This document shows, in pieces, positions 1 to 64,000 of a stretch of DNA of 64,000 bases. Location: NCBI GenBank assembly GCA_021736785.1, contig JAIPFF010000003.1, positions 62,001 through 126,000 of the forward strand, read 5' to 3'. Origin of the DNA: Thiohalocapsa sp. Its GTDB lineage: Bacteria > Pseudomonadota > Gammaproteobacteria > Chromatiales > Chromatiaceae. A program made the translations under genes and the position numbers. The first letter of the stretch is position 1. The number at the start of each line of letters is the position of its first letter. The notes below the pieces were generated by a model that worked only from the letters and a program-made list of their open reading frames with translations, was not told where the DNA came from and did not search any database.

Positions 1-2
1 AC

Positions 3-299
3 ATCGAGCTTGCCATCCGGATTATCGAGGGTGTCCTGCGCGCCCACCCGCATGTGCTCGCGGACCCGGCGCCGGGCGTCTTCCTGTGGGAGTATGCGGA
101 CTCGTCGGTGAATCTGCGGGTGCAGTACTGCTTCCGCATGAACGAAGGCCCGGGCGGGCTCGTCATTCGCTCCGAGGTGCTGCTCGCCATCGGTAAACGC
201 TTCCGCGAGCGCGCGATCCGCATTCCTTACCCGCAGCGCGACATCACCATGCATGTGGAGCGGGATGATCCGCCGATGTTTGCGGAGAAGCCGGCCTAG
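3..299 (+). CDS. MscS-family mechanosensitive ion channel, C-terminal end (partial)
   Basis: Only the last ~98 residues lie in the window; the reading frame is open from the left edge to the TAG at 297-299. The fragment has the usual cytoplasmic end of MscS channels: an 'AHPHVLADPAPGV' segment, a 'DSSVNLRVQYCF' beta strand, then a helix ending in 'RFRERAIRIPYPQRDI'. The family forms heptameric inner-membrane channels that release solutes on hypo-osmotic shock. The pore and membrane helices are outside the window, so the subfamily (short MscS or long MscK-like) cannot be told. The frame runs straight into the edge, so the apparent GTG at 54 is an internal codon. Confidence 0.85.
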   Translation: MELAIRIIEGVLRAHPHVLADPAPGVFLWEYADSSVNLRVQYCFRMNEGPGGLVIRSEVLLAIGKRFRERAIRIPYPQRDITMHVERDDPPMFAEKPA

Positions 300-330
300 G
301 GAGGCGCGGAACTAGTCAGCGCTTCACGCG

Positions 331-347
331 CGGGGCAGGATGCCCCG
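331..347. terminator. Short GC hairpin between convergent genes
   Basis: A 7-bp perfect inverted repeat (cggggca / tgccccg) with a 3-nt loop lies about 30 bases past the MscS stop and before the end of the convergent solute-binding gene. There is no T-run, so termination is only a suggestion from its position. Confidence 0.25.
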
Positions 348-461
348 GCCCGGAGACGCGGCACGGACCTGTTGCGCATGGTGCAAGGGATTGAATGAAC
401 ATCTGTGCAGCGCCGATCGCCAGACCGGCCGCCGACGCGAGGCCGCGACCAACGGCCACGC

Positions 462-1256
462 TCAGTAACGGCGGATCAAGGCCGCATGCTCGCCCAGCCA
501 CTTGCGCCGGATGCGCTCGAAGACACCATTGATGTGGATATCGGCAACCGCACGATCGAACAGCCTGCGCAAGCCCTCGTTCTCCTTGCCCACCGCGACC
601 GCGTTTCCATAACCGAGCCAGCGCGGATCATCGACGGGCGGCCCGACGAGCTCGAACTCTGCACCGTAGTCTGTACCGAGAAAAGTGATCTGAAGCGTGA
701 CTTCGTCGGCTAGAACGGCGTCGATGCGCCCGACGAGCAGGTCGAGCAGCGCGCCCGGCTGGGTGCTGTAGCGAACGATCTGCGAATTCGCGGCATAATT
801 GTCCTCGAGATAGCGATCGAACGTTGTATCGCGCCACACGCCGATACGCTTTCCGGCCAGCGCCTCGGGATCGATCGCATCGAAGCTGTCCCGGCGCACC
901 ACGAAACGCGCCGCCGAACTGTAGTAGGGGCGCGTGAAGGCCACCAGCGCGCGGCGGGCGTCGGTCACCGCCACCGAAGCCACGACAACGTCGAGCCTGC
1001 GCTCGACAAGCCCGGGCAGCAACGCCGACCAATCGGTCTGCACCAGTTCGCACTCGAACTTGACGGCCTCGCACAAGGCCCGCGCGATGTCGATATCGAA
1101 GCCGACCAACTGGCCTTGCGCATCGACGAAGCTCATTGGCGGGTCCTGCCCGAACACGCCGACCCGCAGATCCGCCGCGGCCGGACTCCCGGCCAGCACC
1201 AGCACAAGCAGACCAGATGCCGTTTTACGGCGCAGGCGTGAAACGATGCGCATCAT
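462..1256 (-). CDS. Periplasmic amino-acid-type solute-binding protein (SBP_bac_3)
   Basis: 264 residues. The first ~28 residues form a signal peptide with a basic start, a Leu/Val-rich core and 'AGSPAAA' before the mature 'DLRVGVFGQDPPMSFVD'. The mature part follows the family-3 binding-protein fold throughout: 'GFDIDIARALCEAV', 'DVVVASVAVTDAR', 'FTRPYYSS', 'LAGKRIGV', and the closing 'RIRRKWLG'. Such proteins bind polar amino acids or similar small ligands for ABC importers, or act as sensors. It lies 49 bases downstream of another binding-protein gene on the same strand, and no permease or ATPase gene is in view. The ligand cannot be read from the sequence. Confidence 0.9.
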   Translation of the reverse strand: MMRIVSRLRRKTASGLLVLVLAGSPAAADLRVGVFGQDPPMSFVDAQGQLVGFDIDIARALCEAVKFECELVQTDWSALLPGLVERRLDVVVASVAVTDARRALVAFTRPYYSSAARFVVRRDSFDAIDPEALAGKRIGVWRDTTFDRYLEDNYAANSQIVRYSTQPGALLDLLVGRIDAVLADEVTLQITFLGTDYGAEFELVGPPVDDPRWLGYGNAVAVGKENEGLRRLFDRAVADIHINGVFERIRRKWLGEHAALIRRY

Positions 1257-1305
1257 GCTTTCAATAACCGTCTGCCGCTAAAGAGAGATGCAAGATCATG
1301 GCGCC

Positions 1306-2583
1306 TCAACGGGCACGGCGGTCATGGCCGAGGCGCTGCAAATCGTCGGCCAAGGCAGAGAGCGCCGTCTCCGCGTCCGCACTGCCGGCGAGGATGTCTT
1401 GGACGGTGACTTGGAACAACTCGCTGAGCGTTTCGTAGCGCGCGCCGGCAACGGTCGACGGCCGGGCCACCAGCGCTAGGTCCTCGCGATCAATCAGCGC
1501 CAAGTAAGGGTGCAGTTCGCGCAGGGCCGGCTCGGCAGCCAGCGCCGGGCGCGAGGGGATATAGCCGCCTCGCAGGGCACGCTCGCGCTGGATCTCGCTG
1601 CCGGTCAGATAGCGCACCAAATCCGCCGCCAGTTCCGGGTGCTCGGAGTGCTTCGAGACGGCGAGCTGCCAGCCGCCCAGCGTCGCGGGGTGGACGCCCC
1701 GGACGCCGCCCTTCGGCAGCAGCGCCACGCCGACCTTGCCGCGCACGGATGAGTCGTCGGCGCTCAGCTCGGCCCACGCATAGGGCCAGTTACGCATGAA
1801 GGCCGCATTGCCGGCGGCAAACTGCTGCAGCGATTCGCGCTCGGTCTGGGTCAGTACCGCGCTCGGAGAAATAATGTCGATCCAGTCGCCGGCCCGCTGC
1901 AGAGCGAACCGGGCATGCGGATTATCGACGCTGACCCGCCCATCGGGCTCGACGACACTGCCGCCGCCCCAGCTGGCAAGCCATTCCATGGCATTGCAGG
2001 TCAGCCCCTCGTAGCGCCAGCCCTGCCAGACGAAGCCCCAGAAACGGCTATCGCCGTTGGCGCGCTTGCCGTCTTGGATAATGACGGCCGCGTCGGCAAG
2101 CTGACGCCACGTACGCGGCACGTCGAGGCCCGCGGCCTCGAGTAGATCGCGGCGGTAGAACAGCAGGCCCAGATCCATGAACCAGGGCAGCGCGACCAGG
2201 CGCCCGTGAATGCTGTTGTTGGCGATCAGCGAGGGGAAAAAAGCCTGCTCCTCCTGCTGCTCCAGATAGGGGCGCAGATCGATCAGGTGCGCCGCCAGCA
2301 TGCCGGGCCAGACGATATCGATCTCCAAAACATCGAGCCGCCGGGCTTCCACCGCGAGCAATTCCCGATAGACCGCCAGGCGCTCCTCGGCCAGGGCGGG
2401 GGCGGCCAGGACACGAACCTCGTGCCCCCGTGCCTCGGCCCAGCGCTCCGACGCCTCGCGGCAGAGGGCGTGCTCCGCCGGAAACCGCCCGCACGAGATA
2501 GTGAGTCGCTCGGCGAGTGCGGCGCCGGCGGTACCCGACAACAAAACCGCAAGAAACAGCGAAGACAGGAGTTTTGTGTTCAT
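1306..2583 (-). CDS. Extracellular solute-binding protein, sugar type (SBP_bac_1)
   Basis: I place the start at 2583 because it opens directly on a signal peptide ('MNTKLLSSLFLAVLLSGTAG'); the frame stays open to 2613 but that adds ten non-signal residues. The product is 425 residues. The mature protein has family-1 binding-protein features: 'DIVWPGMLAAHLIDL', 'ALPWFMDLGLLFYR', 'PRTWRQLADAA', 'GFVWQG' and 'AAFMRNWPYAW', as in maltose- and trehalose/maltose-binding proteins. It would capture an oligosaccharide or related solute in the periplasm. Its MalF/MalG-type permeases and MalK-type ATPase are not in the window. The ligand is unknown. Confidence 0.9.
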   Translation of the reverse strand: MNTKLLSSLFLAVLLSGTAGAALAERLTISCGRFPAEHALCREASERWAEARGHEVRVLAAPALAEERLAVYRELLAVEARRLDVLEIDIVWPGMLAAHLIDLRPYLEQQEEQAFFPSLIANNSIHGRLVALPWFMDLGLLFYRRDLLEAAGLDVPRTWRQLADAAVIIQDGKRANGDSRFWGFVWQGWRYEGLTCNAMEWLASWGGGSVVEPDGRVSVDNPHARFALQRAGDWIDIISPSAVLTQTERESLQQFAAGNAAFMRNWPYAWAELSADDSSVRGKVGVALLPKGGVRGVHPATLGGWQLAVSKHSEHPELAADLVRYLTGSEIQRERALRGGYIPSRPALAAEPALRELHPYLALIDREDLALVARPSTVAGARYETLSELFQVTVQDILAGSADAETALSALADDLQRLGHDRRAR

Positions 2584-2954
2584 AAAGATCGCGGCGTTGG
2601 CTGCGTGCCGCACAGGCTGCCCGGCAAGGGGGTTGCGGGCGCGGCGGCTGCCATGGGTCGGACCACGACACCGGCGGAGCGCACGCTATCGGCGCAGGAA
2701 GGTTACGTAGATCGGCCGCGTAAGTCGAGCCGGGAACCCGCCGGCGCGAGCACGCCCGGCGAGGCACGACGCCTCCGCGAGGCCTAGCGCGTGCCGCCGA
2801 TAAAGCCGGAGCGGCAACGGCGGACCGCCGACGCCGGACCGCGAACCCGACCCGCGTCCTCACCTTCGGCTCAGGCGAGCTCAACTCGGGCGGGCGCGCA
2901 CGGCAGACCACGGAGGCCGCTTGCGTTGCGCCGGCACGGGTCCATTTGCAAAAA
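2584..2954. other. Divergent intergenic region, no gene seen
   Basis: About 370 bases separate the minus-strand solute-binding gene and the plus-strand membrane protein, so promoters for both should lie here. The stretch is GC-rich. I see no convincing -35/-10 pair, hairpin or plausible small gene. Confidence 0.5.
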
Positions 2955-3677
2955 ATGACGACGGCAAATGCGTTTCAGCTGTTCGGTTCGCCCCATCTCG
3001 CGGCGCTGGCCTCGATCGCCGCCGTTGCGCTGCTGTTGCCCATGGCGGTACGCAGCCGGGCACCGCATGCGGCTTCGGCGGTGGGTGCGGCTTTGGCCGT
3101 CGCGCTGCTGGCGCAGGAAGCCGCGCACGTTGCCTTTGTATTGGCTACCCAAGGGCCGAGCGTGCAGTTGCTGCCGCTGCACCTGTGCACCCTCGCCGTC
3201 TATCTGAGCGCCTGGATGCTGGTGACGCGCTCGCCGCGCGTCTACGAGATCGTCTACTTCTGGGGGCTCGGCGGCACCACCCAGGCACTGGCGACACCGG
3301 ACCTGGCGCGCGGATTCCCGGCGCCGGAGTTCCTGCTGTTCTTTGCGGGCCACGGTCTGGTCATCGTCGGCATAGTCTACGGCGCACTTGTTTACCGGCT
3401 GCGCCCCTCTCCCGCATCCATTCTGCGTGTCGCACTGATCACCCTGGCGCTTGCGACCGGGATTTTGGCGGTGAACGTGGTCTTGGGCACCAATTTCCTT
3501 TACCTGATGCAGAAGCCGGCGGAAGCCTCGCTGATGGACTGGCTGGGACCCTGGCCCTGGTATTGGCTGCCGCTGATCGGTTTGGCGCTGTTGTCGTTCC
3601 TGATCCTCTACGCCCCGTACTTCATTGCGGACACCGTTCGGTCACGCCGGCATCGACACCCTCGCGGCGGCGATTGA
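2955..3677 (+). CDS. YwaF/TMEM164-type integral membrane protein (TIGR02206-like)
   Basis: 240 residues from the ATG at 2955; a TTG nine bases earlier is possible but less likely. About six to seven hydrophobic segments cover most of the chain. Features matching the YwaF (TIGR02206) group are 'LFGSPHLAAL' at the start, 'LLPLHLCTLAVYLSAW', 'YFWGLGGTTQALATPDL', and 'NFLYLMQKP' before the last helices. The conserved His in 'LPLHLC' recalls the acyltransferase-like site proposed for eukaryotic TMEM164; this is a family-level analogy. The role in bacteria is not established. The C-terminus is Arg/His-rich and presumably cytoplasmic. Confidence 0.75.
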   Translation: MTTANAFQLFGSPHLAALASIAAVALLLPMAVRSRAPHAASAVGAALAVALLAQEAAHVAFVLATQGPSVQLLPLHLCTLAVYLSAWMLVTRSPRVYEIVYFWGLGGTTQALATPDLARGFPAPEFLLFFAGHGLVIVGIVYGALVYRLRPSPASILRVALITLALATGILAVNVVLGTNFLYLMQKPAEASLMDWLGPWPWYWLPLIGLALLSFLILYAPYFIADTVRSRRHRHPRGGD

Positions 3678-4026
3678 CCTGTTCGCGATCCGCGCGCCCG
3701 GCGCCGAGCCCCGGGCATTGAGCAGGACCCGGGCCATCTCTGCCCGCGCCGCGTCCGATCGCGCCGCCCGGAAAGGGCGAAAGCAACCATCGCGCGGTGC
3801 ATCTCCACCGCCATTGTCGCCGCGAGCCGCCTTGCGCCCGGACGGGGCCGCTCCTCGCCATACCCGCCGATTGGCCCGGAGCTTGCCGGCTACCGGATAC
3901 CGAACATCGAAACGGGGGCGATTCATGCAGCGACGGGAATTTCTCGGACAGGTGCAGCGGCGCCGTGACCCATCGTCCCCGTCGCCCGCCTACACAACCG
4001 AAACGTCCGATGACCGGAGGCACGGG
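3678..4026 (+). other. Intergenic region upstream of the hibernation/cold-shock fusion
   Basis: About 350 bases. The downstream gene's frame stays open backwards to 3625, but that extension is Arg/Pro-rich, lacks family similarity and has no ribosome-binding site. The only clear element is a 'ccggagg' ribosome-binding site at 4014-4020, which sets the start at 4027. Confidence 0.5.
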
Positions 4027-4656
4027 ATGCAGACACCGCTAGAGCTCAACTATCACGATTTGCCGCGCTCGCCATGGAGCGAAGAGCTCATCCGCGACCG
4101 CGTTGCCCGCTTGGAGCGCTACCGCGACGACATTGTCTCCTGCACGGTCATCGTCTCCAGGCCGCACAAACATCAGCACAAGGGCAGCCCCTATCGCGTC
4201 GGCATCGAAGTGCGCTTACCCCGAAACCGCCGCCTGATGGTCAGCGAAGAGCCCGCCGTGGTGGAACAGGAATCGAACCTGCGTACGGTGATCACCGACG
4301 CCTTCTCGGCCATGGAGCGACGCCTCGAGTCCGCCGGCGAGGAACGCCGGCGCGACGCGCTGACGCCGTCGACGGAGGAGCCGCGCGGGCTGGTGGTCCG
4401 ACTCTTTCCCGATGAAGGCTACGGTTTTCTGCGCAGTCTCGACGGCGAGGAGCACTATTTTCACCGCAACAGCGTGCTGCACGATGACTTCGAGCGGCTC
4501 GCGGTCGGCACCGAAGTGCGCTTCGCGCCCGAGGCCGGCGAGGCCGGACCCCAGGCCAGCAGCGTTCAGATCGTCAACAAGCCGGGGGTGCGCGAGAGCG
4601 ACGAAACCCGCGACCGCGAGGATGTGCCGGAGGGTTGGCGCAACAGCGGACAGTAA
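4027..4656 (+). CDS. HPF/RaiA-family ribosome-associated domain fused to a cold-shock domain
   Basis: 209 residues, with the start fixed by a Shine-Dalgarno sequence six bases upstream. Residues ~1-105 look like a hibernation-factor/RaiA domain ('MQTPLELNYHDLPRS', 'RLERYRDDIVSCTVIV', 'YRVGIEVRLP', then a helix with 'TVITDAFSAMERRLE'). Residues ~118-185 form a cold-shock OB fold with RNP1-like 'DEGYGFL' and RNP2-like 'EHYFHRNSV', followed by 'GTEVRFAPEAGEAGPQASSV'. HPF/RaiA proteins dock on the 30S subunit and silence ribosomes in stationary phase or stress; cold-shock domains bind single-stranded nucleic acid. The fusion probably acts on ribosomes or rRNA under stress, which is inference. The last ~25 residues are charged and probably disordered. 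Confidence 0.8.
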   Translation: MQTPLELNYHDLPRSPWSEELIRDRVARLERYRDDIVSCTVIVSRPHKHQHKGSPYRVGIEVRLPRNRRLMVSEEPAVVEQESNLRTVITDAFSAMERRLESAGEERRRDALTPSTEEPRGLVVRLFPDEGYGFLRSLDGEEHYFHRNSVLHDDFERLAVGTEVRFAPEAGEAGPQASSVQIVNKPGVRESDETRDREDVPEGWRNSGQ

Positions 4657-4684
4657 CCCTCGCTGCCGAGCGCCGTGCTAGCCG

Positions 4685-5548
4685 TCAAGAGCGGCCGAAA
4701 CAGTCGGCCAGCCCGTCCGACAAAGTCGGGAAGCGCAGCGTCACGCCGAGCTCGTCGAGCAGCTTGCGATTGCTGAGACGGCGGGATTCCCGCAGGTAGG
4801 ACAGCATCCCGGCGGAGACCTTGCCGGGGGCCGCGGCGAGTGCGATCTGCGGCGGGCGCGGCAGGCCGGCGGCATCGGCAACGCGGCAGAAATAGTCGCT
4901 CATGCTGCTGGGATTGCCGTCGCACACATTGTAGACGGCGCCGTCGGGCGCCCGCTCCATGGCCGACAGGCACACCGCGGCCAAATCCTGCGCGTGGATT
5001 CGGTTCGACCACGGCGCCTCGTCGACGGCGACGATCGGCTGAGCGCTGCGAATGCGCTCGAGCGGCAGCCGGTCGCAGGCATAAATGCCGGCGACGCGCA
5101 AAATCACCAACTCGGCGCCCGAGGCGCGTTGCCATTCCCGCAGGCGCTGCTCCGCATCCCAGCGCCGCATCGCCCGCTCGGCGGTGGGCCGTGCCGGCCA
5201 AGTTTCGTCCACCCAGGCGCCTTCGCAATCACCGTAGATGCCGGTGGTGCCGATGTACACCAGCCGCCGCGGATGTCCGTATTGCTCGAACGCGGAGATC
5301 AGCCGCGCGGTCAGCGTGTCTTCGAGGCCCGAGGAGGGCGGCGGCGCGAAATGAAACAGATCCCGGCCGGCGCAGTCGAGCGCGTCGAGCGCGTCCCGCT
5401 CCAGGTCGAGGACCAGCGGTTGCGCGCCGCGCGCGCGCGCCGCTTCGGCGCTGGCGGCGCTGCGGACAACGCCGACCGCGGGCTTGCCGCGCGAGGCGCT
5501 CTCGCTCGCCACCAGTCTGCCCAGGTAGCCGCAGCCGATGATGATCAT
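4685..5548 (-). CDS. NAD(P)-dependent SDR-type epimerase/reductase (YeeZ-like)
   Basis: 287 residues of extended short-chain dehydrogenase type. A Rossmann glycine motif lies at the very start ('MIIIGCGYLGRLVA'). It is followed by 'RRLVYIGTTGIYGD', 'DETWPARPTAERAMRRWDAEQ', 'LVILRVAGIYA', a 'NRIHAQDLAAVCLSAME' segment and 'GAVYNVCDGNPSSMSDYF'. The usual Tyr-x-x-x-Lys is not evident: the position after 'ERAMRRW' lacks it, as in the YeeZ branch. The substrate is unknown; the 'NVCDG' end resembles nucleoside-sugar epimerase-like proteins. It converges with the preceding gene over only 28 bases. Confidence 0.8.
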   Translation of the reverse strand: MIIIGCGYLGRLVASESASRGKPAVGVVRSAASAEAARARGAQPLVLDLERDALDALDCAGRDLFHFAPPPSSGLEDTLTARLISAFEQYGHPRRLVYIGTTGIYGDCEGAWVDETWPARPTAERAMRRWDAEQRLREWQRASGAELVILRVAGIYACDRLPLERIRSAQPIVAVDEAPWSNRIHAQDLAAVCLSAMERAPDGAVYNVCDGNPSSMSDYFCRVADAAGLPRPPQIALAAAPGKVSAGMLSYLRESRRLSNRKLLDELGVTLRFPTLSDGLADCFGRS

Positions 5549-5734
5549 GAAACTATCCCCCGTTGCTGGTAGCGCATGCCGCGGCCGCCCGGCGCCTTGG
5601 CGGCGCCGCGCTTCGATCTCTCGGCCCGGTTGTAGTCGGCGCCCGTGTCGTCACATGGTAAGGTCATGCCGCGATCGCGCAAGCGACCGGCGAGCACGCA
5701 ACCCATACCCGCAGAGCAGACCACCTGGATAGTC

Positions 5735-6754
5735 ATGAGTTTCAAGATCCGAACGGAGCCGGCCGGAAAGTCTTTCACCGTCGAGGCCGGAGAGACCGTG
5801 CTCGGCGCGGCCCTGCGCCAGGGCATCGGCCTCCCCTACGGCTGCCGTGACGGCAAGTGCGGCAGCTGCACCGCCGAGCTGCTGGCGGGCACCGTGGCCT
5901 ATCCCGACGGAAAGACGCAGGCCCTGGAGGGCCAGCCGGAAACCGCCTGCCTCACCTGTCAGGCGGTGCCCGAAACGGACCTGGTGCTGGGCGTCGCCGA
6001 GGTCGAGCGTGCGGCGGAAATCGAAGTGCGCACCCTGCCCTGCCGGGTCGCCGAGAAAACCGTTCTCAACCATGACGTGATTCGCCTGCGCCTGAAATTG
6101 CCCGAGGGCCAGCGGCTGCAGTTCTTCGCCGGCCAATATATGGAGTTCCTGCTGCGCGACGGGCGGCGGCGGGCGTTCTCCATCGCCAACGCCCCGCACG
6201 ACGATGCGCTGATGGAACTGCACCTGCGCCGCGTCCCGGGCGGAGAGTTCACCGATTACGTGTTCGACGAGATGCCCGAGCGCAGCATTCTGCGGGTGCA
6301 CGGTCCCCTGGGGACGTTCGTGCTGCGCGAGGCATCCGAACGGCCGATGATCTTCATCGGCGGCGGAACCGGCTTTGCGCCCATCAAGGGCCTGTTGGAG
6401 CACGCCTTCCACGTCGGCATCGAGCGGCCGATGACCCTGTACTGGGGCGTGCGCTCGCGCCGCGACCTGTATCTGCCGGAGCTGCCGGAGCGCTGGGCGC
6501 GCGAGCATCCCGGTTTTCGCTATGTGCCGGTGCTCTCGGAGCCCGATGCGGACTGGTCGGGGCGCACCGGCTATGTCCACGAAGCCGTGCTCGAAGACCA
6601 CCCGGACGTTGCCGACTACGACGTCTACGTCAGCGGCCCGCCGGTCATGGTGGAGGCCGCCCGCAGCGCCTTCGAGGCACGCGGCCTCGGCATGGATCAC
6701 ATCTTCTCGGATGCCTTCGAATACGCGGCGGACAGCCCTCGCAAAGGCACTTGA
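5735..6754 (+). CDS. 2Fe-2S ferredoxin/FAD/NAD(P) reductase (CDP-6-deoxy-delta-3,4-glucoseen reductase-like)
   Basis: 339 residues from the ATG at 5735; a longer open frame upstream lacks domain sequence. Residues ~1-90 form a plant-type ferredoxin with the cluster motif 'CRDGKCGSC' and the fourth Cys in 'ETACLTC'. Residues ~100-195 are an FAD domain with 'RRAFSIANAP' (R-x-F-S-x-A). Residues ~200-335 are an NAD(P) domain with 'MIFIGGGTGFAPIKGLLEH', 'YWGVRSRRDLYLPEL' and 'YVSGPPVMVEAARSAF'. Proteins of this build pass electrons from NAD(P)H to an oxygenase, dehydratase or flavoprotein partner. The AscD-type name is the usual family label; no deoxysugar genes are nearby, so the partner is unknown. 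Confidence 0.85.
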   Translation: MSFKIRTEPAGKSFTVEAGETVLGAALRQGIGLPYGCRDGKCGSCTAELLAGTVAYPDGKTQALEGQPETACLTCQAVPETDLVLGVAEVERAAEIEVRTLPCRVAEKTVLNHDVIRLRLKLPEGQRLQFFAGQYMEFLLRDGRRRAFSIANAPHDDALMELHLRRVPGGEFTDYVFDEMPERSILRVHGPLGTFVLREASERPMIFIGGGTGFAPIKGLLEHAFHVGIERPMTLYWGVRSRRDLYLPELPERWAREHPGFRYVPVLSEPDADWSGRTGYVHEAVLEDHPDVADYDVYVSGPPVMVEAARSAFEARGLGMDHIFSDAFEYAADSPRKGT

Positions 6755-6776
6755 GAGACGGCGACCGATAGGGACC

Positions 6777-6828
6777 GAGCAGCCGGCCGCGAACGCCCGG
6801 ATAGGGAAACAGCCGCGGCCGGCTGCTC
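6777..6828. terminator. 15-bp perfect inverted repeat between convergent genes
   Basis: The arms gagcagccggccgcg (6777-6791) and cgcggccggctgctc (6814-6828) are exact reverse complements around a 22-nt loop. It lies 22 bases past the reductase stop and 14 bases before the end of the minus-strand hemX-like gene. This suits a bidirectional transcription terminator, although no T-run follows on either strand. Confidence 0.5.
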
Positions 6829-6842
6829 GCCCGCGCGGTGCT

Positions 6843-7637
6843 TCAGCGCTGGCGCCGATCCGCCGGCGCAACCGGCCCAGACGTGCTCTGCCCAGACCCG
6901 CTCTGCTCGAACCCGCTCTGGCCGAAGCCGCCCGGCGGGCCGGCAGGGCGCAGCGCGGCACGCACCGCATCCAGTCCGCCGGCCAACTCGGCGAAGCCGC
7001 GGTCCCGCGGGCCGTAGAGCACGACAAGCAGCCGCTGCGCCGCCGCCGCGGCGGTGTCGAGCAGGAACGGATCGCGCAACATCACCGCGGTCTCCGCCAC
7101 CTGAAGCTGGCCGCGCAGCAGCCGATTGGGAATGACGCGCGACTCCCCGGGGCGCGAGCCCGACTGCGCGAGCGCGCGCGGCGGGCGCACGCTCGGCAGC
7201 CGCCCGGATTCGCGCACCAGCATCTCGACCCGCGCCCCCAATCGCGGCCAGTCGTAGGCAATGTCGGCTTCGACGCCGGCGCCGCGCGCCCCGGGCGGCG
7301 CCCCGTAGACGCCTTGCCGCGATGCAGCGGCAGGCGGCCGCGCGGCGGAGGCCGCTTTGCCGGCGCCGGGTGCCGTCGTCTGCGACTGTCGACGCTCGGA
7401 CTCGGCACGGCGCGCCTGTAGCGCGGCTTGGGCCTCGCGCACCTGCCGAGTCAGCAATTGCTGACGCTCGCGGGCGTCGTCGACGGATTCGCGCATCTGC
7501 GCGAGCCTGCTCTCGAGACCGCTCCAGTAGAGATGCGCGATGGCGACCCCGGCCAGCGCGAGCAGCGAGAGCAAGATGCCGATCAGGAGCGCGGAGCGCG
7601 GCAGGCCGCCGCGCGCCCGCGGCGCCCGCGCCGTCAT
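6843..7637 (-). CDS. hemX: HemX-like membrane-anchored protein
   Basis: 264 residues. The ATG at 7637 shares one base with the hemD stop (TGATG), fixing the start. One membrane helix at ~14-35 ('ALLIGILLSLLALAGVAIAHLY') is followed by a coiled coil with 'SRLAQMRESVDDARERQQLL', an Ala/Pro linker, then an alpha-helical domain with 'LRGQLQVAETAVMLRDPFLLDTA', as in HemX proteins. It is shorter than E. coli HemX (about 390 residues) and ends in an odd repeat-like 'GFGQSGFEQSGSGQSTSG' tail. HemX has no demonstrated enzyme activity despite a methyltransferase label in databases. The usual hemY partner is not downstream. Confidence 0.7.
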   Translation of the reverse strand: MTARAPRARGGLPRSALLIGILLSLLALAGVAIAHLYWSGLESRLAQMRESVDDARERQQLLTRQVREAQAALQARRAESERRQSQTTAPGAGKAASAARPPAAASRQGVYGAPPGARGAGVEADIAYDWPRLGARVEMLVRESGRLPSVRPPRALAQSGSRPGESRVIPNRLLRGQLQVAETAVMLRDPFLLDTAAAAAQRLLVVLYGPRDRGFAELAGGLDAVRAALRPAGPPGGFGQSGFEQSGSGQSTSGPVAPADRRQR

Positions 7638-8416
7638 CAGCGTGCCTCGGCGGCGGCCATGGACAGGCGGCAGACCGCATCGCAGAGTCCGGCGTCGCTG
7701 GCCTCGGCGGCCACGGCGACGACACGAAAGCCATTCTCCATCGCCGATGCCGCGTTGCGCTCGCTGAGCACGGCCAGCGGCAGTCCGCGCAGCCAGGGAT
7801 GGGCGCTCGACGGAATCAACGCCAGCAGATTGGCCAGCACCTCGTCGCTGGAGGCGGTGACATACCCGAGCGACTGCTGCCACTGCGGAATCAGCACGCC
7901 GGCATCGATCTGCGGCAGCGCACGCCGATAGACCTCGGCGAAGGCGACCTCGGCGCCGCGCTCGGTCAAGGTGTCGCCGAGCATCGCCCGGCCGCCTTCA
8001 CCGCGCACGATCAAAACCCTGCGGCCAGCGACGTCGGTCAGCGCCGGCAACGCCAGCAACGACTCGCTGTCGAAGCCCGACGGCGGGACCAACTGCGGCG
8101 CGATGCCGGATTGCTCCATGCAGGCGGCCGTTGCGCGCCCGACCGCGCCGAGCCGCGCAAGGCGCAGCGCCGACGCGTCGCCGGCCAGCGCCAGCGCCTG
8201 GTCGACCGCGTTGCGGCTGACGAAAAGGACGATATCCCAGGACTCGGAAAGCAGCGCCCGCGCCCGCTCGCTGTCGCCGGCGGGTTGAATCTCGACCGTC
8301 GGAAACGAGATCGGCCGCCCGCCCGCGGCCTCGATCAGCCGGCAGAGCCCGTCGGCCTGGGCCGCCGGACGGGTCACGAGTACGCCGCGACCCTCGAGCC
8401 TGCAGTAACTGCTCAT
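7637..8416 (-). CDS. hemD: Uroporphyrinogen-III synthase
   Basis: 259 residues. The ATG at 8416 overlaps the hemC stop by four bases (ATGA), typical of translational coupling. The protein has the two-lobed HemD layout: '[25 protein letters not shown]' at the start, '[15 protein letters not shown]', '[16 protein letters not shown]', '[22 protein letters not shown]', '[12 protein letters not shown]' and '[14 protein letters not shown]'. HemD closes hydroxymethylbilane with inversion of ring D to give uroporphyrinogen III, the common precursor of heme, siroheme and cobalamin. It lies between hemC and hemX in one minus-strand unit. Confidence 0.92.
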
Positions 8417-9342
8417 TCCGCTTGCAGCGCCGCCAGGATCTCTTGGGCCCCTTGCGCGAGCAAATCCTCGGCGACCGCGGTACCCATGGCCATGGCCTCG
8501 CTGCCGGCACCGCGGCGCTCGGCGCGCAGCACGCGCCGACCGTCGGGCGTACCGACCAAACCGCGCAGGTACAGTCCACCGTCGGCCTCGTGCACGGCGT
8601 GACCGGCAATGGGCACCTGGCAGCCGCCGTTCAAGCGCGCGTTCATCGCCCGCTCGGCCATGACGCGCTCGGCGGTGGCGGCGTGATGCAGCGGCTCGAT
8701 CAAGGCATGCACGCGCTCGTCGTCGCTCCGGCATTCGATGCCGATCGCACCTTGGCCGATGGCGGGCAGGCTGTCGGTCACGTCGATGCGGGTGCGGATC
8801 CGCTCTGCGAAGCCGAGACGCTTCAGCCCGGCCGCGGCCAGGATGATGGCGTCGTACTCGCCGTCGTCGAGCTTGCGCAGTCGGGTGTTGACGTTGCCCC
8901 GCAGCGGCTCGATGCGCAGGTCCGGCCGGCGCGCCGTCAGCTGGCACTCGCGCCGCAGGCTGGAGGTGCCGACGCAGGCGCCCTGCGGCAACGCCTCGAG
9001 GTTCTCGAAGCGGTTGGAGACGAAGGCATCCAGCGGGTCTTCGCGATCCATGATGACGGCGAGGTGCAGGCCCTCGGGGAAGTCCACCGGCACGTCCTTC
9101 ATGGAGTGCACGGCGATGTCGGCATCTCCGGCAAGCATGCCCTGCTCCAGTTCTTTGACGAACAGGCCCTTGCCGCCGACTTTCGCCAGCGGTGCGTCCA
9201 GCAGCTTGTCGCCGCGCGTGGTCATGCCGACGATCTCCACGGACAGGCCCGGGTGCAGCGTCTGCAGCGCAGCCGCGACGTGCTCGGCCTGCCACATGGC
9301 GAGCGGTGACTTGCGGGTAGCGATACGAATGGTTTCGGTCAT
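8413..9342 (-). CDS. hemC: Hydroxymethylbilane synthase (porphobilinogen deaminase)
   Basis: 309 residues, normal length. The start '[20 protein letters not shown]' is the family opening. Further motifs are '[18 protein letters not shown]', '[10 protein letters not shown]', '[12 protein letters not shown]', '[13 protein letters not shown]' and '[14 protein letters not shown]'. Cys241 in '[12 protein letters not shown]' is the site that carries the dipyrromethane cofactor. The enzyme polymerises four porphobilinogens into hydroxymethylbilane in the cytoplasm. It is followed by hemD with a 4-base overlap and preceded by algR, the same order as in pseudomonads. Confidence 0.96.
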
Positions 9343-9375
9343 TCAGGATTTTCCAGGATGGGATGGGATGACAAA

Positions 9376-9400
9376 GCCCGCGGCGTCGGCGCCGCCGGGC
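9376..9400 (-). terminator. Candidate terminator between algR and hemC
   Basis: On the minus strand a GC-rich stem (gcccggcggcg / cgccgcgggc, one bulged base, 4-nt loop) is followed directly by TTTGT. It lies 22 bases after the algR stop and ~35 bases before the hemC start, so it may separate the regulator transcript from the heme genes or attenuate read-through. Confidence 0.4.
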
Positions 9401-9421
9401 GCTGGCGCGTCGCCGCGCGGT

Positions 9422-10153
9422 TCAGTTGCGGCGTAGGAAGCGGCGGACATCCGGCAGGTGGCGGCGGCTGACGGGCAGACGCTCATCGCAGCCGTCGAGC
9501 ACGGCGACACTGGCACCCTCGATGCCTTTTTCCAGGCCAATCAGGCGTCCGCTGGCCACCAGGGCATTGCGGTGGATGCGCATGAAACGGTCGGGGAACT
9601 CCTCTTCCAATGCCTTCAGAGATTCGTCGATCAGCATCCGCCCGCCGGGGTGGCGAACGGTAACGTACTTCTGCTCCGCGAGCAGATAGAACACTTCCTC
9701 GACGGCGACGGTCTGCACGCCGCCTCGGTAGTGGGCGCTGAGGTGGCGGCGATGCCGGTTTCCGTTGTCCTCCGCGGCCACGCGCTGCGGCCGGGTGGTG
9801 ACCGGCAAGCGGCGCAGAGCGGCTTCCAGGCGCTCGCGGCGCACGGGTTTGACCAGATAGTCGGCGACGCTGCGCTCGAACGCATCGACCGCATATTCCG
9901 GGTACGCCGTCACCAGCACCACGGCCGGCGGCGGGTCCAGCTTGGCCAGCGCACCCGCCAGCTCCAGACCGTCCGGCCCCGGCATGCGTACATCCAGCAG
10001 CACCAGATCCGCCTCGGACTCCATACACTTGGAGACGACGTGCTCGCCGCCGGCGGATTCGCCGACCACCTCGTGGCCATCATTCAGCTCCTCGATCATA
10101 CGCCGCAGCCGCCGGCGTGCGGGCGCCTCGTCGTCGACCAGCAGGATTCTCAT
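9422..10153 (-). CDS. algR: LytTR-family response regulator, AlgR-like
   Basis: 243 residues. The start overlaps the algZ stop by four bases (ATGA). Residues 1-120 are a receiver domain: acidic pair in 'LLVDDEAPARRR', phospho-acceptor Asp54 in 'VLLDVRMPGPDG', and Lys102 in 'ADYLVKPV'. Residues ~140-243 are a LytTR DNA-binding domain with 'VEEVFYLLAEQKYVTVRHPGGRM', 'RFMRIHRNALVA' and 'LPVSRRHLPDVRRFLRRN'. In Pseudomonas, AlgR with FimS/AlgZ controls alginate, type IV pili and virulence. Targets here cannot be read from the window. Confidence 0.92.
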   Translation of the reverse strand: MRILLVDDEAPARRRLRRMIEELNDGHEVVGESAGGEHVVSKCMESEADLVLLDVRMPGPDGLELAGALAKLDPPPAVVLVTAYPEYAVDAFERSVADYLVKPVRRERLEAALRRLPVTTRPQRVAAEDNGNRHRRHLSAHYRGGVQTVAVEEVFYLLAEQKYVTVRHPGGRMLIDESLKALEEEFPDRFMRIHRNALVASGRLIGLEKGIEGASVAVLDGCDERLPVSRRHLPDVRRFLRRN

Positions 10154-11232
10154 GACAGCCTCCAAGGATAAGGAAACGCCAGGGTCACCAGATAGTCGCC
10201 ATCGACACGGGATTGGGTGACGCTGGCCGCGCCGTTGAACATCGCATCCATGCGCTGCGAGACGTTCTGCAGCGCGATGTGGTTTCCCCGGCGGGCTCCG
10301 CCGGATGTGTCGCTCGGCGCCGGCAGGCTGTTGCGAATGCCTACTTCGACATAGCCATTGCGCCGACACCCGGCGATATGAATGTCGCCGCCCTGCGCCG
10401 AGGGCTGGATACCATGATAGACGGCGTTCTCCATCAGCGGCTGCAGGATCAGCGGCGGCACCACGGCGTCGCCGGGGACTTCCGACATCTCCCAGCGCAC
10501 CCGCATGCGATCGCCGAGCCGATGTGACTCGATATTCAAGTAGCGTCGGGCCAGTTCGAGCTCCTGCGCCAGCGTGGTCTCGGTGCTGTCGGTTGCGAGC
10601 GACGCACGGAAGAGATCGGCCAGATCCTCGACCACTTCCTCGGCCATGCGCGGGTCGGTCTGTGTCAGGCTCGCGATCGTATTCATGCTGTTGAAAAGAA
10701 AGTGCGGGCGAATTCGGGCCTGCAATGTCTGGTAGCGCGCATTGGCCACCGCCTCGACCTGTGCGCGCCATTGATGATGCAGGTAAAGGTACCGCAACAT
10801 CAGCGCCGCGACGATGGCGGAGATCAGCCCGACCCGGATCGAGAGGCTCGCGGCGCCATCGGGCAACAGGTCGGCATGGGAGCCATTCAGCAGCCAGACG
10901 CCGGCGGCAGTGACCAGCAGCGAGGTGCCCACCACCAGCAGCCAGGCCGACAGCACCAGCACCCGACCCTTGCGCCGGGCCAGCCAGTGCCGGAGCAGGC
11001 AGAGCACGGCTGCGCTGCCCGACGCGATGGCCACGATCAGCAGCGACAGCAGCCCGAAGCGCGGCCACGACAACGATAGCGGATACGGGGAGGCCAGCAC
11101 CACGATGACGGCGAGCAGCTCACCGAAGAGGATTGCGCCGAACACGACCGACGGCCGGCAAAATCCGGGCAGCAGCGCACTGAAGCCGGTATCGGCCTCC
11201 CTCGGCGGCGAAACAGCGATTGCAGGCGACAT
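10150..11232 (-). CDS. algZ: Membrane sensor histidine kinase, AlgZ/FimS-like
   Basis: 360 residues from the ATG at 11232; an upstream in-frame extension to 11304 is not needed. Four or so membrane helices occupy ~35-160. A His_kinase domain of the LytS type follows, with the phospho-acceptor His in 'LQARIRPHFLFNSMNTIASLTQ'. The C-terminal ATPase part contains 'VPPLILQPLMENAVYHGI', and a glycine-rich 'SGGARRGNHIALQNVSQRM' segment. It is the cognate sensor of the AlgR-like regulator with which it overlaps by four bases. The gene is divergent from argH, as in Pseudomonas. Confidence 0.9.
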   Translation of the reverse strand: MSPAIAVSPPREADTGFSALLPGFCRPSVVFGAILFGELLAVIVVLASPYPLSLSWPRFGLLSLLIVAIASGSAAVLCLLRHWLARRKGRVLVLSAWLLVVGTSLLVTAAGVWLLNGSHADLLPDGAASLSIRVGLISAIVAALMLRYLYLHHQWRAQVEAVANARYQTLQARIRPHFLFNSMNTIASLTQTDPRMAEEVVEDLADLFRASLATDSTETTLAQELELARRYLNIESHRLGDRMRVRWEMSEVPGDAVVPPLILQPLMENAVYHGIQPSAQGGDIHIAGCRRNGYVEVGIRNSLPAPSDTSGGARRGNHIALQNVSQRMDAMFNGAASVTQSRVDGDYLVTLAFPYPWRLS

Positions 11233-11447
11233 GATGCTCCAAGCGGCTTGCGTGTAAACTCCGGGCAAAACCCCCGCGACCGCGGCGTCAGCCGCCGGAA
11301 ACACCGCGCCGCCGCGGCAGCCCGCTCGCGGCCTTTGCGCGTCGGCGCCCCCGCGCTCGACCGCAGTCGAGGCGCGGCGTTCCCCGGCTCGGCATGCGAC
11401 CCGGAGCCCGAAGCGGTTTACTTGAATCTAGCAGCTCGCACAAGACC

Positions 11448-12857
11448 ATGAATGCACCCAAGAACGCGGACAAGCCTTGGTCCGGACGCTTCGACGAGCC
11501 CACCGACGCCTTCGTCGAGGCCTTCACCGCCTCCGTCGGCTTCGATCGGCGGCTGTACAAACACGATATCCAAGGCTCGATTGCCCACGCGCGCATGCTG
11601 GCCCGACAAGGGATTCTGAGCGACGGCGAATGCGATGCCATCATCGACGGCCTGGGGCGGATCCGCGAGCGCATCGAAACCGGCGGCTTCGCGTGGTCGG
11701 TGTCCCTGGAAGACGTGCATATGAACATCGAGCACGCGCTGACCGCCGAGATCGGCGATGCCGGCAAGCGGCTGCACACCGGGCGCTCGCGCAACGACCA
11801 GGTCGCAACCGACATCCGGCTCTGGCTGCGAGAGGAGATCGGGACCGTCGAGACCGAGATCACACGCCTGCAAACCGCCCTGCTCGACCTGGCCGAGCGA
11901 GAAGCGGCAACCATCATGCCGGGCTTTACGCACCTGCAGGTGGCCCAGCCCATCACCTTCGGCCACCACATGATGGCTTGGTACGCGATGCTCGATCGCG
12001 ACGCCGGGCGCTTCGCCGACTGCCGCCGGCGCGCCGACGTGATGCCGCTGGGGGCCGCGGCACTGGCAGGCACCACCTATCCCATCGATCGAGCCTACAC
12101 CTGCGAGTTGCTCGGGTTTGGACGCCCGGCCGAGAACTCCCTCGACGCGGTCTCCGATCGCGACTTCGCGGTCGAGTTCGCGGCCGCCGCGTCGATCCTG
12201 ATGATGCACCTGTCGCGCTTCTCGGAAGAGTTGATCCTCTGGTCGTCGGCGCAGTTCGGCTTCATCGAGCTGTCCGACGCGTTCTGCACCGGCTCCTCCA
12301 TCATGCCGCAGAAGAAGAACCCCGACGTCCCGGAGCTGGTGCGCGGCAAGGCCGGGCGCATCTTCGGCCACCTGATGGCGCTGCTGACGCTGATGAAGGG
12401 CCAGCCGCTGGCGTACAACAAGGACAACCAGGAAGACAAGGAGCCGCTATTCGATACGGCGGACAACATCCGCGGGTCGCTGAAGGTGTTCGCCGACATG
12501 ATGGGCCACGTCGGCTGCAATCGCGAGCGCATGCGCGAGAGCGCCAAGCAGGGCTTCTCCACCGCGACCGATCTGGCGGACTACCTGGTCGGCAAAGGCA
12601 TCCCGTTCCGCGATGCCCACGAGGTGGTCGGTAAGGCCGTGGCGTTCGGTGTGCGCGAGGGCCGCGACCTGGCCGAGCTCGACATCGAGGAACTGCGCCG
12701 GTTCTCCCCCGCCATCGGCACCGACGTTTTCGACGTGCTGACGCTCGAGGGCTCCGTTGCCGCCCGCAATCACATCGGCGGCACCGCCCCGGAGCAGGTC
12801 CGCGCCGCCATCGCGCGCGCGCGCCTAGACCTGCAGTGCCGGCGTGGCCAGGACTGA
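11448..12857 (+). CDS. argH: Argininosuccinate lyase
   Basis: 469 residues from the ATG at 11448. The family opening '[29 protein letters not shown]' is followed by '[11 protein letters not shown]', '[20 protein letters not shown]', '[18 protein letters not shown]', and the fumarase-superfamily signature '[20 protein letters not shown]', which carries the mobile-loop catalytic Ser. It cleaves argininosuccinate to arginine and fumarate in the last step of arginine biosynthesis. The intergenic region with algZ is ~215 bases and must hold both promoters; a further MazG-like gene follows after 12 bases and is probably co-transcribed. Confidence 0.97.
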
Positions 12858-12869
12858 CGTGATGCCCGC

Positions 12870-13229
12870 ATGACGCAAGACAGCCTCGATCAGCTCAACG
12901 AGCGCCTGCTGCGATTCGCCCGCGAGCGCGATTGGGAGCAATTCCAGTCGCCGAAGAACCTGGCCATGGCCCTTGCAGGAGAAGCCGGCGAACTGCTGGA
13001 GCACTTCCAGTGGCTCACCGAGGCCCAGAGCCAGACTCTGAGCCCGGAGAAGAAACGGGCCGTGGCCCATGAGCTGGCCGACATCCTGAACTATCTGGTG
13101 CGCCTGGCCGAGCGGCTCGATATCGATCTGCTGGCCGCCGCCGACGAGAAGATGGCGATCAACGAGCAGCGTTACCCGGCCGAGAAGGTCCGCGGCGACC
13201 CGCGGCGGGCCGCGGACTACGACGACTGA
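12870..13229 (+). CDS. MazG-like nucleotide pyrophosphohydrolase (dCTPase/RS21-C6 type)
   Basis: 119 residues. The small all-alpha NTP-PPase core is visible: 'PKNLAMALAGEAGELLEHFQWL' contains the E-x-x-E metal motif, and 'HELADILNYLVRLAERLDIDL' contains the second E-x-x-D. It also has 'KMAINEQRYPAEKVRG', which is typical of the XTP3TPA/RS21-C6 branch. These proteins hydrolyse non-canonical or excess (d)NTPs to monophosphates and so clean the nucleotide pool. It begins 12 bases after argH and is probably in the same transcript. The preferred nucleotide is unknown. Confidence 0.85.
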   Translation: MTQDSLDQLNERLLRFARERDWEQFQSPKNLAMALAGEAGELLEHFQWLTEAQSQTLSPEKKRAVAHELADILNYLVRLAERLDIDLLAAADEKMAINEQRYPAEKVRGDPRRAADYDD

Positions 13230-13233
13230 CGGC

Positions 13234-13260
13234 CCGGCATCCGGCATCCGGCATCCGGCA
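13234..13260. repeat. Heptanucleotide tandem repeat (ccggcat)n
   Basis: Three exact copies of ccggcat plus a six-base partial copy lie in the 32 bases between the MazG-like stop and the convergent DUF2490-type stop. It is non-coding on the gene calls made here. Confidence 0.85.
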
Positions 13261-13261
13261 A

Positions 13262-13903
13262 TCAGAAGAAGAGGTTCACGCCGGTCACGATCACATTGCG
13301 GTCATTCCAGGCGTCGCCGACGCGGAAATGATTCCACCGGTAGCCGAGCTTCAACTTGACGCCGTCCGCGGGCCGCCAGGCAAGCCCGGCACCGAGCCAA
13401 TTGGCCTCGAACTGCCCGTCGCGGGTGCTGTAGAAGGCTTCCTCTTCCAGATAGGGCTTCAACTTCAGGCTCGTCAGTGTCCAAGGCGCTTCGACGGTGA
13501 TTTCGTTGCGCAACCGCACATCGTCGGCCCGGTAGTCGAAGGTCCTGAATTCTACCCGGCTGCGGTTGGTGATCCGAAAGCCGCGCAGTCGATCGGCGAA
13601 ATAGGTCTCCGCGTACCAGCGATGTTCGTCGAGCCAATCATCCCGCGGGCGAATCCAGGCGCGCCGATAGCCGGCCCGCAGGCTCCAGCGGGGGCTCAGG
13701 CGATAGCCGAGGCCCGCGCCGGTGTAGCCGAAGAAGTAGTCCGAGAAATCGTCACGGGAGGCAAGGTTCGAGCGCGAGATGATGAACCAATCACCGCTGA
13801 TCTTGGCGGTGAGCAGCAGATTGTGGCTCTGCCCCCAATCCGTTTGAGCCCGTGCCGCCTGCGAGCTAAACAGCAACAGCGACGCCAACAGCAAAAAACG
13901 CAT
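13262..13903 (-). CDS. DUF2490-type outer-membrane beta-barrel protein
   Basis: 213 residues from the ATG at 13903, which opens directly on a signal peptide ('MRFLLLASLLLFSSQAARAQ'). The mature chain alternates hydrophobic and polar residues and is rich in Trp, Tyr and Arg, as in small outer-membrane barrels: 'LGYRLSPRWSLRAGYRRAWI', 'RNRSRVEFRT'-like strands, 'GVKLKLGYRWNHFRVGD'. It ends in Phe ('GVNLFF'), the terminal aromatic expected of a BAM substrate. The 'DEHRWYAETYF' and 'NRSRVEFR' elements match DUF2490 proteins. Function is unknown; MtrB-like or porin-like roles would be speculation. Confidence 0.7.
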   Translation of the reverse strand: MRFLLLASLLLFSSQAARAQTDWGQSHNLLLTAKISGDWFIISRSNLASRDDFSDYFFGYTGAGLGYRLSPRWSLRAGYRRAWIRPRDDWLDEHRWYAETYFADRLRGFRITNRSRVEFRTFDYRADDVRLRNEITVEAPWTLTSLKLKPYLEEEAFYSTRDGQFEANWLGAGLAWRPADGVKLKLGYRWNHFRVGDAWNDRNVIVTGVNLFF

Positions 13904-14012
13904 ACTCGTCCCCGCGGTCACATCGATCGCCGCAAACGCCGTGGCCGCCGCGAGCCGGCCCCCTGCCCCGGCATGTGGGGTCGCCCCGACGCATCCTCAA
14001 AATGGCCGGAGC

Positions 14013-14033
14013 CTTTTCGCATCATCCGAAAAG
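14013..14033. terminator. Small inverted repeat downstream of the CocE-type gene
   Basis: A 7-bp perfect stem (cttttcg / cgaaaag) with a 7-nt loop lies 32 bases past the hydrolase stop on the minus strand. It stands out for its A/T content in GC-rich DNA. There is no clear T-run, so the terminator call is weak. Confidence 0.25.
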
Positions 14034-14064
14034 ACCGGATCGCCCGCTCGGATCGCACTCCCGA

Positions 14065-16089
14065 TCAAACCAGGTCGCGCTCGATGCGCTCGGTCCAGGT
14101 GTCGGCGAACACGCGGCGCTCGGATTCGTAGGCGTCGATCTCGGCGTGCAGCAGGAAGTGTGTCGCGGTGGACGTGAGGACTGTCTTGGTCACGGTGCGC
14201 ACATCCCAATCGCCACGCCGCAGACCGCGCTCCCATCGGGTTTCGCCGCGTACGGAGCCGAAATCGATGCCGCGGTAGCGATACCATTCCAGCGCCTTTC
14301 GTTGCAGTTCCAGCTTAAGATCCGGCAGATACACCGTGCCGTCGTCGTTGATGACCTCCAGCGTCGACTCGTCGGCGGCCAAATCGCGGATCACGCGCCA
14401 ATTGTGGTGAGGTGTCGTCAGCTGGCGCTTGACCCCGGGCTCGGCACCTTCCGGCGGCAGGAACACGATGTCGTCATCCGCCGGCGAAGGGTCGCGTCGG
14501 GGGAGGATCAGCCGGCTCGAGCCGGTCTCGATGTCGAGGCAGACCGGCTCCGGGGGCGGCCATGCCAGCGGCCAGTAAGACGTCGAGATGGACAGGCGCA
14601 GCCGGTGACCGGCCGGAAACGCCTGGGCGACGTCGTTGAGCTTCACCCGCACCCGATAGCGCCGTCCCGGCTCCAGCGGCCGGGGCCGCGCACTGCCGTC
14701 GCGATGCGCCAGGTTCAGCAGGCCGTAGGTAATCCGCGTGGCCTGATCGTCCGGGCGTACGTCGGACAGCCGCACCGCGACCATCGCCACCGGTCGGTTC
14801 GCACTCAGCGCCAGCTCGACGATCGGCGCGCCCAGGATCTCGAGGGGCGCGCGCAGCGGCGTGCCGGTGAACACCAGGGCACCGCCGTCCTCTTCGCGCT
14901 GGTCATGGGGCAGGTCGGGCGTTGCCGCATAGGAGCACCACTTGCCGGCGAACAGGCCGACGCTCAGCGGCGACTGCACCGACATCACCTGCCCCGCACG
15001 CTCCGAGCCGCCGTCGTCGAGCACGCCCGGCCACTGCAACGTATAGCTGCTCGCGCGGACATTCGCGGATGGCCAGCCGGGCTCGCCGACCCAACGGCCG
15101 GGTCGGGCGTCGTAGCGCGTGGTCGGCGGCACGCTCTTTTGCATCCACGCGCGCAGCATGGGCTCGCGCAGAATGCCGGTCTCGATGCCCTTCAGCCAGT
15201 GATCCCACCAGCGCAGGCATTCCTGCAGGAAGCCGATCGCAGGCCCGGGCACCCCCTGATGCGGGTACTTGTGGCTCCAGGGGCCGATCAGTCCGAGCCG
15301 CGGACCCGGCAGGTTCGCAAGTAGTCGGAACACGGCATTGGAGTAGCCGTCGGCCCAGCCGCTCACGGCCAATACCGGGCACTGCACGGCCGACCAATCC
15401 TCGCAGATCGAGCCATGGCGCCAATAGGCATCGCGGCGCTGGTGGCGCAGCCAGGTATCGAGCCATAGCCCGCTGCCGCGCAGGCGCCGGAGCCATGTAT
15501 CGCGCCAGCCCTCGCCGACGACATCGGGATCCGGCGGCAGCGAGTTGTAGGCAAACATGGTCGACGCCCAGGACAGATTGTCGCCGAGCAGGCAGCCGCC
15601 CATGAAATGCACGTCGTCGGCATAGCGGTCGTCGGTAGAGCAAACGGAGACCACGGCCTTCAGCGCCGACGGGCGCATGGCCGCGATCTGCAGGCCATTG
15701 AAGCCGCCCCAGGAGATGCCGATCATGCCGACGTTGCCGTCGCACCAGGGCCGGCGCGCGATCCAGTCGATGACAGCGGCACCGTCGTCGAGCTCGCTCT
15801 GCAGGTACTCGTCTTCCAGTACCCCGTCGGAGTCGCCGCTGCCGCGCAGATCGACACGCACGCAGGCATACCCGTGAGCGGCGAAGTAGCCGTGCATGAC
15901 ATCGTCGCGCAGCCGCGTCGAGTCGCGACGCCGGTAGGGAATGTATTCGAGGATCGCAGGCACCGGGCTTGAGCGCGCCGTCTCCGGCAGCCAAACCCGC
16001 GCCGCCAGCCGCAATCCGCGCCCCACCGGAATCCACACCGTCTCGATCACTTCGACCCGGGCTCGAACACTATCGGTGCTATGCATCAT
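14065..16089 (-). CDS. CocE/NonD-family alpha/beta hydrolase (X-Pro dipeptidyl-peptidase-like)
   Basis: 674 residues, starting at the first of two ATGs (16089). Residues ~15-330 form an alpha/beta hydrolase with nucleophile Ser126 in 'GMIGISWGGFNG', acid Asp247 in 'VSGWADGYSNAV', and base His273 in 'GPWSHKYPHQG'. 'ILEYIPYRRRD' and 'VDLRGSGDSDG' are also family elements. Residues ~345-560 form the jelly-roll domain typical of CocE ('GTPLRAPLEILGAPIVELALSA', 'GHRLRLSISTSYWPLAWPPP'). There is a further ~100-residue C-terminal region. No signal peptide, so it is cytoplasmic. Family members cleave cocaine esters, beta-lactam side chains or Xaa-Pro peptides. It follows an ATP-grasp ligase by 71 bases, which hints at an amide or peptide substrate. 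Confidence 0.88.
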   Translation of the reverse strand: MMHSTDSVRARVEVIETVWIPVGRGLRLAARVWLPETARSSPVPAILEYIPYRRRDSTRLRDDVMHGYFAAHGYACVRVDLRGSGDSDGVLEDEYLQSELDDGAAVIDWIARRPWCDGNVGMIGISWGGFNGLQIAAMRPSALKAVVSVCSTDDRYADDVHFMGGCLLGDNLSWASTMFAYNSLPPDPDVVGEGWRDTWLRRLRGSGLWLDTWLRHQRRDAYWRHGSICEDWSAVQCPVLAVSGWADGYSNAVFRLLANLPGPRLGLIGPWSHKYPHQGVPGPAIGFLQECLRWWDHWLKGIETGILREPMLRAWMQKSVPPTTRYDARPGRWVGEPGWPSANVRASSYTLQWPGVLDDGGSERAGQVMSVQSPLSVGLFAGKWCSYAATPDLPHDQREEDGGALVFTGTPLRAPLEILGAPIVELALSANRPVAMVAVRLSDVRPDDQATRITYGLLNLAHRDGSARPRPLEPGRRYRVRVKLNDVAQAFPAGHRLRLSISTSYWPLAWPPPEPVCLDIETGSSRLILPRRDPSPADDDIVFLPPEGAEPGVKRQLTTPHHNWRVIRDLAADESTLEVINDDGTVYLPDLKLELQRKALEWYRYRGIDFGSVRGETRWERGLRRGDWDVRTVTKTVLTSTATHFLLHAEIDAYESERRVFADTWTERIERDLV

Positions 16090-16160
16090 TCGGCTCCTCG
16101 CCGCCCGCGGGCGCGGCGGACCGGCGATCGGGCCGCCGGCGGACTCATTCGACGGATGGA

Positions 16161-17450
16161 TCAGGCGGCGGTTTTCTCGAAGCGCAGCGGCAGCCTCGCC
16201 AGGCAGGCGCGATACTTGGCCTGTAGCTCCGCGCGATCGGCGGCACCGATGAAAATCGTCGCGACTTCGTAGCTGTAGCTGTCCTGATTGCGCAGCTGCG
16301 ACAAGCGCATGCCGGCTTGGACATCGATCAGGACCTGCGTACCCGGCACGGCGGCCTCGACGGCAGCGATCTCGTCGTCGTCGGGAACCCGCGTGACCCG
16401 CGCGTCGGCATAGCGGCGCAGCATGAACTTCGCGGCCAGCGCGTACTCGCCTTGACCGGTCGTGAACCGCGGCCGGCGCCCGAGTCCCAAATCGACCATT
16501 ACCCGATGATGGAACTGACCGTCGACCAGTCGAAACAAGGGCGCGTGGGACTTGGAGATGCGCGGATTGATCTCCAGCAGCCAGATGCGATCGCTTCCCT
16601 CGTCCCAGAAGTACTCGATATTGAACGGGCCCGTGTCGTAGCCGATGTGGCGCATCAGCCGGGCGCTGATCGCGGCCATGCGCTCGAGCACCGGCTCGGG
16701 CAGCTTCGACGGATATTGATAGCGGCTGAACGATGACCCGGCCGGGCCGCTGCGCAACGAGTCGACGACCCCGTAGACCGTTGTCTCGCCGTCGAAGACA
16801 TAGCCCTCCTGGGTACATTGCCGGCCGGCGGAGATGATGTCCTCGGCGATACAGCGATGCCCGTCGATGCCTGCGATGGAGGCCGGCAAGTCGGCCCGGG
16901 CCAGGATCAGGTTGAACGGCTCCGCGTAGCGGCCGATGTCCTGTCGGATCTTGGCGATGGCCGACATCAGCTCCTCTTCGCCGCGGACCCGAAATCCCAA
17001 CTCCGATAGCACGGCCTTGACCGGCTTCAGCCAGAACGGATAGTCCAGCGTCAGCTGTTTCGCCGGGTCGTCGCGGAAGGGATCGATGCAGCAGAACTCC
17101 GGGACATGCTCCGGCACGGCGTCCTTCTGACACAGTCGGCTCCAATACTTGTGCTCGCAGCGCAGCACCGCCTCGAGCGAGGGCCCCGGCAGCCCGAGCT
17201 CCCGTCTCAGAATCGGCAGCACGGTGCTGACCGGAAAGTCCCAATAGCCGACCACGGCATGCACCGGCTCCGGCGATTGCCGCAGCCTGCGCACCCCCTC
17301 GTCCAGCAGCGCCGCCACCGGGAAGCCGTCGCCCTGCTTCAGCTCGGCGCGGCTGAATAGGGGGTGAAAGACCAAGCGGTCGGCATCCGGCAGCGTCTTC
17401 AGCTGCTTGAGATGAAAGTCGTCGAGCCCGACGACGAAGATGTGCATCAT
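16161..17450 (-). CDS. ATP-grasp carboxylate-amine ligase-like protein
   Basis: 429 residues from the ATG at 17450. An N-terminal pre-ATP-grasp domain ('MMHIFVVGLDDFHLKQL', 'AVVGYWDFPVSTVLPILRRELGLPGPSLEAVLRCEHKYWSR') leads into the ATP-grasp fold: 'YPFWLKPVKAVLSELGFRV' has the nucleotide-binding Lys, and 'DTGPFNIEYFWDEGSDRIWLLEINPRI' carries the magnesium-binding Glu and Asn. The closing domain has 'LAAKFMLRRYADARV' and resembles biotin-carboxylase C-termini. These enzymes join a carboxylate to an amine through an acyl-phosphate. The substrates are unknown. It lies between a 77-residue protein and a CocE-type hydrolase on one strand. Confidence 0.85.
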   Translation of the reverse strand: MMHIFVVGLDDFHLKQLKTLPDADRLVFHPLFSRAELKQGDGFPVAALLDEGVRRLRQSPEPVHAVVGYWDFPVSTVLPILRRELGLPGPSLEAVLRCEHKYWSRLCQKDAVPEHVPEFCCIDPFRDDPAKQLTLDYPFWLKPVKAVLSELGFRVRGEEELMSAIAKIRQDIGRYAEPFNLILARADLPASIAGIDGHRCIAEDIISAGRQCTQEGYVFDGETTVYGVVDSLRSGPAGSSFSRYQYPSKLPEPVLERMAAISARLMRHIGYDTGPFNIEYFWDEGSDRIWLLEINPRISKSHAPLFRLVDGQFHHRVMVDLGLGRRPRFTTGQGEYALAAKFMLRRYADARVTRVPDDDEIAAVEAAVPGTQVLIDVQAGMRLSQLRNQDSYSYEVATIFIGAADRAELQAKYRACLARLPLRFEKTAA

Positions 17451-17613
17451 GGTCTGCTCCGCGCGCACCGGTGAGTGACGCTGCGCCCGGCCGATGCCGA
17501 ACCGCAGTTTGGCGGCCCCCACCTCCACCCGGTGTCGCGCTGGCGCCATGGACGCAACGCCGAGCAACGGGCCGGAGCCCTTTCCCGCGTTCCATCCGAG
17601 GCTTCGATCCCGT

Positions 17614-17847
17614 TCAGAAATCCTCTTCCACGCGGATATCGTCGAAGCCGATCTCGCGCGCGGCGCCGGTCGCGGCATCGAGCGAGTGATAAATGCGGTC
17701 CGCTCCGCCCGGCGCGGTATGCGTCAGGTGCTCGCCTTCACGGGTGACGAGGATCAGCCGCCACCCGTTGGCGTCTTCGGCGGTTTTGATGATGGCCTCG
17801 GTCAGGTCGCCGTGATGGCGCGCCTGGAGTGCGTGATCGTGGTCCAT
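17614..17847 (-). CDS. Small acidic protein of unknown function (77 aa)
   Basis: The ATG at 17847 is preceded by a strong GGGAGG ribosome-binding site seven bases upstream. I do not recognise the family. The sequence is His-rich at the start ('MDHDHALQARHHGDL'), then a helix, then a probable beta-hairpin ('GWRLILVTREGEHLTHTAPGG'), a helix around 'YHSLDAATGAAREIGF' and an acidic end ('DIRVEEDF'). No signal peptide, membrane segment or Cys. It lies 103 bases after egtD and 163 bases before the ATP-grasp gene, all on one strand. It could be a substrate, carrier or regulator for the ligase, or unrelated. Confidence 0.7.
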   Translation of the reverse strand: MDHDHALQARHHGDLTEAIIKTAEDANGWRLILVTREGEHLTHTAPGGADRIYHSLDAATGAAREIGFDDIRVEEDF

Positions 17848-17950
17848 AGGAGCCTCCCGCAAATCAAGGGCCTTTATGCATAAGCATAGATGCCCGCGGC
17901 GCGATGGAGGGCGACGACTGACAAGTGACGGGCGAACAAGCCGGGGCGAG

Positions 17951-18946
17951 CTAGCCGGCGAAGACCAGGCAGTGGACGCTGAACAGCGAGCGCGGGTCGG
18001 TCCAAACCCGCTCCGGCTCGTACCCGGCGCGACCCGCGAGCGCTTGGAAGCGCTCGATGCTGTATTTGTACGAGCACTCGGTATGGATGGACTCGCCCTC
18101 GGCGAAGGCAAAGCGCTCGCCGGCCACTTCGACCGTTTGCGCCCGCGTGCTCATCAGATGCATCTCGATGCGGCTGTCGGTCTCGTTGAAGAAGGCCTCG
18201 TGGCGGAAACCGTCGAGATCGAAAGTACCGCCCAGCTCGCGGTTGACGCGCTCGAGCAGATTGAGGTTGAACGCGGCGGTCACGCCGGCCGCGTCGTTGT
18301 AGGCGGCCTCCAGCGTGCGCCGCTCTTTGACCAAGTCGACGCCGATCAACAGGCGCGCGCCCGGCCCCAGGATTCCGGCGACCCGTTTCAGGAAACGCTC
18401 CGCCTCCGCCGGCTCGAAGTTGCCGATGGACGACCCCGGGAAAAAGGCCGCCCGCGGATGATCGTGGTCGTCCACGGGCAGCTCGAACGGCACCGAATAG
18501 TCGGCGCAGACGGCGTGCACGTCGAGGTCGGGAAAGGCCGCCGCCAACGACTCGGCGGACTCGAGCAGGTGCTCGCGGGAAATGTCCACCGGCATATAGA
18601 CCGCGGGGCGCAGCGCCGAGAGCAGCACGCGGATCTTCTTGCTGCTGCCGCTGCCGAGCTCGAGCAGCAGCGCATCGCGCCCGAGCAGCGCCGCCATTTC
18701 GGCGCCGTCGCGCTCGAGGATGCCGATCTCGGTGCGGGTCGGATAGTACTCCGGCAGCTCGCAGATGCGGTCGAACAGCTTCGAGCCGCGGGCGTCGTAG
18801 AACAGCTTCGGCGACAGACGCTTCTGCTTCAGCGCCAGCCCCGAGAGCACCTCTGCCCGCAGATCCGCCGGCGCCGGGTGGAAATCGTGGAAATGGACCC
18901 GCGCATCGCCCGTGTCCCTATCGATCGCCGCCTTGTTTGCACGCAT
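17951..18946 (-). CDS. egtD: L-histidine N(alpha)-methyltransferase EgtD
   Basis: 331 residues; the ATG at 18946 shares one base with the egtB stop (TGATG). The EgtD/Methyltransf_33 pattern is clear: 'ALKQKRLSPKLFYDARGSKLFDRICELPEYYPTRTE', SAM-binding 'LLELGSGSSKKIRVLL', 'YMPVDISREHL', 'FFPGSSIGNFEP', 'LIGVDLVKE' and 'CSYKYSIERF'. EgtD trimethylates histidine to hercynine using SAM, the first step of ergothioneine synthesis. Coupling with egtB makes the assignment firm. Confidence 0.95.
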   Translation of the reverse strand: MRANKAAIDRDTGDARVHFHDFHPAPADLRAEVLSGLALKQKRLSPKLFYDARGSKLFDRICELPEYYPTRTEIGILERDGAEMAALLGRDALLLELGSGSSKKIRVLLSALRPAVYMPVDISREHLLESAESLAAAFPDLDVHAVCADYSVPFELPVDDHDHPRAAFFPGSSIGNFEPAEAERFLKRVAGILGPGARLLIGVDLVKERRTLEAAYNDAAGVTAAFNLNLLERVNRELGGTFDLDGFRHEAFFNETDSRIEMHLMSTRAQTVEVAGERFAFAEGESIHTECSYKYSIERFQALAGRAGYEPERVWTDPRSLFSVHCLVFAG

Positions 18947-20232
18947 CAGAGCTCCTCCGCCAGCCGGATTCCCTTGAACTGCCAGCGCTCGTGGGGATAG
19001 AAGAAATTCCGATAGCCGGGACGCACATGGTCGTCCGGTGTCGCGCACGAGCCGCCGCGCAGCACCATCTGCCCGCACATGAACTTGCCGTTGTACTCGC
19101 CGAGCGCACCTTCCGCCGCCCGGTAGCCGGGATAGGGCAAATAGGCCGAGGCGGTCCATTCCCAGCAATCGCCGAAGAGCTGCTGCAGGCTGCCCGACGC
19201 AGCCGGCGCCGGATGCAGCCGGCCGGACTCGATAAAGTTGCCTGCCACCGGCAGCTGCGCGGCCGCGTGCTCCCACTGCGCCTCGGTCGGCAAGCGCCGG
19301 CCGGCCCAGCGGGCGTAGGCATCCGCCTCATAGTAGCTGACGTGACAGACCGGCTCGGCCGGATTCAGCGCCCGCAATCCGCCCAGCGTGACTTGGTGCC
19401 AGCCGCCGTCCATGCGCCGCCAGTACAGCGGCGCCTGCCAGCCCTCGCTTCGGATGCGTGCCCAGCCGTCCGATAGCCAAAGCGCGGGATCGCGGTAGCC
19501 GCCGTCCTCGACGAAGGCGAGATACTCCACATTCGTCACCAGTCGGTCGGCGAGACGAAACGGCTCCAACAGCACCCGATGGCGAGGCCGTTCGTTGTCG
19601 TAGGCGAAATCCTCCGGCCCGGCACCGATACCGACGATGCCGCCTTCGTGCTCGGTGAAGGTCAGCGGCACCGGCTCGACGGCCGCGGCCTCGGGCAGGT
19701 CGGCCCGATACGGCGGGTACAGCGGGTTGTAGGCCAGGTTGTACTTGATATCGGTGACCAGCAGTTCCTGATGCTGCTGCTCGTGGTTGAGACCGACCCC
19801 GAGCCGCTCGGCCACGGAGGGCCACGCGGCGGCCGCGCAGTCGGCGATCAAGGCCTCCATGCCCGCGTCCACATGTCGGCGGTAGTCGTAGACCTCCTGC
19901 ACCGTGGGCCGCGACAGCAGCCCCCGCTCCGGGCGCGGCCAATAGCCGGCGCCGGTTTGCTCGTAATAGGAGTTGAAGAGGTAGTCGAAGCGGGGGTGAA
20001 AGGTCTTGTAGCCAGGCAAAAACGGCAGCAACAGAAACGTCTCGAAGAACCAGGACACATGCGCCAGATGCCATTTCGGGGGACTGGTCTCGATGGCGGT
20101 CTGCAGCACGTAGTCCTCGGTTTCCAGCGGCTCGCATAGCTGCTCGCTGCGGGCGCGCACGCGCCGGTAGGCTTCGAGGAGCGACTGGCGCTGCCGGTCG
20201 TCGTTGGCTTCCTGAACGGCCTGTGACTGCAT
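18946..20232 (-). CDS. egtB: Ergothioneine biosynthesis sulfoxide synthase EgtB
   Basis: 428 residues. The N-terminal DinB-like part carries the three-His iron site: His55/His58 in 'PPKWHLAHVSWFFETFLL' and His150/His154 in 'GLNHEQQHQELL'. The C-terminal half is an FGE-sulfatase (C-type lectin-like) domain with 'WARIRSEGWQAPLYW', 'VCHVSYYEADAYARWAGRRLPTEAQWE', 'WEWTASAYLPYPGY' and 'LRGGSCATP'. EgtB is an iron(II) oxygenase that joins hercynine to a thiol (gamma-glutamylcysteine or cysteine) as a sulfoxide. egtA, egtC and egtE are absent here, as in many proteobacteria that appear to use cysteine or general enzymes. Confidence 0.95.
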   Translation of the reverse strand: MQSQAVQEANDDRQRQSLLEAYRRVRARSEQLCEPLETEDYVLQTAIETSPPKWHLAHVSWFFETFLLLPFLPGYKTFHPRFDYLFNSYYEQTGAGYWPRPERGLLSRPTVQEVYDYRRHVDAGMEALIADCAAAAWPSVAERLGVGLNHEQQHQELLVTDIKYNLAYNPLYPPYRADLPEAAAVEPVPLTFTEHEGGIVGIGAGPEDFAYDNERPRHRVLLEPFRLADRLVTNVEYLAFVEDGGYRDPALWLSDGWARIRSEGWQAPLYWRRMDGGWHQVTLGGLRALNPAEPVCHVSYYEADAYARWAGRRLPTEAQWEHAAAQLPVAGNFIESGRLHPAPAASGSLQQLFGDCWEWTASAYLPYPGYRAAEGALGEYNGKFMCGQMVLRGGSCATPDDHVRPGYRNFFYPHERWQFKGIRLAEEL

Positions 20233-20683
20233 GAAGACCTCGTCTAGTTGATGGCTTATTGTTGCGTGCGCGCGGGCCCGGTTGTTTCAGCGGGCCGGCC
20301 TTCCCGAGGGCGGGCGGCATTGGCCGGCCGGACGGGTTTTAGATACGGCGGAGTGCGGCGGCTTCCGAGGCCACCCGCATCGCAATGGACGGGCGGCAGG
20401 GCCCGATCAGCGGTTCTCTTCGTTGTTTTATCTTGTACTTGGCGGGCCGCCGCGTCGTGTGGCACCGATCCCGCCTGCTGTGACGATAAGGCCACGGCGC
20501 CTGATTTCCAGCGCGGCAAGGCGCCGGACGGGCTCCGACGGCGGCCTGGAAGGCGCAATCAGGGGCGCGAATCAGGGCAGCGTCCGGCCTGCGCGAGGCA
20601 ACGCCGGCGGCGGCGGTAATGGCCACTGCATGGGCGGCGAAGCGCCATGCGCTGCATTCAGAATGACGCGCCGGAAGGAAATT
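20233..20683. other. Intergenic region upstream of egtB, no gene seen
   Basis: About 450 bases between two minus-strand genes (egtB starts at 20232; btaB ends at 20684). The open frames here are Arg/Pro-rich with no family signal, so I call none. A short A/T-richer patch at about 20420-20440 may belong to the egtB promoter, but no clean -35/-10 pair is visible. Confidence 0.5.
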
Positions 20684-21472
20684 TCAACCTGAAGTGCAGG
20701 GTTGGCCGGCCGCGCCGAGACCAGCTTTTCGACCCCAAAACACATAGTAGGGCACGCGCACCAGCGGCAGATAAGGTACCGGCGCACGACGCTCCCATAG
20801 CCCATGCTCCGGCAGTCGAGCGCGCAGCAGCGCAAGATGATCGGGGCTCGGACGGACGCCGTCGCGCGAGAACCACCATGGCCAGAACGCACGTGTCGCA
20901 CGCGGGTGGGTGACGAGCCCGGGCGGCGGGTCGGCATCGGAGACGTAGAAGTCGACGACGCCGAGCATCCCGCCCGGCTTCAACATCGCCAGCGCGTTGT
21001 CGATGGCGGCACGCCAGTCGGGAATCATCGTCAGCGCATAGGAGAAATAGACGGCATCGGCGGGCATGCGCGGCCGATAGCTGCAGGCGTCCGCTTCCAC
21101 CACGCGCACATTCTCCATGCCCGCGGTTCGCATCCTCGCGCGCTCGAGCAGCGGGCGGCACAAATCGACGACTTCGACGGACCCGAGCCGCGCGAGCCGG
21201 TCGCCGAAAAACAGCAGATTGCGCCCCGTGCCGCCGCCGAGCTCGATGACGCTCCCGCCTTCGGGTACGGCGAGGCGCTCGATCAACTCGGCACGACCGT
21301 GCAACAAGCGCTCGCGGAAGTCGTCGTAGCGACCCGCTTGGGGTCCGTAGAAGGCGGCCAGTCGCTCGGCGTGGGTGCCCTCCGCGGGCTGTCCGCGAAG
21401 CAGGGCCAGCAGCACGCCGGCATCCCCGGCAAGGGTCTTCAGTGCCACGCTACGCGGCCACGTCCGCGACAT
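20684..21472 (-). CDS. btaB: BtaB-like SAM-dependent methyltransferase (betaine-lipid synthesis)
   Basis: 262 residues from the ATG at 21472, overlapping the end of btaA by 23 bases; a GTG at 21448, just past the btaA stop, is an alternative. Class I methyltransferase motifs: 'GGSVIELGGGTGRNLLFFGDRL', 'VEVVDLCRPLLERAR', 'DAVYFSYALTMIPDWRAAI' and 'LKPGGMLGVVDFYVSD'. BtaB trimethylates diacylglyceryl-homoserine to diacylglyceryl-N,N,N-trimethylhomoserine (DGTS). The assignment to BtaB rests on the adjacent btaA plus the 'Y..R...FW.WWF..D' region ('ATRAFWPWWFSRDGV'). Confidence 0.88.
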   Translation of the reverse strand: MSRTWPRSVALKTLAGDAGVLLALLRGQPAEGTHAERLAAFYGPQAGRYDDFRERLLHGRAELIERLAVPEGGSVIELGGGTGRNLLFFGDRLARLGSVEVVDLCRPLLERARMRTAGMENVRVVEADACSYRPRMPADAVYFSYALTMIPDWRAAIDNALAMLKPGGMLGVVDFYVSDADPPPGLVTHPRATRAFWPWWFSRDGVRPSPDHLALLRARLPEHGLWERRAPVPYLPLVRVPYYVFWGRKAGLGAAGQPCTSG

Positions 21473-22652
21473 GGAAGCCGCTATACGTATGTACCCGGTC
21501 CAGCGGCTGCAGACGCGCGGTCAGCTCCGGCTGAAAGCGCACCAGGTCGCGGAGCCGGGCGCGCTCGGGGCCGATCTCCAGCGTATCGAGGTATGCGGGC
21601 GACGCATGGGCACTGCGGAAAATAATCCGGGCGTCGGCGCGTGCGCGCCGCAGGATCAAATCCCATTCCTCGCGCAGGGCCGCGGGATGGTAGGAGCTCA
21701 TCCAGTCCATGTGATCGAGCAAGACGTATTTCGAGATCTGCGCGTCGTGACTGAGCAAGAACTCCGAAACCGTCTCGGTATGCAGGCTGATGCAATCGGC
21801 ACCGCCCTGTTTCAGGCGCTCGAAATTGTCCGCCTTCAGGTATTCGGGGCAGCAGTGCTCGGCATAATGGCCCTGGACATAGAGCATCCAGAAGTAATTG
21901 GTCCAGAGCGGCAGTTGCCGAAAAACATACTCCACGGACTCGCGAATGAAGCCCGCGACGCCGTAGGTGTGCTGGCGCTGTACCTCCTTGCGCTGGGGAT
22001 GGGGTACACCGAGCATACTCATCGTCACCTGGCGGGACAGCGTCCAGTTGACCGCTTTGGTCCAGATCAGCGGCTCGACGCGGGTATCGTAGACATGGCG
22101 CTGATCCTCCAGCGAGCGCGCCGCGAACAGGTCGGCGATGCCGGCGGCCAACCGCGGGCGAAACCGCAGATAGCCGTGGAAAGTGCGCGCGACGGTGCCC
22201 GACAGGCCGTGAAAATAGAAACCCTGACGCGGATTCTCGAACCAGCGAATACGTTTGTCCCAGAACTCCCGCGCGAATGCCGACAAGTCCGCGCGCAGCG
22301 ATGTCCTGTAAAGGCGCTCGAAGCCCGGGTGGTGCCCGAGGCCGAAAAGCGCGAAGAAGTCGTCGAATTCGAGTCGGCGGATTCCGGCGAGCTTGAGCTC
22401 GAGCAAGGCATTCTGGCGCGGGTTGGCATCCACCGCGTGAATACGAGACGGGCCGAGCAATGCATAGTCGAGCACGTTGCAGCCGGCGCTGGTGATGACC
22501 AGCATGCGGTCGCTCGGGCCGATGTCGAGCACCAGGCGGTCGACCGCGGGGTCCTCCCAGCAGGTGTTGTAGACCAAGGACCGCGAGCAGACCGCGTCGA
22601 AGACCTTCTGATCGAACCGATCCGAAAACGTTTGTTTGAGAGTTTGCGCCAT
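21450..22652 (-). CDS. btaA: BtaA: SAM:diacylglycerol 3-amino-3-carboxypropyltransferase
   Basis: 400 residues from the ATG at 22652, about the family's usual length. DUF3419/BtaA signatures are strong: 'RSLVYNTCWEDPAVDR' near the start, 'MLVITSAGCNVLDYALLGPSRIHAVDANPRQNALLELKLA', 'FFALFGLGHHPGFERLYR', 'SVEYVFRQLPLWTNYFW' and 'CPEYLKADNFERLKQG...ISLHT'. It transfers the aminocarboxypropyl group of SAM to diacylglycerol, giving diacylglyceryl-homoserine at the membrane. With BtaB it makes DGTS, a lipid that replaces phospholipids under phosphate limitation in alphaproteobacteria. No Pho box is obvious upstream. Confidence 0.93.
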   Translation of the reverse strand: MAQTLKQTFSDRFDQKVFDAVCSRSLVYNTCWEDPAVDRLVLDIGPSDRMLVITSAGCNVLDYALLGPSRIHAVDANPRQNALLELKLAGIRRLEFDDFFALFGLGHHPGFERLYRTSLRADLSAFAREFWDKRIRWFENPRQGFYFHGLSGTVARTFHGYLRFRPRLAAGIADLFAARSLEDQRHVYDTRVEPLIWTKAVNWTLSRQVTMSMLGVPHPQRKEVQRQHTYGVAGFIRESVEYVFRQLPLWTNYFWMLYVQGHYAEHCCPEYLKADNFERLKQGGADCISLHTETVSEFLLSHDAQISKYVLLDHMDWMSSYHPAALREEWDLILRRARADARIIFRSAHASPAYLDTLEIGPERARLRDLVRFQPELTARLQPLDRVHTYSGFHVADVAA

Positions 22653-22780
22653 CCGGGGACGATCTTCTGTGGGCGAATAAATCGCCGCAGCATAGCGGTC
22701 GCTCGTGACCTGCGGATGGCGGTCAGAAGACGGTCTCGTTGCGGAGCGGGCCGGATGACGAGGCAGAGGACCCGCGGACT

Positions 22781-24271
<1,491 letters not shown>

Positions 24272-24454
24272 ACGGGTCGATGCGATTCGATCTTGAAGGA
24301 ATGTACGAAGAAGAGGTCATCGCCGCGCCTTCGGCAGCCGCGGCGCCGCGTCGGGCGGCTAAGCCGGGACCGCCGGAGCCGGCCCCGCGACCCGCCCCGG
24401 CCGCTCGCGCGACGGAGGCGTCGACGCGGCGACAGGTGCCGCGGAGCGTCGCGC

Positions 24455-25726
24455 TCAGCGCAGCCGGTTGATCTGCTGTCCCAGCATGTCGGGCGTGACG
24501 AGGGTGATGCCGTTCGGGGTGACGTGATAGCCGGCGGCTTCGTCCGCTTCCCGATCGTAGCCGATCTCCATCCCTTCATGGATGATGCACCAGCGGTCGA
24601 TGACGGCGCGGCTGATGCGGCAGTTGCGCCCGATCTCGACGTTGGGCAGCACCACCGAATCGGCCACGTAGGAGAAGGAATTCACGCGCACGCTCGAGAA
24701 CAGCAGCGAATGGCGCACCGTGGCGCCCGAGATGATGCAGCCGCCGGACACCATCGAGTCCACCGCCATGCCGCGACGCTCGTCGTCGTCGAAGACGAAC
24801 TTTGCCGGCGGCAGTTGCTCCTGATAGGTCCAGATCGGCCAATTATCGTCATACAGGCTCAGCGGCGGCGTCACGCCGATGAGCTCCAGGTTTGCCTCCC
24901 AGAACGCATCGACGGTGCCGACGTCACGCCAATAGGCCTGCTCGCCGCTCTTCGGATCGCGGAACGGATAGGCCATGATCCGATAGCGGCCGATGACGTT
25001 CGGAATGATGTCCTTGCCGAAGTCGTGACTGGAGCCCGATGTGTCTGCATCCCGGATCAACTGCTCGAACAGGAAATCGCGGTTGAAAACGTAGATGCCC
25101 ATAGACGCCAGCGCCTGATCCGAACGTCCCGGGATGGTCGGAGGATCGCTCGGCTTCTCGACGAAGCTAAGTACATTGCCCTCGCTGTCGACGTCCATGA
25201 CGCCGAACTCCTTGGCCCGCTCCAAGTCGACTTCGATACAACCCACCGTCATGTCGGCGCCGGACTCGACATGGCGCGCGATCATGGTGCCGTAATCCAT
25301 CTTGTAGATGTGATCGCCGGCCAAGATCAGCACGTACTCCGGATCGTGATTGCGGATGATGTCGAGGTTTTGAAACACCGCATCCGCGGTACCCGCGTAC
25401 CAAGCCGTCTCGGCGACCCGCTGCTGCGCGGGCCACAGCTCGACGAACTCGCCGAATTCCCCGCGCAGAAAGCCCCAGCCCTTCTGGATATGCAGAATCA
25501 GGGAATGCGCCTTGTACTGGGTCAGCACGCCGATGCGTCGGATACCCGAGTTGATGCAATTGGACAGTGGAAAGTCGACGATGCGGAACTTGCCGCCGAA
25601 CGGCACCGCCGGCTTCGAGCGCCACTGGGTCAAATGGCGAAGCCGCGAGCCGCGCCCGCCGGCAAGAATCAGCGCAAGGGTGTTGCGCGTGAGGCGACTA
25701 ACGAAACGCGGACTGGAATCCGGCAT
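24455..25726 (-). CDS. glgC: Glucose-1-phosphate adenylyltransferase (first copy)
   Basis: 423 residues. The nucleotidyltransferase start '[30 protein letters not shown]' is followed by '[25 protein letters not shown]', '[13 protein letters not shown]', '[11 protein letters not shown]' and '[20 protein letters not shown]'. The C-terminal left-handed beta-helix includes '[22 protein letters not shown]'. The enzyme makes ADP-glucose from glucose-1-phosphate and ATP, the committed step of glycogen synthesis, and is allosterically controlled. It is divergent from glgB across a 509-base region. A second, clearly different glgC lies at 60673-61926. Confidence 0.97.
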
Positions 25727-26235
25727 GTTCTACCCTTTGCGGCATCTGCGCCGGCGCCGCGTCCTCCGGCAGCTTACCGGCCCGCGCCGCGGCCGGGGCG
25801 CGCGGCTCCGTGCTCGGCGCGGTGAATGGTGCGGGAGGCAGGGCACGATGGCTCCCCTCTCGATGCGTTGACGAGGCCCGCCGCCGATGCGACCGGGATC
25901 GTGCAATCCGGTCGTATGGTACCATCATTGGATCATGCATCGTCGGCACGCGTCGCGGCCTTCGAGGTCTCGCCTTCGGTGCCACCGGAGACACGCGGCC
26001 GACGACGACGGCACAGATCCAGCGACAGCGAGCAAGCGGTCGGCGCGACCCTTGGCGTTGCCGGCAGTTCGGAAGCCAGCACTGCCCGTCAACCGGCATT
26101 CCGTCCCGCCCGGAGCCAACGCCCGCAGCCCCGATGCGACCCTGCCGCGCTGGGCGCAGGGCCAATGCCCATGCCGCCGTCGCGCTATCGCACGATGCCG
26201 CAAAACCTATTCGTTTTATCGGGAAACCCAGCATC
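25727..26235. other. Divergent glgC/glgB control region
   Basis: 509 bases between the two glycogen genes; the glgB frame stays open back to 25810 but that part is Arg/Pro-rich and not GlgB-like. A perfect 10-bp palindrome, atggtaccat (25916-25925), sits near the middle in a locally A/T-richer patch and could be an operator half or part of a promoter. No firm sigma-70 promoter is visible. Confidence 0.4.
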
Positions 26236-28581
26236 ATGCCTATCGGTCACGCCAAGTCGTCTACTTTACCGGAGCCCATTCTGAAAATCGCCGAGGCGCG
26301 CCATCACGACCCGTTCTCGGTGCTCGGCCGCCACGACAAGGGCGACGGCTCCGCCGTCGTGCGCGTGTTCCTGCCGCGCGCCGAGCGGGTCAGGATCAAC
26401 GAAGGCGGCATCGAGCTCTCGCGCATCGAGGGCAGCGACATGTTCGTCTGGGAGGGCCCCGCGGAGCAGGTCAAGGGCAACTACCGGATCAACTGGTACG
26501 ACAAACAGGGCAACGTCCATACCCAGTACGACCCTTATCTTTTCCCGGCCCAGTTGGGGGATTTCGACCTGCATTTGTTCGGCGAGGGCCGGCATTGGCA
26601 TGCCTACCGCTTCCTCGGCGCACACGAGCGCACCGTCGAAGGCGTCGCGGGCTTCCTGTTCTCGGTTTGGGCTCCGAGTGCAAGCCGGGTCAGCGTGGTC
26701 GGCGAGTTCAACGGCTGGGACGGGCGCGTGAATCCGATGCGCGTGCGCAGCGGATCCGGTGTTTGGGAACTGTTCATCCCGGAGCTCGAGGCCGGGACCC
26801 TCTACAAGTTCGAGGTGCGCGATCAGGGCGGCAACGTCACGGTCAAGATCGACCCTTACGGCAACGCCTTCCAAGAGCGTCCCGAGACGGCCTGCATCTT
26901 GCAGACGCCCACGCGATATCAGTGGACGGACGACGATTGGCTGCGCCGCCGCGCCGAGAGCAATTGGCAGCAGAGCGCGATGTCCATCTACGAGGTGCAT
27001 CTCGGCTCTTGGCGGCGCGATGCCGACGGCGGCTTTCTCGGCTATCGCGACTTGGCGGAGCAACTGGCCGAGCACTGCCTCGACCTGGGCTTCACGCACG
27101 TGGAGCTGCTGCCCATCACCGAGCATCCCCTCGATGCCTCCTGGGGTTATCAGACCACGGGCTATTTCGCGCCCAGTGCCCGTTTCGGCACGCCGGACGA
27201 CTTCCGCTATTTCGTCGACCACATGCACAGCCGCGGCATCGGCGTGCTGCTGGACTGGGTCCCGGCCCATTTTCCGCGCGACACGACGGCGCTGGCCCGC
27301 TATGACGGCACCGCACTCTACGAGCACGCCGATCCGCGCCAGGGCGAGCATCGCGACTGGGGCACGCTGATCTTCAACTACGGCCGCCACGAGGTGAAGA
27401 ACTTCCTGCTCTCGAGCGCGCTGTACTGGCTCAGCGAGTTCCATATCGACGGCCTGCGCGTGGACGCGGTCGCATCGATGATCTACCTCGACTATTCGCG
27501 CGAGGACGGCGAGTGGATCCCGAACAAATACGGCGGCAACGAAAACCTGGACGCGGTCGACTTCCTGCGCCAGCTCAACACCGTCACCCACGAGCAGCAT
27601 CCCGGCTCGCTGATGATCGCGGAGGAATCCACCGCCTGGCCGCAAGTGTCCCGACCCACCTACCTGGGCGGACTGGGCTTCAGCATGAAATGGAACATGG
27701 GCTGGATGCACGACACGCTGGCGTACATGGAGAAGGATCCGATCTACCGCCACTACCACCACGATCTGCTGACCTTCGGGCTGCTGTACGCATTCACCGA
27801 AAATTTCGTGCTGCCGTTCTCCCATGACGAGGTCGTGCACGGCAAGCAGTCGATGCTGGACAAAATGCCGGGCGACGCCTGGCAGAAATTCGCGTCGCTT
27901 CGGCTGCTCTATACCTTCATGTTCAGCTACCCCGGCAAGAAACTGCTGTTCCAGGGCTGCGAGTTCGCCCAGGGGCAGGAATGGAACTTCGATGCCGAGG
28001 CCGACTGGTATCTGCTCGAGCGCGAACAGCACCTGGGCATCAAGCAGGTGGTGGCAGACCTGAACCGCGTCTACAAAGAGCTCCCCGCCCTGCACGAGAT
28101 CGACTTCGACAGCGCCGGGTTCGAGTGGATCGACTGCCACGACAGCAGCCAGTCGGTGCTGAGCTATCTGCGTAAGTCCAAGGACGGCAAAAATACCGTC
28201 GCCTGCGCGTTCAACTTCACCCCCGTCCCCCGCGACAACTATCGCATCGGCGTGCCGAAGGCCGGTTTCTATCGGGAGGCGATCAACTCCGACGCCGGGC
28301 TCTACGGCGGCAGCAACGTGGGTAACCGCGGCGGCGTGGAGGCCGAGCCCATCGAATGGATGGGTCGTCCGTACTCGATCCCGATGGCACTGCCGCCGCT
28401 GGCCGGCGTCATCATGGTGCTGGAGTCGGAGCCGGAGTCGGAGCCGGAGCCGGAGTCGGAGCCCAAGTCCGAGCCGGCGCTCACCGACGAGCAAACGGCC
28501 AAGTCCAAGGCCGCCGCGGAGCCGGTCGGGAGCGGCAGCGCCGACGCGGGCGAGTCGCCGGAAACCGTCGACGCCGGCTGA
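26236..28581 (+). CDS. glgB: 1,4-alpha-glucan branching enzyme with acidic C-terminal tail
   Basis: 781 residues from the ATG at 26236. An N-terminal branching-enzyme N domain ('[25 protein letters not shown]') and a CBM48 ('[21 protein letters not shown]') precede a GH13_9 barrel. Catalytic motifs: '[18 protein letters not shown]' (nucleophile Asp), '[11 protein letters not shown]' (acid Glu) and '[12 protein letters not shown]'. Normal GlgB sequence ends near residue 727 ('[13 protein letters not shown]'); beyond it is a ~50-residue low-complexity tail of Ser-Glu-Pro repeats, then Ala/Ser/Glu-rich sequence. The enzyme makes alpha-1,6 branches in glycogen. The tail is unusual and probably disordered. 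dacB starts 16 bases later. Confidence 0.95.
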
Positions 28582-28597
28582 CGACCGGCCGCGAGGG

Positions 28598-30235
28598 ATG
28601 GCCGTGCGATTCGCGGCTGTCGCTGCCGGCCTGCTACTCGCCGTCCCGTGGGCGGCGGTACCGGCACCGGTGCAAGCGCAGGCGACGGCGCCTGCCGCGG
28701 CATCGAAACAGGCCATCGAGGCAGCCGCTGCCCTCGCGCGAGACGTCTCCGAACAAACGGTTGCCGACGCTGGCCCAAGTGCCGGCGCGGCGCCCATCGG
28801 GGCGACCTATGCGCAAGACCTGCCGCCCGCAATCGATGCCCGGCTCTCGGCGCTGGCGCTGGACGCGAGCCAAGTCAGCGTCTACCTGCACCGCCTCGAC
28901 GCCGACGCGCCGCTATTGGCCGTCGACGCCGATGCGTCCAGGGTGCCGGCGTCCGTCATCAAACTCGTCAGCACCATCGCCGGGCTCGGCATGCTCGGGT
29001 CCGATTACCGCTGGCACACCACCGCCTACATTCATGGCCAAGTACGCGACGGACACCTGATCGGCGACTTGATCATCAAAGGCTTCGGCGACCCCTACCT
29101 CGGCACCGAGGCCTACGCGGCCTTGATCCGCGCCGTTCGTGCCAAGGGCATCGAGCACATCGACGGCGACCTGATCTTCGACGACAGCCAGATCATGCCC
29201 GCCGAGGCCGACCGCGCCGATTTCGACGGCGCACCCCACCGAAGCTACAACGCGCTGCCGTCGGCGCTGAGCGTCAACCGCCAGGTGACCCATGTCCACG
29301 TCTACCACGACCGGTCGCGCCGGCGTGTCGGCGTCTACACCGACCCGCCATTGACCGCGGTCGACATCGTCAACGAGGCCAGCATCGTCGAAGCCCCCTG
29401 CAAAGGCCGCTTTCACCGGCTGCGCGTCACCGTGGAGACGCCGCCCGAGAGCCGCCCGTCGCTGCGGGTGGCCGGCAGCTTCGCCGGCGAATGCCCCGAC
29501 GAGCGCATTGCGCGCCTGGTGCTGAGCCCGGAGCAGCACGCCGCCGCAGCCTTCGACGCGCTATGGCGCCAGTACGGCGGCAGCATCGGCGGACGCGTCC
29601 TGCTGGGCCGACGACCCGAGCAGGCGGCACCGTTCCACGAAGCGATCTCGCGTCCGCTCGGCGAAGTGATCCGCGATATCAATAAACAGAGCGACAATCT
29701 GATGGCGCGCATGCTCTTTCTCGCCCTGGGCATCGAAGCCGCGGGCGCGCCCGGCAGCACCGCAAAATCCCGCCGCGCGCTGCAGGCGTGGCTGGACGAG
29801 AACGAATTGCGACTGCCGCAGCTGGTCATCGACAACGGCTCCGGCCTCTCGCGCGAGACGCGCATCAGCGCCCGCGGTCTCGGCGAACTGCTGGTCTGGG
29901 CCTACCGGCAGCCCTTCATGCCCGAATTACTTGCCTCGCTCGCCGTCGTAGGCGTCGACGGCACTCTCGCCAAACGCATGCGGCACGAGCCGATCGTAGG
30001 CAAAGCCCACTTGAAAAGCGGCACGCTGCGCGACGCGAGCTGCATCGCCGGCTACGTCCTCGACGCCGAGGGCCGGCGCTGGGCACTCGTGGTCTTGGTC
30101 AACGCAATTCCCGGCCAGTCGCTGCAGGCCTGGCGCGGCCACGCCGTGCATCACGATGTGCTGCGCTGGGTCTACGACGGTGCTCGGCTGCCGGAGACCG
30201 CGACGGCCGGCGTTCAGCCGGCGTCCGCGCGATAG
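28598..30235 (+). CDS. dacB: D-alanyl-D-alanine carboxypeptidase/endopeptidase (PBP4, S13)
   Basis: 545 residues, with a signal peptide over ~1-28 ('LLLAVPWAAVPAPVQAQA') and an Ala-rich linker to ~72. The penicillin-binding motifs are present: SxxK at Ser119-Lys122 in 'RVPASVIKLVS', SxN in 'INKQSDNLMARML' (~365), and KSG in 'AHLKSGTLRDASCIAGYV' (~472). Domains II/III typical of PBP4 lie between the first two. It trims or cleaves peptidoglycan peptides in the periplasm. It begins 16 bases after glgB on the same strand, an unusual partner, and may be co-transcribed. Confidence 0.93.
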   Translation: MAVRFAAVAAGLLLAVPWAAVPAPVQAQATAPAAASKQAIEAAAALARDVSEQTVADAGPSAGAAPIGATYAQDLPPAIDARLSALALDASQVSVYLHRLDADAPLLAVDADASRVPASVIKLVSTIAGLGMLGSDYRWHTTAYIHGQVRDGHLIGDLIIKGFGDPYLGTEAYAALIRAVRAKGIEHIDGDLIFDDSQIMPAEADRADFDGAPHRSYNALPSALSVNRQVTHVHVYHDRSRRRVGVYTDPPLTAVDIVNEASIVEAPCKGRFHRLRVTVETPPESRPSLRVAGSFAGECPDERIARLVLSPEQHAAAAFDALWRQYGGSIGGRVLLGRRPEQAAPFHEAISRPLGEVIRDINKQSDNLMARMLFLALGIEAAGAPGSTAKSRRALQAWLDENELRLPQLVIDNGSGLSRETRISARGLGELLVWAYRQPFMPELLASLAVVGVDGTLAKRMRHEPIVGKAHLKSGTLRDASCIAGYVLDAEGRRWALVVLVNAIPGQSLQAWRGHAVHHDVLRWVYDGARLPETATAGVQPASAR

Positions 30236-30327
30236 CGCGCGGAGGTTGTCCGGGGCCGCGCGGTCCCCGCGCGCCCCTCCGCCCTCGGCACGACCGGCGG
30301 CGGCGTCCTCGAGCGCGCTGTAGCGGG

Positions 30328-30354
30328 GCGGCGCCGGTACCGCACCGGCGCCGC
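30328..30354. terminator. 11-bp inverted repeat downstream of dacB
   Basis: The stem runs 30328-30338 and 30344-30354 (core ggcgccggt / accggcgcc) with a 5-nt loop. It sits ~90 bases past the dacB stop and ~175 bases before oxyR. There is no T-run, so it may be a terminator or a GC-rich repeat. Two copies of a 13-base direct repeat (catcggtcgccgg) follow at about 30360-30385. Confidence 0.4.
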
Positions 30355-30529
30355 ATCGGCATCGGTCGCCGGCATCGGTCGCCGGCTTGGGCGCCGGAGA
30401 TCCACCCGAATCCATCGCCGGCATCGGCGGAGCGGGTGCGGCGGCATCCGATCGCGCCGCCGGTTAGATGCCATTGCTGCGATAATGGCCGCATTCCAAC
30501 AGCGCTGCCGACAGGACACCGGCCCGACC

Positions 30530-31456
30530 ATGAACCTGCGAGACCTGAAGTACATCCTCGCCGTCGCCGAGACACGACACTTCGGACGCGCCGCCGAACG
30601 CTGCTTCGTCAGCCAGCCGACGCTGAGCGGGCAAATCAAGAAGCTCGAGGACGAGCTCGGCGTGACCATCTTCGAGCGCACCAACCGGTCGGTGGAGGTG
30701 ACGCCCATCGGCCACGACATTCTGTCCCATGCGCGGCTGCTGATGGAGCAGGCCGACGCCATCGAGCAAGTGGCCCGAGCACACCAGGATCCCCTCGCCG
30801 GCCCGCTGCGCATCGGCGCCATCCCCACACTCAGCCCCTACCTGATGCCGCTGATCCTGATGCCGCTGAAACAGCGCTACCCGCAGCTGCGTTTGGTGCT
30901 GTTCGAGGAGATCACCGACTCGCTGCTGCGCCGCCTGGATCAGCACGAGCTAGACGGCGCGCTGCTGGCGACGCCGGTCAACGACCACCCGGACCTGGAC
31001 AGCATTGCGCTGTTCGACGAGCCATTCTGGCTCGCGCACCCGCGTGGCCATCCCTTGTACGACAAGGACCAGATCACGGAGGCGGACCTCGAGAACATCG
31101 AGCTGTTGCTGCTGTCGGAAGGGCACTGCCTGACCCATCAGGTCATGGACGTCTGCCGTCTGGCGGACCGCCAGCGCGCCGGCGACATGGCCGACCTGCG
31201 CGCGGCGAGCCTGGAGACGCTGTTGCAGTTGGTCGGCGCGGGCTTCGGCTGCACCCTGGTGCCGGCACTCGCGATCCGCGGCGGCTGGATGACCGATAGC
31301 GGCATCATCGCGAGGCCGTTGGAGCTCGACGACGCCTTTCGGCGCATTTCTCTGGTCTTCCGCCGCAGTTTCCCGCGTCGCAGCGCGCTGGAAGCCGTCA
31401 TCGAGGTCATTCGCGGCCAGTTGCCCAATACGGTGCGCCCCGTTGCGTCCCCCTGA
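30530..31456 (+). CDS. oxyR: OxyR-type LysR-family hydrogen-peroxide sensor
   Basis: 308 residues from the ATG at 30530. The N-terminal winged helix-turn-helix reads 'MNLRDLKYILAVAETRHFGRAAERCFVSQPTLSGQIKKLEDELG'. The effector domain contains both redox cysteines of OxyR, Cys200 and Cys209, in 'SEGHCLTHQVMDVC', with the spacing seen in E. coli (Cys199/Cys208). OxyR forms a disulfide on exposure to peroxide and then activates catalase, peroxiredoxin and related genes. None of those targets is adjacent. rlmKL follows after 19 bases and may be co-transcribed. Confidence 0.94.
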   Translation: MNLRDLKYILAVAETRHFGRAAERCFVSQPTLSGQIKKLEDELGVTIFERTNRSVEVTPIGHDILSHARLLMEQADAIEQVARAHQDPLAGPLRIGAIPTLSPYLMPLILMPLKQRYPQLRLVLFEEITDSLLRRLDQHELDGALLATPVNDHPDLDSIALFDEPFWLAHPRGHPLYDKDQITEADLENIELLLLSEGHCLTHQVMDVCRLADRQRAGDMADLRAASLETLLQLVGAGFGCTLVPALAIRGGWMTDSGIIARPLELDDAFRRISLVFRRSFPRRSALEAVIEVIRGQLPNTVRPVASP

Positions 31457-31475
31457 AACCGACGCCGGCACGCCC

Positions 31476-33725
31476 ATGGAACAACATACCTTCTTCGCCA
31501 CCGCGGCCCGCAACCTGGAGACGCTGCTCGCCGAAGAGCTGCGCAGCCTCGGCATCGCCGATGCCCGGGAGACACGCGGCGGCGTGCGCTTCTCGGGTCC
31601 GCTCGCCGATGCCTACCGGGTCTGCCTCTGGTCGCGCATCGCCAACCGGGTGCTGCTGCCGCTGGCGGAATTCGACGCACCGCACGCCGATACGCTCTAC
31701 GCGCGTATCCGCGATATCGACTGGTCGGCGCATATGGACGCGACCCGGACACTCGCCGTCCATATGGACACGGCGCGCTCGGGCATCGACCACAGCCGCT
31801 TCGGGGCGCTGAAGATCAAGGACGCCATTGTGGATCAGTTTCGCGAGGCCACCGGCACACGCCCCGCCGTGGATACCCATCGGCCCGACCTCGCGATCCA
31901 TTGCCGCTTGTTCCGCGACCGCGCGGTACTGAGCCTCGACCTGTCCGGCGACTCGCTGCACCGGCGCGGCTACCGGATCGAGGGCGTCGCGGCCCCTTTG
32001 AAGGAGACCCTGGCAGCCGCGATGCTGCTGCGCGCCGGGTGGCCCGGGATCGCCGCCGGCGGCGGCTCGCTGATCGACCCCATGTGCGGCAGCGCAACGC
32101 TGGTGATCGAAGGGGCACTGATGGCCGCGGACATCGCGCCCGGCCTGATGCGCGACTATTGGGGGTTCACCGGCTGGCTCGGTCACGATGCACCCGCCTG
32201 GACGGCATTGCTGGCGGAGGCCCGCGAGCGCAGACAGGCAGGCCTGCTGCGGTTGTCGCGGCACGGCAAGCGGATTCGCGGCTACGATAGCGATCTTGCC
32301 GCGGTGCGCAGCTCATCGAGCAATGTCGCCAGCGCCGATCTGCTCGCCCACGTGCAGATCGAGCGCCGCGAGCTCGTCGATTGCCGCCCCGCGAGTCCCG
32401 CGGAGCGGGGCCTGGTGATCATGAACCCCCCCTATGGCGAGCGCATCGGCGTCGAGGGCGGCCTGCCGCTGCTCTACGCCAACATCGGGCGTATGCTGCG
32501 CGAGCATTTCGACGGCTGGCACGCCGCGATGCTCACCGGCAATCCGGAGCTGGGCAAGCGCATGGGCCTGCGCGCCCGCGCCTTCCATACGCTCTACAAC
32601 GGCCCGATCGAATGCCGCCTGCTGCATTTCGACGTGGCGCGCGAGGCGCATGTCTCCGATCGCCCTGTCCCGCTGCCGGCGGAGGCACGCGGCCCCGGTG
32701 CCGAGATGCTCGCCAATCGACTGAAAAAAAACCAAAAACAGTTGAACAAGTGGCTGCGCGAGCAGCAAATCAGCTGCTACCGGCTCTATGACGCCGATCT
32801 GCCCGAATACGCGTTGGCGATCGACGTCTATCAGGCGCGCGAGCCGCGCGGCGAGAGCCGTACCGTCGCGCATGTGCAGGAGTATGCGGCACCGGCGAGC
32901 ATCGATCCGCGCGACGCGCGCCGTCGCCTGCGCGAGGCGCTCGGCGTCATCGCCGACACTCTGCAGATCGCCGAGCAGGACCTTTACCTGAAGATCCGGC
33001 AACCGCAGAGGGGTAAGGCGCAGTACGAGCGCCTCGCCGACACCGGGCGCTTCTTCGAGATCGAGGAAGACGGCCTGCGGCTGCTGGTCAATTTCGAGGA
33101 CTATCTGGACACCGGCCTTTTCCTCGACCATCGCGACACTCGGCGGCTGCTGCGGCGCCTCGCCCCGCAACGGCGCTTCCTCAACCTGTTCGGCTATACC
33201 GGCAGCGCCAGCGTGCATGCGGCGGCCGGCGGCGCCCGCTCGACCACCACCGTCGATATGTCGCGTACCTACATCGACTGGTCGCGGCGCAACCTCGCGC
33301 TGAACGGCTTCAGCGGCCGCGATCACGAGTTGATCCAGGCCGACTGCCTGGACTGGCTGACCAAGGCCCGCGCCTATCACGGCCACTTCGGGCTGATCTT
33401 CCTCGACCCCCCGTCGTTCTCGACCTCCAAGCGCATGCAGGGCACGTTCGACGTCCAGCGCGATCACGCCGCCCTGATCCGCTCGGCCGTGGACCTGCTC
33501 GCCCCGGACGGCATCCTGATTTTCTCCAACAACCTGCGCCGCTTTCGCCTCGACGACGAGGCCCTGTCCGATCTCGACGTCGCCGATATCGGTGCGCAAA
33601 CCATTCCGCGCGACTTCGCCCGCAGCCCGCAGATTCACCATTGCTGGCGCATCGAGCGAGGCGATGCGGTAGCGGACAGCAACGAGATCTGGGGCCGCGC
33701 TCTGCGCAACCGCGAGCGCCGATAA
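31476..33725 (+). CDS. rlmKL: Bifunctional 23S rRNA methyltransferase RlmKL
   Basis: 749 residues from the ATG at 31476. Residues ~1-155 contain the ferredoxin-like and THUMP part ('FATAARNLETLLAEELRSLG', 'YARIRDIDWSAHMD'). The RlmL domain has 'LIDPMCGSATLVIEGALMAA' and the N-P-P-Y motif in 'LVIMNPPYGERIG'. The RlmK domain has 'RFLNLFGYTGSASVHAAAGGA' and 'LIFLDPPSFSTSKRM'. RlmL makes m2G2445 and RlmK m7G2069 in 23S rRNA. The gene lies directly after oxyR. Confidence 0.96.
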   Translation: MEQHTFFATAARNLETLLAEELRSLGIADARETRGGVRFSGPLADAYRVCLWSRIANRVLLPLAEFDAPHADTLYARIRDIDWSAHMDATRTLAVHMDTARSGIDHSRFGALKIKDAIVDQFREATGTRPAVDTHRPDLAIHCRLFRDRAVLSLDLSGDSLHRRGYRIEGVAAPLKETLAAAMLLRAGWPGIAAGGGSLIDPMCGSATLVIEGALMAADIAPGLMRDYWGFTGWLGHDAPAWTALLAEARERRQAGLLRLSRHGKRIRGYDSDLAAVRSSSSNVASADLLAHVQIERRELVDCRPASPAERGLVIMNPPYGERIGVEGGLPLLYANIGRMLREHFDGWHAAMLTGNPELGKRMGLRARAFHTLYNGPIECRLLHFDVAREAHVSDRPVPLPAEARGPGAEMLANRLKKNQKQLNKWLREQQISCYRLYDADLPEYALAIDVYQAREPRGESRTVAHVQEYAAPASIDPRDARRRLREALGVIADTLQIAEQDLYLKIRQPQRGKAQYERLADTGRFFEIEEDGLRLLVNFEDYLDTGLFLDHRDTRRLLRRLAPQRRFLNLFGYTGSASVHAAAGGARSTTTVDMSRTYIDWSRRNLALNGFSGRDHELIQADCLDWLTKARAYHGHFGLIFLDPPSFSTSKRMQGTFDVQRDHAALIRSAVDLLAPDGILIFSNNLRRFRLDDEALSDLDVADIGAQTIPRDFARSPQIHHCWRIERGDAVADSNEIWGRALRNRERR

Positions 33726-34118
33726 CCCGGCAATGCGGTTACCGAGGGCATCGAGCACCCCGCCCGGGGCGATCTGCTGCCGCGGATGGGCTGAGCCAGA
33801 CTGCCTGCCCCGGACGGGCTGCCCCGGATGGGCTGCCCCGGACTGACCGCCACGGACGGGCTGCCGGAGATGAGCTGCCGCATCGGTCGGGACGACTACG
33901 ACAGTGCGCCGTTGCCGTCCCGAGCGCTGGACGATCTGCCGACGTTACGGGCGGCGGTCGGCGCGCGCTAGCGGCGCAGAGCCGCGTCAAACCGGCTGAT
34001 ATCCCCCGGCTTGCCGGCAAATACACCGGATTCGGCCGGCGCCGGCATCCGCCCCGCCGCCGAGCACCGGGCGCGGAACCTGCTTTGCGGTGATGTGCTC
34101 GTTCGACCGGAGTCTCCC
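33726..34118. other. Intergenic region with 14-bp tandem repeats
   Basis: About 390 bases between rlmKL and the GH15 gene, largely taken up by the array at 33766-33891. Frames through it are open on several strands only because of the repeat composition. No independent gene is supported. The GH15 gene has a modest ribosome-binding region just before 34119. Confidence 0.5.
33766..33891. repeat. Degenerate 14-bp tandem repeat array, nine units
   Basis: The segment divides into nine consecutive 14-base units. The best-kept form is ccccggatgggctg / ccccggacgggctg, with decayed units at both ends (for example ggggcgatctgctg and ccgcatcggtcggg). It is non-coding on the gene calls made here. The core resembles the array at 39675-39772 (shared cccc..atgggct pattern). 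Confidence 0.75.
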
Positions 34119-35933
34119 ATGAGTGATCACCCCATCGCCGACTATGCGCTTTTGTCGGACTGCCGCGGGTCTGCGCTGGTCAGACGTGACGGCAGTGTCG
34201 ACTGGCTTTGCCTGCCCCGGTTCGACGCGCCGGCGCTGCTCGCCGGTCTGCTGGACCCGAACGGCGGGCATTTCCGTGTCGGCCCCGCCGGTGCCGCCGA
34301 CATCCGTCGTCGCTACCTGCCGCAGTCGCTGGTGCTGGAAACGACATTTCGCACCGATACCGGCCAAGCGGTGCTGCGCGACGCCCTCGCTGCCGGTGCC
34401 GACGAGCACGGCCATGATCTCGGCCGCAGTGCGCCCCACACACTGCTGCGCGAACTGCGCTGCACCGCCGGCACGACGGACATCGAGGTGAGCTTCGCGC
34501 CGCGCCCGGAGTATGGCCTGGTTCAGCCGCTGCTGCGCCCGGTCGACGGCGGCGTGCTCGCCCGCGGCGGGCCTGCCGTGCTCATGCTCTCCACCGATGC
34601 CTCGCTGGCCATCGAGGGCGCGAGCGCGCGCGCACGTCTGCGGTTGCGCGACGGCGAACGCCTGGTCTTTGCGCTCGAGCACCGCAGCACCGGCGCCGAG
34701 CCCCCGCGCCACTGGACACCGGCGCAGATCATCGAGCGCATCGACGACACGATAGAGGCTTGGCGGAGCTGGTCACGGATGCATCAGCGCTACGAGGGCC
34801 CCTGGGCCTCGCTGGTGCATCACAGCGGCCGCGTCCTGCAGGGACTCAGCTACCAGCCGACCCATGCGGTGATCGCCGCGCCGACGACATCGCTGCCGGA
34901 AACGGTCGGCGGCGGTCGCAACTGGGACTATCGCTACACCTGGGTTCGTGATGCCTCCCTGACGCTGGATGCGCTCTGGGTCGCGGCCTGTCCGGACGAG
35001 GCGCACTGGTTCTTCGACTTCCTGGCGGCGACGGCGCTGATCCAGATGCGCGAGCACGGCGACCTGCAGATCATGTTCGGTATCGAAGGCGAGCATGACC
35101 TCAGCGAGCGGCAGCTGCCCCATCTCGCCGGTTGGCGCAACAGCGCGCCGGTGCGGGTCGGTAACGACGCCTGGCGCCAGCGCCAGCTCGACGTTTACGG
35201 CGAGCTGCTGGCAGCCGCCGACCGGCTGCGCGACCAGCTGACGGCGCTCGACCCGCCGGCGCGGCGCTTCCTTGCCGATGCGGTGCAGGCCGCCGCGGAG
35301 CGTTGGCAGCAGAAGGATCAAGGTATTTGGGAGATGCGCACGGAGCCCCGCGATTACTTGCACTCCAAGTTGATGTGCTGGACGGCGCTCGATCGAGGCA
35401 TCAAGCTCGCCGAGCTCCTCGAAGCCGAGCACCGTGTGCCCGACTGGCGCCATACCAGGGATCATATCCGCGACGCTATCTTGACCAGAGGCTGGAGCGA
35501 CGCCGCGGGCGCCTTCACGCAGTCCTTCGGCAGCGATGTCCTGGACGCGTCCAGCCTGATGATCCCCATCATGGGCCTGTTGCCCGCGGATGATCCGCGC
35601 ATGTGCTCGACCATGGACGCCATCGAGCAACGCCTGTCCGACAGCAGAGGCTTCGTCTACCGCTATGCCAACGAGGACGGACTCGAGGGCGCCGAGGGCA
35701 CTTTCGTGCTCTGCACCTTTTGGCTCGCGCAAGCGAGAGCGATGGCGGGCCAGGTCGATCGTGCCCGCGCCCTGTTCGAGCGCGCGGCCGCTTGCGTCAA
35801 CGACGTCGGCCTGCTCTCCGAGCAAATCGATCCCGACAGCGGCGAGCACCTCGGCAACTTCCCTCAGGCCTTCAGCCACATCGGGCTCATCAACGCCGCA
35901 TGGGCAATCCATACGGCGGAGCAGCGCGCCTGA
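34119..35933 (+). CDS. GH15-family glucanohydrolase (glucoamylase/trehalase-like)
   Basis: 604 residues from the ATG at 34119. An N-terminal beta-sandwich opens with 'PIADYALLSDCRGSALVRRDGSVDWLCLPRFDAPALL', the standard start of bacterial GH15 proteins. The (alpha/alpha)6 barrel follows, with 'GGGRNWDYRYTWVRDASLTLDALW', the general-acid Glu in 'QGIWEMRTEPRDYLHSKLMCW', and the base Glu in 'VGLLSEQIDPDSGEHLGNFPQAFSHIGLINAA'. No signal peptide, so it is cytoplasmic. Members hydrolyse alpha-1,4 glucans or trehalose. Given the glycogen genes nearby, glycogen or dextrin turnover is likely, but trehalase activity cannot be excluded. Confidence 0.9.
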   Translation: MSDHPIADYALLSDCRGSALVRRDGSVDWLCLPRFDAPALLAGLLDPNGGHFRVGPAGAADIRRRYLPQSLVLETTFRTDTGQAVLRDALAAGADEHGHDLGRSAPHTLLRELRCTAGTTDIEVSFAPRPEYGLVQPLLRPVDGGVLARGGPAVLMLSTDASLAIEGASARARLRLRDGERLVFALEHRSTGAEPPRHWTPAQIIERIDDTIEAWRSWSRMHQRYEGPWASLVHHSGRVLQGLSYQPTHAVIAAPTTSLPETVGGGRNWDYRYTWVRDASLTLDALWVAACPDEAHWFFDFLAATALIQMREHGDLQIMFGIEGEHDLSERQLPHLAGWRNSAPVRVGNDAWRQRQLDVYGELLAAADRLRDQLTALDPPARRFLADAVQAAAERWQQKDQGIWEMRTEPRDYLHSKLMCWTALDRGIKLAELLEAEHRVPDWRHTRDHIRDAILTRGWSDAAGAFTQSFGSDVLDASSLMIPIMGLLPADDPRMCSTMDAIEQRLSDSRGFVYRYANEDGLEGAEGTFVLCTFWLAQARAMAGQVDRARALFERAAACVNDVGLLSEQIDPDSGEHLGNFPQAFSHIGLINAAWAIHTAEQRA

Positions 35934-35976
35934 AGACGCGCGCGAAGGCACCCCATGGAAAGAATGACCGGCCACT

Positions 35977-36008
35977 CTACGCCCCGGGGCGGCGGACCCG
36001 GGGCGTAG
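35977..36008. terminator. 12-bp hairpin downstream of the GH15 gene
   Basis: The arms ctacgccccggg (35977-35988) and cccggggcgtag (35997-36008) are exact reverse complements with an 8-nt loop. It starts 44 bases after the GH15 stop. No T-run follows; it is probably the 3' end of that transcript. Confidence 0.5.
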
Positions 36009-36122
36009 GGATTCGGTGTACTCAAAACAGGACGTTCGTCGCAGTGGCGCGGGCGGGTGTATTGCTAACCTTAAGCGGTTCACGGCGACATAGATGACAG
36101 GTAGCGATCGGATGTCGCGAGT

Positions 36123-38321
36123 ATGTCTATGATTCTCTTGGAAACGACAAACAAGGGCTGGCACCGCGGGCTCATCGCCGCTGCATTGACCCTTGGCTGC
36201 TGGGTGTCGCTCGCACAGGCAAGTGCGAGCCGACCCGTGACGCTTTCACCCGAGGAAACGGCTTTTCTCGAAGCGCATCCACGTATCGTACTCGGCACGG
36301 AGCGGAGCTGGGCGCCCTATGTCCTCGTCGGCGAGGACGGCCGTATCGCGGGCTACGACGCCGAGATTCTGTCGCGAATCAATACAGTCACGGGTGCGAA
36401 TTTCCAACTCGTCGTCGGCGACTGGGTGGACATGATCGAGGCGGCCCGTGAACGGCGCATCGGCGGCCTCAGTACCGGTGCCGTCCATGAAGAGCGCAGC
36501 GAGTACCTGCGCTTCTCCGACGTCTACTTGTCATTGCAAAAGCTCCTGCTGGTCCGCCAGGGCAATCCGCGGCAGATCCGCTCGCGTGCCGATCTCGACG
36601 GCAAGCGGATTGCGATCCACAGCGGAAACCGAACCGACGAGAAACTCGCCCTGGAGTTTCCGAGGTCGACGATTCTGCGCCTGGGCAGCGTCGACGAAGT
36701 CATCGAAGCGCTGGTCGACGGCGACGCCGATGCAAGCTTCGACAACGGCTCGACACTGTTTTACGCGCAGAAGCTCGGACTGCCTTACCTCGAGATCGGC
36801 TTCAATCTGAATACGCCGCTGGATCTGGTCTTCGCGGTCCGCAACGACTGGCCGGAAGCGGTCGACATCCTGAACAAGGGCCTCGCGGCAATCGACGAGG
36901 GCGAGCGGCTACAGATCCAGCGCAAATGGTATCTCTTCGGCGGCGAGGAACTAAAGGCCGCACCCGAGGCCCTGACACTGTCGCCGCAAGAGAGGGCCTA
37001 TCTGCACGGCAAGCGCGTCGTCGACATCTGTATCGACCCGGACTGGATGCCCTACGAGCGGCTCGATGCCGAGGGACGCTACCTCGGCGTGATCGCCGAT
37101 ATGCAGCGCTCGCTGGCGAAGCGGCTCGGGGTGGAGATGCGGATCGTGCGCACCCGCACCTGGGCCGAGAGCATGACGGCGGCCAGAGAGGGGCGCTGCG
37201 ACATCGTCGCCGGCGCCGTCGCAACACCGGAACGCCGCCCTTACCTGAGCTTCAGCACGCCGTACCTGGATCTGCCGCTGGTCATCGCCACGCGCACGGA
37301 CGAGTCGTTCGTCGACCATATCGGCAGTTTGCTGGACCGACGCTTCGCGGTGGTCCGCAAGCATGCGGTGAGCGAGTTGCTGCGGCTGGAATATCCGACC
37401 GTCGACCTGCTCGAAGTCGACAATACCCGCGCCGGGCTCGAGGCCGTGAGCCGCGGCGAGGCGTTCGGCTTCATCGGTACCGCGGGCTCGATCGGCCATG
37501 TGCTGCGCGGGCATGCGTTCCTCGACCTCAAAATCGGCGGTAAGCTCGAGCAGCGCTACGCCGTCTCCGTCGGCGTACACCCCGGAAACCCGCTCCTGCT
37601 GGACATCTACGAAAAGGCACTCGCCGGCATTTCCGATGACGCTATCGAAGAAGCGATCACCAAGTGGAGCGTCGCCCCGGAAGTCGCGACCTTCGATTAT
37701 ATGCTGCTGTGGAAGATGCTCGGCGTATTTGCCGTCGCCGGAGGCCTGGTCGGTTACCGGTATCGCATCGAGGCGCGCCACAATCGGCGGCTTCGCGGCC
37801 TGAACGAGCAGTTCGAGCGCCTGGCGGTCACCGATCAATTGACCGGCCTGTATAACCGAAGGCTGTTCGACCGACTCGGCGAGCGCGAGTTGGCGCGGGC
37901 GGACCGCGAAGACAAGCCGCTGGCGCTGATCCTGGTCGATATCGATCATTTCAAACGCATCAACGACGCCCACGGCCACGCCGTCGGCGACAGGGTACTC
38001 ATGCAGTTCTCGCGTCTGTTGCATGAAGGCACGCGCAAGATCGATCTGCTGGTGCGCTGGGGCGGCGAGGAATTCGTCATTCTCTGTGCCGACACCGACC
38101 TCGACGGCACGGTCCGGCTCGCCGACAAGCTCGCGGAGCGTATACGATGCTTCGATTTCGGCGTTGTCGGCGCGCTGACAGCGAGCTTCGGCATCGCGCG
38201 CTATCGACCGGGCGAAGACCTCGAGGCGCTGCTCAAGCGCGCCGACGAAGCGCTGTACCGGGCCAAGCGCGGCGGACGCGACCGCGTTTTCGCGGAATCC
38301 GACGAAGGCACGGAGGTTTAG
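36123..38321 (+). CDS. Diguanylate cyclase with two periplasmic SBP_bac_3 sensor domains
   Basis: 732 residues; a second ATG six bases in (36129) is also possible. A signal peptide or anchor (~12-35) precedes two amino-acid-binding-protein-like domains: ~45-270 ('HPRIVLGTERSWAPYVLVGEDGRIAGYDAEIL', 'FSDVYLSLQKLLLV') and ~285-520 ('VVDICIDPDWMPYERLDAEGRYLGVIADM', 'FSTPYLDLPLVIATR'). A membrane helix lies at ~530-545. A GGDEF domain follows: 'DQLTGLYNRRLFDRL', 'LILVDIDHFKRINDAHGHAVGD' and the active GGEEF in 'RWGGEEFVILC'. An RxxD inhibitory site (Arg-Lys-Ile-Asp) sits five residues before GGEEF. It should make cyclic di-GMP in response to a periplasmic ligand. Confidence 0.93.
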   Translation: MSMILLETTNKGWHRGLIAAALTLGCWVSLAQASASRPVTLSPEETAFLEAHPRIVLGTERSWAPYVLVGEDGRIAGYDAEILSRINTVTGANFQLVVGDWVDMIEAARERRIGGLSTGAVHEERSEYLRFSDVYLSLQKLLLVRQGNPRQIRSRADLDGKRIAIHSGNRTDEKLALEFPRSTILRLGSVDEVIEALVDGDADASFDNGSTLFYAQKLGLPYLEIGFNLNTPLDLVFAVRNDWPEAVDILNKGLAAIDEGERLQIQRKWYLFGGEELKAAPEALTLSPQERAYLHGKRVVDICIDPDWMPYERLDAEGRYLGVIADMQRSLAKRLGVEMRIVRTRTWAESMTAAREGRCDIVAGAVATPERRPYLSFSTPYLDLPLVIATRTDESFVDHIGSLLDRRFAVVRKHAVSELLRLEYPTVDLLEVDNTRAGLEAVSRGEAFGFIGTAGSIGHVLRGHAFLDLKIGGKLEQRYAVSVGVHPGNPLLLDIYEKALAGISDDAIEEAITKWSVAPEVATFDYMLLWKMLGVFAVAGGLVGYRYRIEARHNRRLRGLNEQFERLAVTDQLTGLYNRRLFDRLGERELARADREDKPLALILVDIDHFKRINDAHGHAVGDRVLMQFSRLLHEGTRKIDLLVRWGGEEFVILCADTDLDGTVRLADKLAERIRCFDFGVVGALTASFGIARYRPGEDLEALLKRADEALYRAKRGGRDRVFAESDEGTEV

Positions 38322-38397
38322 GAGCTATCGACGGCGCGGCGCTGCCGAAGCAAGATCACCGCGGCCGGCCACCGGTTATCGCGGCGGCAATGCGCCG

Positions 38398-38848
<451 letters not shown>

Positions 38849-38859
<11 letters not shown>

Positions 38860-39592
38860 GGAGACAGGCCGGCGGCAATACCCGTATCGCATCGCCTTGA
38901 CGACGAAAGAAGGCGCGATCGGCGGCGGTGAAGCCGTACTCGGTCCAACTGCCGTCCGCGAAATAGACGCGCTCTCCCGCGGCCGCGCCGTCGAGCCGAT
39001 CGCGCACGACACGCATCACCCGGTAGTCCGCCGTGGACGGGAGCTTGTAGCCCAGATCCGACAGATAGCCCGGATGCGTGTGGAACACCGGCAAAACGAC
39101 GTATCGCGGCGAGAACCAGAAATAGAACAGCAGATCGGACATGACGCCGCCGCGGCAACCGCGCGTGACGAATGCGCCGACGCGCCCCGAAACCGTGTCG
39201 TAGACAAGCTCGCCGGAGACTTCGGTATCGCAGAGGGCCTGCAAGCGCAGCGCCGCCGCGGGATCCATGCACGCCGCCCGCGAGACGCCGTCGCGCCGCA
39301 CCTGCGCCAAAGCCGCCTCCGGCTGCGGCAATGCCGAGCCGAGGTCGGCGACGGTCGCCGCGCGCGGCATGTGCGCATCGATGCTGTCGCACCAGACCGG
39401 ATGCGTCGGGCGTGCATAGGCCTGCTCGGCCGCATTCAAGGTGCGGTAAAAATCCAGCGCAAGCCTCGGGCGGGCCAAGGCGATGCACTCGGCAGGACGT
39501 CGGCCCAGCGCTCGTGCGCGGGCCAGCATCGCCCCCGGCAACCGGGTGTCCAGCCCGCGGGAAGATGCCGAGAACGGCGGCTCGGGAGGCAT
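38849..39592 (-). CDS. Putative JAB/MPN-like metalloprotease-fold protein
   Basis: 247 residues if it starts at the ATG at 39592, which has GGAGG 13 bases upstream; the frame is open to an ATG at 39835, through the 14-bp repeats. I read a divergent JAMM motif: 'PVFHTHPGYLSDLGYKLPSTAD' contains His171-x-His173 and Ser186-x-x-Asp189, and Glu124 in 'DTEVSGELVYD' could be the upstream catalytic acid. The loop between the second His and the Ser is 12 residues, longer than the canonical seven. JAB/MPN+ domains are zinc isopeptidases or peptidases. No E1/E2 or ubiquitin-like gene is near. It overlaps a membrane-protein gene by 11 bases. The fold assignment is tentative. Confidence 0.5.
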
Positions 39593-40012
39593 GCGAGGGC
39601 CATCGCCTCCGGTCCCGGCAAAGCCCTTTAACTGCGATTTTGCCGCGCGATGAGGCACGCTCGGATTGCTCCCTGCTCCCCAAAATGGGCTCCCCAAAAT
39701 GGGCTCCCCAAAATGGGCTCCCCAAAATGGGCTCCCGACAATGGGCTCCCGACAATGGGCTCCCGACAATGGGCCGAACCGCGTCTCGGACCTAAAGTGG
39801 GCGATCGTCGCCGAAGCGGCGACACCTCGTTGCATTGTTCACAAACGAGCGTGAGCGTGCAATGCCGGCGTCGCCGGTCATGGGCGCGACCGGGCGGCCG
39901 GGCCGAGAAAAGGGGGCTACGGGCAGAGAAGCCGGGCCAAAACCTTTTGTGTACGCCCGATACATCCAATCGCGGGGTCTACCGCCCCCGCAACGGCCGC
40001 CGGCCGCGTCGA
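39593..40012. other. Intergenic region with a second 14-bp repeat array
   Basis: 420 bases between the RND permease stop and the JAB-like gene, both on the minus strand. The array at 39675-39772 lies in the middle. The rest holds no supported gene. All three minus-strand frames are open across the repeats, so coding potential here cannot be judged from open frames alone. Confidence 0.5.
39675..39772. repeat. 14-bp tandem repeat array, seven near-perfect units
   Basis: Four exact copies of gctccccaaaatgg (39675-39730) are followed by three exact copies of gctcccgacaatgg (39731-39772). The units are contiguous, so this is not a CRISPR array. The split into two homogeneous blocks points to recent unit duplication. 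The core (cccc..atgggct) resembles the older-looking array at 33766-33891. The array lies 83-180 bases upstream of the JAB-like gene start. Confidence 0.95.
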
Positions 40013-43000
40013 TCAGGGCGCGGGCACGGCGGACGGCTTCGCGAACAGCCGCTGCAAGCGCCCATGGGCGCTCTCGTGCATCGATAGCAGGGAGGGCACG
40101 ACCAACAGCACCAGTACCGTGGCGAAGGCCAGGCCGAAGGCGATCGATGTCGCCATGGGAATCAGGAATTGGGCCTGGAAGGACTTCTCGAACAGCAGTG
40201 GCGTCAGACCCGCAACGGTCGTCATGGACGTCAGTAGTACGGCGCGCAGACGCTGGCAGGCGGCCTCGATCAGCGCCTCCGTGGTGGCCAGCCCTTCCTC
40301 GCGCAGGTGGCGATAGAAGGTCACCAGGATAATGGAGTCGTTGACCACGATGCCCGACAGCCCGAACATGCCGAACAGCGACAGAATCGTCATGTCGATG
40401 CCCATCACCCAATGGCCGAACAAGGCGCCGGTCAGGCCGAACGGGATGATGGCCATGACCACCAACGGCCAGCCGTAGGAGGAGAACACCCAGGTCAGGA
40501 TCAGGTAAATCAGGATCAGGCCCAGGATCAGCCCCTTGCGCATATCGGAGAGCGTGTCGCGCTGATCCGCGGAGCGGCCCTCGAACGAGTGGTCGATGCC
40601 ATACTCGCGCTGCAGGGCCTGCAACGGCCCTTCCTCCAGTGCGGCAATGATACGGTCGGCATTGTTGGCGGCCGGATCCACATCGGCGGTCACCTCCACC
40701 GCGAGCCGGCCTTCGGCGTGGCGCAGCACCTCGAAGCCGCGTTGCGAGCGCCATTCGGCAACTGCCGTCAGCGGCACCGATTCACCCTGCGGCGTGCGAA
40801 TATTGAGGCGATAGAGGCTGCTCAGGGAGTCACGCTCGGCCTCGGGCAGCTTCACCCGAACTTCCACTTCATCCGGTCCGTCCTGGAAGATCTGAACCAG
40901 CTGGCCGTCGAACGCGCTGCGCAGTTGCTGCCCGAGGTCGGCCACCGTCAGCCCCAGGGCATGGCCCGCCGGCGTCAGCGAGTAAATCAACTGCTCGCGC
41001 CCGTAAGCCATGTCGTCCTCGACCTCGAGCACGCCGTCGATGCCGCCCAGCGTCTCCACGAGATCGATAGCCGCGGTCTTCAACCGCTCCGCATCGGCGC
41101 CGGTCAGCCGCACGGTCAGGTCACGGCCCGGCGGGCCCACCCGGCGCGAGGTGATGTTCAAGCCCTCCAGACCAGCGGGCATCACGATGCGCTCGCGCCA
41201 GGCCCGAATCAGCTCGTTGTTGCGCACCTCGCGCGAATCGGGCTCGGTCAATTCGATCTGCAGCGAGCCCAACTGATCCGCCGCGGCTCCGCCTCCGCCG
41301 CCGCCGCTCTTGGAGCCGTGGTACGCCAAGACAACGTTGATCAGCTTGCCTTGCCCCAGTTCTTCCTCGGTTCGGGCAAGGGTCTCCTTCAAGTGCTCCA
41401 GGAACGCGTCCACGGTCGAGCGCGGCGTACCGGCGACGAAGGTGACGTTGGCGTTGATAATCTGCGATTCGGGTGTCGGGAAGAACACGAACCCCAGCCG
41501 GCCGCCGGCGATCAACCCGATCGCCAGAACCAGCATGCCCACGGCCGCCGCGACGGTGGTGAAGCGGTTGCGGATCGCCACCGTTGCGAGGGGTCGGAAG
41601 AACCCGTCGCGAAAGCGCGCGAAGCCACGGTCGAGCCGGGCGCGGAGCGAATCGGGCTGCACTTTGTGCGAGTGAACGAAGGCATTGCGCAGATGGCCGG
41701 GCAGGACCAGGAAGCTCTCCACCAGCGAGGCCAGAATCACGCAAATGATCACCAGCGGAATGGCGCCCAGAATATTGCCGATACGCCCGCCCACCAGCAT
41801 CAGCGGCAGAAACGCGGCAATGGTGGTCAGCGAAGAGGCGATCACCGGCGCCAGCATGCGCCGGGCGCCGCCCTCGGCGGCCAGCAGCGGTTCCTCGCCC
41901 ATCTGGTAGTGCGCCATCGCGTCCTCGCCGACAACGATGGCGTCGTCGACGATAATTCCAAGCGCCATGATCAGCGCAAACAGGCTCAGCATATTGATGC
42001 TGCCGCCGCTCAAATAGAGGATGAACAACGTCGCGGCGAAGGACACAGGGATGCCCCAGGCCACCCAGAAGGCCACACGCCCGGTCAGGAACAGGTAGAG
42101 GATCGCGACCACCAGCACCAGGCCGCCGAGGCCGTTTCGCACCAGCAGCATGATGCGATCGCGCACCAATTCCCAGGAGGCGTCGTAGACGGTGATCTCG
42201 ACGCCGGGCGGCAGCGTCCCGCGGGTATCGGACAGCCACTGATCGAGAACCTTCGCCGCCTTCAGGGTATCGCCCTGCTCGGCACGCTGCAGCACCATCT
42301 CGACCGCGGGCCTGCCGTCGACGCTCAAGCTTACGGTGTTGTCGCTGGGCCCCCGCTCGATCTCGGCGATATCTCCGAGCTCGACGCGCAGTTCGTCCTC
42401 GGTCTTGATGGGCAGGTCGGCGAACTCCAGCTCGGTTCGGCGCTTGTCCAGACTGCGCAGCTCGCGCGCGCCCTCGCCGCGGCCCACGGCGCCGGCGGGC
42501 AGATCCCGACTGAAGTCGGCGACGCGCTGGCCGATATCGCGCAGCCCCAAATCCAATTGCTCGAGCCGGGCGTTGTCGACCTGGATCGAGATTTCCTCCT
42601 TGGGCAGGCCATTGATCTGGACTTTGTCGATGCCGCGGTCGAGCAGCTCGAGCTCGAAACGCCGCGCCAGCCGGCGCATCTCGGCGGGGTCTTCGAGACC
42701 GCTGATCAGCAGCCGCGCGACCTGCTCGTAACGCGTCACCAGGGCAACCTGAGGCTTCTCGGCGTCTTGCGGGAAATTGCGGAACTCGTCGACGAAGCGG
42801 CGCACCTGGTCCAGCGCCAGCAGCGGATCGGTGCCCTCTTCGAACTCCATGGTGATCGCCGAGATGCCCTGACTGGAGGTCGAGGTCATCTTGTCGAGGT
42901 TATCGGCGGTACGAAGGCGCTGCTCCAGGGGATTGGTGATACCGTCCTCGATGTCCTCGGCGCTGGCACCGGTCCAGACCACCCGCACGGACACCACTTC

Positions 43001-43153
43001 CAACTCGAAGGTGGGGAAGAACTGCACGTTCAGCCGGTCGAGCGCGAAGGCGCCCGCCAGCAGCATGATGACCATCAGCAGGTTGGCGGCGACTTTATGA
43101 TGGGCGAACAGCCCGATGATGTCGCTGCGGTGTTTCATGGGAGCGGGTGTCAT
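40013..43153 (-). CDS. RND-family efflux permease (AcrB/MexF superfamily)
   Basis: 1046 residues, normal RND length; the start could also be the ATG at 43138. The membrane helix pattern is typical: one N-terminal helix, a large periplasmic loop, then 'LVLVVAILYLFLTGRVAFWVAWGIPVSF', and helix 4 with the paired proton-relay acids in 'ALIMALGIIVDDAIVVGEDAMAHY'. The second half repeats this with 'LFGMFGLSGIVVNDSIILVTFYRHL'. It pumps substrates across the envelope using the proton gradient together with the adaptor encoded 10 bases upstream. The branch resembles uncharacterised RND pumps rather than AcrB proper. No outer-membrane channel gene is in view. Confidence 0.93.
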   Translation of the reverse strand: MTPAPMKHRSDIIGLFAHHKVAANLLMVIMLLAGAFALDRLNVQFFPTFELEVVSVRVVWTGASAEDIEDGITNPLEQRLRTADNLDKMTSTSSQGISAITMEFEEGTDPLLALDQVRRFVDEFRNFPQDAEKPQVALVTRYEQVARLLISGLEDPAEMRRLARRFELELLDRGIDKVQINGLPKEEISIQVDNARLEQLDLGLRDIGQRVADFSRDLPAGAVGRGEGARELRSLDKRRTELEFADLPIKTEDELRVELGDIAEIERGPSDNTVSLSVDGRPAVEMVLQRAEQGDTLKAAKVLDQWLSDTRGTLPPGVEITVYDASWELVRDRIMLLVRNGLGGLVLVVAILYLFLTGRVAFWVAWGIPVSFAATLFILYLSGGSINMLSLFALIMALGIIVDDAIVVGEDAMAHYQMGEEPLLAAEGGARRMLAPVIASSLTTIAAFLPLMLVGGRIGNILGAIPLVIICVILASLVESFLVLPGHLRNAFVHSHKVQPDSLRARLDRGFARFRDGFFRPLATVAIRNRFTTVAAAVGMLVLAIGLIAGGRLGFVFFPTPESQIINANVTFVAGTPRSTVDAFLEHLKETLARTEEELGQGKLINVVLAYHGSKSGGGGGGAAADQLGSLQIELTEPDSREVRNNELIRAWRERIVMPAGLEGLNITSRRVGPPGRDLTVRLTGADAERLKTAAIDLVETLGGIDGVLEVEDDMAYGREQLIYSLTPAGHALGLTVADLGQQLRSAFDGQLVQIFQDGPDEVEVRVKLPEAERDSLSSLYRLNIRTPQGESVPLTAVAEWRSQRGFEVLRHAEGRLAVEVTADVDPAANNADRIIAALEEGPLQALQREYGIDHSFEGRSADQRDTLSDMRKGLILGLILIYLILTWVFSSYGWPLVVMAIIPFGLTGALFGHWVMGIDMTILSLFGMFGLSGIVVNDSIILVTFYRHLREEGLATTEALIEAACQRLRAVLLTSMTTVAGLTPLLFEKSFQAQFLIPMATSIAFGLAFATVLVLLVVPSLLSMHESAHGRLQRLFAKPSAVPAP

Positions 43154-43163
43154 CGGCTTTTCG

Positions 43164-44468
43164 CTACTGCACTGTCTGCGCGGGCGGCGCCGCGGGCGGG
43201 CGCGGGGTCGCGGCGGCAGCGTTGGCCACGGCGTGCTCGCCGACGGCCTCCACCCGAAGGCCCTCGATGGCGTTGGGCATGTGTGTGGTGACGATCAGAT
43301 CCCCCGCCTCGATATCGGGCGAGCGCACCAGCAACCGCTCGTTGCCGGTCTTGCCGCGGTAGGCGCCCAATGTCTCCACTTCGACGCCGCGCATGCGCCC
43401 GTCTTCGACCTTGTACAGCCGACCGCCGCCGTACACGGCCCCGAAGGGCACGGCGATGCTTTCCACCCGAACGGGACGATCCAGGCGCAGGGTCAGCATC
43501 TGGCCCAGACGCAGCAGCGCCGGATCGCCGGTGATACGAAACAGGCCGTCGACACCGCTCGGTTGGGCCTCGCCGGCGAGACGCTCAAGCTCCAGTCCTA
43601 CCGTCTCGGTGCCGATGGCGGCCTCGGCCTCCAATGGCTCGTCGGCGCGCAGCACGCCCACTAGCTCGGCCTGATAAGGCGCCGGAATACGCGCACGCAC
43701 CTCGAGCTCGTCGAGCGCGTACATCCGCGCCAGTACGGCGCCCTTCGACACCTGATCGCCCTCGGTGACCTCGACCCCGGTGACAATGCCTTCATAGGGG
43801 GCACGAACGACGGCCCGCTCGTACTCCAGCGCCAGCTCGTCGCGCTGCGCCTCGGCGCTGCGCAGCCTCGCCTCCAGCGCCTGCAGACGCCCGGGGTGGT
43901 CGCCGATGCTCATTTCGCGGTTGCTGACGGCGAGCGCCTGCAACGCCTGCGCCTGCTCGGCCTCGTCCAGGGCCTGCTCGGCGCCGACCTTCTGCGTCTT
44001 CAGCCGCTGCTGACGGTCGACCGCGGCGCCGGCGATTTCGAGCAGGCGCTTCTCCTGCTCGAGGGCGCGCTTGTCGGTCTCGTACCGGTTGCGCTCGCTG
44101 CCGATCTCGGCGCGGAGCTCGGCAATTCGTGCCTCGGCCTGGGCGATCCGGGGCAGGAAGTCCCGCTCGTCGAGCCGGACCAGGACTTGGTCTTTAGCGA
44201 CGCGGTCGCCGTCGCGCACGGCCACTTCCGTTACCCAAGCGGCGGCCGAGGCCGTGGCGCGCAGCAACTCCGGCGTTTCCACGCGCCCGTAAAGATCCAG
44301 CGCCGGCGCCAGCGCGCGCGGCTCCGCCGGCTCGACCTCGACGCGCCAGACGCGCTCCTGCACCAGCGGCGGCTCTTGCTCCGGCTTGGTGGACTTCAAC
44401 ACCCGGAACGCGCCGAAGGCGACGGCGACGATCAGGACGGGTAAGAGGATCTTAAAGACTTTGCGCAC
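43164..44468 (-). CDS. RND efflux periplasmic adaptor (membrane fusion protein)
   Basis: 434 residues if it starts at the GTG at 44468, just before the N-terminal membrane anchor ('KVFKILLPVLIVAVAFGAFRVL'); a TTG at 44498 is an alternative. The HlyD/AcrA layout is visible: a first lipoyl half ('AWVTEVAVRDGDRVAKDQVLVRLDERDFLPRI'), a long coiled-coil hairpin (~100-210), the second lipoyl half ('RAPYEGIVTGVEVTEGDQVSKG'), then beta-barrel and membrane-proximal domains. The end is Ala/Pro-rich. It couples the RND permease to an outer-membrane channel. Its gene precedes the permease by 10 bases. Confidence 0.88.
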   Translation of the reverse strand: MRKVFKILLPVLIVAVAFGAFRVLKSTKPEQEPPLVQERVWRVEVEPAEPRALAPALDLYGRVETPELLRATASAAAWVTEVAVRDGDRVAKDQVLVRLDERDFLPRIAQAEARIAELRAEIGSERNRYETDKRALEQEKRLLEIAGAAVDRQQRLKTQKVGAEQALDEAEQAQALQALAVSNREMSIGDHPGRLQALEARLRSAEAQRDELALEYERAVVRAPYEGIVTGVEVTEGDQVSKGAVLARMYALDELEVRARIPAPYQAELVGVLRADEPLEAEAAIGTETVGLELERLAGEAQPSGVDGLFRITGDPALLRLGQMLTLRLDRPVRVESIAVPFGAVYGGGRLYKVEDGRMRGVEVETLGAYRGKTGNERLLVRSPDIEAGDLIVTTHMPNAIEGLRVEAVGEHAVANAAAATPRPPAAPPAQTVQ

Positions 44469-45196
44469 TCGGGAAACCGTTATTGCTCTGTTGGCCAAGG
44501 CTCGGGGCGGACCGTCGCGGGCGGCGATTGCAGGCGCGGCCGGATCTGCCCCGGATGCCGCCCCCCCCGGGAATACCCGGGGACGCACCCAGCGCCGCCG
44601 GCGCAGACCGTGCGGGTCGGCGTGCCATGTTGATTCCGAACGCCCGAACGATTGCGATAGGGAGAGCGGAAATCGCCCGGCCTTTGCGAAAAAAGCGCTT
44701 TCCGTGCCGATTGCCGCCCGGAAATGCCACCCGGAAGTGCCGCTCACTCAGCGTGGCCCTAGTGTCGGGCCGAACGGACACGATGACAACGACAAGCGTC
44801 AGGGAAACCAAGCATCGAAGACGGGCTTGCAGGCTCCGCATTGCTGACCTCGCCCGAGCGCCGCGGTTCCCGCGACGGCCAAGAAGCTTTGCTGTCGATG
44901 CACATGCAGGGACGCGCCGAGTGCACGGCGGCCGGCATCGAGCCGTCCTCGAAGCAGCCGAGGCTCGTCACCACCGGCTCGGCATCGTGCTGACGCGGAG
45001 CAATAAACCGGCAGGCGGAGCTGTCCCGAGCACGGCGCTACGCTGTCGCCGTGTCCCCAACGGTGCTATATACCTCACAGATAGAGGCGAGTCAGACGAA
45101 TTCGACCCCGCCTCTGGGGCGCACGCAGCATCACTGCCCCGGCCAGACGAACGACGGCCGTCGTCGTTCGCTCCAGCGTAATCGCCGAGGCCCACG
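44469..45196. other. 728-base divergent intergenic region, no gene recognised
   Basis: The longest non-coding stretch in the window, between the minus-strand efflux adaptor and the plus-strand nonaheme cytochrome. Open frames here (for example across 44483-45181) are Arg-rich and lack any family signal. A TATATA box at 45067-45072, rare in this GC-rich DNA, lies ~125 bases before the cytochrome start and could be part of its promoter, but the -35 region is poor. No FNR-type half-site pair is seen. Confidence 0.4.
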
Positions 45197-47305
45197 ATGC
45201 TTCTCCACAGATGCCCTCTACTGCGCCCGACCGTCCTCTGCGGGCTGCTGCTCGCCGCGCTCTCGCTGACACTGCTCGGCATCGAGCCCGTGCTGGCGGC
45301 GCCCGGCGCCAAGGCCGCCGAAGAGCCGGTCAAGATCATTCCGAACCGCCGCTGCCTGAAATGCCATAACGACGACGAAGACAAAACCGCAGAGCGCGAC
45401 GACGGGACCGTCGTCAATATCTACATCGACGCGAAACGGTTTGCGCACAGCGTCCACGGCGAGCAGTCCTGCATGGGCTGCCACAACAGCATCAAGAAGG
45501 CCAAGCACGAAAAGCCCCTGCCCAAGAGCATCGGCTGCGTGGAATGCCATCTGAAGACATGGCAGGCACAGCAGGGCACCGACGAGCCCGAATACGAGCG
45601 CATCGACGTGGTCGTCGCTCAGATCGAGCGCTATATGCGCTCGGTCCACGCGCGCCCCAACCTGCTCGATCAATCCAAGACCAATGCCACCTGTTACGAC
45701 TGCCACGAGGCACACAACATCGGCACGGTGGGCAGCGCGACGCGGGCCGATCATCGCCAGCGCAACCCCGAGGTGTGCGGCAAGTGCCACGCGGAACAGA
45801 AAGAGGCTTATCTGGGCTCGATCCACGGCCGCCGGCATAGGGCCGACGGGGCCGTCGGTGCGGTCCCCGAGCCGACGGCCGCCGCGGGCGCCGATGGCGC
45901 GGCCGGCGGTGCCGGGGCGGAAACCGGAGGACACGGCATCATTTCGGCGGCACATGCGGCACAGGCGGCAAGCGACGGCGAGGACACAACGACCGCGGCC
46001 GTCTGCTCCGACTGCCATACACCCCACAACATCGACTCACCGGAAAAAGACCCGGTCAAGTTGATGATCACGGACAGTTGCGGCACCTGCCACGAAAAGC
46101 AGGTCCGAACATACCAGGCCTCTTATCATGGTCAGGTCATTCGCGCCGGCTATACGCACACCGCCAAGTGTTACGACTGCCACGGCGGCCACGGCGTCAT
46201 GGACGTCGACGACCCTGCCTCCAAAGTTCACCCCGACAATCGGCTCGCCACCTGCCGGCAGTGCCACGAAAACGCCCCCGAGAACTTCCTCGGCTTCCAC
46301 GCCCACGGCGATGCGACGGATTTCCGCAACTATCCGGAAATGTTCGTCACCAAGCGTTTTATGGAACTGCTGATCATCGGCGTGTTCCTGTTCTTCTGGA
46401 CGCATATGCTGCTGTGGATCTACCGCGAATGGCGCGAACGTCGCCAGGGCAAGGGCTACACGCCGCCGCCCGACGGCGAGCAGGTCTACTTCCGCCGCTT
46501 CGGCCTCGGCTGGCGCATCGCCCATGTCGTCCTGGCCGTTGCCGTGATGGTGTTGGTCCTCACCGGCACCGCGGTGCTGTTTTCGGGACAGGCATGGGCC
46601 CAGTACGTGTTGCACCTGATGGGCGGTCCCAAGGTGGCGGCAGTCGCGCACCGGGTGGCCGCGGTGACCTTCATCACCGTCTTCTTCGGCCACCTCGCCG
46701 TGGTCGCCTGGAACATCTGGCGCGCCGGCGGCCGCTTTCGGTGGCTAGGACCGAATTCGATGGTCCCGAACCGGCAAGACGTCAAAGACATCGGGCGCAT
46801 GTTCAAGTGGTTCTTCGGCCTGGCGCCTCGACCGAGCTTCGACCGCTGGACTTATTGGGAGAAATTCGACTACTGGGCGCCGTTTTGGGGCATGTTCGTG
46901 ATCGGCTTGAGCGGGCTGATGCTCTGGTTCCCGGCACAGACGGCGCAGGTACTGCCCGGCTGGATCTTCAACATCGCGACGATCGTGCACGCGGAAGAGG
47001 CCATTTTGGCCGCCGTATTCCTATTTACGGTGCACTACTTCAACGTGCACTTCCGTCCGGACAAGTTCCCGATGGATATCGTCATGGCCACCGGCGCGGT
47101 GCCCCTGTCGGAATTCAAGCACGAGCACCGCTTGGAGTACGAGCGGCTGCTCGCGAGCGGGGATTTGGAGAAATACCTGGTCAAGCCCCCGTCCGAGCGT
47201 GCCAAGCGCTCGGGACGCAAGATCACCGGCTGGCTCATCGTCATCGGGCTGATCTTGGCCGCGCTGGTGCTGAACGGCTACGTCGATATGTTGCGCGGGC
47301 ACTGA
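45197..47305 (+). CDS. Nine-heme cytochrome c fused to a cytochrome b-type membrane domain
   Basis: 702 residues. A signal peptide (~1-35) is followed by nine CxxCH heme sites, beginning at about residues 53, 92, 114, 166, 194, 270, 295, 325 and 353. A ~55-residue Ala/Gly-rich insert lies between hemes 5 and 6 (~211-266). From ~370 the chain becomes a membrane domain with about four to five helices and spaced histidines ('FFWTHMLLWIY', 'WRIAHVVLAVAVMVLVLTGTA', 'VAHRVAAVTFITVFFGHLAVVAWNI', 'TIVHAEEAILAAVFLFTVHYFNVH'), as in b561/FdnI/DUF4405-type quinol-linked cytochromes b. It probably carries electrons between the quinone pool and periplasmic acceptors or donors. The partner is unknown and the gene stands alone. 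Confidence 0.88.
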   Translation: MLLHRCPLLRPTVLCGLLLAALSLTLLGIEPVLAAPGAKAAEEPVKIIPNRRCLKCHNDDEDKTAERDDGTVVNIYIDAKRFAHSVHGEQSCMGCHNSIKKAKHEKPLPKSIGCVECHLKTWQAQQGTDEPEYERIDVVVAQIERYMRSVHARPNLLDQSKTNATCYDCHEAHNIGTVGSATRADHRQRNPEVCGKCHAEQKEAYLGSIHGRRHRADGAVGAVPEPTAAAGADGAAGGAGAETGGHGIISAAHAAQAASDGEDTTTAAVCSDCHTPHNIDSPEKDPVKLMITDSCGTCHEKQVRTYQASYHGQVIRAGYTHTAKCYDCHGGHGVMDVDDPASKVHPDNRLATCRQCHENAPENFLGFHAHGDATDFRNYPEMFVTKRFMELLIIGVFLFFWTHMLLWIYREWRERRQGKGYTPPPDGEQVYFRRFGLGWRIAHVVLAVAVMVLVLTGTAVLFSGQAWAQYVLHLMGGPKVAAVAHRVAAVTFITVFFGHLAVVAWNIWRAGGRFRWLGPNSMVPNRQDVKDIGRMFKWFFGLAPRPSFDRWTYWEKFDYWAPFWGMFVIGLSGLMLWFPAQTAQVLPGWIFNIATIVHAEEAILAAVFLFTVHYFNVHFRPDKFPMDIVMATGAVPLSEFKHEHRLEYERLLASGDLEKYLVKPPSERAKRSGRKITGWLIVIGLILAALVLNGYVDMLRGH

Positions 47306-47341
47306 TGGTGCGGCCCGGCGGCGGCGCGTGCCGCTCGGGCG

Positions 47342-48403
47342 TCAGCGGCTTGCGCCGGCGCGGACATCGCCGTCGGGTGTTCGCGCGAGCCTGAAACCCA
47401 GTGTGCGATGGCCGAACGCGGGGCCGGTCCGGCAGCGATATGCGGAGCGCAGATAGCCCGGATAGCCGTGCCAAGAGCCGCCGCGGACCACGCGGCGGGC
47501 GCAGTTGCCGGTTTCCCGGGCACTGCCGTCGGCAGGTGCACCCTCGTAGCCCTCGTTCCAACAGTCCTGCACGAACTCGTTTACGTTACCGTGCACGTCG
47601 TACAAACCCCAGGGGTTCGGCGGGTAGCTGCCGACCGGAACGGTTTTGTGCAAGTCGATATTCGTCGGCTCGGGGCATTTGCCGTACTCGAAGGTGCCGT
47701 CGAAATTGGCCTGCTCGGTATTGATGCACTCGCCGGTGGAGAACGGCGTCGTCGTGCCCGCCCGCGCGGCGTATTCCCATTCCGCTTCGGTCGGCAGCCG
47801 ATAACCCTTGTCGCCGGTTCGGTTGAGCCAGCGGATGTAGTCGCCCACGTCCTGCCAGGACACGTTGATGACCGGATGGCGCCCGCGGCCCCAGCCTTCG
47901 TCGTCCGGACGCTCGCGGCAGCCGCCGTCGGCGACGCAGGCGTCCCAGTCGGCGAATGTGACTTCGTAGCGGCCGATCTCGAAGTCTTCCAGGCAAACCT
48001 CGTGGCGCGGGCCCTCGTCGTAATCGCGCTCGGCCTCGTCGTCGGGACTGCCCATCAGAAAGCAGCCGCCGGGGATGGCCGCCATTGCGATTTCGGGGGC
48101 CAGTGCGAGCTTGATGGTATGCTCCGTGTCGGCGCCGATGAACACGCTGCGATCCACCGCGTCGAACCCGTCCTTGATCGCGCGCACCTGGTAGAGACCG
48201 ACCGGCAGTCGAATCAAGAACGTCTCGCCCGACGATTCAGGCGAGTAGCCTTTGCGCTCGCCGTCGATCGATAGTTCGGCGCCGCCCGGCAGCGTATAAA
48301 TCAGCAGGGCGCCCGTCCCCGCGCCGAAGGCGGAGGTCGCGAAGGGCAAAACGCCAAGGGTCGTCAACAGGAGGGGTAGGCAGCGGGCATGCAGGTTCGG
48401 CAC
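47342..48403 (-). CDS. PEGA-domain / formylglycine-generating-enzyme-like (SUMF1) protein
   Basis: 353 residues from the GTG at 48403, which opens on a signal peptide ('LPLLLTTLGVLPFATSAFGAG'). A PEGA domain at ~30-95 ('LLIYTLPGGAELSIDGERKGYSP', 'LPVGLYQVRAIKDGF') is followed by an FGE-sulfatase domain: 'IPGGCFLMGSPDDEAERDYDEGPRHEVCLEDFEIGRYEVTFADWDAC', 'VINVSWQDVGDYIRWLNR', 'YRLPTEAEWEYAARAG', 'WGLYDVHGNVNEFVQDCW', 'VVRGGSWHG'. Most such secreted SUMF1 proteins are not true sulfatase activators and lack the active-site Cys pair; many bind sugars or proteins. A periplasmic envelope role is likely. It converges with the nonaheme cytochrome gene. Confidence 0.85.
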   Translation of the reverse strand: MPNLHARCLPLLLTTLGVLPFATSAFGAGTGALLIYTLPGGAELSIDGERKGYSPESSGETFLIRLPVGLYQVRAIKDGFDAVDRSVFIGADTEHTIKLALAPEIAMAAIPGGCFLMGSPDDEAERDYDEGPRHEVCLEDFEIGRYEVTFADWDACVADGGCRERPDDEGWGRGRHPVINVSWQDVGDYIRWLNRTGDKGYRLPTEAEWEYAARAGTTTPFSTGECINTEQANFDGTFEYGKCPEPTNIDLHKTVPVGSYPPNPWGLYDVHGNVNEFVQDCWNEGYEGAPADGSARETGNCARRVVRGGSWHGYPGYLRSAYRCRTGPAFGHRTLGFRLARTPDGDVRAGASR

Positions 48404-48589
48404 GGTAATCGGCCTCGTGTGGGGGTCGCGGCGACTGCGGGGCACTGGGACGATTACCCCGCTGCGGTTGTTGCTTCGCTGCGATTCTAGACCAAAAGCT
48501 CCCCGACAACGGCGTGGCCGCAAACCGACGCCGGATGCTTGCAGCATCGCCGGCGTATGGCCTGCACGCTCGACAGGCCCGTGCGCCCG

Positions 48590-49564
48590 TCAGCCGCGCT
48601 CGGCGAGCAACATGGCACGGCAAGGCGCCGGATGGCCTTCCACGGTGCGGGTCGGATCGTCGGGATCCAGGAAGTCCGCAAGGGACTGAAACCGCATCCA
48701 GGGTGTCGCGCGCTGCTCGTCGACGGCGGTGCGGGTGACGTCGATCACCCGAGCGCGCGCAAATCCGGCCTCCGCCAGCCATTGCCGCAGTACCGTGACC
48801 GTCGGAATCGCGTACAGATTGCGCATCTTCGCGTAGCGGCCGGCGGGGCGCAGGATGCGCGATCCCGGCTCGTCCAGCACCAGCGTCTCCAGCAGCAGCT
48901 GGCCGTCGGGATGCAGCAGCTCGCGCAGCAGGCGCAGGTGAGCCGATGGCTCGCGGCGGTGATAGAGCACGCCCATCGACAGAACCAGATCGAAGCCGCT
49001 CAGTTGGGGCGGGAGGTCCACGTCGGCCAGCGGCAGCACCGCCAAACGCGGATCGCGCAGGAAGTGATCGATGGCCAAGAATTGCAGCACGAAGCGCAGC
49101 GTCGGATCGATGCCGAGCACCAGCCGTGCGCCGGCGCCGAGGGCACGGTAGCCGTAGTAGCCGTTACCGCAGCCGACGTCCAGCACCAGCCGGTCTTGCA
49201 ACATGACACCACCGCGAACGAGGCGCTGCCATTTCCGGTCCGAGCGCCATTCCGCGTCGATCTCGACGCCGTGCACGCAGAACGGCCCCTTGCGCCAGGG
49301 ATGCAGGCGATCGAGGTGTGCGCGCAACAGCGCTTGCCGATTCTCCGGCAGCGGGTCGCCGACCGTGACACAGTCGCAATCGAGTCGGATCCGCGACGGC
49401 GCAATCGGCGGCAGCGCATCGAGCGCCGCTAGCCAGTCGGACAGGTCTCCGTGCGCATCCTGACGAAGCCGCGCGGCACTCGGCACCCGCAGCGCGGGCA
49501 CCCAAGGCGCCAGCGAGGTAGAGGAGAGGGTCTCGAAGAACGGCTCGAATCGATCGATCAGCAT
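48590..49564 (-). CDS. cmoB: tRNA U34 carboxymethyltransferase CmoB
   Basis: 324 residues from the ATG at 49564, overlapping the cmoA stop by seven bases. CmoB motifs: 'WRKGPFCVHGVEIDAEWRSDRKWQRL', SAM-like site 'LVLDVGCGNGYYGYRALGAGARLVLGIDPT', 'FDLVLSMGVLYHRREPSAHLRLLRELLHPDGQLLLETLVLD' and 'RYAKMRNLYAIPTVTVLRQWLAEAGF'. It transfers the carboxymethyl group of carboxy-SAM to 5-hydroxyuridine-34 in tRNA, giving cmo5U. Coupling to cmoA supports the call. Confidence 0.96.
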   Translation of the reverse strand: MLIDRFEPFFETLSSTSLAPWVPALRVPSAARLRQDAHGDLSDWLAALDALPPIAPSRIRLDCDCVTVGDPLPENRQALLRAHLDRLHPWRKGPFCVHGVEIDAEWRSDRKWQRLVRGGVMLQDRLVLDVGCGNGYYGYRALGAGARLVLGIDPTLRFVLQFLAIDHFLRDPRLAVLPLADVDLPPQLSGFDLVLSMGVLYHRREPSAHLRLLRELLHPDGQLLLETLVLDEPGSRILRPAGRYAKMRNLYAIPTVTVLRQWLAEAGFARARVIDVTRTAVDEQRATPWMRFQSLADFLDPDDPTRTVEGHPAPCRAMLLAERG

Positions 49565-50289
49565 GCAAGCCAGCCGATAAAATTCAGGCACTGGAACCAG
49601 CGCTCGATACGCACGAACCCGGCCTCGCGCAGGCGCGCCTCGTGCACCTCGATGCTATCCGGGATCAGGACCCGTTCCAATGCGGCGCGCTTGCGGCCGA
49701 TCTCGAGCTCGCTGTAACCGTTGGCACGCTTGAAGTCGGCGAACAGCTCGCTCATCAATGCGTCGTGCCCGGGGTCCGGCCAGACGACTTTCTCCACCAG
49801 CAGCAGCGCCCCGCCGGGCAGCAGGCCCGCGCGGATGCGGCGCAGCTCGGCAAGACGGCGCGCCGGCGGAAGGAATTGCAGTGTCAAATTGAGCAGCACC
49901 AGGCGAGCGTTTTCGATCTCCACGTCGGCGATATCGGCGCAGCGGGCCTCGATCCGCCCCGCGACGATGGCATCGGGCAGGCGTGCGCGGAGCCCTTCGA
50001 CCATCGCCGGCGCGTTGTCGACAGCGATGATGCGCAAATGCGGATCGCCGATGCGGGCCAGCATGCTGGCGCTGCAGGCGCCGAGCGAGCAGCCCAGGTC
50101 ATAGACCAGCGCATGCGGGCCGGCGAGCCGCGCGGCGACGATACCGATCAGGCGCACGAGCTCGCGGTAGCAGGGCACGGAGCGCTCGAGCATGTCCGGG
50201 AACACACGGGCGACACGCTCGTCGAAAACGAAGTCGGACTCGGGCGCGTCGTCGCCCGCGAAAAGTCGATCGCGCCGATCGCCGCTCAC
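49558..50289 (-). CDS. cmoA: Carboxy-S-adenosyl-L-methionine synthase CmoA
   Basis: 243 residues. Family opening 'DRLFAGDDAPESDFVFDERVARVFPDMLERSVPCYRELVRLIG', then 'LVYDLGCSLGACSASML', 'IIAVDNAPAMVEGLRARL', 'ENARLVLLNLTLQFLPPARR', 'GALLLVEKV' and 'HDALMSELFADFKRANGYSELEI'. It makes carboxy-SAM from SAM and prephenate, the donor used by CmoB. The two genes overlap by seven bases on the minus strand and are divergent from ppk1. Confidence 0.96.
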   Translation of the reverse strand: MSGDRRDRLFAGDDAPESDFVFDERVARVFPDMLERSVPCYRELVRLIGIVAARLAGPHALVYDLGCSLGACSASMLARIGDPHLRIIAVDNAPAMVEGLRARLPDAIVAGRIEARCADIADVEIENARLVLLNLTLQFLPPARRLAELRRIRAGLLPGGALLLVEKVVWPDPGHDALMSELFADFKRANGYSELEIGRKRAALERVLIPDSIEVHEARLREAGFVRIERWFQCLNFIGWLAC

Positions 50290-50428
50290 GGCGCGGTTCC
50301 CCTCCGGGGCTCACGGGGCGCTTCGGGCACCGCGCAACGTCGTTGAAAAAACATCTAACACCGCCCCACAGCCATTGTAGGATTAAAGGTTGAGCCACCG
50401 AAGCCGCGGATACAGCGGGAGTCAGCAG

Positions 50429-52651
50429 ATGAACGATATCAACGCCAGAGTCATCCTCGACGACGAGACCGAGATCGAGACGGTCGACAAAGAACGGCAG
50501 GAGCCGCGGGAAGATGTCGATCTCGACGCTGCCGAACTTTATCTCAACCGGGAGCTGACTTGGCTGGCTTTCAACCGTCGCGTGCTGAACGAGGCCGACG
50601 ACGCGCGCACGCCGCTGCTCGAGCGCGTTAAGTTTCTAGCAATCGTCAGCAGCAATCTCGACGAATTCTTCATGAAGCGCATCGGTGGGCTCAAGCAGCA
50701 GATCGCCGCCGGCGTGCATATGGCTACGGTCGACGGCCGAACGCCCGGCCAACAGCTCGCGCAATGCCGCGAGGCGATTGCCGAGATCCAGGCCGACCAA
50801 CAGCGCATCTACCGCGAGCTGATGCTCGAGCTCGAGACCCACGACATCCGCCTGGTCAGCATCGATGCGCTGCCACGGGACGTCCGCGAGCGCCTGCGCG
50901 AGCACTTCCGCACCGATATTTTCCCGATGATCACGCCGCTGGCGATGGATCCGGCGCATCCCTTCCCCTTCATCTCCAACCTGGCGCTGAACCTGCTGGT
51001 GAAGCTGCGCTACCCGGGCGGCGGCGAAACCTGCATGGCCCGCGTCAAAGTCCCGGTCAGCAAAGATGTCTCCAAGCGCCTGATCCAGGTGGACGGCATC
51101 AACACCTTCGTCACGCTCGACGACCTGATCGTGAACAACCTCGACATGCTGTTCCCCGGCATGGAGATCGCCAGCTGCGAGCTGTTCCGGGTGACGCGCA
51201 ACGCCATCGTCGAGCCCGAGACGGAGGCCGCCAACGACCTGCTGGAGATGATCGAAACCGAACTGCGGGAGCGCCATTTCGCACCCATCGTCCGGTTACA
51301 GGTGCAGGCCGGCATGGACCCGGTGCACCGTGGCATGCTCGCGGCCGAGCTCGGCCTGAACGAGGCCGAAGACGTCTACGAGGTCAGCGGCCTGATAGGC
51401 AAGCGCGACCTGTTCGAGCTCGCGTCGCTGGACTTTCCGCAGTTACACGACAAACCGCACCGCCCGGGCGACCATCCGCTGCTCGGCAATGATCGGCGCA
51501 ACATTTTTCATATCATCCGCGAAAACGGTCCGCTGCTGCTGCAGCATCCTTACGAGTCTTTTTCGACGACGGTGGAGCGATTCCTGACCACGGCCGCGAA
51601 AGACCCGAAGGTGCTGGCCATCAAGATGACGCTGTACCGCACCTCCGGCGGCGCCATCCTCGACGCGCTGATCAAGGCGGCGCGCAACGGCAAGCAGGTG
51701 GCGGTGCTGGTGGAGCTCAAAGCCCGCTTCGACGAGGCGGCGAACATCGGCTGGGCGCGGCGGCTCGAGGCCGAGGGTATTCATGTCACGTACGGTGTCA
51801 TGGGCCTGAAGACCCACAGCAAGCTGATCTTCGTCGTGCGCCGGGACTATTCCCAGTTGCGCCGTTATTACCATATCGGCACCGGCAACTACCACGGCGG
51901 CACGGCCAAGCTCTATACCGACCTCGGCATGCTCGGCTGCGACGAGGACATCGGCCAAGACCTGACCGAGCTGTTCAACTACTTGACCGGCTATTCGCCG
52001 CCGCCGAGCTACCGCAAGATCCTCGCCGCCCCGTACAACTTGAAGCGGGCCATCCTGGACAAGATCCAGCGCGAGATCGACCTCCACGGGCGCGACGGCA
52101 ACGGATTGATCCGCATGAAGATGAACGCGCTGGAGGATCCGGACATCGTTCGCGGGCTGTACAAGGCGAGCCGCGCCGGCGTGCGCGTTGACCTCATCGT
52201 GCGCGACACCTGCCGTTACCGGCCAGGCATCCCCGGCCTGTCCGAGACCGGGCGCGTGGTCAGCATCGTCGGGCGCTTCCTGGAGCACGCCCGCATCCTC
52301 TACTTCAGGAACGGAGGCGACGAGGAATACTACATCGGTTCCGCCGATATGATGCGCCGCAACCTCGAGAGCCGCGTCGAAGTGCATGCACCGGTCGAGA
52401 ACCCGGAGCTGCGCGAGGAACTGCGCCTGATCATGGACGTCCAGTTCGCCGATACGCGATCGGCCTGGGATATGCAGCCGGACGGTTCCTACGTCCAGCG
52501 CATGCCCGAAGACGAAACCGCCAAGGGCGCCCAAGAAACCCTGATCGGCGTCGCCGACAAGCGACTGGCCGCGGCGGCCAAGCATCGCGAGAAGAATCTA
52601 CGCTCGCGGCTTCTCAGTCACTTCGAGCACCGGCTGGCCAGTAAGACCTGA
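50429..52651 (+). CDS. ppk1: Polyphosphate kinase 1
   Basis: 740 residues from the ATG at 50429, with 'gggag' about eight bases upstream; a TTG at 50390 is also in frame. PPK1 domains in order: N-terminal 'ELYLNRELTWLAFNRRVLNEA', head domain with 'FPFISNLALNLLVKLRY', then catalytic domains with 'DPKVLAIKMTLYRTSGGAILDALIKAARNGKQVAVLVELKARFDEA', the autophosphorylated His in 'GLKTHSKLIFVVRRD' (~462), and 'HIGTGNYHGGTAKLYTDLG'. It forms polyphosphate reversibly from ATP. No ppx lies nearby. It is divergent from cmoA; no Pho box was found upstream. Confidence 0.96.
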   Translation: MNDINARVILDDETEIETVDKERQEPREDVDLDAAELYLNRELTWLAFNRRVLNEADDARTPLLERVKFLAIVSSNLDEFFMKRIGGLKQQIAAGVHMATVDGRTPGQQLAQCREAIAEIQADQQRIYRELMLELETHDIRLVSIDALPRDVRERLREHFRTDIFPMITPLAMDPAHPFPFISNLALNLLVKLRYPGGGETCMARVKVPVSKDVSKRLIQVDGINTFVTLDDLIVNNLDMLFPGMEIASCELFRVTRNAIVEPETEAANDLLEMIETELRERHFAPIVRLQVQAGMDPVHRGMLAAELGLNEAEDVYEVSGLIGKRDLFELASLDFPQLHDKPHRPGDHPLLGNDRRNIFHIIRENGPLLLQHPYESFSTTVERFLTTAAKDPKVLAIKMTLYRTSGGAILDALIKAARNGKQVAVLVELKARFDEAANIGWARRLEAEGIHVTYGVMGLKTHSKLIFVVRRDYSQLRRYYHIGTGNYHGGTAKLYTDLGMLGCDEDIGQDLTELFNYLTGYSPPPSYRKILAAPYNLKRAILDKIQREIDLHGRDGNGLIRMKMNALEDPDIVRGLYKASRAGVRVDLIVRDTCRYRPGIPGLSETGRVVSIVGRFLEHARILYFRNGGDEEYYIGSADMMRRNLESRVEVHAPVENPELREELRLIMDVQFADTRSAWDMQPDGSYVQRMPEDETAKGAQETLIGVADKRLAAAAKHREKNLRSRLLSHFEHRLASKT

Positions 52652-52683
52652 CAAGCCGCGGCGCTGAGATCCACGCGCCCGCG

Positions 52684-52709
52684 TCCCGGGCCCGGCATCG
52701 GGCCCGGGA
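52684..52709. terminator. 11-bp hairpin downstream of ppk1
   Basis: The arms tcccgggcccg (52684-52694) and cgggcccggga (52699-52709) are exact reverse complements around a 4-nt gcat loop, 32 bases past the ppk1 stop. No T-run follows, but strength and position fit a transcript end. Confidence 0.5.
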
Positions 52710-52897
52710 GGGCCCGAGATTGCGTGCGCTGTAGCGCATCCCTCGACGCTGCCTGCCGCCGGCGACCCTCCCGTCGTCGATATTGTGCACTGCAGCAAAA
52801 TGCTGAAAGTTGTTGTCGAATATCTTATAGAGGACAAACAGCGCGTTGGCATGGCGTACACACCCGCCGCCACGTCGATTGGCAGTCGAGGTCCGAC

Positions 52898-53710
52898 ATG
52901 CAACTGAAAACACCGATTCATTCGCCGCGGGAGCAGGTGGTGACGCTGCGCGACGGAACGCTATCGCGGCTGCGTGCGCCGGATGCAGCCGATCGTGGGC
53001 AAGTGCTCGCTTGCTTCGAGCGGTTATCGCAGCGCTCGCGGCGACTGCGCTTTTTCGCGGCAAAGCAGACCTTGACCGACCGCGAGCTCGATTTCCTGAC
53101 GCTGACGGACGGACGCGACCATATCGCCGTCGCGGCACTGGCGCTGGACGCGGACGGCGGCGAGCAGCGGATGCTCGGCATGGCTCGGTGTCTGCGCCTC
53201 GCCCCCGGCGGCGACAGTGCGGAGCTCGCCATCGCCATCGCCGACGACGCGCAAGGACTGGGTCTGGGAAGCGCCTTGATCGAGCAATTGACGGAGACCG
53301 CCGCGGCCCAGGGCATTCGCCGCCTGGAGTTGGAGGTGCTCGCCGACAATCATGGCATGCGCGGCATCGCCGAGCGCCTCGGTGCCGCTGCCGACTGGCT
53401 CGGAGATGGCTCGATCCGTTATACGCTGACGTTGGAGCCAAGCCCGCGCACGGCACCGGCGGCGCCGGCGGCGGGCGCCGGGCAGGCCGACGCCGCACCC
53501 GCCGCCGCTGCACCCGCGACCGCGGTGCTGGATTTGGAAACCGTCATGAGCTGGATGCAGCGCGACTGGATCGACGGCACCGATCGCGCGCTCGATTTCA
53601 GCCGCTGGCTGGCAGACTCCGTCTGGCAAATGGCTTGGGCCAGTTGGTCGACGGCCGCCGGGCCGCGCGACCGCACGGAATCGCGCGCGGAGAGCAACGA
53701 CATCGCCTGA
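52898..53710 (+). CDS. GNAT-family N-acetyltransferase with C-terminal extension
   Basis: 270 residues from the ATG at 52898. The GNAT core spans ~15-180, opening 'VVTLRDGTLSRLRAPDAADRGQVLACFERLSQRSRRLRFF', with 'ELAIAIADDAQGLGLGSALIEQLTETAAAQGI' containing the acetyl-CoA Q-x-x-G-x-G loop and 'LELEVLADNHGMRGIAERLG'. This opening is like the acetyltransferase module that regulates metabolic enzymes in Pat/YfiQ-type proteins. After an Ala/Pro linker (~182-210) comes a ~50-residue helical region with several Trp ('VMSWMQRDWIDGTDRALDFSRWLADSVWQMAWASW') of unknown purpose. The acceptor is unknown. Confidence 0.82.
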   Translation: MQLKTPIHSPREQVVTLRDGTLSRLRAPDAADRGQVLACFERLSQRSRRLRFFAAKQTLTDRELDFLTLTDGRDHIAVAALALDADGGEQRMLGMARCLRLAPGGDSAELAIAIADDAQGLGLGSALIEQLTETAAAQGIRRLELEVLADNHGMRGIAERLGAAADWLGDGSIRYTLTLEPSPRTAPAAPAAGAGQADAAPAAAAPATAVLDLETVMSWMQRDWIDGTDRALDFSRWLADSVWQMAWASWSTAAGPRDRTESRAESNDIA

Positions 53711-53788
53711 TCGGTCGGATCGGCAGCTTCGCCGGCTAGACGGCGTCGCGCAACACACCTCGGCTCGGACAGCGACGGCGCGCGATGG

Positions 53789-54667
53789 CTACGCGCCCGC
53801 ATCGAGCATCTGCGTCAACGAGCGCAGATACCAGGTCGGGCGCACCGGCCAGGGCTCCCCGGGGGCCGGTGCCACGCCGGTGCCCACCAGCACCGAGTCG
53901 AGCCCGCAGCCGACAGCGCCGGCGATATCCGTACCGAGCTGATCGCCGATCATCACCGCGCGTGCGCTGCCGAGACGGCGCAGCGCGGCGTCGAAAATCG
54001 GCCGGTTCGGCTTGCCGAGCCGCAGAAAACCCAGATCACGCCGCGGATAGCGCTCGCGCAGCACCGCCTCCAGCATCGCCGCCAATCCGCCCGCGGTAAA
54101 GCCGAAGCGCCCGGGCGCCACCGGGTAAAGCAAATCCGGATTGCACAGCAGCAGCTCGAGCCGCTTGCCGGCATCGAAGCGGCGCAGCATCAGGCTCACG
54201 GCGCGGTCCAGATCCTCCAGGCAGCGGACGTCCTTTTGGTCGGCGATAACCAGCGCATCGGCATCGGTGTGGTCGTCGAGCATTACCGCGATGCCGCCGG
54301 CCCGCTCCACGTAGACGGTGGACTCCGCCGGCCCCATCACCACGCACCGGCAGCCATCCAGGCCGCGCTCGGCGAAATGCTCCGGCAACAGCCCGCCCGA
54401 GGTGACCAACCGCCCGGCCGGCACCGGCACGCCCAGCGCCGCGAGCTCGGCAGCCAGGGTTTCCGGCAGCCGGCTTGCGGAGTTGGTCACGACCAGCCAG
54501 GGGACGCCCTCGGTGTCGAGCCGTGCCAACAATTCCGCGGCACCGGGCAGCGCGCCGCTCTTGTCGACAAGCACGCCATAGGCGTCGATGAGAATGCCGT
54601 CGTACTGATCCGTCAACGCCTTCAGCGAAGGCGTCGGCGGCAGGTCGCCGGGGTCTTTATGCGTCAT
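53789..54667 (-). CDS. HAD-superfamily IIA phosphatase (NagD-like hydrolase)
   Basis: 292 residues. HAD motif I is 'GILIDAYGVLVDKSGALPGA', with Asp followed by Ala-Tyr-Gly rather than the common D-x-D-G, as in the hypothetical HAD-IIA branch that has D-x-W-G. Motif II is 'WLVVTNSASRL', motif III lies around 'LRLGKPNRPIFDAALRRLG', and motif IV is 'AVMIGDQLGTDIAGAVGCGLDSVLVGTGV'. The class IIA cap is inserted between II and III. Members dephosphorylate sugar phosphates or nucleotides. The substrate is unknown; loss of the second Asp of motif I may affect phosphatase activity. Confidence 0.85.
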   Translation of the reverse strand: MTHKDPGDLPPTPSLKALTDQYDGILIDAYGVLVDKSGALPGAAELLARLDTEGVPWLVVTNSASRLPETLAAELAALGVPVPAGRLVTSGGLLPEHFAERGLDGCRCVVMGPAESTVYVERAGGIAVMLDDHTDADALVIADQKDVRCLEDLDRAVSLMLRRFDAGKRLELLLCNPDLLYPVAPGRFGFTAGGLAAMLEAVLRERYPRRDLGFLRLGKPNRPIFDAALRRLGSARAVMIGDQLGTDIAGAVGCGLDSVLVGTGVAPAPGEPWPVRPTWYLRSLTQMLDAGA

Positions 54668-54697
54668 CGTCGTACCGGCTCGAGCTCCGCGGTCCGC

Positions 54698-55723
54698 TTA
54701 GGGAACGATCAGCATCATGCCCGGCGCAAGATCGGCAGGGCTATCGAGCAAGTCCCGGTTGGCATCGAGCAGCCGCTCCCAGAGACCGGGATCACCGTAG
54801 ACCTTGCCGGCGATGCTCGAGAGCGTATCCTGCGCGCGCACGCGATACACGGCGGTGCCGCTGACCGCGGGATCGCCGTTGTTGGCCGGGACCGTCGCCG
54901 GCATGCCGGGGGACGCCGCCTCGGGAGTCTGGCCGGAACCGGCGGCACGGGCCTCCGCGGCGGCGACTCGCTCGTTGAGCTCCACCACGCGCTGCATCGA
55001 CTCGGCTTGGCGCTCGCGTGCCGCGCTGAGCTCCAACGTCAAGCGTTCGTTCTCGGTGGTGACGCGCGCATGCGCTTCTTCGAGCGCCGCGTACAACTTC
55101 TCCGCCTTGTCCGCGCGCAACTGCGCCTCTTGCACCTTCTGAGCTTGCTGCTGCAAGCGGGCATGCAACTTCGCCGCCTCGTCGCGTGCCGCGGCGGCGT
55201 CGGCCGCCTGTTGCAAGCGCAGCTTGTGCGCTTCGACGAATTGGGACATCAGGAGGCTCAAACGGCGCTCCGCCTCTTCGAGGCGAACTTGCAAGCGCGC
55301 ATTCTCGTCGGCGAGCGGATGCTGCCCGGTGCCTTTCTCGCCGTTGCTGTTGACGCCTCGGGCCAGCATGGACTCGATGCCGCCGATGTGCGAATCGAGA
55401 CGCTCGGCGAGCCGCGTCAGCAGCGCCGACTGCTCGGTCAGCTGATTGAGCATCTCGCTGCCGCCCTGGCAGGTACGCAGCCGCTCGGCGAGCTCCGCGC
55501 CCTGGCGGACCAGTTCCCGGCGCTCCTCCTTCAGCGCATTGCAGGCGGCGTCGAGCTCGGCGAAGCGCTCTTCGAGGAGTTGAACCGCGCCCTCGGCAGT
55601 GCTCGCACTGGCCGGCGCGACGGCGCAAAGCAAAGTCACCGACATCAGCGCGGCAGCGAGCGGCAGAAGCGGCACGCGAGTCCGCGGCACAGTGCGGCGA
55701 GTGAGTGTATGGACTGACATCAT
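54698..55723 (-). CDS. Secreted coiled-coil protein with C-terminal LysM domain
   Basis: 341 residues from the first of two ATGs (55723). A signal peptide (~18-42, 'VPLLPLAAALMSVTLLCAVAPASAS') leads into a long Glu/Ala/Leu/Arg-rich coiled coil (~45-255), a flexible linker, and a LysM domain at the end ('VYRVRAQDTLSSIAGKVYGDPGLWERLLDANRDLL'). LysM binds peptidoglycan glycan strands. The build resembles FimV-like or cell-envelope spacer proteins, so an anchoring role in the periplasm is likely. The gene is 30 bases from the HAD gene on the same strand and may share its transcript. Confidence 0.8.
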   Translation of the reverse strand: MMSVHTLTRRTVPRTRVPLLPLAAALMSVTLLCAVAPASASTAEGAVQLLEERFAELDAACNALKEERRELVRQGAELAERLRTCQGGSEMLNQLTEQSALLTRLAERLDSHIGGIESMLARGVNSNGEKGTGQHPLADENARLQVRLEEAERRLSLLMSQFVEAHKLRLQQAADAAAARDEAAKLHARLQQQAQKVQEAQLRADKAEKLYAALEEAHARVTTENERLTLELSAARERQAESMQRVVELNERVAAAEARAAGSGQTPEAASPGMPATVPANNGDPAVSGTAVYRVRAQDTLSSIAGKVYGDPGLWERLLDANRDLLDSPADLAPGMMLIVP

Positions 55724-56155
55724 GACGGTATCGCACACATACTGGTAACTGCTTGTGGCCCGTGCTCGGCGAGCGGGTGGCAGCCGCGGCGGCACGAAAC
55801 CGGCGGGGAGCAGGTGCCCCTGATAGCCCTCCCGCGAGCGGTGGCCTCTGAGCCGGACCCGCATAAGTCGCCGGATAAGGCTGTCTATCCGTCGTTCACT
55901 TCTTGCGTAAGGGCCGGGCTCGCCGTATCCGGCGCGCCCGGAGCCGATGGCGTTCATCGGCGCGGCGAGCGTGCTCGGTGGCCTCCGGGAAATAACGGCG
56001 GCGACGCGCCCGGCGGCATGCGGCGCCTTAAGCGCACGCGCGCGCAACTGCTGCCGTCCGGCGGGCTTTGGACTGGTCGCGTCTTGATGACGGCTGACCG
56101 GGCAGTAAAGCGGGCGTCTGCGTCCATAGCGTCTGCTTATGTTGCGGGCAACGGG
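55724..56155. other. Intergenic region upstream of the LysM gene, no gene seen
   Basis: About 430 bases between the sohB stop and the LysM start, both on the minus strand. It should hold the LysM-gene promoter. No convincing promoter, hairpin or small gene was found. Confidence 0.5.
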
Positions 56156-57178
56156 TCAGGCGAGTACATCGGTTGCCCGCCCGACTATACGGGCGAGCGT
56201 TGATCGCATCGCCCCGAGCAACCGCTCCAGCGGCCGTTTGCGCGCCTTGTAACGTAGATGATAGAGCTCGGCGGATTGCCGTGCTTCCAATAAGTAATCA
56301 TCGCTCGTTTTCAGTTCGTCGACGAGTCCCAGTTCGAGCGCCTGCTCGCCGTACCAGTACTCGCCGGTTGCCACCCGGGCCAAATTCACATCCGGGCGAT
56401 TCGTAGCGATAAACGCCTTGAACAGCGCATGGGTCTGCTCGAGTTGCTCGCGCAGCTTCTGGCGGCCCTCGTCGGTGTTCTCGCCGAACAGCGTCAAAGT
56501 GCGCTTGTATTCGCCGGCCGTGTGCAGTTCGAAGTCGACCCCGCTGCGCTCGAGCAGGCGGTGGAAGTTGGGCAGTTCCGCCAGCACGCCGATGGAGCCG
56601 ATGATCGCAAACGGCGCCGCGATAATGCGGTCGGCGACACAGGCCATCAGGTAGCCGCCGCTCGCGGCCACCTTGTCGACGGCCAGGGTCAGCGGGATGC
56701 CGCGGGCCTTGATTCGCATCAACTGCGAGGCGGCGAGGCCGTGCTCGTGCACCGCGCCGCCGGCATTGTCGAGCCGCACCAAAACTTGGTCACCGGGACG
56801 CGACTCCGCCAGCAGCGCAGAGATCATCTCGCGCAGCCCCGAGACCTCGCTGGCCATGATGTCGCCTTCGAAGTCGATCACGAACATGCGCGGGCGCTCG
56901 AGCGTATCGGCCTTCTCCCGCTGCTTGCTCGCCTTGCGTTCTTCCTTCGCTGTCTTCTTGTAGAGCTTCCCCGGCAACGTTGCGGCGCGAATGATGTCGG
57001 CCATGTTGGCGTAGCGGTCGTTCAGGCTGAAGACCTCGAGCCGGCTGCCGTCCTCCTCGGCGTTGCTCTTCAGCGAGCCGCGCGCGCGCGAGAGTGCAAT
57101 CAGCAATAAGCCGACGAAGGCGATGACGGTCAGCGATTTGGCCGCGAAGAGGCCGTATTCGATCAAGGCGTCGGTCAA
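56156..57178 (-). CDS. sohB: Inner-membrane serine protease SohB (S49)
   Basis: 340 residues, close to E. coli SohB. An N-terminal membrane helix (~12-30) and a charged linker ('KKTAKEERKASKQREK') lead into the S49 core: 'RMFVIDFEGDIMASEVSGLREMISALL', 'VRLDNAGGAVHEHG', nucleophile Ser173 in 'DKVAASGGYLMACVADRI', 'AIIGSIGVL', and general-base Lys225 in 'AGEYKRTLTLFGENTDEGRQKL'. It degrades membrane or periplasmic peptides. It is the last gene of the gpmI-thyA-sohB series on the minus strand, 51 bases after thyA. Confidence 0.94.
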   Translation of the reverse strand: MTDALIEYGLFAAKSLTVIAFVGLLLIALSRARGSLKSNAEEDGSRLEVFSLNDRYANMADIIRAATLPGKLYKKTAKEERKASKQREKADTLERPRMFVIDFEGDIMASEVSGLREMISALLAESRPGDQVLVRLDNAGGAVHEHGLAASQLMRIKARGIPLTLAVDKVAASGGYLMACVADRIIAAPFAIIGSIGVLAELPNFHRLLERSGVDFELHTAGEYKRTLTLFGENTDEGRQKLREQLEQTHALFKAFIATNRPDVNLARVATGEYWYGEQALELGLVDELKTSDDYLLEARQSAELYHLRYKARKRPLERLLGAMRSTLARIVGRATDVLA

Positions 57179-57229
57179 AGCGGGATGCTCCGGCGAGGAT
57201 CGGGCCGCGGACAGGGCGCGCCGCGGCGC

Positions 57230-58069
57230 TCAGACCGCGATCGGCGCGCGGATCGCGGGATGGGGGTCGTAACCGACGAATGCGAAATCGTCCAGCACAT
57301 AGTCGAACAGCGACGGCGGGCGGCGGCGGATTTCCAGGCGCGGCAGCGGTCGAGGCTCGCGGCGAAGTTGCTCGAGCACGATGTCGTCGGTCAGATGATT
57401 GCGATAGAGATGCAAGTCTCCGAAGCTGTGCACGAAATCCCCCGGCGTGAGGTCGCACTGCTGCGCGATCATATGCGTCAGCAGGGCATAGCTCGCAATA
57501 TTGAACGGCACGCCGAGAAACAGATCGGCACTGCGCTGATACAGCTGACACGACAGTGTGCCGTTTTGTACGTAAAACTGGAAGAGGCAATGGCAGGGCG
57601 CCAGCGCCATGCGGCCGGCCGCGGCGTTCTCGGCCGGGGATTTGCCCGGCAGCGGCAACTCCGCCGGGTTCCAAGCCGAGACCACAAGCCGGCGGGAATC
57701 GGGATCGCTGCGGATGGTCTCCAGCAATTGACCGATCTGGTCGATCACGGCGCCGTCGGGCGCCCGCCAGCTGCGCCATTGGGCGCCGTAGATCGGCCCG
57801 AGATCGCCGTCCGGCGCGGCCCAGTCGTCCCAGATCGTCACGCCGCGGTCGTTGAGCCAGCGGTTGTCGGTGGAGCCGGACAAGAACCACAACAGCTCCT
57901 GAACCACGCTGCGCAGATGAATGCGCTTGGTGGTGACGAGCGGAAAGCCGGCCTGCAGATCGAAGCGCACCTGACGGCCGAATACCGAGCGGGTGCCGAC
58001 GCCGGTGCGATCGGCCTTGTCGCAGCCGTTGTCCTTCACGTCGCGGAGCAGTTCCAGATACTGATGCAT
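57230..58069 (-). CDS. thyA: Thymidylate synthase
   Basis: 279 residues from the ATG at 58069. Motifs: '[44 protein letters not shown]', '[12 protein letters not shown]', catalytic Cys159 in '[14 protein letters not shown]', '[30 protein letters not shown]' and '[10 protein letters not shown]'. A short insertion ('[16 protein letters not shown]') before the catalytic loop makes it longer than the 264-residue E. coli enzyme. It methylates dUMP to dTMP with methylene-tetrahydrofolate. It starts 20 bases after the gpmI stop. No folA or lgt is adjacent. Confidence 0.97.
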
Positions 58070-58089
58070 GTCGGCGGCCGCGGGCGGTC

Positions 58090-59634
58090 TCAGCCGCTCA
58101 CCGGCGCAAGCAACAGCGAGCGCCCATGCATCTGCTCGGGCTGCGGCAGTCCCATCAGGCCAAGCACCGTCGGGGCGATGTCCTCGATGCCGCGGCCGAT
58201 GGCGAGCGTCCAATCGTCGGCGTCGACGAGGACGCAAGGCACCGGATAGACGGTGTGCCTGGTATGGGGCTCGCCGGTCAGGGGATCGACCATCTCGTCG
58301 CAGTTGCCGTGGTCGGCGGTCAGCAGCACCGAGAAATCGGCCTCGGCGGCGGCGTCGATGACCCGCCCCACCTCGCGGTCAAGCACGCGAACGGCCTCGA
58401 TCACGGCCTCGCGCACCGCTGTATGCCCCACCATGTCGCCGTTGGCGAAGTTGACGACGATGAACGGATACTTGCGGCTTTCGATGGCCTCGATGACGGC
58501 GTCGGCCACTTCGCGGGCGCTCATCTCCGGCATCAGGTCATAGGTCGCCACTTTCGGCGAGGGAATCAGCCGCCGCTCTTCGCCCGGATACGGCTCGCCG
58601 CGGCCGCCGTTGAAGAAGAAGGTGACGTGCGCGTACTTCTCCGTCTCGGCGCAATGGAACTGGGCCAGCCCCGCGTCGCTGAGCACTTGGCCCAGCGTCA
58701 CCGGCGGCATCTCGTGGTCGAATGCATGGGGCAGCCCGTAGCGGTGGTCGTACTCCATCATGCAGGTGATTCGAGCGGCGCGGAAATCACCTCGCTCGAA
58801 GGCGTCGAATTCCGGCAGGAACAGCGCCGAGACGATTTGCCGCGGGCGATCCTTGCGGAAGTTGAAGAACACCAGACTGTCGCCGTCGGCGATGCGCTCA
58901 CCATGGTCGACGATGGTCGGACGGATGAACTCGTCGTCTTCGCCGGCGGCATAGGCCTGCTCGATGGCCTCGCGCGCGGAGCCGGCATGGCGGCCCTCGC
59001 CATGCACGAAGGCGTCGAAGGCGAGCTTGGTGCGGTCCCAGCGCTGATCGCGGTCCATGGCGTAGTATCGACCGCTGACGCTTGCGATGGCGCCGCCGGC
59101 ATCGGCCAGCGCCTCCTCGACGGCCTCCAAGTAGCTCAGGGCCGAGCGCGGCGCCGTGTCGCGGCCGTCGGTGATCATGTGCACCACGGGCTTGGCGCCG
59201 GCGGCGCTGGCCAGTTCGATCAACGCGATCAGATGCCGGACATGGCTGTGCACACCGCCATCCGAAACGAGCCCCATGATGTGCAGCGGACGCTGCTCTT
59301 GCGCCGCGACCCGAGCGGCCTCGCGCAGCACCGCGTTGTCGAAGAAGCTGCCGTCGGCGACGGCATCGTCGATCAGGACCAAATCCTGACGCACGATGCA
59401 GCCCGAGCCCAACGTCATGTGGCCGACCTCCGAATTGCCCATCTGCCCGTCCGGCAGACCGACGGAGCGCGCGGATGCCTGCAGCACGGTGTGCGCATTG
59501 TTCGCGAAGAGTCGGTCGAAGTTCGGCGTTTCGGCAATCGCAATGGCGTTGTTGGCTTTGCCCGGGTTGGCCCCGAACCCGTCCAGGATAATCAGCACCA
59601 CCGGACGGCGCGGTACATCGAATCCCTTGCCCAT
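58090..59634 (-). CDS. gpmI: 2,3-bisphosphoglycerate-independent phosphoglycerate mutase
   Basis: 514 residues, with GGGAGAG ~10 bases before the ATG at 59634. Metal and catalytic motifs: '[15 protein letters not shown]' (Asp), Ser68 in '[19 protein letters not shown]', '[17 protein letters not shown]', '[10 protein letters not shown]', '[12 protein letters not shown]', '[11 protein letters not shown]', '[14 protein letters not shown]' and '[15 protein letters not shown]'. It interconverts 3- and 2-phosphoglycerate using manganese. It heads the minus-strand series gpmI-thyA-sohB. Confidence 0.97.
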
Positions 59635-59726
59635 CTGTCTTCTCTCCCGCATTCGAGTGGGTTTCTGGCCCCATTGTAGCGCGGACGCGCCCGAAACACT
59701 GAGCGCCGCCGACATTCGGCGCCGAT

Positions 59727-60143
59727 TCAGTCGGCGCAGGGATAGAGTCCGGCCATGATGCCGGGCACGAGTGAGCGCGTGTCCGCGGCCGCGAGTGACG
59801 CATCGCGCGCCAACGCCCGCCGCAGCGCGGCCACGACCTTCAGCGTAGCGGTATCGATGCCTTCCTGCGCCGGCATGCACCAGCGCTCGGCATCGTCCTC
59901 GCCGCGCAGCAGCTTGCAATCGCAGGGCACGGCAAACCACTCGCAGGTCGCCGCGTCGACGCCGCGATGCCCGGCGGCGGCGGCCCGCTCGCAGACCGCC
60001 AGCAATTCGCCCACCGACGGCCCGCCCTCGGCGTTCGCCGCGGCATGCGACATCAGCAGCCCGGCGGCGGCTAGACCGGCCGCGCGGCGGAGGATACCGG
60101 AGCCGGCCGGCCGCCGGCAGCTCACTCGTTGCAAGACTGACAT
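59727..60143 (-). CDS. Small secreted protein, Rap1a/Tai-like
   Basis: 138 residues from the ATG at 60143, with an N-terminal signal peptide ('RRAAGLAAAGLLMSHAAANA'). The mature ~95 residues hold four to five Cys and resemble the Rap1a/Tai fold: 'VGELLAVCERAA' near the start, a central Cys cluster ('ATCEWFAVPCDC'), then 'WCMPAQEGIDTATLKVVAALRRAL' and the end 'PGIMAGLYPC'. Family members include Serratia Rap1a/Rap2a, which neutralise type VI effectors, but most are of unknown role. The usual 'C.gYi.G' centre is altered here. No effector or type VI gene is near. Confidence 0.55.
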   Translation of the reverse strand: MSVLQRVSCRRPAGSGILRRAAGLAAAGLLMSHAAANAEGGPSVGELLAVCERAAAAGHRGVDAATCEWFAVPCDCKLLRGEDDAERWCMPAQEGIDTATLKVVAALRRALARDASLAAADTRSLVPGIMAGLYPCAD

Positions 60144-60672
60144 CGAAGCTCCTCGGCGCTGGCCGGGCTCGGAATCGAATAGACCGGAACCTGTGTGCGC
60201 GCGCCATTCTCCCGGACCACGCCGGAGAATCCGCAAACCGACGGCGGCGTTTCGGCGAGCGCACCCGAATCGGGGGTCCCACCGTCTGCACGCAAAGGCC
60301 GAATTGAAGTATCTTAGCGAACTCGGTCACGAGCAATGCGCCATCGCTCGGAAATCGGCCCCAAGGCCGGCGGCTTCCGGGCTCATCGCCATGCAGTGCG
60401 TACGCCCGAATGCGTCCGGGAGACGACGGGCCCGAAGGCCGGCAGGATGCAGGTCGGTATCGGTGCTCGAGCGACGGCGCAGTGCCCGGCATGATTCCCG
60501 TGGCTGCACGATAGCCGCGGCCAGCCGGTCGAACGGCCGCGACCCGCGGGCCGGAAGGATCCGATCTGCCCGGCACGGCGCAGTTTCCCGCGGTCGCAGG
60601 GCGCGCGAGCTCTTGCCCGCCAGGATTACGTTGACGACACAGACGCGCCCGCGACGCGGCGCCGGAGGACAG
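60144..60672. other. Divergent intergenic region upstream of the second glgC
   Basis: About 530 bases with promoters presumably for both neighbours. The glgC frame is open far upstream but without family sequence. The clear signals are a GGAGGA ribosome-binding site at 60664-60669 and a 7-bp inverted repeat (attctcc / ggagaat, 60206-60212 and 60224-60230). Confidence 0.45.
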
Positions 60673-61926
60673 ATGCCCGACAGAATCATTGCTTTCGTCA
60701 TGGCCGGTGGCCAAGGCTCGCGACTGCAGCCGCTGACCGCCGCCCGATCAAAACCGTCGGTTCCCTTCGGCTCCCGCTACCGCCTGGTCGACTTCGTTCT
60801 CAGCAATCTGGTCAACTCCCAGATCCGCACGATCTATCTGCTGGTTCAATACAAATCGCAGTCGCTGATCGAGCATGTGCGCAAGGCCTGGACCATCTCG
60901 CCGCTGCTGCAGGATCAATTCGTGACCGTGGTGCCGCCGCAGATGCGCGTCGGCTCGTCCTGGTTCCAGGGCACGGCCGACGCCGTGCAGCAGAACATCA
61001 ATCTGGTCGAGGAGCACGGGCCCGACTTTGTCGTCGTCTTCGGCGCCGACCACATCTACCGGATGGATATCCGCCAGATGGTGGAATTCCACAAGGAGCG
61101 CGACGCCGACGTCAGCATCGCCGCGCTGCCGGTACCCATCGAAGAAGCAAAGGAGTTCGGGGTCATCGCCGCCGACGCCGAGGGCCGTATCGAAGCCTTC
61201 CAGGAAAAGCCGGCCAACCCGCGGCCGCTCCCCGACGATCCGTCCAGCGCATTCGCATCCATGGGCAACTACGTGTTCAGCACCAAAGTGCTGCTGCAGG
61301 CCCTGCAGGATGCCCAAAACGCCGGCGAAACCGATTTCGGCAACCACGTACTGCCCCGGCTGCTGGCGGGCGGCAGCCGCCTTTACGCTTACGACTTCGC
61401 CGGCAATCAGATCCCCGGCATCAAGCCCTACGAGGCGCAGGTCTACTGGCGCGATGTCGGTAACATCGACGCCTATTTCAACGCCCACAAGGATGTCCTC
61501 GGTGCCGAGCCGGTCTTCGACGCGTTCAACCCCGAGTGGCCGATCTACTCCAGCAACTACCAAGGTCCGGTGGCGCGGGTGCTGGGAGGGCGGCTCGACA
61601 ACACGCTGCTCGGCGCCGCGACAGTGATCCACGACAACAGTTTGCTGACGAACTCGATCATCCGCCGCGAGGCCGTCATCGAAGAGGACGTCGTGCTCGA
61701 GGACTGCATCGTGATGGACTACGTCCGCGTCTGCCGCGGCGCCCGGCTGCGCCGCTGCATCGTCGACCGTCACAACGTCATCGAGGCGGGCAGCACCATC
61801 GGCTACGATCGCGAAGCCGACAGCAAGCTGTACAAGGTCTCGGAGGGCGGGGTCACGGTGATCCCGTCGGGACAAGCGAATGTCTTCGCCCGCACCACGT
61901 CGGGCTTCGGCGGCTACTCGGAGTAA
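60673..61926 (+). CDS. glgC: Glucose-1-phosphate adenylyltransferase (second copy)
   Basis: 417 residues; start fixed by GGAGGA four bases upstream of the ATG at 60673. It has 'IIAFVMAGGQGSRLQPLTAARSKPSVPFGSRYRLVDFVLSNLVNSQI', 'VQYKSQSLIEHV', 'GTADAVQQNINLV', 'FGADHIYRMDIRQMVEFHK', 'FQEKPANP', 'DFGNHVLPRLL', 'YWRDVGNIDAYFNAHKDVL' and a C-terminal left-handed beta-helix. The N-terminal sequence is of the proteobacterial GlgC type but differs at many positions from the copy at 24455-25726. Two copies may have different allosteric control. It lies alone, convergent with rnfH. Confidence 0.95.
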   Translation: MPDRIIAFVMAGGQGSRLQPLTAARSKPSVPFGSRYRLVDFVLSNLVNSQIRTIYLLVQYKSQSLIEHVRKAWTISPLLQDQFVTVVPPQMRVGSSWFQGTADAVQQNINLVEEHGPDFVVVFGADHIYRMDIRQMVEFHKERDADVSIAALPVPIEEAKEFGVIAADAEGRIEAFQEKPANPRPLPDDPSSAFASMGNYVFSTKVLLQALQDAQNAGETDFGNHVLPRLLAGGSRLYAYDFAGNQIPGIKPYEAQVYWRDVGNIDAYFNAHKDVLGAEPVFDAFNPEWPIYSSNYQGPVARVLGGRLDNTLLGAATVIHDNSLLTNSIIRREAVIEEDVVLEDCIVMDYVRVCRGARLRRCIVDRHNVIEAGSTIGYDREADSKLYKVSEGGVTVIPSGQANVFARTTSGFGGYSE

Positions 61927-61943
61927 CGCACCCGCGTGCCGCA

Positions 61944-61973
61944 CCCGCGAGCGCCTGCGCGGCCGCTCGCGGG
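61944..61973. terminator. 10-bp hairpin between convergent glgC and rnfH
   Basis: The arms cccgcgagcg (61944-61953) and cgctcgcggg (61964-61973) are exact reverse complements with a 10-nt loop, 17 bases past the glgC stop. It could end transcription from both sides; there is no strong T-run. Confidence 0.45.
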
Positions 61974-62099
61974 CGGGTTGCCCCGGCGTCGCGGGCTGCG
62001 CTGCCGGTGTCCGGCGCGCGACGGCCCAGTCGCGACACTGCCCGGGCATCGCCGCAGCCCGGTTTCCCGGTTTGCGCCGATGGCTCGCCGCGACTGCGA

Positions 62100-62378
62100 T
62101 CACTCCTCCGCGTCGGGCTCCCGGTCGCGCCGCTGCACCGTCTCCGGATCCGCGGTGATCGGACGGTAGATCTCCACCCGATCCCCCTCCTTCACGCGCG
62201 CGTCGAGCTTCGTGAACTTGCCGAAGATGCCGATGCGCTGTGTCTCCAGGTCGATATCCGGATACTGCTGCAGGAGTCCGGCGCGCTCGATGGCGTCGCG
62301 AACCGTGCTGCCGTCGGGCACGTCGAGCTTGAGCCATGTGCGCTTGAACTTATCCGCATAGGCGACACCGATATGCAT
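62100..62378 (-). CDS. rnfH: RnfH-family ubiquitin-like protein
   Basis: 92 residues. The beta-grasp sequence fits RnfH (UPF0125): 'MHIGVAYADKFKRTWLKLDVPDGSTVRDAIERAGLL', 'DLETQRIGIFGKFTKLDARVKEGDRVEIYRPITADPE', then a charged tail. RnfH is encoded with rnf genes or with the RatA toxin in many proteobacteria; its role is not established. It starts three bases after the rnfE stop and closes the rnf operon in this window. Confidence 0.93.
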   Translation of the reverse strand: MHIGVAYADKFKRTWLKLDVPDGSTVRDAIERAGLLQQYPDIDLETQRIGIFGKFTKLDARVKEGDRVEIYRPITADPETVQRRDREPDAEE

Positions 62379-62381
62379 GGC

Positions 62382-63086
62382 TCAACCCTCCGCCGCCGCG
62401 GGCGCGGCACGCAGGCGCATGCGCGTGCTCTGCCGCGCATCGAGCAGCCGCTTCCCCGCCAGCAGGAAACCCAGGGCGATAAAGCCGCCGGGCGGCAGGA
62501 TCATCAGCAGGAAGCCGCGGTAGTCGGGAATCAGCGTCAGTTCCAGGAAATGCACGCCCTCCCCCAGCAGCATCGAGGCGTCGGCGAACAGCGTGCCGGA
62601 GCCGATGATCTCGCGCACGGCGCCGAGGCCCACAAGCACCATCGTGAAGCCCGCCCCCATCATCAGGCCGTCGAAACCGGACGCCATGACCCCGTTGCGC
62701 GACGCGAATGATTCCGCCCGTCCGAGGATGGCGCAATTGGTCACGATCAGCGGAATAAACAGACCGAGCACCTTGTGCAGGTCGTGCATCCAGGCATTCA
62801 TGCCGAGGTCGACGAGCGTCACCAGCGTCGCGATGATCAGCACGAACACCGGGATGCGCACTTCCGGCGTGATGATGCCGCGCAACAGCGACACCATCAG
62901 CCCGGACATGACCAGCACGAAGGTGCTCGCGAGTCCGAGGCCGAGGCCGTTGGTGGCGGTGCCGGTGACCGCCAGCAGCGGGCACAGTGCCAGCGACTGC
63001 GCGAATACGACATTGTTGTCCCAGGTGCCGTCCTTCGCGATACGGCCCCAGTCGGTCTTCGGGGTTTCTGTCTCGGTCTTGCTCAT
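62382..63086 (-). CDS. rnfE: Electron transport complex subunit RnfE/RsxE
   Basis: 234 residues, six membrane helices. Motifs: 'NNVVFAQSLALCPLLAVTGTATNGLGLGLASTFVLVMSGL', 'IPVFVLIIATLVTLVDLGMNAW' and 'IPLIVTNCAILGRAESFAS'. The two Cys in 'LALCPLLA' and 'VTNCAIL' correspond to those that help hold an iron-sulfur centre between RnfA and RnfE. The Rnf complex moves electrons between NADH and ferredoxin coupled to ion transport across the inner membrane. The 136 bases before it, up to the rnfG stop, hold no gene. Confidence 0.95.
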   Translation of the reverse strand: MSKTETETPKTDWGRIAKDGTWDNNVVFAQSLALCPLLAVTGTATNGLGLGLASTFVLVMSGLMVSLLRGIITPEVRIPVFVLIIATLVTLVDLGMNAWMHDLHKVLGLFIPLIVTNCAILGRAESFASRNGVMASGFDGLMMGAGFTMVLVGLGAVREIIGSGTLFADASMLLGEGVHFLELTLIPDYRGFLLMILPPGGFIALGFLLAGKRLLDARQSTRMRLRAAPAAAEG

Positions 63087-63222
63087 GGCGTTGGCCGTGT
63101 CGGATCAAGTAAGCGTTGAAGGTGCTCGGAGCGCTGATTCGCTCGATCGGGGCACGCACGGGCGCGATGCGTGTCGCGGGAGGCCCGCTTCCGATCGACG
63201 CCCTCTTCGCAACCGCCCGTGG

Positions 63223-63888
63223 TTAGTCTTCGCGCGCCGCGTCGGTCGTCAGCACCGCCGAGGCGGTCAGCGCGTCGCGATTGGCCTCGAACAGCTCGAG
63301 CCCGCCCTTGACGGCGCGCACGACGGCGCGCGGCGTGATGGTCGCGCCGCTGAACTGATCGAAGATGCCGCCGTCTTTCTCCACCGCCCAGCGCGCCGGC
63401 TGCGGGTCATCCAGAGAGCGGCCGTCGAAAGACAGAATCCAGTCATCGCGGCCGATTTCGATCTTGTCGCCCAGGCCCGGCGTCTCTGCATGGGCCAGCA
63501 CGCGTGCGCCGAGGACGCGGCCGTCGACGCCGATGCCGAGCAGCACATGGATCGGCCCGGCATACCCCTGCCCGGTGACATCGAACGCCACCGCGGTCAC
63601 GTCGAGCCCTTGCAGTGCCCGATAAACAGTGACGCTGCCCTCCGGGACGACGGCCGCCGTCGCCGGCAGTTGGATGGTGTTGGCCAGCAGATCGTTGTCG
63701 TGCAGATCCTCCGGCAGCACCTGCTGCAGCGACGCCAGCAGATCCTCCGCCTCGCGCTCGGCAATGGCGTCGCGGGTGGCGATGTCGCCCATTACCAACA
63801 GCGCCGCCGCGACCAGCGCGAATCCGCCGAGCAGGCCCGACTGATAGCCGACCCGTCGGCGATAGGTGGGGTTGGCGACCGTGCTCAT
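63223..63888 (-). CDS. rnfG: Electron transport complex subunit RnfG/RsxG
   Basis: 221 residues. One membrane helix at ~16-35 ('SGLLGGFALVAAALLVMGDIA') and a periplasmic FMN-binding domain follow. The covalent FMN site is Thr183 in 'QFSGATITPRAVVRAVK'. 'HAETPGLGDKIE' is also a family element. The start at 63888 overlaps the rnfD stop by four bases (ATGA). It carries electrons within the Rnf complex. Confidence 0.95.
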   Translation of the reverse strand: MSTVANPTYRRRVGYQSGLLGGFALVAAALLVMGDIATRDAIAEREAEDLLASLQQVLPEDLHDNDLLANTIQLPATAAVVPEGSVTVYRALQGLDVTAVAFDVTGQGYAGPIHVLLGIGVDGRVLGARVLAHAETPGLGDKIEIGRDDWILSFDGRSLDDPQPARWAVEKDGGIFDQFSGATITPRAVVRAVKGGLELFEANRDALTASAVLTTDAARED

Positions 63889-64000
63889 CGGTTCTTCTCC
63901 GGGGCGGCATTCACGGCTTGCTCGCCATAGTCGAGGGGGCGTCCGCGGCGGTCGCGGCCGTAGATGCGGGGCTTGAGGTAGTGGTCGATCATCGGCGTGC
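63885..64000 (-). CDS. rnfD: Electron transport complex subunit RnfD/RsxD, C-terminal end (partial)
   Basis: Only the last 38 residues are in the window; the frame is open to the right edge. They read from 'TPMIDHYLKPRIYGRDRRG' to 'NAAPEKNR' at the stop. 'PMIDHYLKPRIYG' is the typical end of RnfD after its last membrane helix. The stop overlaps the rnfG start by four bases. RnfD is a membrane subunit that also carries covalent FMN; that part lies outside the window. Confidence 0.85.
   Translation of the reverse strand, partial: TPMIDHYLKPRIYGRDRRGRPLDYGEQAVNAAPEKNR

Follow-up and report, generated by a model that had tools for sequence, protein, structure and literature searches.

A conserved ATP-grasp ligase and CocE/S15-type hydrolase pair in Thiohalocapsa as a candidate system for making and recycling a small amide

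In the window (the whole stretch of Thiohalocapsa sp. DNA that was analysed, 64,000 nucleotides), an ATP-grasp ligase and a CocE/NonD-type hydrolase form a conserved coupled pair, which is widely conserved across many phyla. Since the two are conserved together in many salt-loving bacteria, the pair probably makes and recycles a small compound. Our tentative reading, which we hold at slightly less than even, is that a synthase and a hydrolase form and turn over a small amide of an amino acid, which is probably a compatible solute, and that the adjacent egt genes and a 77-residue ORF take no part in it.

Results

Gene layout and enzyme families

The earlier note had described three ORFs in series on one strand, and these were found on the minus strand at 14065–17847, next to egtD and egtB:

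14065–16086, minus strand: CocE/NonD-type (S15) alpha/beta hydrolase, 673 aa, core of the pair
14065–14481, minus strand: beta-rich C-terminal domain of the hydrolase, residues ~536–673
16161–17450, minus strand: ATP-grasp ligase, 429 aa, L-amino-acid-ligase-like, core of the pair
17614–17847, minus strand: His-rich and acidic ORF of 77 aa with a strong ribosome-binding site, a neighbour outside the conserved pair
17951–18943, minus strand: egtD, histidine N-alpha-methyltransferase (TIGR03438, 413.5 bits, cut-off 290.9), neighbour only
18946–20232, minus strand: egtB (TIGR03440, 575.7 bits, cut-off 360), neighbour only

The intergenic gaps are 103 bp between egtD and the small ORF, 163 bp between the small ORF and the ligase and 74 bp between the ligase and the hydrolase. 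The search for terminator-like sites gave two matches on the minus strand, both within the ligase ORF, and none in the gaps between genes.

Profile search placed the ligase above the cut-off of PF13535 (32.1 bits, cut-off 27), and residues K142, E203, E279, E293, N295 and R297 were invariant in 55 aligned sequences (the main matches of 46 loci chosen from 80, plus the window and genus rows). The hallmark residues of ATP-grasp enzymes are a Lys, Mg-binding Glu/Asn and an Arg. The ligase is thus assigned to the ATP-grasp superfamily of carboxylate-amine ligases, as its family profile and key residues predict and as had been proposed before. Its structural model (pLDDT 95.1) gave BL00235 (3vot, Z 31.3) as the best PDB fold match, with YwfE/BacD at Z 28.6–29.1. 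L-amino acid (dipeptide) ligase chains were therefore the nearest but not the exclusive matches (Z 31.3 versus ~28 for PurK/PurT-type chains), and this lead is not decisive because PurK/PurT and the biotin carboxylases, which belong to the same fold class, score Z 25–28.

The hydrolase carries PF02129 and PF08530 domains, scores 232.8 bits against the CocE/NonD model TIGR00976 (cut-off 66.3) and has a triad of S125, D246 and H272, numbered from the ATG at 16086. D246 and H272 were conserved in 44/44 aligned hydrolases and S125 in 43/44 (Ala in locus L111). The full Ser/Asp/His triad of the earlier note is therefore real, with the numbers given there (126/247/273) each one too high because they were counted as from an in-frame ATG just upstream. 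By family model and triad, the protein is classed as a predicted CocE/NonD hydrolase of peptidase family S15. It is not classed as an Xaa-Pro dipeptidyl-peptidase, whose PRK05371 models gave 100.7, 35.2 and 26.4 bits against cut-offs of 642, 711 and 881. The best fold match was cocaine esterase (Z 28.2, rmsd 2.4 over 483). The top fold-search rows end near residue 533–544, and the model continues past the region aligned to cocaine esterase with a beta-rich part (~536–673), which matched no Pfam family and had no convincing sequence counterpart in the PDB.

Conservation of the ligase-hydrolase pair

We collected 80 loci by ligase similarity alone, the best 80 of 558 relatives. In 66 of these best 80, the ligase has a hydrolase no more than 500 bp away, with the order ligase then hydrolase in 62, reversed in 3 and on opposite strands in 1; a further 13 of the best 80 lack a nearby hydrolase, and for the 11 of these loci whose genomes were examined, the genome always encodes one elsewhere (11/11). 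This proximity is far beyond chance. The two genes also co-occur among the 370 genomes of the class, where each search scored the top few candidates per genome and may miss extra copies: a ligase above 470 bits was present in 19 genomes, each of which also encodes a hydrolase scoring above 1000 bits (19/19), and 19/20 genomes with such a hydrolase have the ligase (Fisher p 6e-31). Co-occurrence extends to genomes G140 and G244, whose two genes stand apart, and in the window's genus 6 of 10 genomes have both and 4 neither. The idea of a bond-forming and a bond-breaking enzyme conserved as a unit is borne out by this adjacency (66 of the best 80 of 558) and co-occurrence.

Named hosts of the relatives, mostly saline, include Halomonas, Thioalkalivibrio, Salinisphaera, Photobacterium, Halochromatium and Thiohalocapsa. 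Among the neighbours in the loci there was no conserved transporter, kinase or regulator accompanying the pair, and a search for viral copies found none. On three annotated plasmids, ABC transporter operons adjoin relatives of the hydrolase, one operon being labelled oligopeptide/dipeptide. The literature searched, which excluded most subscription papers, held no account of the pair and no paper mentioning 'cocaine esterase' together with 'ATP-grasp'.

The 77-aa protein and the egt genes

The 77-aa protein is His-rich and acidic as noted earlier (7 His, 16 Asp/Glu), its ATG is preceded at 5 nt by a strong GGGAGG ribosome-binding site, and its ORF has a GC content per codon position (0.74/0.43/0.81) similar to that of the coding neighbours. 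It was an orphan in every search: no relatives in 55 other genomes, no match in phages, only a partial 24-residue match and no full-length one in plasmids, and a best E of 0.13 in tblastn of the loci from L034 on, its own copy in L045 excepted. We thus rejected it as a partner or substrate, and its proposed membership of the system, suggested by closeness to the pair, finds no support in conservation; in terms of the three-gene order, the two enzymes are kept together and the trio is not. The alternative link to ergothioneine was likewise rejected, as egtB/egtD lie near the pair in 1/80 loci (best 80 of 558) and egtD is found in 9/10 genus genomes with or without the pair. The 77-aa protein, egtB and egtD are bystanders.

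EctC-like domains fused to the ligase

In 6 loci, tblastn showed an EctC-like domain fused to the ligase, and PF06339 was detected in 4/4 fused ligases scanned (E 1e-38 to 1e-47). This fusion is a feature of relatives and is absent from the window ligase. The fused domains retain equivalents of Trp21, Ser23, Arg25 and Glu57 of P. lautus EctC. PMC6344544 gives Glu57, Tyr84 and His92 as the iron ligands of EctC. Glu57 is kept in 6/6 fused domains, Tyr84 in 5/6 and His92 in 0/6 (the second-motif offset was read by eye), and assignment of the domain as ectoine synthase was rejected on this ligand pattern. In the ligase tree, built from matches covering >330 query residues and omitting the duplicate or additional copies L035, L039 and L131, the fused rows form approximately one branch. 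At class level ectC was found in 10/21 ligase genomes versus 44/349 others (p 2e-4), a modest association that ignores phylogeny, and also in 8/14 hydrolase-only genomes; the window genome gave no ectC match. In the accessible part of the literature searched, the only text mentioning EctC and ATP-grasp together was a cosmetics review.

Discussion

Under the reading that we favour tentatively, the ATP-grasp enzyme would use ATP-Mg to convert the carboxylate of an amino acid, or of a comparable small acid, into an acyl phosphate; coupling of this activated group to an amine would give a dipeptide-like amide. The paired serine hydrolase would cleave the same amide through its Ser-Asp-His triad, so that one substrate might be shared by both enzymes. 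Most likely, the amide would serve as a compatible solute or as a store of amino acids tied to one. Its synthesis and recycling would follow changes in salinity, with the ligase and the hydrolase together setting its level. The mostly saline hosts, the EctC-like fusions and the enrichment of ectC in ligase genomes speak for this reading; the lack of an ectC match in the window genome and of a conserved transporter, kinase or regulator beside the pair speaks against it. A peptide or amino-acid conjugate as the substrate, as the earlier note had suggested, fits the dipeptide-ligase fold and the plasmid ABC operons near hydrolase relatives. A bolder version seems rather doubtful to us: a widespread, undescribed osmolyte system of saline habitats, whose dipeptide-like solute might contain ectoine or arginine and in which an EctC-derived cupin might serve one branch as a sensor or substrate module. 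TIGR03104, used as a further osmolyte marker, did not set the ligase genomes apart (12/21 ligase genomes versus 158/349 others), and we dropped NAGGN (N-acetylglutaminylglutamine amide) as a marker of halophily as this model matches 170/370 genomes without discrimination.

Other roles were weighed against these data. The fusions, with their PF06339 domains (4/4 proteins scanned, 6 loci by tblastn) and retained Trp21, Ser23, Arg25 and Glu57 equivalents, would suit an ectoine-related conjugate, in which ectoine, N-gamma-acetyl-diaminobutyrate or a related compound would supply the ligase with its acid or its amine, and the EctC-like domain would bind or close that compound. However, the third iron ligand His92 is absent from 6/6 domains, the window genome and 10 more of the 21 ligase genomes lack ectC above cut-off, and the fusion may be a branch speciality because the fused rows are essentially one branch; we consider this role unlikely. 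We give a similarly low probability to nitrogen storage of the cyanophycin type, in which beta-Asp-Arg or short fragments of cyanophycin would be the substrates of the ligase, and the hydrolase would be the missing isoaspartyl dipeptidase. In L099, L100, L115 and L123, cphA and cphB stand beside the ligase (domains confirmed for L099 and L115, for the synthetase of L123 and for the cyanophycinase of L100), L123 has an asparaginase/IaaA-type gene as well, and PMC10206079 describes a CphA1-cyanophycinase cluster with a gene that has weak homology to cocaine esterase, proposed there as a possible isoaspartyl dipeptidase. These four loci also fit nitrogen storage and so count against the compatible-solute reading. 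Nevertheless, they are only 4/80 (best 80 of 558), the window genome has no cphA above cut-off, and cphA passed its cut-off in 3/21 ligase genomes, all of one genus, versus 15/349 others (p 0.07); we therefore accept neither a general cyanophycin role at class level nor membership of a cyanophycin cluster.

A secondary metabolite or signal of peptide type, which the ligase would produce and the hydrolase would cleave for immunity or turnover, would agree with the L-amino-acid-ligase fold, which includes the annotated dipeptide ligase BacD/YwfE, and with the two or more ligases in 11/80 loci (best 80 of 558), as multiple ligases are expected under stepwise assembly. Conservation across many phyla with no conserved tailoring genes or exporters beside the pair among the loci speaks against it, and we judge it distinctly unlikely. 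Least probable, with only a slight chance, is that two enzymes with unrelated substrates simply stand side by side. Genomes G174 and G272 do encode a divergent ligase and lack the hydrolase, and 14/370 genomes have the hydrolase without the ligase, but this reading is unlikely because the close forms co-occur near-perfectly, even when non-adjacent, and adjacency is found in either order and strand.

If the pair does make and recycle a compatible solute, a family of compounds found in numerous halophilic and marine bacteria has gone unnoticed, and both enzymes could be used as tools to build and cleave an unusual amide. A 2005 review calls the enzymes of some solutes unexplored (PMC1224877), and the pair is a concrete candidate for these, as well as for the hydrolases suspected in cyanophycin clusters.

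Comparison with known systems

The NAGGN locus comprises an ATP-grasp synthetase, an amidotransferase and an M42 peptidase, and shares with the pair the idea of an ATP-grasp peptide synthase plus a hydrolase for a neutral dipeptide osmolyte. We do not assign the pair to this system, as the ligase matches no NAGGN family model of NCBIfam, no amidotransferase occurs among the neighbours scanned, and the TIGR03104 genes of the window genome are on other contigs (C76, C27). The cyanophycin cluster of PMC10206079 resembles some loci in that a CocE-like gene adjoins cphA and cyanophycinase, whereas that paper names no ATP-grasp partner (the word 'grasp' does not occur in it) and most ligase-hydrolase pairs lack cyanophycin genes. 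Cocaine esterase and its CocE/NonD S15 relatives have in common with the hydrolase the alpha/beta hydrolase fold, the S15 triad and the PepX_C domain; the window hydrolase differs in being 23–24% identical in the fold alignment, in ~130 further C-terminal residues of beta structure and in the D152, D153, D157, D158 and H160 invariant in its family. The L-amino acid ligases (BL00235, YwfE/BacD, RizA) match the ligase over the whole length of the ATP-grasp fold (Z 27–31, the best 3D match) and in the catalytic residues invariant in its family. They are, however, only 13–17% identical to it, and the ligase is set apart by the strong motifs of its own family (YWDFP, CEHKYWSR, RYQYPS and QDSYSYE) and by its conservation with a CocE-type hydrolase.

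Gene organization next to egtBD

All five genes of the row are encoded on the window's minus strand, in a genome of 5.2 Mb and 96 contigs, and are given here in reading order.

18946-20232, minus strand: egtB, first in reading order
17951-18943, minus strand: egtD, second, after egtB
17614-17847, minus strand: 77-aa ORF, between egtD and the ATP-grasp gene
16161-17450, minus strand: ATP-grasp protein (ligase), between the 77-aa ORF and the hydrolase gene
14065-16086, minus strand: CocE/S15-type hydrolase, last in reading order

The earlier note described the three genes at 14065-17847 accurately and proposed them as a single ligation/hydrolysis system. The two enzymes do form a unit, to which the 77-aa protein does not belong: no relative of it was found in the 55 other genomes searched. 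Its ORF is preceded by a convincing ribosome-binding site and resembles coding sequence in its codon composition. The residues named as the hydrolase triad were correct and their numbers one off owing to the choice of another start codon; counted from the ATG at 16086, they are S125/D246/H272. Directly upstream of egtB, genes for a BtaA-type DUF3419 protein and a methyltransferase (20684-22709, minus strand) look like a betaine-lipid btaA/btaB pair adjoining egtBD.

Coupling of the ligase and hydrolase genes

Among the nine other genomes of the genus, the ligase was found in five and the hydrolase in the same five (G003, G005, G007, G008 and G009); neither was found in G001, G002, G004 and G006, the last three being 83-87% complete. 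A ligase-alignment scan of 84,980 species genomes gave 558 relatives, the best 80 of which were taken as loci; these are mutually related, and three (L046, L114, L116) duplicate genomes of the genus. A hydrolase was present in 67 of these 80, and in 66 no more than 500 bp separated it from a ligase, with the ligase first in 62, the hydrolase first in 3 and opposite strands in 1. Since the loci were picked on the ligase alone, this adjacency count is not circular. For the 13 loci devoid of the hydrolase, one was encoded elsewhere in all 11 genomes searched, which are those of all the loci but L080 and L115. At least two ligases were present in 11 of the best 80.

At class level, a ligase passed the profile threshold (E <= 1e-40) in 21 of 370 genomes. 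Two of these ligases (G174 and G272; 310 and 286 bits) are divergent and adjoin another partner, with no hydrolase in the genome; all 19 remaining genomes have a hydrolase above 1000 bits, a score reached in only one genome lacking the ligase, G215, the other ligase-less genomes staying below 840 bits (Fisher p 6e-31 for co-occurrence over 370 genomes, not corrected for phylogeny). The pair is not adjacent in G140 or G244, where about 134 kb or a contig boundary separates ligase from hydrolase, indicating that the coupling is more than inherited linkage. The two genes are very probably coupled in function.

The divergent ligases adjoin a 1140-aa protein (L146:4940-8362 in G174, L147:9124-12546 in G272); in the L146 protein, Pfam detects a fusion of molybdopterin oxidoreductase and class-V aminotransferase. 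In Halomonas nitroreducens (L068:11363-12673), an amino-acid kinase family gene (aspartokinase-like) is directly 3' of a ligase without adjacent hydrolase. An M20-type peptidase, called by Pfam for L100 and by clustering for L109 and L119, directly adjoins the hydrolase of Salinisphaera (L100:13477-14781, L109:11333-12616) and that of an Alcanivorax MAG (L119:9123-10424). Some copies of the ligase or the hydrolase are broken or truncated (L041:8841-10131 in G009, L044:1686-4179 in G008, L144:12874-15448 in G253), which suggests that additional copies were lost or that the assemblies contain errors.

Structural models of the two enzymes

The nearest solved fold to the ligase model (pLDDT 95.1, pTM 0.92) was the L-amino acid ligase BL00235 (3vot; Z 31.3, rmsd 3.4, 385 aligned), followed by the L-amino acid ligases YwfE and BacD (Z 28.6-29.1) and closely by PurK/PurT-type chains (Z about 27-28). 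The ATP-grasp residues were invariant in an alignment of 55 sequences.

The hydrolase model (pLDDT 86.5) best matched cocaine esterase (Z 28.2, rmsd 2.4, 483 aligned), and in a profile alignment its triad motifs fell on those of that enzyme, whose Ser117 is named in the title of a matched structure entry. Beyond about residue 540 (14065-14481, minus strand), a C-terminal beta domain with long strands extends outside these alignments, for which neither a Pfam match nor a convincing PDB sequence match was found. In L111, one 927-aa open frame (L111:4657-7440) holds two ligase domains, and in the neighbouring hydrolase Ala replaces the catalytic Ser at the nucleophile position.

Clues to the substrate

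An N-terminal PF06339 (ectoine synthase family) domain was found on ligases of six loci.

L097: Ectothiorhodospiraceae
L099, L100, L109 (L109:9593-11263): Salinisphaera
L101: Nitrococcus MAG
L119: Alcanivorax MAG

Five fused ligases made one fully supported branch of the tree and that of L119 paired with an unfused Alcanivorax row, L088 (support 99), so that the fusions are essentially one branch of the family. In the fused cupin most substrate-contact positions are kept and the His92 iron ligand is absent in 6/6, which makes binding a more likely role than full catalysis. ectC was present in 10 of 21 ligase genomes versus 44 of 349 others (p 2e-4), the ten spanning 7 of 15 ligase-holding families as counted by hand; hydrolase-only genomes were also enriched (8/14).

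Cyanophycin synthetase and cyanophycinase adjoin the ligase in 4 of the best 80 of 558 relatives (L099:17250-20734, L100:5157-8737, L115:1247-4718, L123:5500-10560), L123 also holding an asparaginase/IaaA-type gene and the hydrolase; across genomes, this association rests on one genus. ABC transporter operons, one annotated oligopeptide/dipeptide, adjoin hydrolase relatives in the three annotated plasmids examined of 215 matching records. The named hosts of the ligase loci belong mostly to halophilic, haloalkaliphilic or marine genera.

Proposed function and relation to known systems

Given the dipeptide-ligase fold, the paired hydrolase, the saline hosts and the ectoine tie of one branch, the simplest reading is that a small amide is made and recycled: the ligase would form a small amino-acid amide, which might serve as a compatible solute or linked reserve, and a dedicated amide hydrolase would recycle it. 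Both enzymes probably act on the same amide; that this amide is an osmolyte is a tentative proposal. Identity with the NAGGN (N-acetylglutaminylglutamine amide) system was rejected, since the TIGR03104 (NAGGN-type amidotransferase) genes of the window genome are on contigs other than the pair's.

Neutral amino-acid and dipeptide osmolytes of halophilic purple sulfur bacteria are reported in the review PMC1224877 (2005), where the enzymes for them are termed unexplored. In the literature searched, no description of the pair as a system was found, the nearest remark being one sentence of PMC10206079, about a cyanophycin cluster that includes a gene resembling cocaine esterase. The enzyme classes of both members are already known; the pair would be a synthase/hydrolase set for a small amide.
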